Source: Phormidium pseudopriestleyi FRX01
Lineage (GTDB): Bacteria > Cyanobacteriota > Cyanobacteriia > Cyanobacteriales > Laspinemataceae
Assembly: GCF_017313335.1 (NCBI RefSeq)
Contig: NZ_JAFLQW010000123.1
Location: 1 to 42,057 of the forward strand
Reading direction: 5' to 3'
DNA: 42,057 bases
Shown here: positions 1 to 42,057 of the stretch, one piece after another
How positions within the stretch are numbered: the stretch's first letter is position 1
Layout of the letters: each line of letters opens with the position of its first letter
Notes under the pieces: model-generated
What the model saw: the letters and a program-made list of their open reading frames with translations, nothing else
What the model was told of the DNA's origin: nothing
The model's database searches: none
Translations under genes and position numbers: made by a program

Positions 1-1872
1 AAAGTGCTGAATCCGCTTTTTCTGGATGATTTACGGGAGCAATTAGAAGCAGGGGGAGATAATGCTCGGAAATTGCAGAATTTGCGGCAACGGATGGCAA
101 GGATTCGGGTATTTGACCCGGCTTGTGGGTCGGGGAATTTTTTGGTGATTGCCTATAAGGAGATGCGGAAAATTGAGGCAAAAATTAATGAGTTTCAGGG
201 TGAACCGGCTCGCGCTTCTAAGATTCCCTTAACCAATTTTCGGGGAATTGAGATTCGGCATTTTGCGACGGAAATTGCGCGGTTGGCGTTGATTATTGCG
301 GAGTTTCAATGTGATGTGTTGTATCGGGGGCCGCAGTTGGCTTTGTTGGAGTTTTTGCCGTTGAAGGCTGACAATTGGATTACTTGCGGCAATGCGTTGC
401 GGTGGGATTGGTTGAGTCTTTGTCCACCGACGGGAACGGGGGTAACGGTGCAGCGTGAGGATTTGGATTTGTGGGGGGAAACGCGAGACGAGGCGGAGAT
501 TGAGTTTGAGAATGAGGGGGGAGAAACTTATATTTGTGGTAATCCGCCTTATTTGGGTTCTACTTGGCAATCACAGGAACAAAAAGACGATTTAAAACAA
601 ATTTTTGAGGGTCGTACCAAAAGTTGGAAGTCGCTGGATTATGTGGCAGGTTGGTTTATGAAAGCGGCAGATTATGGGACGCGAACTAATGCTGCGGCGG
701 CTTTTGTTTCTACGAATTCGATTTGTCAGGGGCAACAAGTGCCGATTTTATGGCCGCTTATTTTTGAGACGGGTCATGAGATTAATTTTGCTCATACGTC
801 GTTTAAATGGGCAAATTTGGCGAGCCATAATGCTGGGGTGACGGTTGTGATTGTTGGCATTTCTCGACAGAATAACAAAGCTAAATTTTTATTTTATATT
901 GAAGATAATGGCGACACCGTAGCAATAGATTCAGCTCATATAAATGCTTATTTAGTCTCTAGTTCTAACGTGATTATTGAAAAAGCCGCAAAGCCGTTAG
1001 GTGATTTATCTGAAATGAGCTTTGGCAATAAACCTGTAGATGGAGGAAATTTGCTGTTTTCCACTGATGATGTCAATGCACTTAGACTGACAAAAAAGCA
1101 ACAAGAAAAATTTATCCGACGGATTTATGGATCAGCCGAATTTATTCGCGGTCTGTCTCGCTATTGTCTGTGGATTGAGGATGAATATCTTGATGAAGCA
1201 TTAGCAATTGAACCGATTAGGCAGCGAATTGAAGAGGTTCGTAAAATGCGGTTAGCAAGTCGTGCCAAAGATGCGAATGATATGGCTGCGCGTTCGCATC
1301 AGTTTCGGGAAATGAATATCGGGAAGACCCAAACGATCGCTGTGGCTGCTATTTCATCAGAAAATCGTCAATTCCTACCATGTGGATTACTCAGTCCGCA
1401 CGAAACTATTACGAATAAGGTTTACGCCCTCTACGATGCCCCACTCTGGAACATGGCACTCATTGCCTCACGCCTGCACTGGGTTTGGATTGGCACAGTC
1501 TGCGTGCGAATGAGAACCGATTTCTCCTACTCCAACACTCTCGGCTGGAACACCTTCCCTGTCCCCACTCTCACGGAACAAAACAAAATTGACCTCACCC
1601 GTTGTGCGGAAGATATTTTGTTGGCGCGAGAGCATTATTTCCCCGCTACTATTGCCGATATGTACGATCGCGATCGCATGGATAGCGAATTTCCCCTAGT
1701 CCGGGAGGCACACGATCGCAATGACGAAATCCTCGAACGCATCTACATCGGTCGCCGCTTCAAAAACGACACCGAACGCCTAGAAAAACTGTTTGAAATG
1801 TACAGTAAAATGACCAGCCAGCAAAAGTCTGGGAAAAAGTCAGGAAAACGCAAAACCAAAGGTGCTAAATAG
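1..1872 (+). CDS. MmeI-like (type IIL/IIG family) adenine-specific DNA methyltransferase, 5'-truncated by the window edge
   Basis: The visible part begins inside the methyltransferase domain. SAM-binding motif I (DPACGSGNF) lies about 40 residues in and the catalytic motif IV (GNPPYLG) near residue 180, as in gamma-class N6-adenine methyltransferases. A variable central part, probably the target-recognition domain, follows. The tail (about 540-600, with DREAHDRNDEILERIY-like helices) resembles the C-terminal helical domain of MmeI/YeeA-type enzymes, and the protein ends in a Lys-rich stretch. The frame is open to base 1 and the lysine codon there is in frame, so the GTG at 4 is unlikely to be the start. 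In full-length relatives an N-terminal nuclease-like domain and a helicase spacer come first. Whether this is a complete restriction-modification enzyme or an orphan methyltransferase therefore cannot be judged here. The family call rests on motifs and overall resemblance. Confidence 0.85.
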   Translation, partial: KVLNPLFLDDLREQLEAGGDNARKLQNLRQRMARIRVFDPACGSGNFLVIAYKEMRKIEAKINEFQGEPARASKIPLTNFRGIEIRHFATEIARLALIIAEFQCDVLYRGPQLALLEFLPLKADNWITCGNALRWDWLSLCPPTGTGVTVQREDLDLWGETRDEAEIEFENEGGETYICGNPPYLGSTWQSQEQKDDLKQIFEGRTKSWKSLDYVAGWFMKAADYGTRTNAAAAFVSTNSICQGQQVPILWPLIFETGHEINFAHTSFKWANLASHNAGVTVVIVGISRQNNKAKFLFYIEDNGDTVAIDSAHINAYLVSSSNVIIEKAAKPLGDLSEMSFGNKPVDGGNLLFSTDDVNALRLTKKQQEKFIRRIYGSAEFIRGLSRYCLWIEDEYLDEALAIEPIRQRIEEVRKMRLASRAKDANDMAARSHQFREMNIGKTQTIAVAAISSENRQFLPCGLLSPHETITNKVYALYDAPLWNMALIASRLHWVWIGTVCVRMRTDFSYSNTLGWNTFPVPTLTEQNKIDLTRCAEDILLAREHYFPATIADMYDRDRMDSEFPLVREAHDRNDEILERIYIGRRFKNDTERLEKLFEMYSKMTSQQKSGKKSGKRKTKGAK

Positions 1873-1904
1873 TTCAAAAAATCACCCAATCCATGAGGAG
1901 TTTA

Positions 1905-2045
1905 ATGATGTCTAACACCACAGAACAACGAGAAAACTTGATTGAGGCAATCAATACCCTGCCGGATGAAATGCTGAACGAGCTTGCCAGTTTTATTGAA
2001 TACCTACGCTATAAAACAGTCCAGCAGCAGAGGACCCCACCCTAA
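1905..2045 (+). CDS. DUF2281-like small protein (antitoxin-like), 3' end replaced by a repeat
   Basis: A 46-residue frame begins at tandem ATGs (1905 and 1908) behind a strong ribosome site, GAGGAG at 1895-1900. Its core, LIEAINTLPDEMLNEL followed by ASFIEYLRYK, matches the helical start of DUF2281/VapB-like cyanobacterial proteins, which usually sit beside PIN or similar toxins. Such proteins are normally about 65-80 residues. This one stops inside the palindromic repeat starting at 2041, and its last residues (QQQRTPP) run into that repeat. I infer that the repeat truncated the gene. No toxin partner follows. It lies 32 bp after the methyltransferase stop and could be co-transcribed with it. 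Confidence 0.6.
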   Translation: MMSNTTEQRENLIEAINTLPDEMLNELASFIEYLRYKTVQQQRTPP

Positions 2046-2075
2046 CCCTCCCCTTGCCAAGGGGAGGGGACCGGA
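2041..2075. repeat. 35-bp palindromic G/C-run repeat, copy 1
   Basis: The CCTAACCCTCCCCTTGC half pairs with the AAGGGGAGGGG half to form a compact hairpin. The same 35 bp recur at 11117-11151 with one mismatch (GCC against GCT). The following 75 bp contain further runs of the same kind (about 2095-2150). This is an intergenic repeat type common in filamentous cyanobacteria. Here it supplies the stop codon of the preceding small gene. Confidence 0.8.
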
Positions 2076-2243
2076 GGTGGAGTGAAGCGGAAAACACCTA
2101 CCCTTGTAGGACCCTAATTTTCCCTAAGACAGAGGGGAGGGGAGCATCAGGTGAAGTTAATATAATAGCCAGCCCCTTAACAATGCCAATCGGCTTGATA
2201 GAATGGGGGAAGAGTCCATCTTAATCATCAGGATAAATTAGTC

Positions 2244-2651
2244 ATGTCAAAGTCTAGCCCACCCCCTTCATTTAATATCCATAAATTAAGAGAACTTCAA
2301 ATCAGATTAGATCGGGACAAAGATTTAGGGAAGTTCTGGAATTTTTATATGGACAGATTTATCGACCATCCCGAATTTCTGGATTTTGGCGGACCTGTTG
2401 ATCATCCTTTTTTGAAAGAAGTCATCCCGCTAATCACTCAGAAACTTTTTAAGAAAGACCCCCAGAATATGTTGCTCATCAAGATTCCTGAATATGATTT
2501 TATTCATGGGAGTTTTACGGTAGAGAATGAGATTGGGGGAGTCATTTATTTTGAGAAAAAGCTGAAGGGAGTAGCCGCTGTATCAGACCCTAATCGTACA
2601 GGACAGGTGCAGTATTCTCGCTTCACCGGGCATCCCGTAGATAATAACTGA
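2244..2651 (+). CDS. hypothetical protein, 135 aa
   Basis: I do not recognise this family. The protein is soluble, with no signal peptide or membrane segment, and mixed charge. A helical N-terminal half carries a W/F-rich patch (KFWNFYMDRFIDHPEF, about residues 34-49). The C-terminal half looks beta-rich (residues 80-115, alternating hydrophobics). The start is ATG, with a weak AGGA about 10 bases upstream. It stands alone between two repeat clusters, with no obvious operon partner. Codon use resembles its neighbours, so it is probably a real gene. Confidence 0.7.
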   Translation: MSKSSPPPSFNIHKLRELQIRLDRDKDLGKFWNFYMDRFIDHPEFLDFGGPVDHPFLKEVIPLITQKLFKKDPQNMLLIKIPEYDFIHGSFTVENEIGGVIYFEKKLKGVAAVSDPNRTGQVQYSRFTGHPVDNN

Positions 2652-2658
2652 AGTCATT

Positions 2659-2719
2659 GTAGGGTGGGCACTGCCCACCTAGCGTAGTTGACAAGGCAGG
2701 TGGGCAGTGCCCACCCTAC
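2659..2719. repeat. Perfect 22-bp inverted repeat, 8 bp after the upstream stop
   Basis: The arms are 2659-2680 and 2698-2719, separated by 17 bp. Each arm also folds on itself (GTGGGCA-C-TGCCCAC). This nested palindrome is a typical dispersed cyanobacterial repeat. Lying just past the stop of the 135-aa gene, it could also act as a 3' hairpin that limits read-through, although no T-run follows. Confidence 0.85.
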
Positions 2720-2831
2720 GAATTTTGGGCCCTCATCTCAGGGGAGAGGGATTTAGGGTGAGGGTTTCGCTCCCAAAGTTGTTAGAATTGCTCCTTACTG
2801 TCTTGACGCAGGAATAAGGAACAAAAGTTTG

Positions 2832-5800
2832 ATGAGCGATCGCCGTTATCATCTGGGAAAATCTTTGAGAAAGGTGCAACTCCGACTCGACCCCATCATC
2901 TACACCCACCGAGGGCAATGGGTGATTGGGACTTTAGTGGCGAGTTTGGGGCTACTGAGTACCCCCGTCCCTGGGGCGATCGCACAGCAGATTCCAGCCG
3001 AGGCAAGGATTCCCGAGACTTCCCTGAGTCAAATGGCACCGGGTCGAGTTCCCTCCCAATCCCTGACGGAAAACTCGGCGTTGCGCTTAGGGGTGGTTCG
3101 CAGTCCGGAAAATGAAGCCCAATGGGAGGCGATCGATGCCCGCTTAAGGGCGGCAGGATTGGTCTATGAGACTATTGAACTCGATCGCCTGTTGGATGAT
3201 GCGATCGCCGCCAATATTACTGTCCTGTTTATCCCCAATATCTCCACCTGGACTGTTGAACAGGCCCTGGCCCTTGAAAGTTTACTCAGTCAAGGGGTTC
3301 ATGCAGTGGTCTCAGGACCTTTAGGTGTAAACTCGGCAGCAGGGATTCGTCACGCTTTAACTGCAACCATTGGCGGGACTTGGCAAGGTCAGTTGTCCCA
3401 ACCGACGCCGATGGAACCCCTCTATTGCCGCACTGAACTACTCTGTCCCTCTAATTGGATTCCCCCAGAGGTCAACCGCATCGCGATTCCTGGGGGCATT
3501 TTAGCGCCGAGTGGCTATAACACGGAAGTGATGACTACCTGGGGTCCTGCACCGGGGAATCCAGCGGTCTTGATTGGCGATCGCATGACCTTTTTTGGCT
3601 GGGAGTGGGGCAACCATCCCGATGTGGAGTATGATAGCGCCTGGTTACGGGCGGCTCTGTTAAGAAATGAAGTTCAACGCGGACCCCGGGTCAATCGCAC
3701 TGTAGCGGGTCAGGAGAATACTCCACCCCCACCCCCATCCCAGGCCCCTTCGTCTCCGGCCCCAAATGAGGCGGAACAATTGCGGGAAGCGGAAGTGCAA
3801 CGACGGCAACCGTCGGAAGAACCGCCTCAACCCATCACTCCGGTTCCGCCTCCGGCGCCAGTCCCCCAAGCGCCAGCGCGTCCTTCTCCCTCGGATACTC
3901 TCCCCTCTTTTCCTGAGAGTTCTACTCCCTCGGACCGGAGTACGGTACAGGCAGAAGCGGTTTCCCCGCCAGGGCTGGATCCGGCGGAAGAAACGGCTCC
4001 TCCGGGGCTGATAGTGGAGCAAGGGCCATTGCCGATTCTCTCGTTCCAGGCGATCGAGATGCGGCAAGAATTGGAAAATTTGTTAGGACGGGTGGAAAGT
4101 GCCCTGATTACCGCCTCGGTTCATGCTCAAGGTCCTCAGCAAGCTCGTTCACAGAGTGAAGAGGAGATGAGGGAGAAATTGCCCATCGCCTCTGCATCCC
4201 TGGTTGTTGTGGGGGAGAAGACAGGGGCGGAAATTGGGGAGGCGATCGCCCAGATAGAACAGGCGTTTCTTCCCACCAGTGAGGCGATCGCCACGGCGCG
4301 ATCGCTGCTGTTGGAATTCCCCCAATTAGTTCAGCAACAGGACTATGCCGGTGCTCGCGCTAAATGGGTGGAAATTCGCGACCTCCTGTGGGAAAACTAT
4401 CCCACTAATGGCGTTTTAGCTCAACCGGAAATCCGCGCTATTTGGCTCGATCGCGGTTCCATTGTGCGGGCGGGTTCAGAACAGGGTCTAGCCCGGATTT
4501 TTGACAATCTCGCCGCTACGGGGATTAATACGGTATTTTTTGAAACCGTCAATGCCGGATATCCAATTTATCCCTCCCAGGTGGCACCGCAGCAAAATCC
4601 TTTAATTGGCAATTGGGACCCCTTGGCGGTGGCGGTCAAATTGGCTCACGATCGCAACATGGAGTTACACGCTTGGATCTGGACTTTCGCCGCCGGGAAT
4701 CAGCGACACAATGTTTTACTCAATTTAGACCCCAATTATCCCGGTCCTGTCATCGCTGCTCATCCCGATTGGGCGAGTTATACTAACGACGGACAGATGA
4801 TTCCCCGAGGACAAACTAAGCCTTTTCTGGACCCGGCAAATCCCGAAGTTCGCCGTTATTTGTTAAATATTTTAGAGGAAATTGCGACTCGGTATGACGT
4901 GGATGGGGTGCAGTTAGATTATATTAGATATCCTTTTCAGGACCCAAGTGCGGAACGCAGTTATGGATATGGCAAAGTTGCACGTCAGGAGTTTCAGAAT
5001 TTAACCGGCGTGGACCCGATGACGATTACTCCAGGCGATCGGGATTTGTGGCAGCAATGGACTGATTTTCGAGTCCGTCAAGTTGATAGTTTTGTCTCAG
5101 AAGCTTCTCAACGGCTGCGAACTCTGCGTTCTGATTTAATCTTGTCGGTAGCGGTGTTTCCGTTGAATCCTCACGATCGCCGCAACAAAATTCAACAAAA
5201 TTGGGAAGAATGGGCACGTCGCGGGGAGGTTGATTTAATTGTGCCGATGACTTATGCAATGGATACTAATCGTCTGGAACAGTTGGCGCAACCTTGGATT
5301 AATCAGGAGGATTTGGGGGCAGCTTTGATATTACCGGCGATTCGTTTGCTGGATCTACCGGAGATTATTGCAGTAGACCAAATCCAGGCGTTAAGGAATC
5401 AGTCTGTGGGAGGATATGCGCTGTTTGCGGCGGAAAATCTTAACCCGGTATTGAATGGGATTTTTCAGCGGACTCAAGGACCTTCTGCCTTGGGCGATCG
5501 CACTCCTATTCCCTACCGAGAACCTTTTGCCGCTGCTGCTGCTCGATTTGCCGGATTGCAACGGGAATGGCAATTTTTGCAGGATACGGAAGAGTTGTCT
5601 ATGAGAGAGGTTGACCTCACCGGGTTTGAGGATAAGGGATTGCAATTAACTCAAGCGTTGGAAGAGTTGGCGAGTGATCCTTCCGGGCCAAATCTCCAAC
5701 AAGCTCATTCAGTTTTGAGGGAGTTTCGCGGCCAGTTTCGGGGTTGGATGAATCTCTATTCTTTGCAAAAACCCTATCAGATTCAAACTTGGGAAAATCG

Positions 5801-5858
5801 ACTGCAAACCCTGGAGGATTTATTAAGTTACGGCGAGCAATTTCTATTGAAACGATGA
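2832..5858 (+). CDS. Secreted family 10 glycosylhydrolase-like (GHL10/DUF187) protein
   Basis: The 1008-residue protein has an N-terminal signal sequence with its hydrophobic core near residues 35-50, ending around AIAQQ. Residues about 85-200 form an alpha/beta domain that resembles a glutamine-amidotransferase/ThuA-like fold. A Pro-rich linker (about 297-375) and an Ala/Glu-rich helical stretch follow. The GHL10 domain starts at EIRAIWLDRG (residue 533). It contains NTVFFETVNAGYPIYPS, the strand motif DGVQLDYIRYP with a likely catalytic Asp at 696, and LIVPMTYAMD. GHL10 proteins are predicted cell-envelope polysaccharide or peptidoglycan hydrolases, so the substrate is unknown. I chose ATG 2832. 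The TTG at 2829 is possible but weaker. It has no operon partner. Confident on family, not on substrate. Confidence 0.88.
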   Translation: MSDRRYHLGKSLRKVQLRLDPIIYTHRGQWVIGTLVASLGLLSTPVPGAIAQQIPAEARIPETSLSQMAPGRVPSQSLTENSALRLGVVRSPENEAQWEAIDARLRAAGLVYETIELDRLLDDAIAANITVLFIPNISTWTVEQALALESLLSQGVHAVVSGPLGVNSAAGIRHALTATIGGTWQGQLSQPTPMEPLYCRTELLCPSNWIPPEVNRIAIPGGILAPSGYNTEVMTTWGPAPGNPAVLIGDRMTFFGWEWGNHPDVEYDSAWLRAALLRNEVQRGPRVNRTVAGQENTPPPPPSQAPSSPAPNEAEQLREAEVQRRQPSEEPPQPITPVPPPAPVPQAPARPSPSDTLPSFPESSTPSDRSTVQAEAVSPPGLDPAEETAPPGLIVEQGPLPILSFQAIEMRQELENLLGRVESALITASVHAQGPQQARSQSEEEMREKLPIASASLVVVGEKTGAEIGEAIAQIEQAFLPTSEAIATARSLLLEFPQLVQQQDYAGARAKWVEIRDLLWENYPTNGVLAQPEIRAIWLDRGSIVRAGSEQGLARIFDNLAATGINTVFFETVNAGYPIYPSQVAPQQNPLIGNWDPLAVAVKLAHDRNMELHAWIWTFAAGNQRHNVLLNLDPNYPGPVIAAHPDWASYTNDGQMIPRGQTKPFLDPANPEVRRYLLNILEEIATRYDVDGVQLDYIRYPFQDPSAERSYGYGKVARQEFQNLTGVDPMTITPGDRDLWQQWTDFRVRQVDSFVSEASQRLRTLRSDLILSVAVFPLNPHDRRNKIQQNWEEWARRGEVDLIVPMTYAMDTNRLEQLAQPWINQEDLGAALILPAIRLLDLPEIIAVDQIQALRNQSVGGYALFAAENLNPVLNGIFQRTQGPSALGDRTPIPYREPFAAAAARFAGLQREWQFLQDTEELSMREVDLTGFEDKGLQLTQALEELASDPSGPNLQQAHSVLREFRGQFRGWMNLYSLQKPYQIQTWENRLQTLEDLLSYGEQFLLKR

Positions 5859-6080
5859 CTGGGGAGCCGGTTTTAAAAATAGAAATTCGCACCCTCAAGG
5901 GTGGGTCTATAGCGGTTCGGTGGACTCATGAGGTATGCCAATAGAGCCCCTCTCTCGTCTTGGGCCGCCGACGAGAAAGGGGTGAGGGCTGTACCTTCTG
6001 GACATGAGAAACGCTATACACGGACAAAGCCCTTCAAGCGCGGCGTCAAAGCGAAAACCGACTTTTACCAACCGGATTTG

Positions 6081-6134
6081 GTATGAGGCGCAGTCTCCCC
6101 CCCCCCAACGGGCAAGGGAGACTGCGCCTCATAC
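6081..6134. repeat. Perfect 19-bp inverted repeat hairpin
   Basis: The arms GTATGAGGCGCAGTCTCCC (6081-6099) and their exact complement (6116-6134) flank a 16-bp loop containing a C-run. There is no T-run, so this looks like a dispersed palindromic repeat rather than an intrinsic terminator. Confidence 0.85.
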
Positions 6135-6341
6135 TGTTTATTAGCGGCAGGCCGGTTGAAATCGGGTATCCTCTTGATGTAACTTGAGAGGAAGGGCAGT
6201 CTCTGCCTCAATTGTATTGAGGTCAGATTGCGAATTTTTAAGAAACTTAACAAAACTGGGAAAAGCCTGAGACGGCGATCGCTCTGTGGGAGGAAAATCC
6301 AGGAAGGAAGGGGAGGCGAATGATCATGCAGATAATGCCAT

Positions 6342-6365
6342 AACCCTTTGATAGGAAGGGTTTTT
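6342..6365 (+). terminator. Terminator-like hairpin with T-tract
   Basis: The stem AACCCTT (6342-6348) pairs with AAGGGTT (6356-6362) around a 7-nt loop. The run of five T at 6361-6365 overlaps its 3' side. It has the form of a rho-independent terminator on the plus strand but lies almost 500 bp after the nearest upstream gene. It may end an untranslated transcript, or it may be fortuitous. Confidence 0.4.
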
Positions 6366-6492
6366 AGTGACTCCCATCACTCCGGCTTACCGATCTCGAT
6401 CGCGTCATTACAACAAAAACATCACACCCGTCAACGGGAAAAACACATAAATTAGAAAAGTAAGCAACTGTAATTTAACCGTGATTATACTT

Positions 6493-6693
6493 ATGTCTGC
6501 CTCTCATCGATCATCAGAATCTACCATAGGCGAACTGACGGAAAAAATTCTGAACTCTCGTCGAATTAGCCGTCAAGATCAATCTCAATTGATGCGCCTC
6601 CTCTGCGGTAGTTATCTCGGAGAACGAGAACAAGACTTGGTTGATAAAATTTATCAGGGATTGCATCTGGGATTAATCAAAGTTGTGGATTGA
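6493..6693 (+). CDS. Conserved small cyanobacterial protein, 66 aa, unknown function
   Basis: The pattern TEKILNSRRISRQDQSQL followed by LGEREQDLVDKIYQGLHLG and a terminal IKVVD resembles a widespread, uncharacterised small protein family of cyanobacteria. It is predicted all-helical and soluble, with no cysteines apart from one in LLCGSY. I prefer ATG 6493 to the in-frame GTG at 6481 because the preceding MIIL segment looks non-coding. No good ribosome site is visible. A hairpin with a T-run begins 7 bp after the stop, consistent with a monocistronic transcript. Its function is not assignable. Confidence 0.65.
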   Translation: MSASHRSSESTIGELTEKILNSRRISRQDQSQLMRLLCGSYLGEREQDLVDKIYQGLHLGLIKVVD

Positions 6694-6699
6694 AAAGTC

Positions 6700-6743
6700 A
6701 GCCCCAGAACTGATGATTATTCAAGAATTCACCGGGCTTTTTT
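6700..6743 (+). terminator. Possible terminator after the 66-aa gene
   Basis: AGCCC (6700-6704) can pair with GGGCT (6734-6738), followed by T-rich sequence to 6743. The loop is long (29 nt) and the stem short, so the call rests mainly on the T-run and the position just after a stop codon. Confidence 0.35.
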
Positions 6744-7300
6744 CCTTTATATTTAAACCGACGGTTGATATTAGTTACCAGATAACCTGTTCAACGCTCA
6801 ATTAAGCCCACAGATTCGGCCAAGGCTGTTCCAATGGCATGGTTCCTGACTCGATTCAGTTTCTCTCTACTGTTATGAAACTTATTCCAGAACCTTCTCA
6901 AGCCCCACCATTGTCACCGATTTTTGATTTTGGGCAACTTTTCCCGGAGACTATTGGGCATTTTGTCACAGCTTCTTGATATCGAGAAACTCGGACCGCA
7001 CCCTCTCAACTCTTCCCCTTGTTCAGAGGAAGGTGTAAATTGAGGTCAAAAATTGATGACAGGGACAAGATTTTTATCCATCAGAAGGGTTACCCCCAGT
7101 TCGTTCGGAAACTGCGGTGGCAATAGCAGAGGCAGGTTCTGCTATAGCGACCCAACGGGGTCTGAAAATTTGGGGGTTGGTTTATGAAATAATCCGGCGT
7201 TTAATTTCAATTTGTTTCGTTTCGGATTCAATCGTCGTTTCTGCCCCAAACTATCCTAAACTAGAAAAGATCCTCGTTTAATAACGTTTGAGGCTCGGTT
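6744..7300. other. Intergenic region with no clear gene
   Basis: These 557 bp contain no ORF with convincing coding character. The longest ATG frame (6839, about 45 codons) matches nothing I recognise. The final 100 bp are AT-rich and are the likely promoter region of the zinc-ribbon gene, but no consensus pair stands out. Confidence 0.5.
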
Positions 7301-7867
7301 ATGGCATATATGTGTAACCTGGGTAACGGCCAGCAGGTTTTTGTTTACAATCAGGACAATCAAACGATTGTGACCCTCAGTGGGACTCTTCCGGGTCAAC
7401 AGCAACAATCAAGTAGCGGATTTTCCACGGGAAAATGGACCGCGCTGCCAATTTTATATCGCAATGCCGGGGGTTTCATTTTGCGAATAGAAAGCGATCG
7501 CGGTCCGCATTATGTGCAATTGCAAGGGTCCTCCATGAGTGCGATCGGCACAACCCCGAATTTGGAGAATGCTCAAGTGATGCCGATGCAAACTGCAGAA
7601 AAACCCCCAGAGGCCAGAATGGAACCCATGAAACCGATGGAACCCATGAAACCAATGGAACCCATGAAACCGATGGAACCCATGAAACCAATGAAAATGG
7701 GGGACATGGAAATGCGAATGAATCCGATGGAAATGCAGATGGGAAATATGGCTATGAGTATGGGAGAATCGACCCCATCCTACCGCCAAAATTTCTGTCC
7801 CCAATGCGGTGCGCCGGTGAAAGAAAATGACCGCTTTTGTGCAAATTGCGGCCATCGGTTATCCTAA
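7301..7867 (+). CDS. Methionine-rich zinc-ribbon protein, 188 aa
   Basis: Residues 1-100 form a soluble, beta-looking domain (QQVFVYNQDNQTIVTL, GGFILRIESDRGPHYVQL). Residues about 103-155 are extremely methionine-rich. They comprise four tandem MEPMKP units encoded by an exact 18-bp repeat, then MKMGDMEMRMNPMEMQMGNMAMSM. The C-terminus is a double-CxxC zinc ribbon (Cys166, Cys169, Cys180, Cys183; CPQCG and CANCG). Zinc ribbons of this type mediate protein or nucleic-acid contacts. Met-rich runs of this density are known in copper-handling proteins, but there is no signal peptide, so a metal role is only a hypothesis. It ends 65 bp before the transglutaminase gene on the same strand and may be co-transcribed with it. 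The ATG at 7301 is chosen because the strand pattern begins at once. Confidence 0.8.
   Translation: MAYMCNLGNGQQVFVYNQDNQTIVTLSGTLPGQQQQSSSGFSTGKWTALPILYRNAGGFILRIESDRGPHYVQLQGSSMSAIGTTPNLENAQVMPMQTAEKPPEARMEPMKPMEPMKPMEPMKPMEPMKPMKMGDMEMRMNPMEMQMGNMAMSMGESTPSYRQNFCPQCGAPVKENDRFCANCGHRLS
7619..7690 (+). repeat. Four 18-bp in-frame tandem repeats (MEPMKP)
   Basis: Four copies of ATGGAACCCATGAAACCR occupy 7619-7690. The last base alternates G, A, G, A, so the true unit is a perfect 36-bp duplication of a pair. This signature implies recent expansion by slippage or unequal exchange, and copy number may vary between strains. Confidence 0.9.
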
Positions 7868-7932
7868 GCGCGATCGCCCGATTAATTCCCCCCACCTCTT
7901 CTTTTCACTGCACTCTTTCTGCCTCACCCTAA

Positions 7933-10900
7933 ATGTCTGTTAAAGTTGCCCTCAACCATCAAACCATCTATCATTTTGATCGCCCTGCGGTTTTGGGTCC
8001 CCATGTCCTCCGCTTGCGTCCCTCTCCCCATTGCCGCACCCCCATTCAGAGTTATGCCTTAAACATTGCACCGGAGAATCATTCCCTGTATTGGCGACAA
8101 GGGGTTTTCGGTGATTTTATGGCCCGAGTTAACTTCCCCGAAATGAGCAGTTTCCTCCATATTCAAGTGGATTTAATTGCTGAACTTCATCCCATCAATC
8201 CCTTTGATTTCTTAGTCGAACAATACGCCAGTTCCTACCCCTTTACCTATGACGAACAACTCACCGCAGAACTGCAACCATGTTTGGAAATTAAAGAATC
8301 GGGACCCTTATTAAACGATTGGGTGAATCAACTGGAAAACTCCAACCCATTCATCACCACCTTTATTGGCAATCTCAGTCAAAAACTCCAACAGGATATC
8401 GCCTATACCGTCCGCTTTGAACCGGGAATTCAAACCTGTGAAGACACCCTCTCCCAACGCCTCGGTTCCTGTCGCGATACCGCTTGGTTATTAGTCCAAA
8501 TTCTGCGGCATCTGGGGTTGGCGGCGCGATTTGTCTCCGGCTATTTAATCCAACTCAAACCCGATGAAACCCCCTTAGAAGGTCCTCCAGGACCCGAGGC
8601 AGATAAGGCAGATTTGCACGCTTGGGCAGAAGTATATCTCCCGGGGGCCGGATGGATTGGACTCGACCCCACATCGGGAATCCTCACCGCTGAGGGACAT
8701 ATTCCCCTCGCGGCGGCGGCTGACCCCAGAAATGCTGAACCCGTTACGGGGTCAATCGGTCCTTGTGAGAGCGAGTTAACCTATTCGGTGACGGTAACCC
8801 GGATTGAAGAACAACCGAGGGTGACCCAACCTTATACAGTAGAACAATGGCAAGCTATCACTCAGCTAGGTGAGGCAGTCGAAACCCAGTTACAAGCCGC
8901 TGATGTGCGGTTAACAATGGGGGGAGAACCCACTTTTGTTTCCCAATGCGATCGCGAATCGGCTCAATGGCACACCGGGGCGCTAGGGGAAGAAAAACGG
9001 CGATTAGCCGGGGTTTTGCTCTCACAATTACGCAGTCGCTTCGCCCCCGGGGGACTCTTGCATGAGGGTCAAGGCAAGTGGTATCCCGGGGAACCCTTAC
9101 CCCGCTGGGCATTAGGCTGTTATTGGCGCAAGGATGGGATTCCGATTTGGCGCAGTCCCTTGGTCCCCGATGAGGAAGATACAAATTATACAGCCAAAGA
9201 TGCCAAAATTTTTATCACCGCAGTCGCCCAACGGCTAGGGGTGAATGCGAACTCGGTAATCGCCGCCTACGACAAGAACCCGGAAAAAGACCTCTGTGCC
9301 TACGTTCTGCCCTTAATTTGGACAAAAAGTGAGGGAACAGAGTGCTGGGTAACAGGTCCTTGGCATCCTCCGGGCGATCGCCTCTCGTTAATTGCCGGAG
9401 ATTCTCCGGCAGGGTTCCGCTTACCCCTGAGTGCAATGAATTGGGCATCGTCGGCAGAACTGCAAACTGAAGTCGAAGTCAATCCAGAGGACAGTTTTCA
9501 CCCATTAGGGGATATTTTTGCCCGAGTTCGCAGTCGAGTGAGTGAGAAACCTCACGGGGTGGATACCGTTAATAGCGTTAAAGTCGCCTTATGCGTGGAA
9601 GTGCGAGAGGGCAAATTGTACTGTTTCATGCCGCCGATTAGTGCAGCAGAAAACTACCTAGATGCGATCGCCTCCATCGAAGATGCTGCCACCGAAACCG
9701 GCTATTCCGTCCGTATCGAAGGATTTACCCCACCGCGCGATCGGCGTCTGCAAGGCTTTCAAATCACCCCAGACCCCGGCGTCATCGAAGTCAATCTGCA
9801 TCCTGCCGCCCATTGGCAAGAACTGGTAGAAACCACAACCTGTTTATACGAAGAAGCCCGACTCAGCCGCCTCGATACGGAAAAATATACCAAAGATGGA
9901 CTCCGCATCGGCACTGGAGGCGGTTCTCACATCACATTGGGCGGTCCTAGCCTAGACGAGAGTCCCTTACTCCGTCGTCCAGACTTACTGCGGAGTTTAA
10001 TCACCTACTGGCAGCATCATCCCAGCTTATCTTACCTGTTTTCTGGCTTATTTATCGGGGCCACTAGCCAATCTCCGAGAGTCGATGAAGGGCGGGCTGA
10101 AAATTTATATGAATTAGAAATTGCCCTCGCACATTTACTCCCCAAAACCGAGATTCCTCCAGAAGTCATCGATCGCCTATTACGGAACCTGCTCATCGAT
10201 GTCACCGGCAACACTCATCGCAGTGAGTTTTGTGTGGATAAACTCTATCCGGTGGAAAATTGGAAAAATCAACTCGGATTGCTGGAACTACGCGGCTTTG
10301 AAATGCCCCCGCATCCGCGCATGGCCCTGGTCCTGGGATTACTGATTCGCGCCCTCGTTGCCCGCTTTTGGCAGCAACCCTATACTGGAAATTTGGTGCG
10401 CTGGGGGACGATTTTACACGATCGCTTTTTATTGCCGTATTACATTGCGGTGGATTTTCGGGATATCCTCCGGGAGTTAACTGATAGCGGTTATCCCTTT
10501 GAGTGGGAATGGTTTGAACCCTTTTTAGAGTTCCGGTTTCCTCGATATGGGGCGATCGTCCGAGAGGGAGTCGAACTGGAACTGCGACGGGCGATCGAAC
10601 CCTGGTATGTGTTAGGAGAAGAAGCCACAACTACAGGTACGGCAAGGTATGTAGACTCATCAATGGAACGCATCCAGGTCCTCTTGAGGAATGCCACCCC
10701 GGGACGGCACATTGTCACCTGCAACGGCTATCCCGTGCCATTACAAGGGACGGATACAGCAGGAGAATGTGTTGCAGGAGTGCGATATCGCGCCCGCAAA
10801 GTAGCAGCAGGATTACATCCGGCGATCGACCCTCATGTTCCCTTAGTCTTTGATATTGTGGATACCTGGCAGGGGCGATCGCTTGGAGGCTGTACTTACT

Positions 10901-11082
10901 ACGCCGAACATCCAGGCGGTGTAGACTGGACAACATTTCCCCTTAACTCCCGGGAAGCTCACAGCCGACTGATTACACGCTTTGTTCCCATCGGACATAC
11001 TCCGGGCGAGATTCAGGTGCGATCGGTTTTACCCAGTCGGGAATATCCCCTCACATTAGATTTGCGGAGGGTATCGGGATGA
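7933..11082 (+). CDS. Transglutaminase-like / DUF2126 fusion protein, 1049 aa
   Basis: The N-terminal third is a bacterial transglutaminase N-domain (begins VALNHQTIYHFDRPA, the usual start of this family) followed by a transglutaminase core. The catalytic triad is visible as Cys180 (GSCRDTAWL), His229 (LHAWAEVYL) and Asp245 (GLDPTSG). The remainder, from about residue 300 (LTMGGEPTFVSQ), is DUF2126 and continues to the end. This fused form of about 1,050-1,100 residues is standard. Related genes in other bacteria cluster with circularly permuted ATP-grasp and alpha-E genes, which are absent here, and the natural substrate is unknown. It is probably cytoplasmic, since there is no signal peptide. 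Start ATG 7933 fits the conserved N-terminus. Family is certain, function only general (cysteine protease or amide-forming chemistry). Confidence 0.93.
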   Translation: MSVKVALNHQTIYHFDRPAVLGPHVLRLRPSPHCRTPIQSYALNIAPENHSLYWRQGVFGDFMARVNFPEMSSFLHIQVDLIAELHPINPFDFLVEQYASSYPFTYDEQLTAELQPCLEIKESGPLLNDWVNQLENSNPFITTFIGNLSQKLQQDIAYTVRFEPGIQTCEDTLSQRLGSCRDTAWLLVQILRHLGLAARFVSGYLIQLKPDETPLEGPPGPEADKADLHAWAEVYLPGAGWIGLDPTSGILTAEGHIPLAAAADPRNAEPVTGSIGPCESELTYSVTVTRIEEQPRVTQPYTVEQWQAITQLGEAVETQLQAADVRLTMGGEPTFVSQCDRESAQWHTGALGEEKRRLAGVLLSQLRSRFAPGGLLHEGQGKWYPGEPLPRWALGCYWRKDGIPIWRSPLVPDEEDTNYTAKDAKIFITAVAQRLGVNANSVIAAYDKNPEKDLCAYVLPLIWTKSEGTECWVTGPWHPPGDRLSLIAGDSPAGFRLPLSAMNWASSAELQTEVEVNPEDSFHPLGDIFARVRSRVSEKPHGVDTVNSVKVALCVEVREGKLYCFMPPISAAENYLDAIASIEDAATETGYSVRIEGFTPPRDRRLQGFQITPDPGVIEVNLHPAAHWQELVETTTCLYEEARLSRLDTEKYTKDGLRIGTGGGSHITLGGPSLDESPLLRRPDLLRSLITYWQHHPSLSYLFSGLFIGATSQSPRVDEGRAENLYELEIALAHLLPKTEIPPEVIDRLLRNLLIDVTGNTHRSEFCVDKLYPVENWKNQLGLLELRGFEMPPHPRMALVLGLLIRALVARFWQQPYTGNLVRWGTILHDRFLLPYYIAVDFRDILRELTDSGYPFEWEWFEPFLEFRFPRYGAIVREGVELELRRAIEPWYVLGEEATTTGTARYVDSSMERIQVLLRNATPGRHIVTCNGYPVPLQGTDTAGECVAGVRYRARKVAAGLHPAIDPHVPLVFDIVDTWQGRSLGGCTYYAEHPGGVDWTTFPLNSREAHSRLITRFVPIGHTPGEIQVRSVLPSREYPLTLDLRRVSG

Positions 11083-11116
11083 CTGGGGGGGGGTGGCGAC
11101 AGCATGGGAACCCCTC

Positions 11117-11151
11117 CCTAACCCTCCCCTTGCTAAGGGGAGGGGACCGGA
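11117..11151. repeat. 35-bp palindromic G/C-run repeat, copy 2
   Basis: This matches 2041-2075 at 34 of 35 positions and includes the same hairpin. A further imperfect hairpin follows (GTGTCA...TGACAC, about 11166-11188). It lies just after the transglutaminase gene. Confidence 0.8.
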
Positions 11152-11342
11152 AAAAACCCCTCTCGTGTCATGGCTCCGCCGTGACACGGGCCTCTTGCGG
11201 CTCTGCCGCCTCATAGCTTTATCGGAACTATCCTCTCACCTTCAATTGATATATAATATAAAAATGACTGGGAAATAGCCTAATATCTCCCGGCTGAAAT
11301 CCCCAGGCAAGTATTACCAAACCCCTCAATTATCACAATGCG

Positions 11343-12011
11343 CTATCTTTCTTCTGAATGAGATTCCAATTGATCTACTCTCACTTCAGTTAGGCGAATT
11401 TGACAGATATTAAACCCGGCATTACCGCCGCCACTGCGCTCAAATTCACAGAGAGAATCGCGATATTTAATCCAATCCAATTGTGCCGTCCTTAACTGTT
11501 CTTTGCGATTTCCAGAAAGTTCCCTCATCACCTGCTGATAAACCACGTTTAGGCGGTTATCTGCCGTTTGATAACTTTGTCCTCGCGCTGGGGGAATTTG
11601 TCCTCGGCGATACTGAGAAAGTTCAGCATTTCTAATGTCCGTTAACTTCCCTAAACAGCCCGATCGCAGCATCGGTTGCATCGATCCACCTTCGGCTAAA
11701 CTGCTGGAAAAGGCGCATTCAGAATCGCGAAAGGTAATCCAAGCTCGTTGTGCGGTGACTAATTGTTGCCGCCTGGTATTGGACAGTTGCGGGATGAGCC
11801 CTTGATAAATTTGATTCAGTTGGCGATCGCTCGTTTGCCACCGTTGTCCGGCACAAGCATTCATTTCACTTTGAGTTTGGGGATTGTTGCAATTGAGTCG
11901 CGGTTGAGCGATCGCATTGGGTTGATTCCATCCCAGGGCAGTCACCATCAATCCCGCTAGTCCGAATCCTCTCAACCCACGCCAAACCTGCTCTAGCGTT
12001 ATATCTTTCAT
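11343..12011 (-). CDS. Exported protein with two LprI/DUF1311 domains
   Basis: The 222-residue protein has an N-terminal hydrophobic signal (FGLAGLMVTALGW, ending near AIAQP). Two consecutive DUF1311 (LprI-like) units follow. The first (about 40-135) shows CNNPQTQSEMNACAGQRW and LVTAQRAWITFRDSEC. The second (about 145-215) shows YQTADNRLNVVYQQV and LRTAQLDWIKYRDSLC. The second lacks the first Cys-containing helix, so it is shortened. LprI was described as a lysozyme inhibitor in Mycobacterium, but most members of the family are uncharacterised, so inhibition of lysozyme is not implied here. An AAGGAG ribosome site (12024-12029 on the opposite strand) lies 12 bases from the ATG. The gene is divergent from the large exoprotein gene. 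Confidence 0.85.
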   Translation of the reverse strand: MKDITLEQVWRGLRGFGLAGLMVTALGWNQPNAIAQPRLNCNNPQTQSEMNACAGQRWQTSDRQLNQIYQGLIPQLSNTRRQQLVTAQRAWITFRDSECAFSSSLAEGGSMQPMLRSGCLGKLTDIRNAELSQYRRGQIPPARGQSYQTADNRLNVVYQQVMRELSGNRKEQLRTAQLDWIKYRDSLCEFERSGGGNAGFNICQIRLTEVRVDQLESHSEER

Positions 12012-12579
12012 ATTGGGTTAATTCTCCTTATTTTATTGTTAATTGTATTCCGAGTCTACCGCCTCAATCTGAACCACAACATAAATTTCAACCTATACTC
12101 ACTCTTATTGTAGCGTTTTTTTTGAAATTGTAAAGACCACCTTAAATCCTGAAATCAAGAGGACCACAAATCAGGAGAGAGAAACTCATGAAGTGCTAAG
12201 TGCCCTTGTTTTTATTAAAACCGCAATTTTTCAACCTTCTATTGACATTGTATTCTAGGGTATGGTATAATCCTTGATTAACCTGGCCAAAACCTCCGTA
12301 TTTTCCACAATACCAAAAAACAAAAGGATACAACACCTACTGAGTCCCTGGACCAGAGGGAAGCGGCACTGCCTTGTCCTGAAAAGTATTGAGGGAAATG
12401 ATGGGAGGATTTGGAGTTCCCTATATTAGACCAGAGTACAACCTCATCGGGAATCGAGAGGGAGAAAACTTCCTTTTAGGAGTGGATTGAGAGGGACCAC
12501 CAAAATTTAGGGGTCACCCCTTGAATTTGCCTGGATTTCTAGTCAAGTTTTGTTGTGTATCTAACTCATTTTCATCATT
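12012..12579. other. Divergent intergenic region with promoter and long leader
   Basis: No protein gene is visible. The left 120 bp serve the DUF1311 gene on the minus strand. A near-perfect sigma-70 promoter sits at 12242-12271 facing right. The roughly 300 bp between it and the exoprotein ATG form a purine-rich leader without an obvious ribosome site just before the ATG. Confidence 0.6.
12242..12271 (+). promoter_or_regulatory. Consensus sigma-70-type promoter
   Basis: TTGACA (12242-12247), an 18-bp spacer, then TATAAT (12266-12271); both hexamers match the consensus exactly. Transcription would start near 12278, giving an untranslated leader of about 300 nt for the gene at 12580, or a separate non-coding transcript. 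Confidence 0.75.
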
Positions 12580-15500
12580 ATGAACCACACCATCAGGGCG
12601 ATCGCATCTCTACTGTTGCTTTCCTATCTAACCGGAATTGCTAAATCCTCCCTCGCGCAACCCATCACCCCCGCCTCCGATGGCACCGGCACAATTGTCA
12701 ATCCAGATGGACCGCAATTTAACATCGAAGGCGGACAACTCTCCAAAGACGGCGCAAATTTATTCCATAGTTTTGAACAATTTGGACTCGATGCCGGACA
12801 AGTAGCTAACTTCCTCTCCAATCCCAACATTCAAAACATTTTAGGACGCATCAATGGGGGAGATGCTTCTATTATTAACGGATTAATTCAACTCACCGGC
12901 GGAAACTCCAACCTTTACTTAATGAACCCTGCCGGGATATTATTTGGACCCAATGCTCAATTAAATGTCCCCGCTGACTTTTTCGCTACAACTGCCACGG
13001 GAATCGGATTTAGTCAAGGCAATTGGTTTAATGCCGTGGGAGATAATCAATGGTCCAATCTAGTTGGAAACCCCTCTCAATTTGCCTTTTCCACCCTCCA
13101 ACCCGGTGCCTTAGTCAACCTCGGAAATTTAACCCTAGAACCGGGTAACAACTTAACCCTATTAGGCGGAACCATTCTCAATACCGGCACCTTATCCGCC
13201 CCTGAAGGCAATATAACCATTGCTACGGTTCCGGGAGAGAGTGTTGTCCGAATTTCTCAAGAGAATCACCTGTTAAGTTTAGAGGTAAATACGGAAATAT
13301 TCGGAACAGCAATGCATGAATCGCAATCCTTGCCTGAATTGCTCACAGGTTCCGGTGCGACTCATGCCAATCAGGTAACCGTTAATGCCGATGGTAGCGT
13401 GCAGTTATCCGGTTCAGGAAGTCGCATTGATACGCAAACCGGAGATAATATTGCTTCTGGAAACATTGCTGCAACAGAGGGGCAAATTGCAGTCCTAGGA
13501 AATCGCATTGCCGTGATTGATGCGGATATCAATACATCAGGAAACAATGGCGGTGGAACCATCCTCATCGGTGGCGATATGCGCGGCAAAGGAACCGTGC
13601 CCAATGCCTTACAAACCTTTGTCAGCGAGGATTCTACTATTGCTGCCGATGCCACTGAATTGGGCAATGGTGGACGAGTGATTATATTTGCAGAAGAAAC
13701 CGCCCAGATTTACGGAGACATCAGCGCCCGTGGTGGTATCTTAGGTGGAAATGGTGGGTTTATAGAAACCAGTGGATTGCAATTTATAGAAGTCACCACC
13801 GTTCCCAATGCTCGCCCTAGTTGTACGAATGTTCCCACCTGCGGAATCGGTGGAGAATGGTTAATCGACCCGAATAATATCGAGATTGTAGCTGGGGCGG
13901 GAAATAGTAATATTAACAATACAAATCCCTTTATGACGACCGGGGATGCAGCACAAATAGGGGTTGAACTGATTGTAGATGCGCTCAGGGGGGGGAATCA
14001 ATCCGTAACGATTGAAACCGGAAATGGGGGGATACAAGAGGGAGATATTACCGTTAGTGCGCCGATTGATTATAACGGAATTGGGGAAAATAACACCCTA
14101 ACTTTGAACGCACACAACAATATTATTATCAATGCCAATATTATTGACGGTGTTCCCGGTGGGGATTTTTTAAATCTGGTCTTGAATGCCGATATTGACA
14201 ATGCCAATGGGGGAATGCTTTCCCTCTTCAATGCCACGATTAATACCGGAGGAGGCAACTTCACGGCAACGGGAAATGGAAATTTAGGCAATGCGGAAGG
14301 CGTTAGGATTACTAACAGTATCATCAACGCCGGAGGGGGGAACATCCAGCTTACTGGAACCGGATTTAGTGGAATCACAGGCAGTGATTACGCGGGTATT
14401 CTGATTAATCAAGGGAGTCGGATAGAAACTAACAAAAATGGGACGATTACTTTAAATGGAACAGGCGGTGCCGGGATTAACTGGAATACGGGGATATATA
14501 GTGAAAATACCACGATATCAGGCAATGCCGATATTACTCTGACTGGAACTGGCGGTAACGGTGTAGATTTCAATCGGGGAATCTTTTTGGATGGGGTGAT
14601 AATCCAATCAGAAACCGGCAATATTCGAGTGATGGGTACAGGGGGTTATAGCACGGGAGAATTCAACCCGGGTATCAATATTCAAAAGAATAGCCGCCTG
14701 GAATCGGGGGGTGGAACGATTATTTTAGAGGGATTCGGTGTTAATGGGACTGACTGGACTGCCGGGATATTAATTGGTCAGTCTATCTTCTCTGCAACTG
14801 GAGATATTCGCTTCACGGGAACAGCTAAAGGGAGCGGAATCAATAATCGAGGGGTGAGTGTCATAAATCACACTCACCTTGAATCAACAACCGGAGCAAT
14901 TGTTATCGATGGCATCGGGGGAACTGAGGGGTATTTTAATACAGGAGTAGCTATTCGAGATCGGGTTTCAGTTTCCGCTTATGAAGATATCCGATTGACG
15001 GGGTTAAGCAAAGGCACCGAAAATGTCAATGATGGAATTAGCTTAATGAATGGGAGTTCTTTGCATTCCAGAATGGGGTCGATTATCTTAGAAGGCACCG
15101 GCGCAAACGGGACGGTGGATAATTACGGCATTTATGTTGATAATAATGTTTCTATCGCTTCTAATTCCGGGGATATTCGCCTAAACGGTGTCGGGGGAAA
15201 TGGGACGGAATTTGCCAATATCGGCATAATTTTTTTAGGGGTTAATCAGATAGAATCAACAGCGGGAAACATTACCCTAGAAGGGACTGGGGGAACTGGA
15301 ACTGACCAAAATTATGGGATATCGATGGAGAGTTCAAACATTGCATCAGGGACTGGAAATATTCAAATCCGGGGAACTGGCGGTGATGCGACGGGAGGAA
15401 TGAATCAAGGAGTGAGTCTAGTCAATGGTAGTAACATCCAGTCCCAAGCTGGAGCGATCGCCATCACAGGAACCGGCGGGACTGGCACGGATTCTAACAT

Positions 15501-18500
15501 CGGAATTCTGATGGAAAATAGCACGGTTTCTGGGAATGGAACTATCTCACTCAATGGCACTGGACAGGGGACTGGTGAAGGTAATCTGGGAATTGAGGTT
15601 CAGAATAACAGTACCATCCAATCCACTGGAAGCGGACATATTCTGCTGGAAGGAATCGGCGTTAATGGTGCAGAAGGAATCGGATTTAGCAGCAGCTTTG
15701 TTAATCCGAATCAAACCGGAAAAGGCGAGGTTATTTTTCGAGGCAGTAATGTTAGTTTTCAGGAAGAGAGTCGGATTTCTAGTAATACTAACATCATCTT
15801 AGAACCGATCGCCCCGGGACAGGCGATCGCCATTCATGATGAAAGCGGGGAATACAGCCTCACAATGCCAGAATTGCTGATGTTAGACATCCCTAATGGG
15901 ACCCTAACAGTGGGTTCAGAGACAGTCGGGGATATTTATGTAGGTTCTTTAGGAGAAATGGACCTCAGCAGTGCTAATTATGCGCTCACCTTCAAAACTG
16001 GGAGTCAGATTTATCTCACCAATAACATCATCACCAATAATCAAAATATCACCCTAGACGGAGCAGTTAATTTGCTCAATAATATTACCTTACGCACGGG
16101 TTCGGGTCATCTCATTTTTGGAGGGACGATAGATGGAAATTACACCCTAAACCTGGATGCCGGAATCGGTAATATCATCTTAAATGAACCCGTGGGCAGT
16201 CAAATCCCCTTGAACACTCTGGCGATCGCCAATGCTAATGATGTCACAAATCAGGCAATCACATCAGGCCATTTACTTCAATTAGCTGGCACAGGTCAGA
16301 CTACATTTAATGGTCCAATCACCACCAATGGGCCAGATGGTATCATCTTAACTGGCAACCGATTTATGTTTTTAAATAGCGCGACAACCACAGGAAGTGG
16401 TTCGTTAAGCATTGCCAATCGTGATAATTTAGAAATTGCCAATATTTTAAATTTAGAGGGAGCATTTCAGCAGACTGGAACCGGGGAGGTCACCCTTTCT
16501 AGCACCATTAATACCAACAACAGTTCTATCAGTTTTAATGCTCCGGTCATCTTAACGGGAGAGGCAATTTTAAACCCAGGAACGGGCAGTCTGGCATTTG
16601 GGTCACGCTTGGAGATGGGCAATAACCCTTTAACGTTAACCGCTGGACAAATTGATTTTAATGGGCCGGTTATAGGAACGAATACCCTCACCTTGCAACC
16701 GGCAAATCGTACCCAAAATATCACCCTAGGAAATCTCTCCAATACTGGAAATAGCTTAGATTTAACCAGCAATGATTTAGCCCAAATTCAAAATGGATTT
16801 ACCGGGATTACTATCGGGCGTCCTGACTACTCTGGGGAAATTTCTATAGTCAATCCTATCACATTTTTGGATCCAGTAACCCTAGAGGCCGGGTCAGGAT
16901 TTATTTCCCTCAATAGCAAGATTACCGGGTTAGATAATGCAGCGGTTTCTCTGAATGCCGCTACGGTTTACCTCAACTCCGATATTCTGACCAATCAGAA
17001 CGATATTGCCCTGAGTGGAAATATTATTCTAGGGGAAAATGTCACCCTCAGTACCGATATCGGAGGTGGCAATCTTAATATGATTGGCACGATTGATGGC
17101 AACCCCAACTTAACCCTAGACTCAGGAACGGGTAACATCATTCTGAATGAGGCCGTGGGGAGTCAAACCGCATTAGGAAATTTAACGATTATCAATGCGA
17201 ATGATGTCACCACTGAGGCAATCACTGCCGCGAGTCTGACTCAATCCGCAGGGACGGGAACGACAACATTTAATGGAGAAATTACCACAACGGGGGCAAA
17301 TGGGATTAACCTAACCGCTAATACTATTCTCTTTAACAGTCCCGTGACGACAACAGGAAATAGTCCCGTCACCCTGGCGAATACCAACCCCTTAGAAATT
17401 ACGACTCCCTTTACCTTAGACGGTGGATTCCAGCAAACGGGTACGGGAACAGTCACGCTTTCCAGTGAAATTATAACCAACAATCATGATATCGGTTTTA
17501 CGGCCCCAGTTACCCTAAATCCAGGGGCAAGTTTAAATCCGGGAATAGGGGGAATTGCTTTTGGTTCGAGTCTGGATGCGGGGAACAATCCCCTGATTTT
17601 AAGGGCGGGAGAAATCGATTTTAATGGTCCAGTTACCGGCAGTAGTACCCTGAATTTAGAACCGGCAACCCTGACTCAAACTATCACCCTGGGAAATGCT
17701 ACGGATGCTGGGGATAGCTTAGATTTGACCCAAAATCATTTAGCTCAAATTCAGGATGGGTTTACGTCAATTACGATTGGACGCCGGGATTCAACGGGAG
17801 GAATTGTTATTGTTAATCCTCTGAGTTTTACGGATCCGGTAATTTTGCAAGGGGGTTCGGGAGCGATTTCGGTGGATGGGATGATTACGGGTTCAGATAA
17901 TGCAGCAATTTCCCTGAATGCCGCTACAATTTACCTCAACTCTGATGTCGTAACGACCCAGAATGATATTACTTTCACGGGGAATCTAATTCTCGGCAAC
18001 GATATCACCCTCACCACGGACAATGATGGTGGGAATATTAAGATTGTGGGTAATATTGATGGCAATGCGGGCGCGAGTGCTACCTCACCGGGTTTGACTT
18101 TGAATGCCGGAACGGGGGTGATTGAAGTGCGGGGAAATATTGGAGAAATTTCCCCTTTAAATCGGTTAACGGTGACAACGGAACAGACCATTTTGGGAGG
18201 AAATGTCAGCACGAATGGAGGGGATATCACCTTTAACAGCGCGATCGCCCTCGGGGAAAATACCCAAATTACCACAGGTGAGGGTTCCGGCAATATTCTC
18301 TTCCAGAGTCTCATTGACAGCGAAACCAATTTACCTCAAAATCTCACCCTCAGTGCGGGGGTGGGAAATATCACCTTTAATCGTGCAGTCGGCAGTCGGC
18401 AACCGTTAGGGAATCTAAACATTCTGAATGCCGGAAATATAACCGCACTGGATACCATTGCCGCAGGGAGTTTCCGCGCACTGAGTACCGGAACTATCAC

Positions 18501-21210
18501 CCTTCAGGGGAACTTAACCACCACGACGGCACAAGGAGTTGAATTAATCAGCGAAAATGCTCTGACCGTTGCTGATATTATCACCAATGGAGAGCAACTC
18601 ACTCTAGAAAGTCAGTCGGGAAATGTCCAAACTGGGAATTTAGATGCCTCTTCTGCCACAACCGCAGGTAATATTACAGTCACCAGTACCCAAGGTGAAA
18701 TCATCACCGGCAATCTCACTGCCTCCGGGGTCAACCAAGGGGGAAATATTACCGTGATGGCGGAGATTGCCATTACTGCCGGTGCGATCGACTCCAGCGC
18801 TACCATTGGAGATGCGGGGAATGTGTTTCTTGATCCGATTGGGGATATCCAAGTCTCCTGGATTAACTCACAAGGGGGAACCAATGGCAGAGGCGGTAAC
18901 ATCTTTATCGAAACCACCGGAGGATTGTTCCGCGCCACGGATTCCTTTGCCAGTGCGTATTCTCCGACGGGTTTTGCCAGTATTTCCTCGGCAGGGGGGA
19001 CTGGTGGCGGGAGTATCACTTTAAATCATGCGGGAGGAGATGATATTGACCCGATTGAAGGGTTTGAAATTGGCAATCCCCTGTTTAACGGCACTCGGGA
19101 TGTGATTACCACTGGCACATCTACTCTCAATATTGGGGAAATCTTCCCTCGTTCTATTACCCAGGGAAATATTACTGTTGCCACGGATGATGGCGTTGAT
19201 CCGATACCGGAACCGGAACCCTTACTCGCGCCAGAAGCAGAACCGACACTACTACCGGCAGCAGAACTTCCGGCAGAACCCTTACCCGCGCCAGAAACCG
19301 AACTCCCTCCAGAAGCGGAACTTCCTCCAACAGAGGAACCTTTAACCGCGCCAGAAGCGGAACTTCCTCCAGCAGCAGTACCTGCATCGGCATCTCCAGA
19401 TTTCATTCCCCCGGGGATAAGTCCTCTAGGGGAACCTTTGTCCGCACTGGCACCAGAATCTGTACCCCAGGAAGGCAGTGAACCTGAACTGCTTTCAACC
19501 GGGGAACCCCCATCAGAACCAGCAGCAATACCGAGTATAACTCCACCGGAAATCATCCCATCCACCCAGGGAAATGGCACTCCAGTACAACCTGTACCGA
19601 CCCAAATACCAAATCTGAATCCAGCAGCAGAGATGACGCCAGAATCGTTGCTGACGGTTTCTCCTTCACGAAATCTGCCGTTGTTCCCTTCACGGTTAGA
19701 ACCGGAACCGGCAGTGAGTGCCTCTATCCCCTCGGCGATCGCCGTTGAAACTGAATCCAGCACCTCGGTGGACAGTCAATCAGACGCGACAGGAAAACCC
19801 TCTGGTTTACCCTTAGAATCGTCTCACAGTTCTGAACCGATTACAGCAGGGTCGTCGATAGAACTTGAGTTAGACGTGGAAGTGACGACTTTGGAAGAAG
19901 CGTTATCTCGGGAGTATATGGACTATTTTCAAGACTCGACTGCGGTGGATATCCAATCCCTCAATGAAGTCCGACAAGTGCTGCGGCAAACCGAGGAGGT
20001 GACAGGAATCAAAACCGCTGTGGTGTATATCGTGTTTGGACGAACGGAGTTGTCTGAAAATGCTGCTTTAATTTGTCCCACTGGCGATCGCCATGAGGAG
20101 TGGCAGCGTACCCGAGAAGAGGAATTAGGATGGCCTTGCGATCGCCATCCCGATGACCCGGTAGAATTATTAGTGGTAACCGGACCTCATCAACCTCTAC
20201 GGATTCAAATTCCCGAGGCCAATCGTGCACAGGTTGAGAAATTGACCTTGGAAATGCGTGGGGAAATTACCAATTTTAAAATGATCCACACTCACCGCTA
20301 TCTCCAGTCATCTCAACAGCTTCATCGTTTGTTGATTGAACCCATTGAACCCACCCTGAAACAGCGAGGCATCCAAAATCTAGCCTTTATTCCGGATGCT
20401 GGAGTGCGATCGCTTCCCTTTGCGGCACTCCATGATGGCGAAACCTTTTTGATTGAACGGTACAGTCTGGCCGTGATGCCTAGTTTTAGTCTCACCCAAC
20501 CTGTCTATGCTAACTTGAAAACCGAGAAAGTTTTGGCAATGGGCGCTTCTAAATTTCTGACTTTAGATCCTCTCCCTGCGGTTCCAGTTGAGTTAGAGAC
20601 TATTATTTGTCAGACGCAGCTTGGGTCCGAGTCTTGTTGGCCTGGTGAACGATTTTTGAATGAAGAATTTACCCTTGATATCTTAAAGCAGCGGGGAAAT
20701 CAAGGAGATTTTCGCATCATTCATTTGGCAACTCATGCCGATTTTCAACCGGGAGACCCGGGGGAATCTTATATTAAATTATGGAATCACCGCTTACCTT
20801 TTTCCGAAATGAAAGCATTACAATGGAGTAATCCAGAAGTGGAATTATTAGTGTTGAGTGCCTGCCGGACTGCCATTGGAAATGAACAGGCGGAGTTAGG
20901 ATTTGCTGGGTTAGCATTACAGTCTGGGGTGAAATCTGCGATCGCCTCGTTGTGGTATGTCAGTGATGAAGCGACATTAGGATTAATGAAGGAATTGTAC
21001 CAAGCGTTGCGATCGGCACCCATTCGTTCGGAAGGATTGCGCCGCGCACAACTGCAACTCTTGCGCGGGGAGGTTCGATTTGAGAATGGACAATTGGTGG
21101 GTTCTGATGGGGCGATCGTCCTACCACCGGAACTCTCCCACTTGCAAAGCATAGACCTTTCCCATCCTTATTATTGGTCCGGATTTATAACCATTGGTAC
21201 TCCTTGGTAA
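12580..21210 (+). CDS. Two-partner-secretion (filamentous hemagglutinin-like) exoprotein with C-terminal CHAT protease domain, 2876 aa
   Basis: A signal peptide (about residues 1-27, ending SSLAQ) leads into the TPS/haemagglutination domain. Its diagnostic motif LMNPAGILFGPNAQLNV lies near residue 115. Residues about 590-1030 are beta-helix coils of roughly 36 residues (GTGG...GI...NS.I.S..G.I.L.G). Residues 1144-1783 hold two tandem repeats of about 320 residues, and a third start at 1784 diverges. A Pro/Glu/Ala-rich linker spans about 2207-2430. The C-terminus is a CHAT caspase-like domain with the dyad His2719 (HLATHADF) and Cys2762 (LSACRTAIG), ending HPYYWSGFITIGTPW, typical of CHAT. TPS proteins cross the outer membrane through a TpsB/FhaC partner, and none is in this window. 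I infer a surface fibre carrying or releasing a protease. It follows a consensus promoter; no ribosome site is evident. Confidence 0.92.
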   Translation: MNHTIRAIASLLLLSYLTGIAKSSLAQPITPASDGTGTIVNPDGPQFNIEGGQLSKDGANLFHSFEQFGLDAGQVANFLSNPNIQNILGRINGGDASIINGLIQLTGGNSNLYLMNPAGILFGPNAQLNVPADFFATTATGIGFSQGNWFNAVGDNQWSNLVGNPSQFAFSTLQPGALVNLGNLTLEPGNNLTLLGGTILNTGTLSAPEGNITIATVPGESVVRISQENHLLSLEVNTEIFGTAMHESQSLPELLTGSGATHANQVTVNADGSVQLSGSGSRIDTQTGDNIASGNIAATEGQIAVLGNRIAVIDADINTSGNNGGGTILIGGDMRGKGTVPNALQTFVSEDSTIAADATELGNGGRVIIFAEETAQIYGDISARGGILGGNGGFIETSGLQFIEVTTVPNARPSCTNVPTCGIGGEWLIDPNNIEIVAGAGNSNINNTNPFMTTGDAAQIGVELIVDALRGGNQSVTIETGNGGIQEGDITVSAPIDYNGIGENNTLTLNAHNNIIINANIIDGVPGGDFLNLVLNADIDNANGGMLSLFNATINTGGGNFTATGNGNLGNAEGVRITNSIINAGGGNIQLTGTGFSGITGSDYAGILINQGSRIETNKNGTITLNGTGGAGINWNTGIYSENTTISGNADITLTGTGGNGVDFNRGIFLDGVIIQSETGNIRVMGTGGYSTGEFNPGINIQKNSRLESGGGTIILEGFGVNGTDWTAGILIGQSIFSATGDIRFTGTAKGSGINNRGVSVINHTHLESTTGAIVIDGIGGTEGYFNTGVAIRDRVSVSAYEDIRLTGLSKGTENVNDGISLMNGSSLHSRMGSIILEGTGANGTVDNYGIYVDNNVSIASNSGDIRLNGVGGNGTEFANIGIIFLGVNQIESTAGNITLEGTGGTGTDQNYGISMESSNIASGTGNIQIRGTGGDATGGMNQGVSLVNGSNIQSQAGAIAITGTGGTGTDSNIGILMENSTVSGNGTISLNGTGQGTGEGNLGIEVQNNSTIQSTGSGHILLEGIGVNGAEGIGFSSSFVNPNQTGKGEVIFRGSNVSFQEESRISSNTNIILEPIAPGQAIAIHDESGEYSLTMPELLMLDIPNGTLTVGSETVGDIYVGSLGEMDLSSANYALTFKTGSQIYLTNNIITNNQNITLDGAVNLLNNITLRTGSGHLIFGGTIDGNYTLNLDAGIGNIILNEPVGSQIPLNTLAIANANDVTNQAITSGHLLQLAGTGQTTFNGPITTNGPDGIILTGNRFMFLNSATTTGSGSLSIANRDNLEIANILNLEGAFQQTGTGEVTLSSTINTNNSSISFNAPVILTGEAILNPGTGSLAFGSRLEMGNNPLTLTAGQIDFNGPVIGTNTLTLQPANRTQNITLGNLSNTGNSLDLTSNDLAQIQNGFTGITIGRPDYSGEISIVNPITFLDPVTLEAGSGFISLNSKITGLDNAAVSLNAATVYLNSDILTNQNDIALSGNIILGENVTLSTDIGGGNLNMIGTIDGNPNLTLDSGTGNIILNEAVGSQTALGNLTIINANDVTTEAITAASLTQSAGTGTTTFNGEITTTGANGINLTANTILFNSPVTTTGNSPVTLANTNPLEITTPFTLDGGFQQTGTGTVTLSSEIITNNHDIGFTAPVTLNPGASLNPGIGGIAFGSSLDAGNNPLILRAGEIDFNGPVTGSSTLNLEPATLTQTITLGNATDAGDSLDLTQNHLAQIQDGFTSITIGRRDSTGGIVIVNPLSFTDPVILQGGSGAISVDGMITGSDNAAISLNAATIYLNSDVVTTQNDITFTGNLILGNDITLTTDNDGGNIKIVGNIDGNAGASATSPGLTLNAGTGVIEVRGNIGEISPLNRLTVTTEQTILGGNVSTNGGDITFNSAIALGENTQITTGEGSGNILFQSLIDSETNLPQNLTLSAGVGNITFNRAVGSRQPLGNLNILNAGNITALDTIAAGSFRALSTGTITLQGNLTTTTAQGVELISENALTVADIITNGEQLTLESQSGNVQTGNLDASSATTAGNITVTSTQGEIITGNLTASGVNQGGNITVMAEIAITAGAIDSSATIGDAGNVFLDPIGDIQVSWINSQGGTNGRGGNIFIETTGGLFRATDSFASAYSPTGFASISSAGGTGGGSITLNHAGGDDIDPIEGFEIGNPLFNGTRDVITTGTSTLNIGEIFPRSITQGNITVATDDGVDPIPEPEPLLAPEAEPTLLPAAELPAEPLPAPETELPPEAELPPTEEPLTAPEAELPPAAVPASASPDFIPPGISPLGEPLSALAPESVPQEGSEPELLSTGEPPSEPAAIPSITPPEIIPSTQGNGTPVQPVPTQIPNLNPAAEMTPESLLTVSPSRNLPLFPSRLEPEPAVSASIPSAIAVETESSTSVDSQSDATGKPSGLPLESSHSSEPITAGSSIELELDVEVTTLEEALSREYMDYFQDSTAVDIQSLNEVRQVLRQTEEVTGIKTAVVYIVFGRTELSENAALICPTGDRHEEWQRTREEELGWPCDRHPDDPVELLVVTGPHQPLRIQIPEANRAQVEKLTLEMRGEITNFKMIHTHRYLQSSQQLHRLLIEPIEPTLKQRGIQNLAFIPDAGVRSLPFAALHDGETFLIERYSLAVMPSFSLTQPVYANLKTEKVLAMGASKFLTLDPLPAVPVELETIICQTQLGSESCWPGERFLNEEFTLDILKQRGNQGDFRIIHLATHADFQPGDPGESYIKLWNHRLPFSEMKALQWSNPEVELLVLSACRTAIGNEQAELGFAGLALQSGVKSAIASLWYVSDEATLGLMKELYQALRSAPIRSEGLRRAQLQLLRGEVRFENGQLVGSDGAIVLPPELSHLQSIDLSHPYYWSGFITIGTPW
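16009..17928 (+). repeat. Two tandem repeats of about 960 bp (about 320 residues) inside the exoprotein
   Basis: Copy starts align at 16009, 16966 and 17929 (periods 957 and 963 bp). Shared landmarks include IYLTN/VYLNSD, GNIILNE.VGSQ, QQTGTG.VTLSS, IDFNGPV.G, LDLT...LAQIQ.GFT.ITIGR. The third start, at 17929, loses similarity after about 60 residues. The duplication extended the rod-like shaft by one repeat length. Confidence 0.8.
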
Positions 21211-21275
21211 CCTGATGGGAAGAAATAATCAGGCGATTGTTGAGAGTGTGGGTTTAGGGAATGCGACTGCTTGGG

Positions 21276-21989
21276 TTAATTGCGATCGCCCACTAAGGCT
21301 GAAATAATCGCTTCAAAGAGTTCTGTGGGTTGGGTGGTACAGCCGTTTGCACCCAGTCGTTTCGCTTCGCTTTGGTGTTCCGTGAGGATGATGCGATCGT
21401 AGAGGATATAAGGCATATAATAGCCCGATCGCCGGATTTCTTCGAGTAGGGTGTAACCGGCGCGATCGTCTGGGGGACGTTCGATATCCGAGATGATTGC
21501 ATGATAGGGACTGGCTTTTATTTGGGCGATCGCCTCTTCCGTATTCCGAGAAAAACTACATTGAACCCCTAAGACTTCTAAGGCTTTTTGCTCATAACTA
21601 TTTTCTTCTAAGCAATCATTTACCCATAGCACCTTTTTGGTCAGCAATTCCTCAGAAATTTTAGGGTCAGAAACGCGGGCGATCGCATGAATAATTTTTC
21701 GATATTCATCATTTACATCCGTATCTTCCCCATTATCTGAGGACTCTTGACTGGATTTTTTCTGTCCTGAAGCTGCGCCTAGCATTGCCGCTGACTCCAG
21801 TTGTCGCTTAACACTGGCCTCCACTCCCGATGGCCCTGCTTTTAAGCTAAATTCGCTAACATTATTGAGGAGTTTCTTTAAAGAGTCTCCAAAGTAAACC
21901 ACGAAAAAAACGGCAAAAGCAGGCCAGATTACGGCCTGGATTAGGGAGATGATTCCATTGAAAATTTCGTTGATTCTATCAGAATTCAT
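21276..21989 (-). CDS. Membrane-anchored receiver-like domain protein, 237 aa
   Basis: One transmembrane helix spans about residues 13-33 (IISLIQAVIWPAFAVFFVVYFG). An amphipathic linker and a Ser/Glu/Asp-rich spacer (about 75-92) follow. Residues about 118-235 are a CheY-like receiver fold: VLWVND (Asp125), the candidate phospho-acceptor Asp168 in IISDIERPPD, and GANGCTTQPTELF at the end. The canonical acidic pair is Asn-Asp instead of Asp-Asp, and the conserved Lys of the K-P motif is Gln. Phosphorylation is therefore doubtful. There is no output domain, so the receiver itself is probably an interaction module held at the membrane. It is the last gene of the HEPN-ATPase operon, 26 bp after the ATPase stop. 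AGGGAG at 22007-22012 is too distant to be a good ribosome site, suggesting translational coupling. It converges on the CHAT exoprotein gene (65-bp gap). Confidence 0.8.
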   Translation of the reverse strand: MNSDRINEIFNGIISLIQAVIWPAFAVFFVVYFGDSLKKLLNNVSEFSLKAGPSGVEASVKRQLESAAMLGAASGQKKSSQESSDNGEDTDVNDEYRKIIHAIARVSDPKISEELLTKKVLWVNDCLEENSYEQKALEVLGVQCSFSRNTEEAIAQIKASPYHAIISDIERPPDDRAGYTLLEEIRRSGYYMPYILYDRIILTEHQSEAKRLGANGCTTQPTELFEAIISALVGDRN

Positions 21990-22015
21990 GTTTTGTACAA
22001 GCTCAACTCCCTGAA

Positions 22016-24694
22016 CTATCGTTGCCCCTTTCGGACCATTTTTAATCCATATAGATATAATTCTGCCACAGCATAGACCCCGGGGGGAGGGTCTTGAGGA
22101 CGAGTCCGTTTTGTGAAAATACCCGCATCAATCATATCACGAATCCGGCTTGTTAATTGGTCATTATTTAACTTCCAAAGCTCCCCTAGGCGAGTGGCAT
22201 CAATCGGAGAACGCTCCTCTGCTAGTTGATTTAAAGACTCCGCTAGTTCCGGATACTCATTCCGAACTTCATCCACTCGTTGTTCCGACACATAAGGAAA
22301 CGCATCAATCAGTGCTTTCGGACGCACAATCACCTCCGCACTGTATTCCGTTGAAATCTCTTTCTCTTTTTTAACGGCCTCCTCTAGGAGTAAAATGAGG
22401 CTACGGGGGAAGCGATTCTCTTGACTATCCTCAATTCGGGTGCGAATCCAATTATAGGTATAGGCTTTTTTCCCCTTTCCCATTCGTTCCCCCCAAAGTG
22501 GATATAAGCTTTTTCGTAATTGCTCTAGCTCAATCCTATTCAATCGTTCTACTGTTACCCCAAATTGATTCCCTAACCAATCTCGAAAAGCCTCTGAACT
22601 TTTTAAAATTTGACGCAATACCAGTCGCCATAGGTCCGCTTCATCCCAGCGTAATGGTAGAGTTTTTGCTGTTGTGTAATGTCCTTTGTTTGTAAAATTA
22701 AGTTGTTCCCAAATATCTTCCCGTAAAAATATTTTAGGGACAATTTTACCGAGGGCAGATCCATCCTCCAACCACCAAGCCAGCAGCGCATTTAGTGCTT
22801 GTCTGCGACGATTATAATCAGCTTCTGCATGACCAAATCCCACATCAAGTTCATCATAGAGGAGCCATACCCGTTGATGATGCTCTTGCAACCAGCGATT
22901 GATAGCCCTTAATTGATCCCCCGCTTTTGATGCAGCTTGTGGAGATTTAGCACGCTGTACTAACCAGGAGACTATGCTCTCATGGGATGGGTTCTGTTCA
23001 GCACTTAAAGTTCCTAATTCTTTATCAAAATCCGGAAGAGAACGGAACTCGGGTTTAGCATGGCACAGTTGTAATAAAGCGTAGTTAAGCCAAAAGTTTT
23101 GCCAGCTATTCTCCCCGACTTGGTGTTCATAACTTCTGATATCTATGCTTCCTAAAATAGGTCCTTCTAATCGTTGTTCTCCATGTCCGGGAATAAAACA
23201 AACATCCCGGAGATCAACATCGGATTCAGCGAGTTGTTTGGCTTCATCTGGCTGCTCTACAAAAAATCTAAATAATAAACTCTTTCCGCTTCCTTTAGCC
23301 CCCCGAATTAACCAAGTTTTTTGATTAAGAAAATTGGGAAAATCTTCGGTCTTTTGAAAAATATTGGGAATCTCACTAGCTTCAATGTCTTGTGCTCTAG
23401 GCGCTTGAAATTGAAGTTGATTTAAAATTGCTTTCCGATCAAGACTGGGTTGGATCGGTTTTTGGGTAATATCCGGTAAGCTGGCATCGATCTTCTCAGC
23501 AATAGGCAAATAAGCCGTGATTAGGCTATCAGGAACATCATTAACAAGACTTGATAAAGTGATCAGACTGGGGTTGTAATACACTTTATCGTAAAGCTCA
23601 CTCACGGTTGTTCCTTGGGGGATGCCCCAATTTTCTTCAATCCAGTTTTCAACTCGGTCAATCGAGATTTGAAGCTGATCCGGTGCAACGCTAGGCATCG
23701 GAGTGAGCAAAAATCGGAGATCCGGCTTGCCTCGGTACTGACGCTGTTTAAGAATCCCTCGGACAACCCACTTTAACCCTTCAAAGCTTTGATCTGTGGG
23801 GGAAAAGCAGAGGATGGCAGTATCTGCTAAATCAAACAAGGCGATCGCACTGGTGTCATTAAAACCCGGACGCGCATCAATCAGAATAATATCCGGATTA
23901 ATTTTAGCTTTAATATCTTCAATTAACTGACTAACGGGATTAACTTCCCTTTTATAAAACAGTTGTAACGTTCCCCGATCCAAATCAGCCAATCGATGAA
24001 TGTAATTTTCGTCATACTCTCCAGCCGGAACTAAAAATAATTCACCTCGACTGCGTAAATTAATCCCAGCGATACAATTTTCCAGACTCGGAATATCTTG
24101 ATCGGGAGTTAAAAAGCGTTGGTGTAGATAATCCACCACACCATACTGTTCTGAATTAGATCGATCCATGTCCGGTTTAAATAAAATAGAAATTCCGGGC
24201 GCTTCTAGATCTAAATCGACCATCACGACTCGACGATTGCGGCGGGCTAAAATACCGCTCACTAACCCTAAAGCGGTGGAACGACCAACACCACCCTTGA
24301 AGGAGTAAAATGTGACCACTAATGGACGAGGAGAAATCTCCTCGTCCAACAAGTCAGCTACTTGATCGGGTTCGGGTGCCATTAACAGATCGGACCAAAG
24401 TGGTAAAGGAAGCTGAATAGATTCTGGACCCTGTTCATCCGCCTCTTCTGGAGTCAACAACTGATAGCCTGAAACGGGGTATTGACCTAAATTGAAATCA
24501 ATCGGTGCTAGTAAGTCATCAATTTTATTTTCTCGTTCTTCTAACGACAGCCTTTCAAAGCAACGAGTCACAATATAGATTTTTATCCACCCCAATGATG
24601 TCCGTTTTACCCGGACATTGGCTTGCTCATCTTCTAGGTAAAGTTCTTTTTCCAACTGAGTTATGATTTCTTGAGGAACATTTGTAAAATCCAC
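22016..24694 (-). CDS. KGGVGR-variant ParA/MinD-like ATPase fused to a second P-loop domain and winged-helix-like tail, 892 aa
   Basis: Residues 1-90 are a small alpha/beta module, possibly BolA-like (WIKIYIVTRCFERLSLEERENK). Residues about 125-410 form a ParA/MinD-type ATPase with deviant Walker A KGGVGRST (133-140), DLDLEAPG, and Walker-B-like ILIDARPGFND. The usual GK lysine is Arg138, the hallmark of the KGGVGR subgroup. A second NTPase starts near 455 with a normal Walker A, GAKGSGKS (465-472), and a likely Walker B at VWLLYDELDVGFG. The last 110 residues look like a winged helix (LGELWKLNNDQLTSRIRDMIDAGIF). Start is GTG 24694, preceded by AAGGAG at 8 bases spacing that lies inside the last codons of the HEPN gene, so translation is coupled. 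Role is unknown; proteins of this kind occur in predicted conflict or defence operons. Confidence 0.87.
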   Translation of the reverse strand: MDFTNVPQEIITQLEKELYLEDEQANVRVKRTSLGWIKIYIVTRCFERLSLEERENKIDDLLAPIDFNLGQYPVSGYQLLTPEEADEQGPESIQLPLPLWSDLLMAPEPDQVADLLDEEISPRPLVVTFYSFKGGVGRSTALGLVSGILARRNRRVVMVDLDLEAPGISILFKPDMDRSNSEQYGVVDYLHQRFLTPDQDIPSLENCIAGINLRSRGELFLVPAGEYDENYIHRLADLDRGTLQLFYKREVNPVSQLIEDIKAKINPDIILIDARPGFNDTSAIALFDLADTAILCFSPTDQSFEGLKWVVRGILKQRQYRGKPDLRFLLTPMPSVAPDQLQISIDRVENWIEENWGIPQGTTVSELYDKVYYNPSLITLSSLVNDVPDSLITAYLPIAEKIDASLPDITQKPIQPSLDRKAILNQLQFQAPRAQDIEASEIPNIFQKTEDFPNFLNQKTWLIRGAKGSGKSLLFRFFVEQPDEAKQLAESDVDLRDVCFIPGHGEQRLEGPILGSIDIRSYEHQVGENSWQNFWLNYALLQLCHAKPEFRSLPDFDKELGTLSAEQNPSHESIVSWLVQRAKSPQAASKAGDQLRAINRWLQEHHQRVWLLYDELDVGFGHAEADYNRRRQALNALLAWWLEDGSALGKIVPKIFLREDIWEQLNFTNKGHYTTAKTLPLRWDEADLWRLVLRQILKSSEAFRDWLGNQFGVTVERLNRIELEQLRKSLYPLWGERMGKGKKAYTYNWIRTRIEDSQENRFPRSLILLLEEAVKKEKEISTEYSAEVIVRPKALIDAFPYVSEQRVDEVRNEYPELAESLNQLAEERSPIDATRLGELWKLNNDQLTSRIRDMIDAGIFTKRTRPQDPPPGVYAVAELYLYGLKMVRKGQR

Positions 24695-24697
24695 TAA

Positions 24698-25153
24698 TTA
24701 TTCTCCTTGTTGACTTAAAATTAATTGGTATATTTTTTTAACCGCCTCTATAAAATTTTTACATTCCTGTTCATCCCCTAATTTATTTGAGTAGCGCAAA
24801 TCATCACTACGCCATAAGGAGCAAACCGTAGTCCAGGCAGTTTTATAACCTTTGGTTCTATCCAGCTCAATAGCTTTTTCAATCGACTCAACATTTCCTA
24901 ATAATTGGGTCAGATTGTGCAAATTTGAACCCTGGAGTCCATCTTTAAAGGGTTTAGTTTCCTTTAAATTCGATTTTTCTTCTTTATAACAAATTAATGA
25001 TTTCAAGGAACATTCGATAGCATAACCGCCTAAATACATAGAACCCGTCCACCGATGACTATCAAACAATGATTCCGCATCTTCTAGCCGACGACGGGAA
25101 GCACCTAATTGTAAACGCCTATCATAGCTATCTGGAGCTTTTGCTTTTGCCAA
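24698..25153 (-). CDS. HEPN domain protein, 151 aa
   Basis: A single helical HEPN-type domain covers most of the protein. The signature helix is TGSMYLGGYAIECSLKSLICY (about residues 36-56), the Y-A-x-E-C-x-L-K pattern of this group, and LRYSNKLGD lies near 118. Many HEPN proteins are RNases with an R-x4-6-H motif. I find no such motif here, so a binding or sensor role is more likely than cleavage. The start is TTG at 25153, the only possible one because a stop codon lies two codons upstream. It has a good AGAGG site 7-8 bases before it. An overlapping ATG at 25158 is in another frame. It is the first gene of the three-gene operon, ending 3 bp before the ATPase GTG. Confidence 0.82.
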   Translation of the reverse strand: MAKAKAPDSYDRRLQLGASRRRLEDAESLFDSHRWTGSMYLGGYAIECSLKSLICYKEEKSNLKETKPFKDGLQGSNLHNLTQLLGNVESIEKAIELDRTKGYKTAWTTVCSLWRSDDLRYSNKLGDEQECKNFIEAVKKIYQLILSQQGE

Positions 25154-25517
25154 GCATTATACCTCTCTTGTTAGTTTTTTTACTAGACTAGACTAGCATA
25201 TTGTAGGATTTTTTGCAACTTACTCTCTAATTTTTAAAATGGTTAAATTAAATTAAATTAGCCATTCAGCGGAAATCTCTACTGGAGCAGAGGTAACTGT
25301 CACGAACATTCCTTTTTTTTCTGATTTCTAAACAACATAAAATCGCTTCTAAAATATGTCTCCTTGCTTTTTCAACACTCTTGAATTGATTGAGCTATAT
25401 CGCAATACCTAGGGAATTTAGCCTAAAAAATTAAACCTCCTCCCAACCCACCAAATTTTTGCTCTAAAAATTCTGCAAAAACTTTATATTTTTGGGGTTT
25501 TTGAAAATATTATTACC
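25154..25517. other. AT-rich, probably decayed intergenic region
   Basis: This is the most AT-rich stretch of the window, with homopolymer runs and short direct repeats (ACTAGACTAGACTAG, 25183-25197; TTAAATTAAATTAAATTAG near 25246). It must contain the promoter of the HEPN operon, but no consensus pair is evident. A minus-strand frame at about 25265-25380 (SVEKARRHILEAILCCLEI) faintly resembles the tail of a HicB antitoxin and may be another gene remnant; I do not call it. Confidence 0.4.
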
Positions 25518-25815
25518 CGGCCACACTGTGTTAGAATCATCAGTTCCAAGGCAGACTCAAAGACAAGGCGAATGGGAATCTGCTGGACCTTGGAACGCAA
25601 CTCGATGACAGAATCATAGTCAAAAATTAGACTGGCAAAAATACATCGGCGTCTTGGAGTGCCGTTGCTACCTCGTCCGGTTTTGCAGTGAGGTCTCTGT
25701 CACTAAAAACCCGAATATCCAACTCAGGACAGCGCGAAATTGCCACTTGTGCGGCCTGCCGGTACAAGTCGGCGTTAAAGGATTCAAATCCCGCAATTAA
25801 AACAATCCGTTTCAT
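25518..25815 (-). pseudogene. bchH: 5' remnant of a bchH/cobN-type chelatase large subunit gene, frameshifted and truncated
   Basis: From ATG 25815 the frame reads MKRIVLIAGFESFNADLYRQ and continues to ALQDADVF, the usual N-terminus of the magnesium/cobalt chelatase H-subunit family (DUF3479 region, normally over 1,200 residues). After about 59 codons it goes out of frame at a T-run (near 25632) and stops at 25627. Adding one T restores ASLIFDYDSVIELRSKVQQI and then IRLVFESALELMILTQ in the next frame. Similarity ends near 25518, and what follows is AT-rich debris. A one-base deletion plus loss of more than 90% of the gene makes this a clear relic. An intact copy or the main chlH presumably exists elsewhere. 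Confidence 0.85.
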
Positions 25816-25916
25816 AAATTGATTTGATTAATTTGACTGGTTTAATTGTAGCGGAATAATTGGAAGTTGGGAAATGGTATGGTAGAATTGAGAGAGTCGT
25901 TAACTCCCGCAGTCCT

Positions 25917-26501
25917 ATGACCCTCGCTACGGCCAAACGCTTTACTATTGAAGAGTATCATCGTCTCATCGAACTGGGATTTTTCCCGGAAGGCGATCGC
26001 ACTGAATTAATCCAAGGAGAAGCAATTGAAATGGTCTCGAAAGGTAAACCCCATGCTGTTTGTTGTATGAACCTGAACGAACTACTTATTTTAATGTTGT
26101 CAGGTCAAGCTAAAATTCGCTGTCAGGACCCGATTACCCTGCCGAATCATACCGAACCGGAACCAGATTTTACCCTGGTAAGAAACCGGGACGATAACTA
26201 CCTCTCCCATCATCCGATGCCAGATGATATTTTGCTGATTATCGAAATTGCCGATTCTTTTTTGGACTACGATCGCCAGGTGAAATTACCCTTGTATGCT
26301 GAAGCGGGAATTTCAGACTATTGGATTGTTAATTTATTAGAAAAGCAACTGGAAATTTATACGACTCCTTATCAAAAATTAAGCGGAACCTTTGACTATC
26401 GGCAAAAACAAGTCAAGTTACCGAATGAAACGGTTTCTATTCCCGGGTTTGAGGAATTAATCCTGGACCTGAATCGAGTGTTTCCAGCAATTTCTCCTTA
26501 A
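25917..26501 (+). CDS. Uma2 family (DUF820) putative PD-(D/E)XK nuclease
   Basis: The 194-residue protein opens with the family's standard MTLATAKRFTIEEYHRL. It carries the nuclease-fold residues: Asp84 in EPDFTLV, Glu110 in LIIEIADSF, then YDRQVKLPLYAEAGISDYWIVN, which supplies the Lys. It ends with the usual IPGFEELILDL. Cyanobacteria carry dozens of Uma2 copies, often near mobile or decayed DNA. Their biological role is not established, and the nuclease activity is predicted from the fold. I chose ATG 25917 because it matches the family N-terminus; the open frame to 25860 is an extension. It lies just outside the decayed bchH fragment, on the opposite strand. Confidence 0.9.
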   Translation: MTLATAKRFTIEEYHRLIELGFFPEGDRTELIQGEAIEMVSKGKPHAVCCMNLNELLILMLSGQAKIRCQDPITLPNHTEPEPDFTLVRNRDDNYLSHHPMPDDILLIIEIADSFLDYDRQVKLPLYAEAGISDYWIVNLLEKQLEIYTTPYQKLSGTFDYRQKQVKLPNETVSIPGFEELILDLNRVFPAISP

Positions 26502-26733
26502 TCCCTGTCCCAATCCTGTTAGTTGGAGGGAGAGGATAGCTGTAATTTATGTCTATAGATAGATGTAATCACCGCCGACATGAATTTATAAGACCTAAAG
26601 ACGGAGGCCGCTATCAGTCGAAAGGCAGAAAAATTACTGGGAGTGCCCCGATCGTCTGGCGATCGCGCTAAAACGATACAAAGAGCGTAAATTGCCTCTG
26701 TCGATCGCCAAGTCTCTATCTCCAAATCAGGTT

Positions 26734-28086
26734 ATGCAACTACCAAGTCTGTCTCCCTTTAATGGCATATCCCCCGCCTGCCTGGGGATATACCTTCCCC
26801 CGATTACGATCGCCCTGCTGTCGGTGATGATTGCCGGATGTAATCCGAGTATCCTATTCGAGGCAACTGCTGCACCGGCGGTGGAGTCGATTTCCAAGTC
26901 TGCTGAGGAGAATCCCGACCCGGTTTCGGAAGCAGTCGCCAAGGCAACCCTAGCGGCTAATTTAACCCAAAGTGCCAGGACATGGGAACAGTGGGATAGG
27001 GTGGCACAGCATTGGCAGGAGGCGATCGCCCGATTGGAAACCGTATCCAGGGAACATTCTCACTGGGATTTTGCCCAACAAAGACTCCCGGTTTATCGCA
27101 AAAACCTCACTTATGCCCGCCAGCAATTTGACCGATTAGACCCCTTGAAACCCGCCCTCACTAAAGGAGGTCGAGCCTCTGTTCTCACTCGCGTTGCCCG
27201 TGATAAACGGGACTGGGAGGAAGGTGTACAGGCTTGGCAGGACGCAGTGACGCAGTTACAGGTAATCCCGGCAACCTATCCCCAGTATTCTCTCATTCAA
27301 CAAAAGCGGGTGGAATATGAGAGAAACCTCACTTTTTCTGAACAAAAACTCTTGGAATTTCACCCCTTTTATCAGGGAATAGCTAAAGCAGAGGAAGCCA
27401 AGGAACTGACTAAAACTGCCTCAACGATGGAACAATGGGAGAAAGTTGCCCTGGTGTGGAAACAAGCCCTTGCCATCTTAGTCAGCATTTCCCCGGACGA
27501 TGAAAAAGCAACCTTAGCCGCCCCAAAAATCCCAGAATACGAAAGCCATCTCACTCAAGTGCATCAGCAAATTGCCCAGCTTGACCCTTATAGTCGGGCA
27601 GTCGATCAAGTGGAAAGCGCCCGAAAGCTGGAAAAAACGGCGAATTCAATGGGGGAATGGGAAGCGGTGAGGGGGGAGTGGCAAAAGGCGATCGCTCACC
27701 TCAAAAGCGTCCCTCCCAGCCATTCCAAACGAGCCTTGGCGGAACAACTCTTAGCCGAATCTCAGCTAAATCTGGCTTACACAGGGGAACAAATCGAGCA
27801 AACTGACCCCTTTGAGCGCGCTGTGGCGACTGCGGAAACGGCCAGCCAACTCACAAAATCAGCCTTTTCCCTCTATGACTGGAATGCGATCGCCTCTCAA
27901 TGGCAAGAGGCGATCGCCCTCCTGCAAACCGTCCCTCCCACTCATAGTAAACATCCCTTAGTCGCACAAAAAATCACCGCTTATCAGACCGCTTTGGACT
28001 ATGCCATTCAGCAGTCCCAGCAATGGTTACAGCCTTTTTCTACTTCCTCACCTCCCAGCAATTCTCTCGCGAAAAACCCCTTGTAA
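26734..28086 (+). CDS. Lipoprotein of five tandem helical repeats, 450 aa
   Basis: An N-terminal signal with hydrophobic core (ITIALLSVM) ends in a lipobox, IAGC, with the lipidation Cys at residue 36. Five units of roughly 70-80 residues follow. Their consensus is A..A..LT..A.....W..V...W..AI..L..VP..H.....A..K...Y..NL.YA..QI...DP. The first two units are the most diverged. Each is predicted to be a helical pair or triplet, so the protein should be an elongated membrane-tethered solenoid. The same repeat type is widespread in cyanobacterial exported and kinase proteins, with no known function. ATG 26734 is chosen because it gives a compact signal; an upstream in-frame TTG at 26692 is possible. 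It is monocistronic as far as visible. Confidence 0.75.
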   Translation: MQLPSLSPFNGISPACLGIYLPPITIALLSVMIAGCNPSILFEATAAPAVESISKSAEENPDPVSEAVAKATLAANLTQSARTWEQWDRVAQHWQEAIARLETVSREHSHWDFAQQRLPVYRKNLTYARQQFDRLDPLKPALTKGGRASVLTRVARDKRDWEEGVQAWQDAVTQLQVIPATYPQYSLIQQKRVEYERNLTFSEQKLLEFHPFYQGIAKAEEAKELTKTASTMEQWEKVALVWKQALAILVSISPDDEKATLAAPKIPEYESHLTQVHQQIAQLDPYSRAVDQVESARKLEKTANSMGEWEAVRGEWQKAIAHLKSVPPSHSKRALAEQLLAESQLNLAYTGEQIEQTDPFERAVATAETASQLTKSAFSLYDWNAIASQWQEAIALLQTVPPTHSKHPLVAQKITAYQTALDYAIQQSQQWLQPFSTSSPPSNSLAKNPL

Positions 28087-28268
28087 CAGTCCCGAGGGGG
28101 CTCATCGCTGTGGTTGATCACTTCAGCCAATCTCCAGGATAACATCTTCCTATCAATCCGGAATTTAGCTTAAAGGTCAGCAACGCTCCAAGAGTCTCTA
28201 CAATAGATACAATAGAAGAGGGGCGATCGCCCTGGGTTCACCTCTACCATCAATTAAGGATATCCTTC

Positions 28269-29648
28269 ATGCTGACTACCACCCGCATTCGTGACGTGAT
28301 TGAGGCCCAACGCCAATTTTTTGCCACAGGTAAAACCAAAGACCTCGACTTTCGCATCGAACAACTGAAACGGCTTAAACAAGCCGTTATTGATAGCAAA
28401 GAACTCGTCATTGATGCCCTGAATAAAGACCTAAAAAAGTCTGAATTGGAAGCCTATTTGACCGAAGTCGGCGTCATTCGAGAAATCAATTATGTCCTCA
28501 AACATCTTAAATCCTGGGCCAAACCTAAAACTGTCGCCCGTCCCCTCGACCAATTCCCGAGTGTGGCGCGAATTTATCCCGATCCATTAGGCGTTGTTTT
28601 TATTGTCAGCCCTTGGAATTACCCCTTTCAGTTAACTATTTCTCCCTTACTCGGGGCCATTGCTGCTGGGAATTGTGTCACCTTAAAACCTTCGGAAATT
28701 TCGGGTCATACCTCGCGCCTTGTCGCCGACTTAATCCGCAAAACCTTCGACCCAAGTTATATTGCCGTAGTGGAAGGCGGGGTGGAAGTTTCTCAGGAGT
28801 TATTATCCCAAAAATTTGACCATATCTTCTTTACTGGCGGGACTCAAGTTGGCCGAATTGTCATGGAAGCGGCGGCCAAACATCTTACCCCTGTCACCTT
28901 AGAACTTGGCGGAAAAAGTCCTTGTATTGTCGAAACTGATATTGACCTGCCGACTGCTTGCAAGCGGATTGTTTGGGGGAAATTTATCAATGCGGGTCAA
29001 ACTTGTATCGCCCCAGATTATCTGTTGGTTAATCGCCGGATTAAACGAGATTTGTTAGTGGGAATTGAACGGACGATTACCGAATTTTTTGGTCAAAATC
29101 CGGCCAATAATCCTGACTATGGCCGGATTATTAGTGACAAACAATTTGAGCGTCTGCGGGGGTTACTCCAGGATGAAGAAGTTCTGGTTGGGGGTCAAAC
29201 TAATGCAGGCGATCGCTATATTGCGCCCACGGTTCTCGATGGCGTCTCCCTCACCTCCCCGATTATGCAAGAGGAAATTTTTGGGCCAATTTTGCCGGTT
29301 CTGGAATATGATAAACTAGACGAGGCGATCGCCATCATCAACCAACGACCTAAACCCCTCGCCCTTTATCTGTTTTCCACCGATAAACAACAGCAGCAAC
29401 AAGTCCTCAGAGAAACCTCAAGCGGTGGCGTTTGCCTCAACGATACCATCATGCATCTGGGGGTTTCTGAATTACCCTTTGGTGGCGTCGGGGACAGTGG
29501 TATGGGTTCTTATCATGGTAAAGCCAGTTTTGATACCTTTTCTCACTCCAAAAGTGTGTTAGAAAAGTCTTTCCGCTTTGATTTAAATTTCCGCTACCCG
29601 CCTTATAAAAACAAGTTGGAGTTTATCAAACGGTTCATCGGGGGGTAG
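28269..29648 (+). CDS. NAD(P)-dependent aldehyde dehydrogenase (fatty-aldehyde type)
   Basis: The 459-residue protein has class-3-like aldehyde dehydrogenase features. These are FIVSPWNYPFQLTISPLLGA (substrate/cofactor entry), the glycine motif FTGGTQVG, the general base Glu212 in TLELGGKSP, and the catalytic Cys246 in GQTCIAPDY. EEIFGPILPVLEY and LPFGGVGDSGMG appear further on. It lacks a C-terminal membrane anchor but ends in a basic segment (YKNKLEFIKRFIGG). Overall it resembles the cyanobacterial AldE (Synechocystis Slr0091) group, which oxidises long-chain or apocarotenoid aldehydes; the exact substrate is inferred. AAGGAT about 8 bases before the ATG serves as ribosome site. Confidence 0.93.
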   Translation: MLTTTRIRDVIEAQRQFFATGKTKDLDFRIEQLKRLKQAVIDSKELVIDALNKDLKKSELEAYLTEVGVIREINYVLKHLKSWAKPKTVARPLDQFPSVARIYPDPLGVVFIVSPWNYPFQLTISPLLGAIAAGNCVTLKPSEISGHTSRLVADLIRKTFDPSYIAVVEGGVEVSQELLSQKFDHIFFTGGTQVGRIVMEAAAKHLTPVTLELGGKSPCIVETDIDLPTACKRIVWGKFINAGQTCIAPDYLLVNRRIKRDLLVGIERTITEFFGQNPANNPDYGRIISDKQFERLRGLLQDEEVLVGGQTNAGDRYIAPTVLDGVSLTSPIMQEEIFGPILPVLEYDKLDEAIAIINQRPKPLALYLFSTDKQQQQQVLRETSSGGVCLNDTIMHLGVSELPFGGVGDSGMGSYHGKASFDTFSHSKSVLEKSFRFDLNFRYPPYKNKLEFIKRFIGG

Positions 29649-29713
29649 GGTAATCAGATAATTTTCAACCCGGGCAAACATCAGCAATAACTTCAGTCGT
29701 TATTTCTTCCAAT

Positions 29714-29747
29714 GTTCGTAGTAACGACTTCAATCGTTACTACGAAC
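29714..29747. repeat. Perfect 14-bp hairpin (GTTCGTAGTAACGA type)
   Basis: The arms 29714-29727 and 29734-29747 are exact complements around the loop CTTCAA. Partial copies of the same words flank it (AGTCGTTATT before, ATAACGAACTTAGTAACT after). It looks like a dispersed cyanobacterial palindrome. A diverged copy of the block seen at 5947-5990 follows at 29832-29873. Confidence 0.85.
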
Positions 29748-29937
29748 CTAAGAGGGATAACGAACTTAGTAACTATAAGGATTGTTTTAGAGTCCTATAG
29801 CAATCCTAAATGATTTATGGCATCTTCATCTCCCCTCTCCCCCTTTGGGCCGCCTTATGTTGGGGGTGAGGGCATTCCACAACGGATAAAGGATCTGCTA
29901 TAGACACCGAATCTGCTACCTGTCCCCCAGCGTTCTC

Positions 29938-30633
29938 TCAAGGTCTCAATCGCTCGATCGCCTTATTCGATCCAATCACGACCATCACCGTTCCCCCCAG
30001 GAGTCGCCGGTTCGCGGGAGGATTAATCTCAAATTTTTCATCTTGACTAACAGCTAGGACATTTAGACCGTAGCGATTGCGAAGTTCGAGTTCAGCAATG
30101 GTTTTACCGTGGAAGGTGGGGGGTACAATGGTTTCTACGATGCTATGTTCTGGGTCAAGTTCAAAGCGATCGAGGATACTGGGAGTGGTAATGGTCCGCG
30201 CCAAGGCACAACCCATTTCCCGTTCTGGAAACACCACATGATCGGCCCCTACTTTCTTGAGCAATTTCATGTGAATTTCCGAGGAAGCTTTTGCAACAAC
30301 GTGCTTAACCCCAGCCTCTTTGAGGTTAAGAGTTGTAATAATACTCTGGGCCAAGAAATTCCCGATCGCCACAATCACCGTATCGAAATCCGTCATTCCT
30401 GCCTGTTGAATCGCCGAGGGTTCGGTCGTGTCCAGTTGCAATGCGTGTGCTGAAATTTGTTCGCTCACTGCTTGGGTGACTTTTTTTTCATCTACGTCAA
30501 TGGCGAGGACTTCATACCCCAATCCATGTAGGGTATCACAGACGGCGCGACCGAAGCGCCCTAACCCAATCACGGCAAATTGCTTATTGTCTGAACGCAG
30601 ATTGCGAAAGAAATTCAGAGACGATAGATTCAC
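29938..30633 (-). CDS. ktrA: KtrA, regulatory RCK subunit of the Ktr potassium uptake system
   Basis: The 231-residue cytoplasmic protein has an RCK_N (TrkA_N) Rossmann domain with GLGRFG at 23-28. The acidic residue closing strand 2 (AIDVDEKKV) and the conserved KHVVAKASSEIHMKLLKKVGA follow. Its C-terminal RCK_C domain (about 145-230) ends GGTVMVVIGSNKAIERL. It gates the KtrB channel-like transporter in response to ATP/ADP. The sequence is very close in layout to Synechocystis KtrA, including the MNLSSLNFFRNLR start. It lies downstream of ktrB on the same strand, separated by 250 bp, so the two may be one operon or have separate promoters. No KtrE-like gene is visible here. Confidence 0.96.
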   Translation of the reverse strand: MNLSSLNFFRNLRSDNKQFAVIGLGRFGRAVCDTLHGLGYEVLAIDVDEKKVTQAVSEQISAHALQLDTTEPSAIQQAGMTDFDTVIVAIGNFLAQSIITTLNLKEAGVKHVVAKASSEIHMKLLKKVGADHVVFPEREMGCALARTITTPSILDRFELDPEHSIVETIVPPTFHGKTIAELELRNRYGLNVLAVSQDEKFEINPPANRRLLGGTVMVVIGSNKAIERLRP

Positions 30634-30835
30634 AGGCGCTACCTTGGATTGGAATCAATGGATTCAGATGCCACTAGAAATGCCATCTCATTCGTGAATG
30701 CCGCCAACTGCTTCGTGAATCCAGGCTTTGGAATCCATTGCGCCCCCTCAGCTGAGAGGTGGTGACGGCAAGAGCATGATTTACTTTTGTTAGAGTACCA
30801 ACTTTTTGGGGAGATTTGTACTTAGGAATATCGGA

Positions 30836-30871
30836 ATTGGGGAGGATTGAGAAGAGGGAACTCTCCCCAAT
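30836..30871. repeat. Perfect 9-bp inverted repeat after ktrB
   Basis: ATTGGGGAG (30836-30844) and CTCCCCAAT (30863-30871) sit 13 bp after the ktrB stop, in its direction of reading. A stem in the ktrB-ktrA spacer could attenuate read-through. No T-run follows on either strand, so it is not called a terminator. Confidence 0.4.
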
Positions 30872-30883
30872 CCCATTATCCCA

Positions 30884-32218
30884 TCATCCTACTAACAAAT
30901 TTTCCTCTGGATAGCGGATGTTGGAGGGTTTGGGGTCTCCAATCATGGCGCTCATTAGTATGACCATTCCCACCCGGCCTACATACATCGTGACGATGAT
31001 CACCAGTTGGCCGAGGGTGGAGAGGCTGCCGGTGATCCCCATAGACAAACCGACGGTGGCAAAGGCGGAGATGACTTCAAAGAAAAGCTCGATAAATTCT
31101 ATGTTGGGGTCGCTGATCGCCAGCAAAATGGTGGCAACCACGACGACGCCGAGGGAACTGAGGACCACGGCAACGGCTTTCAAAATCAGTTCGGGGGGAA
31201 TTTGGCGTTCAAAACAGAGGACCTGGTTGCGTCCCTGGAGTACGGAACGGGTGCAGCTTGCCAGTACACGGACTGTGGTAGTTTTGATGCCGCCTCCGGT
31301 ACTGCCTGGAGAGGCCCCGATAAACATTAAGGCAATGGTGATAAACAGGGCCGCTGTGGTCATTTGACCGATATCAAGGGTATTAAATCCGGCAGTACGG
31401 GTGATGACGGACTGAAACCATGCACTGAGTATCCGTTCGAGGAAATCTGCATTTCCTAGGGTTCGGGGATTTGAGGATTCGGTGAAGAAGAAGGCGATCG
31501 TGCCTAGAATCAACAGTAACAGGGTGGTGCTGGTGACAATTTTAAAATGAAGGGAAAAGACGACTCGTTCGGGATTTCGGGAAATGCGATCGCGCACCCA
31601 CATATACATTTCCATGATGACTTGATAGCCAATCCCCCCAAAAATCACCAATAAGGTGATGACCAAATTCATGGGGATGGATCCGGCATAAGCCATTAAA
31701 CTATCGGCAAACAAACTAAACCCAGCATTGTTAAAGGCGCTAATGCTATGAAAAATTGCCAGCCACAGGCTATTGTTAAAGCCGAAGTCTGGGGTAAAAA
31801 TCAACAGGAGTACGAACATCCCGGTTAGTTCAAAAACTAGGGTCATGGCAACAATGGAACGCACCAAGGGGACCACCCCGGACATTTCTGCGGTATCTAA
31901 GGATTTTTGAATAGCTATTCGGTCTCGCAATCCCAAGCGCCGTCCGAGTAGCAGCAGCAGAAAGGTGTTGGCAGTCATGTAACCGAGTCCACCCAGTTGA
32001 ATCAGCAAGACAATGAAAAATTCGCCTAATCCAGAATAATGGGTGCCGGTATCAACGACGATTAAGCCGGTGACGCAGACAGCAGAGGTGGCGGTAAATA
32101 AAGCAGTGACGAAATTGTTCCAGGTCCCCTCACTGGTGGAGACGGGCAGCAGCAGCAGAAATGTGCCGATCGCAATTATCACCAGAAAGCCGAGACAAAT
32201 CGTTCTAGCAACAGTCAT
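30884..32218 (-). CDS. ktrB: KtrB/TrkH family potassium transporter membrane subunit
   Basis: The 444-residue integral membrane protein has four M1-P-M2-like repeats. Selectivity-filter-like segments are visible as AVCVTGLIVVDTG (first pore), ISAFNNAGFSLF (second), ITRTAGFNTLDIGQ (third) and ISAFATVGLSMGITG (fourth), each with the conserved Gly. The charged intramembrane segment GASPGSTGGGIKTTTV sits after pore 3. It imports K+, probably with Na+, under control of KtrA, whose gene follows. Start ATG 32218 fits the first transmembrane helix. It reads in the same direction as the upstream binding-protein gene but is separated from it by a palindromic element. Confidence 0.94.
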   Translation of the reverse strand: MTVARTICLGFLVIIAIGTFLLLLPVSTSEGTWNNFVTALFTATSAVCVTGLIVVDTGTHYSGLGEFFIVLLIQLGGLGYMTANTFLLLLLGRRLGLRDRIAIQKSLDTAEMSGVVPLVRSIVAMTLVFELTGMFVLLLIFTPDFGFNNSLWLAIFHSISAFNNAGFSLFADSLMAYAGSIPMNLVITLLVIFGGIGYQVIMEMYMWVRDRISRNPERVVFSLHFKIVTSTTLLLLILGTIAFFFTESSNPRTLGNADFLERILSAWFQSVITRTAGFNTLDIGQMTTAALFITIALMFIGASPGSTGGGIKTTTVRVLASCTRSVLQGRNQVLCFERQIPPELILKAVAVVLSSLGVVVVATILLAISDPNIEFIELFFEVISAFATVGLSMGITGSLSTLGQLVIIVTMYVGRVGMVILMSAMIGDPKPSNIRYPEENLLVG

Positions 32219-32293
32219 GATATTTTAGCTTTGAGATTGTTTTGATTTTAGGGTGAAGCGTCGATCGCCGATCAAGTCAGTACAAGTCTGGGG

Positions 32294-32447
32294 GGGAGCA
32301 TCTCAATTTTGAAAAGAGACCTAACCCCCCAGCCCCCTTCCCTAGTAGGGAAGGGTGAGAAAGACGTCAATTCCCCCCGGACCTTGCAGGGGAGGGGGGC
32401 AGGGGGGAGAGGTCAGATCGGTTTTTAGGCAAAATTGAGATGCTCCC
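32294..32447. mobile_element. MITE-like nested palindromic element, about 154 bp
   Basis: Perfect 18-bp terminal inverted repeats, GGGAGCATCTCAATTTTG (32294-32311) and its complement (32430-32447), enclose complementary runs. These are GAGACCTAACCCCCCAGCCCCC against GGGGGGCAGGGGGGAGAGGTC, plus a small inner CCCTTCCCTAGTAGGGAAGGG hairpin. The element carries no ORF. It abuts the stop codon of the binding-protein gene (2-bp gap) and could act as its 3' hairpin. I see no clear target duplication. Confidence 0.65.
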
Positions 32448-32449
32448 TT

Positions 32450-34009
32450 CTAAAATCCATGTTTTTGAATTTGCGCTTGCAGGTAGGCGTCGGGTTCGCT
32501 GGGGTCGAAAAGGCCAAATTTTAGTTTTTCATCCCGTAGGATGAGGGTGGGTGGGGTCTGTCCCAGTTGTTTGGCAAGTTGTCGGGCTAATCCGGTCAGA
32601 AATACTTCGTCAGCGATCGCCTCGTGGGGGACATTTTGCCGGTCCAATATTCCCCATCGGGCAAACTGGGTAGTAATCCAGTAGGAAAAGCTTTTCCAGG
32701 GATAGGGGTCGAAATCAATGCGATCGCTCACGGTCCGGATATTCCCTAATCCATCGTCAAATTTTCCAATTAAGACGGCTTCTAATACCGATTGCGGCTG
32801 ATTCAGGTATTCCGGCGCGGCGATCGCCTGAGCAATTTCCAGGCGATTGCCTGGATTTCGGGCATAATTACAGCCATCAATAATGGCTTTATTCAAAGCG
32901 CGAAAGGTGCTGGGATGTTCATCAATCCAAGGTTTAGATGCTGCAAAAGAACAACAGGGATGTCCCTCCCATAGGTCTTTGGTCAGCAGGTAAATAAACC
33001 CCACTTTTTCATAAACCGCTTGTTGAGCATTGCCATCGGGCATCAGAAAGCCATCAATTTCTCCTGCTTTCATCAATTCAATCGCCTGGGGAGGCGGTAC
33101 TATTTTCAGGTTAATATCTCGGTCTGGATTAATATTATTACTCGCCAAATAATACCGTAATAATAAGTTATGCATCGAATAGCGGAAGGGAACGCCCAGG
33201 TTTAAGCCTTTAAAATCTTTGGCTTCTTTGACTTTATCCTGATGTTTAAGCGCCAAAACAATCGCTTGACCGTTAATATTTTCAATGCTTGCCAGTTTAA
33301 TCGGAAAGGGTTGAGACCCCAAGCCCAAAGTCATGGCGATCGGCATGGGGGAGAGCATATGATAGGCATCTAGTTCCCCAGCGATCGCCGAATCTCTGAC
33401 CTGTTCCCAACTCTCCATTTTTACCAGTTCTACGTTTAATCCATATTTCTGATAAAAACCTAGGGGTTGGGACATAATAATCGGTGTGGCACAAGTGATG
33501 GGAATAAAGCCGATTTTGAGATTGGTTTTTTCTAACTGGCTAACCGGGGATGAGTCGGGGTTTTCAGGGTCAGGAATAGCGCAATTAGTTAAAACAGTCA
33601 AGGCAGCAGCGATCGCCACTTGTTGCAAAAATTTACGCCGGGTAAACGGACTGTCTGGCAGGGTATCTCGAATGCCGCCCTCGGCGTCAACTCCATAAGC
33701 TGAAGCCATCACTGCCTCAATTCCCCCAAACCGGGCGATCGCCTCGCCAGCCCACTGTTCCGACTCGGCGATTAAGGGATTGAGCAGGGATTCACTACTG
33801 CGGGGAAAATTTTCAGGGCAGTGATGATTTCCGGTGACAATTTCCCCTAGAGAATGGTTGGACAATTTCTGCCAAGCCTCTCTCAAATTCAGGACATCTG
33901 CGGGGGGATTTATGTCGCAGTTCCCTGGGGAATGAATCCGGCCACAACTACAGAAAACTGAGGATAAATTATGATTTTTGGGGCGTGATAAAGGGTTAGT
34001 TTGAAGCAT
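32450..34009 (-). CDS. NrtA/CmpA-like ABC transporter substrate-binding protein with a long N-terminal extension
   Basis: Residues about 160-519 are a periplasmic nitrate/bicarbonate-type (NrtA/CmpA/NMT1-like) binding protein: LKIGFIPITCATPIIMSQ, WEQVRDSAIAGELDAYHML, MKAGEIDGFLMPDG, LWEGHPCCSFAA. The export signal is internal: twin Arg at 124-125 (RRKFLQQVAIAAAL) followed by a lipobox-like LTNC (Cys143). The first 123 residues include a Cys/His cluster (CSCGRIHSPGNCD, about 20-32) and Ala/Glu-rich helices. No permease or ATPase genes adjoin it. The ligand is unknown. Either the extension is a genuine cytoplasmic pre-domain or the true start is internal, but no better start stands out directly before the RR motif. 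Confidence 0.85.
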   Translation of the reverse strand: MLQTNPLSRPKNHNLSSVFCSCGRIHSPGNCDINPPADVLNLREAWQKLSNHSLGEIVTGNHHCPENFPRSSESLLNPLIAESEQWAGEAIARFGGIEAVMASAYGVDAEGGIRDTLPDSPFTRRKFLQQVAIAAALTVLTNCAIPDPENPDSSPVSQLEKTNLKIGFIPITCATPIIMSQPLGFYQKYGLNVELVKMESWEQVRDSAIAGELDAYHMLSPMPIAMTLGLGSQPFPIKLASIENINGQAIVLALKHQDKVKEAKDFKGLNLGVPFRYSMHNLLLRYYLASNNINPDRDINLKIVPPPQAIELMKAGEIDGFLMPDGNAQQAVYEKVGFIYLLTKDLWEGHPCCSFAASKPWIDEHPSTFRALNKAIIDGCNYARNPGNRLEIAQAIAAPEYLNQPQSVLEAVLIGKFDDGLGNIRTVSDRIDFDPYPWKSFSYWITTQFARWGILDRQNVPHEAIADEVFLTGLARQLAKQLGQTPPTLILRDEKLKFGLFDPSEPDAYLQAQIQKHGF

Positions 34010-34097
34010 ATTACAATTGGGAGAATTGGGAGAATTGGGTAGAGATGATATTTCCTAGGCTATAAACCCGGTTTTTAACGAATACTATACCGGCATC

Positions 34098-35582
34098 CTA
34101 GACCATTGCTTTCAACTCTTGGGCAGCATGATTAAGTTGTTGGATGGCGATTTTGACCTGAGTGATACCGGCGGCATTTTCTCGGGCAGAGATATCAATG
34201 GTATTGGTGGCATCAAGCACTTCATGGATTGCCGTAGCTTGTTGTTTAGCAACGAGGGCAATTTCGGCGGTACTCGCAACAACTTCATCAATGGCTGTAC
34301 GAACTCCTTGAAATGCCTCAGCAGTTTGTTGAGTAATCTGACTACTGGCGGTGACGCTGATGGTTCCTTCCTGGGTAACTTTGATGGTAGAACCGAGAGT
34401 CGCTTCGATATCTCTGAGTAGGATGTGAATTTTATCTGCGGATTCTTTGCTGCGATCGGCGAGTTTGCGGATTTCGGTGGCAACAACCCCAAATCCATTG
34501 CCTTTCTCCCCAGCATGAACGGCTTCGATCGCCGCATTTAAGGCCAGCATATTCGTTTGGGTGGCTAACTGGCCGACTAATTGGGCAATGTTGGCAATTT
34601 GATGGGTTTGTTTGTTTAAACAGCCGATTTCCCCGGCAATATCCTGCACTTTCTGTTCTAAAGTTGCCATTGCCGCTAAAGTTTGGGTAACGGCTTCGGT
34701 CCCTTGATTAGCGAGGGTGAGGGCGCGATCGGCACAGGCGGAGGAATGGGTGGTTTCGTTCGCCGCTTGTTGAGAGGAACAGCTTAAGCGATCGAGGGTG
34801 GTAGTGGTTTCGGTGGTGGCAGCGGATTGAAAAGCGGCGCTGCGTTCCTGTTGTTCGATGGTGGCGGCAATATCCGCAGCGGATTTGGCGATCGCCGCCG
34901 CTTGTTGGTTGATTTGTTGGCCGATCGCCGTGGAAATTTTAGCGCCAATGGTCATTCCTAACAAGGCAGTAATTCCAGCGGTTCCAAAAACAACCCGAGA
35001 TAGAAACGTTAAGGCATCCGCACGCTCTTGATTTCGCTGTTCTAAAATCACTTGTTCTGTGGCAGTAAACTTTTCTACCAGTTCTTTCAGGCGGGTTGCA
35101 GCTTGCTTGCCTTCTCCACTACGAGCGGTTTGATCGGCTTTATTTCTTTTGCCCAGTTCGATATAAGAAATTAAGCGTCGGTCAAATTCATTGACGCGAT
35201 CGCCTAGTTCAATTATCTGTTTTAAATTCTCCCGTTGGTCCGGGCTTTGAATTAAAAATCGCAATTTTTCCGACTGTTCATAAAAGATATTATCCCACTG
35301 CTCATACCCTTCTAATTCATTAATATCCCGAGAAATAATATAAGCCCGAGCCGCTCTTTGCATGGATATAATGCTATAAGCTAAGGCTTCGACTTCATCC
35401 ACACGCCCACGAACTGCATCTAACTGATTTGATGTGTCATTGACTCGCCTAACCCCATTGAAATATACCAAAATCGCCGCACAAATTGAGAGAAAAATAG
35501 GAACAGCGTATCCCCCAAAAATCTGGTAAGTCACTTTCATGTTTGAAAAATCCCAGCTAAAGGGTAACCGTTTTACTAACAT
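34098..35582 (-). CDS. Methyl-accepting chemotaxis protein with CHASE3-like sensor region
   Basis: The 494-residue protein has a first transmembrane helix at about 21-42 ([18 protein letters not shown]). An extracytoplasmic helical region with the CHASE3-like [20 protein letters not shown] follows, then a second helix at about 194-215. The signalling region has its hairpin tip near 340-375 ([23 protein letters not shown]). No clear HAMP domain is seen. It would signal to CheA/CheW and so to type IV pilus motility. I chose ATG 35582 ([10 protein letters not shown]) with GGAG upstream. A longer open frame to 35810 would overlap the divergent methyltransferase gene and looks non-coding. ATG 35540 is an alternative. 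The intergenic distance to the divergent gene is 86 bp. Confidence 0.88.
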
Positions 35583-35668
35583 AAGGCAAATTTCTCCAAT
35601 GGGTTCATAATCGTTTACAATAGAGGCTGCTTTACTGAAATCTAAAGGCTTTTGATTCTTTACCAGCC

Positions 35669-36583
35669 ATGATGACGAGCAACTTGTCCGAGCAAATTCA
35701 GCAGTTTTACGATGCTTCCTCCGGATTATGGGAACGGGTTTGGGGGGAACACATGCATCACGGGTATTACGGAGAGAGGGGCGATCGCCGGTTGGATCGA
35801 CGACAGGCACAGATTGACTTAATTGAGGAACTCCTGACTTGGACAGGGGTGCAGTTGTCCAAGGACCTCAACGGCCAGGTCTCGACAATCTTAGATGTAG
35901 GTTGCGGCATCGGTGGTAGCTCTTTATACTTAGCACAAAAGTTTAATGCCAGCGCAACGGGAATTACTCTGAGTCCGGTTCAGGCAGCCCGGGCTACAGA
36001 ACGAGCTACAGAAGCGGAAATTTCCACCTTTTTGACTCCAGAAGCGGGGAGCATGACCCCAGGTCCAAGGGCGGAGTTTCGCGTCGCCAATGCCCTAGAA
36101 TTGCCCTTTGCAGATAATTCCTTTGATCTCGTTTGGACCCTGGAAAGCGGCGAACATATGCCGGATAAAAAGAAGTTTTTACAGGAATGCTATCGGGTTT
36201 TGGCACCCGGAGGCGCGTTGATGATGGCAACCTGGTGTCATCGTCCCGTTGCTCCCCCTGCTGCACCCCTGAGCGATCGCGAACGGCATCAATTAATGGA
36301 AATTTACAAGGTTTATTGTCTGCCTTATGTGATTTCTTTACCCGAATATGAGACAATTGCCCGAGAAATTGGATTCCAAGGAATTCAGGTTGCAGATTGG
36401 TCCACAGCAGTAGCTCCATTTTGGGATTTAGTCATTGATTCTGCCTTTGACCCCTCGGCCCTTTTGGGATTATTATTGTCCGGTTGGCAAACTATTCAAG
36501 GGGCGCTGGCTCTAGGGCTGATGCGCGATGGATACAAGCAAGGGTTAATTCGATATGGGTTACTCTGTGGGACAAAATCCTAA
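35669..36583 (+). CDS. Gamma-tocopherol methyltransferase (Slr0089-like)
   Basis: This enzyme methylates gamma-tocopherol to alpha-tocopherol with SAM. The 304-residue protein closely matches the Synechocystis enzyme along its length: [23 protein letters not shown] motif [12 protein letters not shown] (74-85), [48 protein letters not shown]. It has a short insertion ([13 protein letters not shown], about residue 120-132) before the FRVANAL strand and lacks the longer hydrophobic N-terminus of the Synechocystis form. Two adjacent ATGs (35669 and 35672) are possible starts. It is followed 59 bp downstream by homogentisate phytyltransferase, giving a tocopherol operon-like pair. Confidence 0.94.
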
Positions 36584-36642
36584 CTTTTATTGACAGTTTT
36601 TTCGGTCTTTGCTGTTGTGATGATTGTATTTTTAACGAGATT

Positions 36643-37620
36643 ATGAGCCAACTTTCTCCTTCTCCCCCTTTGGTTTCTCAACCGGCTGAAATGAATGTGG
36701 TCCAGAAATATGCCCCTTGGCTCTATTCGTTCTGGAAATTTACCCGTCCCCATACGATTATTGGCACCAGTTTGAGTGCGATTGGCTTGTTTGCGATCGC
36801 CCTAGCTTTTTCTGGGGACAGCCTCACCGCTCAAGCCCTCTTGCCCTTATTCGGAACTTGGTTTACCTGTCTCTGTGGAAATGTCTATATTGTTGGATTA
36901 AACCAACTGTTTGATATTGAAATTGACCAAATTAATAAGCCCGAGTTACCCGTTGCCGCCGGTGAATTTTCCCGCAAACAAGGGCAAATTATTGTAGCAA
37001 TCACGGGGATTTTAGCCGTTGCATTAGCCTGGTTACAAGGTCCTTGGTTGTTGGCAACGGTACTCATTAGTTTAGGATTGGGAACGGCTTATTCTGTGCC
37101 GCCTATTCGCTTAAAACGGTTTCCATTTTGGGCGTCTTTTTGCATTTTCACCGTGCGCGGGATTATTGTTAATTTAGGGTTATTTTTACATTACCAATGG
37201 GTGATGCAAGGTGACGCGGATTTGATGATTCCCCCGTCGGTATGGGCGCTGACGCTGTTTGTTTTGGGCTTTACCTTTGCGATCGCCATTTTTAAAGATA
37301 TTCCCGATATGGAAGGCGATCGCATCTATCAAATTAGCACCTTAACCCTGCGGTTGGGGGCGCGTACTGTCTTCGATTGGGCGCGATGGGTGATTATTGT
37401 CTGTTATATTGCTACCAGTGTAGCTGCGTTTTTGTGGTTACCTCAAGTCAATCCCTTCGTCTTGGCGATCGCCCATAGCGTGGCATTGACTGGGTTATGG
37501 TGGCGCAGTCGTGAGGTGGATTTAGAGGATAAAGTGGCGATCGCCGCTTGCTATCAATTTATTTGGAAACTATTTTTCCTGGAATATATCATGTTTCCCG
37601 TGGCTTGTTTGTTGGCATAA
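36643..37620 (+). CDS. Homogentisate phytyltransferase (UbiA family, Slr1736-like)
   Basis: This enzyme joins homogentisate to phytyl diphosphate, the committed step of tocopherol synthesis, in the membrane. The 325-residue protein starts with a soluble 30-residue lead, then WKFTRPHTIIGTSLS. The first Asp-rich motif, NQLFDIEIDQINKP (Asn87, Asp91, Asp95), and the second, KDIPDMEGDR (Asp219, Asp222, Asp226), bind Mg-diphosphate. About eight transmembrane helices are visible, and the end, YQFIWKLFFLEYIMFP, matches the Synechocystis enzyme. ATG 36643 is the sensible start; the open frame back to 36484 overlaps the methyltransferase gene out of frame. Sequence-based identification is firm. Confidence 0.95.
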   Translation: MSQLSPSPPLVSQPAEMNVVQKYAPWLYSFWKFTRPHTIIGTSLSAIGLFAIALAFSGDSLTAQALLPLFGTWFTCLCGNVYIVGLNQLFDIEIDQINKPELPVAAGEFSRKQGQIIVAITGILAVALAWLQGPWLLATVLISLGLGTAYSVPPIRLKRFPFWASFCIFTVRGIIVNLGLFLHYQWVMQGDADLMIPPSVWALTLFVLGFTFAIAIFKDIPDMEGDRIYQISTLTLRLGARTVFDWARWVIIVCYIATSVAAFLWLPQVNPFVLAIAHSVALTGLWWRSREVDLEDKVAIAACYQFIWKLFFLEYIMFPVACLLA

Positions 37621-37657
37621 ATTTCAGATCATCACCCTCCCCGATAGCCTTTAAATA

Positions 37658-40600
37658 ATGGACGTGAATCAATCTGCGAACCCTTACTCACAACTCTCTA
37701 TTTCGCAATGTTTAGAAATGGCTCAAAAACAGTGCGAAACCGGGAATTTTGCCCAGGCACAAACCCTCTGTCGGGAAATTCTGCATCGGGAACCGGAGAA
37801 CCTTCTGGCATTGAACCTGTTGGGGACGATCGCCGCCCAAGAAGGAGACAATCTCGGGGCAATCGCTTGGTATCAGCAAGGGGTCAAAATCCATCCGAAT
37901 GTGCCGGAGTTTCATTACAATCTGGCAAATGCCCTGAAGTTGGAGGGACAACAGGCAGAGGCGATCGCCCATTACTGCCAAGCGATTACTCTGCGGGGTA
38001 ATTATACCAAAGCGTTCTATAATTTAGGCAATTTGCACCTGGAAAGGGGAGAGATTCAATTGGCGATCGCTCAATATCAGAAAGCCCTTGCCTTAGATCC
38101 GCAGGATCAGCAAATCCAGACAAATCTCGGCAATGCCTTGAAAGAAGCGGGAGATTTAGAGGCGGCGATCGCCCAGTATCGGCAAGTCTGCGATCGCTGT
38201 CCAGATTCAGCGGAATTTCACTATAACCTCGGGGTGGCATTGCATGACGCTGGGGAGTTAGCTGAGGCAGTCGCTTGTTATAATCGGGCGATCGCGATCG
38301 AACCTCACACCGTGATGTTCCATTGGAATCGTGCCCTCTCCTTCCTCATATCTGGAGACTACCCACGGGGATTCATTGAATATGAATGGCGGTGGCAAAC
38401 AGAAACCCTCAAATCCCGCCCATTTTCGCAACCGATATGGGACGGTTCCCCCCTCACCGGGCGCACCATTCTCCTTCATAGTGAACAGGGATTCGGAGAT
38501 ACCCTACAATTTATCCGTTATATTCCCCTTGTCGCTGCCCAGGGCGGGCGGGTAATCCTGGAGTGTTATCCTGCCCTATTTCCCTTATTCAAACAGCTAG
38601 AAGGGGTGGATATCCTGGTTCTGCGGGATGAACCTTTACCGGCATTTGATGTTCATGCGCCCTTGATGAGTTTACCGCGAATTTTTGGCACAACGTTAGA
38701 AACAATTCCCTGTGAGATTCCCTATCTGATGGTGCGTCCCCCGCACCCTTCCCGGCTGGGGCTATCCGAACAAAGCCAGCGGGCGCGGGCTGATGTATCT
38801 TTAGTAAACAACGACCAAAATGCCTCTGACTCCCCCCTTCTTAAGGGGGGTTGGGGGGGATATATTCTGAATGATACCCCCCCAAATTCAGTCCATTCTC
38901 ACTCTTTCAAAATTGGAGTAGTTTGGGCTGCAAATCATGAAAATCCCACCTCTATCAAACGTTCTTGTCCCTTCAGTTATTTTCTCCAATTAGTAGAAGA
39001 ATTTGCAACTTCTTCAATTGGCTTCTATAGCTTGCAAAAAGAGTCAAATGAATTAGTTGAAATCTCTCCTCAAGTCCCGATTCAAGATTTAGCTACTCAA
39101 TTGAATCATTTCCGAGATACCGCTGAAGTGATGGCGGAATTAGACTTAATTATTACCGTGGATACCGCCGTGGCACATTTAGCTGGGGCATTGGGAAAAC
39201 CGGCTTGGGTATTGTTGCCCTTTGCACCGGATTGGCGCTGGTTGCTGAATCGCACCGATTCGCCTTGGTATCCGACCCTGCGCCTGTTTCGCCAACGCCA
39301 GCCGGGGGATTGGCAGAGTGTTTTTGAGGAAGTGAAACAAGCCTTAATTGAGGCGTTGGATGAGACGGCAAACTCCGCAAAAATCCCCGACGAATTAAGG
39401 GCAAAAATAGGACGAGGGATTGCTGCCCATCAGGAGGGGGATTTAACAGCGGCGGAACGGTTATATCGGCAAGTGTTGGAGAAGATGCCGAACCATCCGG
39501 TGGCTTTAACGAATTTGGGAATGATTCTGAAAAATCAGGGAAACTTTGCAGAAGCCATCGCTTGTTATCACCAAGCGTTACCTTACGCCACGCAAGAAGT
39601 GGGGTTGCATTATAACTTAGGAAATGCCCTGTGGGAACTGGGGAATCGGGAAGCGGCGATCGCCCAATTTCATCGGGTGATTGTCTTGCAACCGAACCAT
39701 GTGGAGGGGTATAATAATCTGGGCATGGTGTTACATGAATTGGACGAATTAGACTCTGCCATTCCTCACTTTGAACGGGCAATCACCCTGAATCCCAACT
39801 ATGCCCAAGGATACAATAATTTAGGGTTGGTACTGCACGACATGGGACGAGTCGAGGATGCGATCGCCTGCTATGATACCGCCCTACGCCTGCAACCGGA
39901 CTACTGCGAAGCCCATAACAACCGGGGACTTGCCTTACTGATTCAAGGTGACTTACACCAAGGATTTCGGGAATATGAATGGCGTTGGCGGGTAAAAGCG
40001 GCACCGGATTTACCCCCGATTCCTGGGCCATTTTGGGACGGTTCCGATCTCCAAGGTAAGACGATTTTACTCCATGCCGAACAAGGATTGGGAGATTGTA
40101 TCCAATTCATCCGCTATGCCGCCTTACTCGTCAAACGCGGGGGGCGAGTCGTTGCCTTGGTTAACCAACCCTTAGTGCGCTTATTTGAAAGCGTACCGGG
40201 CATTAGTCGCGTCAGTGCCTATTGGTCCGAATTGGCACCGATTGATGTGTGGATTCCGCTGTTGAGTTTGCCTCACATCATGGGGACTACCTTAGCTACT
40301 ATCCCTGGGCAGATTCCCTATCTCACTCCCACCCATTTAGCGCCGGTGATGCTCAATGAACCGGGATTTAAGGTGGGCATCGTCTGGGCGGGGAATCCGC
40401 AACATAAGGGCGATCGCCATCGTTCCTGTCCCTTGCGCTATTTTCTCCCCCTGCTCAACATTCCCGGCATTAAGTGGTATAGTCTACAAAAAGGTCAGGA
40501 AGAAACCCGAATTCGCCAGCAAAATCTCCCGATTCAAGATTTAGCCCCGCACTTGCAGGATTTAGCCGATACAGCAGCCATTATTGCTCAATTAGACTTA

Positions 40601-42057
40601 GTGATTACGGTGGATACTTCAGTCGCACATTTAGCCGGTGCCTTGGGTAAACCCGTCTGGGTAGCGTTAAGCTATGCCCCGGATTGGCGGTGGATGCTGA
40701 ATCGCACAGATTCCCCTTGGTATCCGACAATGCGCCTGTTTCGCCAGGAGGAACGAGGGGATTGGCAGGGGGTATTTGATGAGGTGGCACAGAGTTTAAC
40801 CGAGGTGTTGGCGACGCGGGTTGTCTTCGCCGAACCTCCGACAATCAGCCCGGAATTTGCCCTCGCCCGCCAGGATTACGAAGCGGGTAACTTTGCCGAA
40901 GCTCAACGCCGTTGTCGCGTGTTGCTGCGTCAATATCCCAATCAGGCGCAAGGGTGGCAACTGTTAGGCGCGATCGCCCATCAAGGGGGAAAAATTAATA
41001 CCGCCGTGGGGTATTACAAGCAAGCGATCGTTGCCGATGTGCGCTATCTCCCTGCCTATATCAATCTTGGGGCAGCCTTACGCAGTTTTGGGAAAACTGG
41101 TGAGGCGATTTCCTATTTAGCTCAAGCGATCGCCGTGGATTCTCACTGTCTGCCTGCCCATTATAATCTGGGAAATGCCTTGTCTGACGAGGGCAATTTC
41201 CAGGAAGCGATCGCCCACTATCGCCAAGTCATCGCCCTGGATGCCCATCATAGTCAAGCATATTACCATCTAGGAAATGCCCTCAAAGAGTTGGGAAATG
41301 TGACGGAGGCAGTCACCCATATCCAGGAGGCGACTACCCTTGACCCTAGCTATACAGAAGCCCATAATACATTGGGTAAGCTGTTCCTGGAGGAAAGCAG
41401 AATTGCCGAGGCAATAGCTTGTTTTCATCGGGCGACTGCCCTGGATTCCGAGTATATTGACGCCCAAATTAATCTAGGAATTGCCTTCCAGGAACAACAT
41501 GACACCACCGGGGCGATCGCTGCCTATCACCGCGCCCTCCAAATCCAGCCCGACTCTGCCGAAGCTCACCTCAACCTCGCCCTCAGTCTGCTGATTGGCG
41601 GAGACTTGCCCGGAGGTTTTGCCGAATACGAATGGCGTTGGCGCGTCACAGGATACCCCGCCCCACCTCACTTTGACGTTCCTCAATGGGAGGGTGCGGA
41701 TTTAACCGGGAAGACACTCCTATTATATAGTGAACAAGGCTTAGGGGATACCCTCCAATTTATCCGCTATGCCAGCTTACTTGCCCAACAGGGAATCCGC
41801 GTAGTCGCATTGGTTGCTTCGCCTCTGGTTTCTGTCTTAAAAACGGTTTCGGGTATTGATGTAATTAGTTCCAATCAGGAGGAGTTAAAACAGTTTGAGA
41901 GTTGGATTCCCCTGATGAATTTGCCTCGAATTTTTGGCACAATTTTACCCACAATTCCCGCTACAATTCCTTATATTCATCCTCCCCATTCCCGGCAATT
42001 TCCCCTTGAATCGGCACAGTTTAAAGTGGGGATTGTTTGGGCAGGAAATCCGAAACA
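37658..42057 (+). CDS. Giant TPR-glycosyltransferase protein with three tandem modules, 3'-truncated by the window edge
   Basis: The frame is open from ATG 37658 to the window end (at least 1,466 residues). Each module is a block of TPRs (Y.NLG..L...G....AI..Y..A....P) followed by a glycosyltransferase-like domain. That domain runs from EYEWRW through GFGDT/GLGDC/GLGDTLQFIRY, KVGIVWAGNP and ITVDTSVAHLAGALGKP to APDWRW...RTDSPWYPT. The EYEWRW marks fall at about residues 239, 772 and 1323. Module 1 has an insertion (about residues 370-410) made of a palindromic repeat. Module 3 is cut at its KVGIVWAGNP motif. Such proteins resemble TPR-linked GT9/GT41-like enzymes thought to glycosylate proteins or surface polysaccharides; acceptors are unknown. 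It starts 37 bp after the tocopherol pair and may be co-transcribed by read-through. Confidence 0.88.
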   Translation, partial: MDVNQSANPYSQLSISQCLEMAQKQCETGNFAQAQTLCREILHREPENLLALNLLGTIAAQEGDNLGAIAWYQQGVKIHPNVPEFHYNLANALKLEGQQAEAIAHYCQAITLRGNYTKAFYNLGNLHLERGEIQLAIAQYQKALALDPQDQQIQTNLGNALKEAGDLEAAIAQYRQVCDRCPDSAEFHYNLGVALHDAGELAEAVACYNRAIAIEPHTVMFHWNRALSFLISGDYPRGFIEYEWRWQTETLKSRPFSQPIWDGSPLTGRTILLHSEQGFGDTLQFIRYIPLVAAQGGRVILECYPALFPLFKQLEGVDILVLRDEPLPAFDVHAPLMSLPRIFGTTLETIPCEIPYLMVRPPHPSRLGLSEQSQRARADVSLVNNDQNASDSPLLKGGWGGYILNDTPPNSVHSHSFKIGVVWAANHENPTSIKRSCPFSYFLQLVEEFATSSIGFYSLQKESNELVEISPQVPIQDLATQLNHFRDTAEVMAELDLIITVDTAVAHLAGALGKPAWVLLPFAPDWRWLLNRTDSPWYPTLRLFRQRQPGDWQSVFEEVKQALIEALDETANSAKIPDELRAKIGRGIAAHQEGDLTAAERLYRQVLEKMPNHPVALTNLGMILKNQGNFAEAIACYHQALPYATQEVGLHYNLGNALWELGNREAAIAQFHRVIVLQPNHVEGYNNLGMVLHELDELDSAIPHFERAITLNPNYAQGYNNLGLVLHDMGRVEDAIACYDTALRLQPDYCEAHNNRGLALLIQGDLHQGFREYEWRWRVKAAPDLPPIPGPFWDGSDLQGKTILLHAEQGLGDCIQFIRYAALLVKRGGRVVALVNQPLVRLFESVPGISRVSAYWSELAPIDVWIPLLSLPHIMGTTLATIPGQIPYLTPTHLAPVMLNEPGFKVGIVWAGNPQHKGDRHRSCPLRYFLPLLNIPGIKWYSLQKGQEETRIRQQNLPIQDLAPHLQDLADTAAIIAQLDLVITVDTSVAHLAGALGKPVWVALSYAPDWRWMLNRTDSPWYPTMRLFRQEERGDWQGVFDEVAQSLTEVLATRVVFAEPPTISPEFALARQDYEAGNFAEAQRRCRVLLRQYPNQAQGWQLLGAIAHQGGKINTAVGYYKQAIVADVRYLPAYINLGAALRSFGKTGEAISYLAQAIAVDSHCLPAHYNLGNALSDEGNFQEAIAHYRQVIALDAHHSQAYYHLGNALKELGNVTEAVTHIQEATTLDPSYTEAHNTLGKLFLEESRIAEAIACFHRATALDSEYIDAQINLGIAFQEQHDTTGAIAAYHRALQIQPDSAEAHLNLALSLLIGGDLPGGFAEYEWRWRVTGYPAPPHFDVPQWEGADLTGKTLLLYSEQGLGDTLQFIRYASLLAQQGIRVVALVASPLVSVLKTVSGIDVISSNQEELKQFESWIPLMNLPRIFGTILPTIPATIPYIHPPHSRQFPLESAQFKVGIVWAGNPK
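38820..38890. repeat. Palindromic G/C-run repeat inserted in frame within the TPR-glycosyltransferase gene
   Basis: CCCCCCTT (38832-38839) pairs with AAGGGGGG (38843-38850) around a 3-nt loop. A second stem pairs the G-run at 38853-38859 with the C-run at 38877-38883. The element is translated as SDSPLLKGGWGGYILNDTPP and keeps the frame. The equivalent segments in modules 2 and 3 (before KVGIVWAG) lack it. Confidence 0.8.

Follow-up and report, generated by a model that had tools for sequence, protein, structure and literature searches.

The HEPN and double-P-loop ATPase genes of Phormidium pseudopriestleyi FRX01 make up a two-gene module that is, judged by profile matches, a fused cyanobacterial variant of the unnamed phage-defence candidate PDC-M28 (PADLOC-DB 2.0.0). 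The module was found in a window of 42,057 nt (NZ_JAFLQW010000123.1), packed on one strand with a third gene encoding a membrane receiver-like protein (Table 1). This receiver is a resident gene of the genus that lies outside the module, possibly co-transcribed with it now. We are highly confident of the identity of the module and of the exclusion of the receiver. An original prediction had joined the three genes into an undescribed system running from sensor to switch to membrane output; redrawn, it consists of the HEPN protein and the ATPase. The word "undescribed" holds in part: the components were listed as PDC-M28A, B and C in the PADLOC-DB of 2023, but no open-access paper was found on PDC-M28 or KGGVGR. 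A nameless list entry becomes a defined and testable module with clear limits, and with two genes instead of three.

Table 1. Features of the HEPN-ATPase locus, in positions of the window
Feature	Position	Strand	Description
HEPN gene	24698-25153	minus	151 aa, TTG start
Double-P-loop ATPase gene	22016-24694	minus	892 aa, GTG start
Membrane receiver-like gene	21276-21989	minus	237 aa, ATG start
BolA-like domain (predicted)	24425-24694	minus	ATPase residues ~1-90; without BolA His residues
KGGVGR ParA/MinD-like ATPase domain	23756-24325	minus	residues 124-313, NF047398
Sll1717-family P-loop ATPase region	22109-23401	minus	residues 432-862, intact GxKGxGK[ST], NF047389
Strain-specific segment	21995-25524		no homology (blastn) to the corresponding site in 7/7 relatives of the genus
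chlH/bchH-like 5' remnant, frame-shifted	25490-25815	minus	ChlH-like residues 1-106, ~73% identical, two frames

Gene order and co-inheritance of the HEPN protein and the ATPase

The open reading frames and their tight packing are as predicted. The gap between the HEPN and ATPase genes is 3 bases, that between the ATPase and receiver genes is 26 bases, and the AAGGAG ahead of the ATPase GTG falls within the final codons of the HEPN coding sequence. Counts from a promoter and terminator scan of the locus fall inside the range of shuffled sequences.

A gene-neighbourhood search anchored on the ATPase found the HEPN partner conserved directly upstream at 69 of 72 loci, with a median gap of -4 bases and a gap of at most 30 bases at 64 of the 69. 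One locus counted as a miss (L163) has an annotated upstream gene that matches PDC-M28A at 2.9e-35, so 70/72 is the better figure. Six of the 72 loci repeat a counted place or genome (L087, L094, L074, L099, L101, and L090 with L089). The starting set held 75 loci, from which L045 and L106 were dropped for lack of an open reading frame combining the profile with the first P-loop; L053 was dropped because its upstream DNA was too short. Nine of the 22 distinct plasmid loci were left out for want of A-B-C, so 69/72 is not a rate for all KGGVGR/Sll1717 ATPases: none of the nine has a HEPN match, six have a C-like ATPase only, and KGGVGR/KGGSGR ATPases with another partner and no HEPN gene occur at plasmid loci L077, L156 and L160.

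Distances among the HEPN proteins follow those among the ATPases (matrix correlation 0.974 over 38 pairs, with none of 5000 shuffles as high), both in the close clade (0.78, 20 pairs) and in the rest (0.96, 18 pairs). Because the HEPN protein and the double ATPase are co-inherited in this way, the data support a dedicated system. B and C are fused at most cyanobacterial loci and are separate genes at L050-L052 and L075.

Domains of the two proteins

The HEPN protein matches Pfam PF05168 with 26.7 bits (cut-off 22) and PADLOC PDC-M28A at 1.2e-9 over residues 17-145. Its predicted structure has a pLDDT of 91.8, and the best Foldseek matches to the model (E 0.02-0.23, none below 0.001) are HEPN structures: four of the top seven are labelled HEPN, and the remaining ones (1ufb and two chains of 2q00) are HEPN proteins as well. 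A search of PDB sequences with the HEPN profile returned chance matches only. Conserved residues among 46 homologues are E47, K51, H79, R120 and Y121. A conserved Rx4-6H RNase motif was not found, the best aligned pair being present in 15 of the 46 sequences and the string, at any position, in 24. We consider the HEPN protein a probable effector, and because Rx4-6H is missing, cleavage of RNA by it is less certain than binding of RNA.

The ATPase is, from its profile matches, PDC-M28B and PDC-M28C fused into a single chain of 892 aa. It scores 181.7 bits (1.8e-53; cut-off 90) against the KGGVGR-motif ATPase model NF047398 and 131.1 bits (6.2e-38; cut-off 75) against the Sll1717-family P-loop ATPase model NF047389, and it matches PADLOC PDC-M28B over residues 122-371 (1.5e-39) and PDC-M28C over residues 454-850 (3e-26). 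With PF05168 on the HEPN protein, the two NF matches, both above cut-off, bear out the HEPN and KGGVGR double-P-loop calls made from the sequence. The lysine of the ParA/MinD P-loop, GK[ST], is absent from the KGGVGR domain, where an arginine takes its place and G134-G135-V136-G137-R138 is found in 43/43 sequences; K471 and D614 of the Sll1717 region are likewise kept in 43/43. A fold search with the whole-chain model, which is poor (pLDDT 69.9, pTM 0.39), matched ParA, Soj and MinD (best 1.2e-7), the matches coming mostly from the ParA-like domain. As for STAND features, Pfam gave NACHT at an E-value of 0.075 only and an ORC-CDC6-like match below its cut-off.

The cyanobacterial ATPases start with a BolA-like domain, which is new. 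A profile of 24 homologues, compared with PDB sequences, matched a BolA-like protein best (4e-5), with three matches below 0.01 and nine of 16 labelled BolA. Alignment of the N-terminal domain with 20 cyanobacterial BolA proteins by hhalign gave a probability of 79.5 over 53 columns, versus 0.3 and 0.1 for controls; a Pfam scan of the single ATPase protein did not report BolA at an E-value of 1. The His residues of BolA proteins bind an Fe-S cluster. They are missing here: where BolA chains have RH the family profile has RE, and in place of HAL there are stretches such as FLSLYT, GYELLT or WLDLLT. A BolA-like domain in canonical PDC-M28B was also considered and is unsupported, the best match to a profile built from 16 B proteins, more distant and for the most part canonical, being a SUI1 homologue at an E-value of 0.24. 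No relevant paper linking BolA with HEPN was found in the open-access literature. Three features offer concrete targets for mutation: the BolA-like domain, the P-loop with its invariant arginine, and a HEPN protein that lacks the customary RNase motif.

Replacement of a chlH-like gene beside a resident receiver

In 7/7 relatives of the genus, the site of the module is occupied by an intact chlH-like gene of 1240 aa (PF02514 on a relative's protein). In the window, and there only, the HEPN and ATPase genes replace all of this gene except its first ~97 codons, as far as the start of the receiver gene; homology with the relatives, by blastn, stops at 25525 (7/7) and at 21988-21994. The replaced and original segments are both ~3530 bases long in the window and in 6/7 relatives. 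Masking with N was ruled out as the cause, and we take the near-equal length to be chance. The flanking genes had been described as an accessory neighbourhood. CHAT and Uma2 (both confirmed with Pfam) and the decayed bchH are real, but bchH is more than an accessory, being the gene whose place the module took. Elsewhere in the window, the protein encoded at 1-1872 is an MmeI-like methylase.

The module is patchily distributed. A close ATPase homologue is present in 1/8 genomes of the genus, and an ATPase of at least 59% identity in 9/386 genomes of the phylum, its own included; copies at L102, L104, L106 and L108 are broken. On balance, we favor horizontal acquisition of a module that took the place of most of the chlH-like gene, with the resident receiver now immediately downstream of it. 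This replacement is a clean natural case of a module arriving and forming a false "operon" with a gene already in residence. A viral or phage origin was considered and not adopted: viral contigs gave no match to the ATPase (in a search reaching close relatives only) and none to the receiver, and phage records gave none to the Enterobacter B protein described below. The DNA of the Enterobacter trio had no match in E. coli genomes.

By eye, the N-terminal part of the third protein contains a single hydrophobic segment that includes a Trp-Pro (WP) pair, which agrees with its prediction as a membrane protein; the receiver call is less firm, its Response_reg match (3e-5, 24.6 bits) being below the cut-off of 30.2. 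A canonical receiver has an acceptor Asp, a Thr/Ser and a Lys. D168 is retained, and LYD and TTQP occupy the Thr/Ser and Lys stretches, so the canonical set is incomplete. It lacks the Thr/Ser and Lys of receivers in general, and it differs from WP-transmembrane receiver proteins in being a separate resident gene. The gene is found in 8/8 genomes of the genus and is 84-88% identical in the 7/7 relatives that have the chlH-like gene instead of the module. No WP-type receiver was found at the 72 other module loci; downstream DNA extends for 1 kb or more at 66 of them and is shorter at L036, L042, L088, L100, L159 and L203. Generic receivers of 215-246 aa without a WP segment occur at ten groEL-linked loci, and L072 has a further one ~2 kb downstream (E 5e-4); neither kind was scored as WP-type.

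Relation to known systems and possible function

PDC-M28 is the closest known system: A (HEPN), B (KGGVGR ATPase) and C (Sll1717-like ATPase) all have matches here, in the same order. Separate profiles imply that B and C are normally their own genes, whereas here they are one open reading frame, which we treat as a variant because the fusion retains all of the parts. The BolA-like N-terminus is a further difference, as it was not seen with the 16 more distant B proteins. The scores in the window are also far below those of unfused trios on plasmids of Enterobacter, Sphaerotilus, Thiodictyon and Streptomyces, which match the PDC-M28 models at up to 1e-173. Three of these trios are inside BREX-2 operons, a location that is new. 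The order is pglW-trio-pglX in Streptomyces, pglX-trio-DUF6079-pglZ in Sphaerotilus, and pglX, small genes, trio, "phage resistance protein" and pglZ in Thiodictyon, and PADLOC profiles confirmed A, B and C in each of these trios. In contrast, no BREX component such as pglX, pglZ or brxC was found among the 14-15 window proteins outside the locus (Pfam, E 1e-5). ParA, MinD, BolA and SIMIBI do not occur as whole words in the main text of a survey of BREX (PMC12839542). Through the BREX-2 insertions the family is connected with phage defence, and it may serve there as an added effector.

We think that the module most likely acts against invading nucleic acid, as a HEPN effector switched by ATP. 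A role in conflicts with mobile elements is probable; the mechanism that we infer is offered more tentatively. The large ATPase would bind the HEPN effector and hold it off, and the BolA/KH-like N-terminus and the C-terminal ATPase part could sense the nucleic acid of the invader or a nucleic-acid complex. A nucleotide-dependent change in the KGGVGR (ParA-like) and Sll1717 domains might then free or activate the HEPN protein, which would cut or block RNA and stop growth (abortive infection). It is conceivable, though we would not assume it, that PDC-M28 serves generally as a plug-in module of immunity, in which an ATP switch that senses nucleic acid controls a HEPN effector, and that this effector acts at a site different from Rx4-6H (E47/K51/H79/R120/Y121). 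Such a module would stand alone in cyanobacteria, with a BolA/KH-fold sensor on an arginine-P-loop ParA-like domain, and be a BREX-2 cassette in actinobacteria and proteobacteria.

HEPN/MNT toxin-antitoxin systems have the motif RX4HXY, which is absent from the window HEPN protein. They resemble the module in pairing a small HEPN protein with a nucleotide-using partner (as described in parts of PMC7641770 and PMC11586414), but the partner here is a double ATPase instead of a nucleotidyltransferase. A dyad of a HEPN protein (MAE_18760 family) and ParA/Soj, with adjoining genes for an effector and a regulator, has also been proposed as a toxin-antitoxin system (PMC3710099). There, the ATPase is taken to precede the HEPN protein as the upstream antitoxin and a second P-loop ATPase is unmentioned, whereas the HEPN gene is first here; the MAE_18760 HEPN protein, compared by description only, is said to be fused to other domains. 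With these precedents, and with A-B-C or A-BC at 13 of the 22 plasmid loci viewed, several beside integrases or recombinases, the module could be an addiction module in which a HEPN toxin and an ATPase antitoxin stabilize a plasmid or island and no phage is sensed. We regard this as unlikely, given an ATPase far bigger than an antitoxin requires, which has a pair of NTPase domains and an N-terminus resembling a sensor, and given the trios within BREX-2 operons and the HEPN gene in first position. Joint action of the HEPN protein, the ATPase and the receiver, as first predicted, is very improbable. The common strand and the 26-base gap would fit it, as would the kinase-less receivers found in other conflict systems (in part of PMC8195603). 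Moreover, the WP transmembrane domain is common to HEPN and receiver proteins (PMC3710099), which the third protein resembles in its single hydrophobic WP segment and C-terminal receiver-like domain. We rejected this arrangement because no WP-type receiver was found at other module loci and the gene is resident in relatives without the module.

The module might instead be a cyanobacterial stress or housekeeping regulator, tied, for example, to tetrapyrrole or chaperone genes, and its recurrent neighbours (groEL at 10 loci, a tRNA ligase at 4, a chlH-like gene at 7 plus the window remnant, another chlH at 2) are consistent with this. Enrichment near known defence genes, which would have supported a system, is not clear either: PADLOC-type genes around 19 cyanobacterial copies (149 families, 116 proteins) are in no clear excess over those of 19 controls (138 and 137), in a weak test that compares PADLOC families, not proteins with matches, and whose models also match common helicases and methylases. 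The test began with 20 loci and as many control stretches from their own genomes; a single pair (4 and 8 proteins) was dropped. However, the neighbours change from clade to clade, presence is patchy even inside one genus, several copies are broken and the BREX-2 insertions are in other phyla, and a role in defence seems to us a better reading than housekeeping, which is improbable. One close copy is on a Nostoc plasmid, where it adjoins hsdR.

The HEPN-ATPase pair as a relative of PDC-M28

The original prediction joined three minus-strand genes (HEPN, ATPase and membrane receiver) in one undescribed system, and its reading frames, strand and gaps are all present in the sequence as claimed. The HEPN protein scores above its Pfam cut-off, the 892-aa protein combines a KGGVGR-motif ATPase and an Sll1717-family P-loop ATPase in one chain, and the 237-aa protein has a single hydrophobic segment, which contains a WP pair, and matches a receiver domain weakly. 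The observation was real but partly misread: the module has two genes, not three. With the ATPase as anchor, HEPN proved to be the conserved partner, directly upstream in 69 of 72 loci (median gap -4 bases), counting loci that have the KGGVGR (B) region and upstream DNA and accepting HEPN profile matches at E <=0.01 and gaps of -160 to 600. The three misses are a fragment (L108), a short HEPN-like match inside the ATPase ORF itself (L100), and a start that our script placed too early (L163, where the upstream gene is PDC-M28A). HEPN and ATPase distances correlate at 0.974 (38 pairs).

Some match to the ATPase occurs in 64 of 386 cyanobacterial genomes. Nine, including its own, have it at full length with at least 59 % identity, and at 23 further places most of the protein matches at 31-35 % identity, with a stop in one of them. 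Scanning genome contigs yielded 22 cyanobacterial loci and one from Lachnospiraceae, 23 in all. Copies at L102, L104, L106 and L108 are split by other ORFs or are mere fragments, which fits an expendable gene.

The system is not wholly undescribed, as its parts are already in PADLOC as the nameless candidate PDC-M28 (A, HEPN; B, KGGVGR ATPase; C, Sll1717-like ATPase), whose profiles match all parts of the module in order (see table). The same profiles also give strong matches to unfused trios on plasmids of Enterobacter, Sphaerotilus and Thiodictyon, with best E per protein of 2e-38 to 6e-126 (A), 8e-135 to 3e-143 (B) and 3e-165 to 1e-173 (C). Nine of the ten proteins in the plasmid-trio set matched PDC-M28, the Pantoea HEPN being the sole miss, as did 10/10 in a further set (the three proteins of a Streptomyces trio plus seven HEPN proteins encoded at other loci). 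These matches, in the window and in the unfused trios, show that the module is a B-C-fused relative of PDC-M28. It is thus a variant form of a candidate already on record; our search of the open-access literature for PDC-M28 or KGGVGR found no paper. PDC genes are "phage defence candidates" in the usage of PMC11514479.

Features of the window and of one comparison locus
Feature	Position	Strand	Profile match or remark
HEPN gene	24698-25153	-	PDC-M28A, 1.2e-9 (PADLOC)
Fused ATPase gene	22016-24694	-	PDC-M28B, 1.5e-39 (one half); PDC-M28C, 3e-26 (other half) (PADLOC)
Receiver gene	21276-21989	-	ATG at 21989
chlH/bchH-like remnant	25490-25815		frame-shifted; all that is left there
Exoprotein, 2876 aa	12580-21210		TPS secretion and CHAT domains; adjoins receiver
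MmeI-like protein	1-1872		methylase, target-recognition and C-terminal domains
E. coli receiver relative (L086)	10001-10771		between yfgI and guaA, with AAA ATPase and integrase remnant

Replacement of chlH and the origin of the receiver

Homology between the window and its relatives ends at 25525, inside the 5' part of chlH, and restarts at 21988-21994, coinciding with the receiver ATG; the module has therefore taken the place of most of chlH. In seven loci from several genera (L060, L089, L090, L091, L102, L103 and L108), the first gene upstream of the module is chlH-like and on the same strand. These neighbors are 77-98 % identical to the L091 protein, and the window remnant is 73 % identical. 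The module could have inserted downstream of chlH, with the 3' part of chlH lost afterwards, which would account for the arrangement in the window.

The receiver was the part of the predicted system that did not hold: in 7/7 relatives it is a genus resident beside an intact chlH-like gene of 1240 aa, in the order Uma2, chlH-like gene, receiver. It is present in 8/8 genomes of the genus (84-88 % identity in the seven others), of which the window genome alone has a close ATPase homologue. Only 2 of 385 other genomes in the phylum sample have receiver relatives at E 1e-8. From this distribution, the receiver is a bystander outside the module. It may now be co-transcribed with the module, probably as a local accident. 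One genus relative (G387) carries, on a different contig, a distant ATPase copy (32 %) that has its own HEPN (L203). Stretches homologous to the exoprotein lie beside the receiver in several relatives (blastn), with differing ORF lengths. A distant receiver relative occurs in 26 of 5426 E. coli genomes.

Domain anatomy and possible mechanism

In the HEPN homologues, E47, K51, H79 and Y121 are found in 46/46 and R120 in 45/46, and no conserved Rx4-6H was found across the 46. The structure was modelled with confidence, and HEPN proteins are the best structural matches to it, though none passes E 0.001. A profile of the N-terminal ~99 residues of 24 ATPase homologues matched 16 PDB sequences at E up to 10, three of them under 0.01 (best 4e-5). 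Nine are labelled BolA; we take six more to be BolA-family proteins and one, 8fg6, not to be. Against 20 cyanobacterial BolA proteins this profile reached an hhalign probability of 79.5, compared with control values of 0.3 (against HEPN) and 0.1 (HEPN against BolA). The BolA histidines are missing from the BolA-like domain. In the KGGVGR motif, arginine replaces the P-loop lysine in 43/43 ATPases, with the switch and Walker B stretches retained, and the second P-loop has the canonical form.

The module is best read as an ATP-switched HEPN effector set off by foreign nucleic acid, in which the BolA-like domain would be the sensor and HEPN the effector. RNA cleavage by HEPN is uncertain because the usual RNase motif is absent. 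A dyad of HEPN and a ParA/Soj ATPase was proposed in 2013 as a toxin-antitoxin system (PMC3710099).

Genomic settings of the module elsewhere

A-B-C or A-BC arrangements occur in 13 of 22 plasmid loci viewed (at L159, C overruns the record start). In three of the 13 the trio is embedded in a BREX-2 operon, where it occupies one of two positions. On a Nostoc plasmid, a close copy adjoins hsdR. PADLOC families are not clearly commoner around 19 cyanobacterial copies than around controls. Many cyanobacterial copies adjoin groEL, a tRNA ligase or chlH. The module is downstream of groEL in 10 loci of a distant cyanobacterial clade (L037, L038, L062-L066, L069, L071 and L072) and comes after a gene for a class I tRNA ligase at L047-L049 and L073. 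In the window, the MmeI-like restriction-modification protein runs in from the left end, ~20 kb from the module. Other modules using a KGGVGR/KGGSGR ATPase exist: on rhizobial and Massilia plasmids (L077, L156 and L160), such ATPases have MqsA-like or HTH partners, not HEPN.
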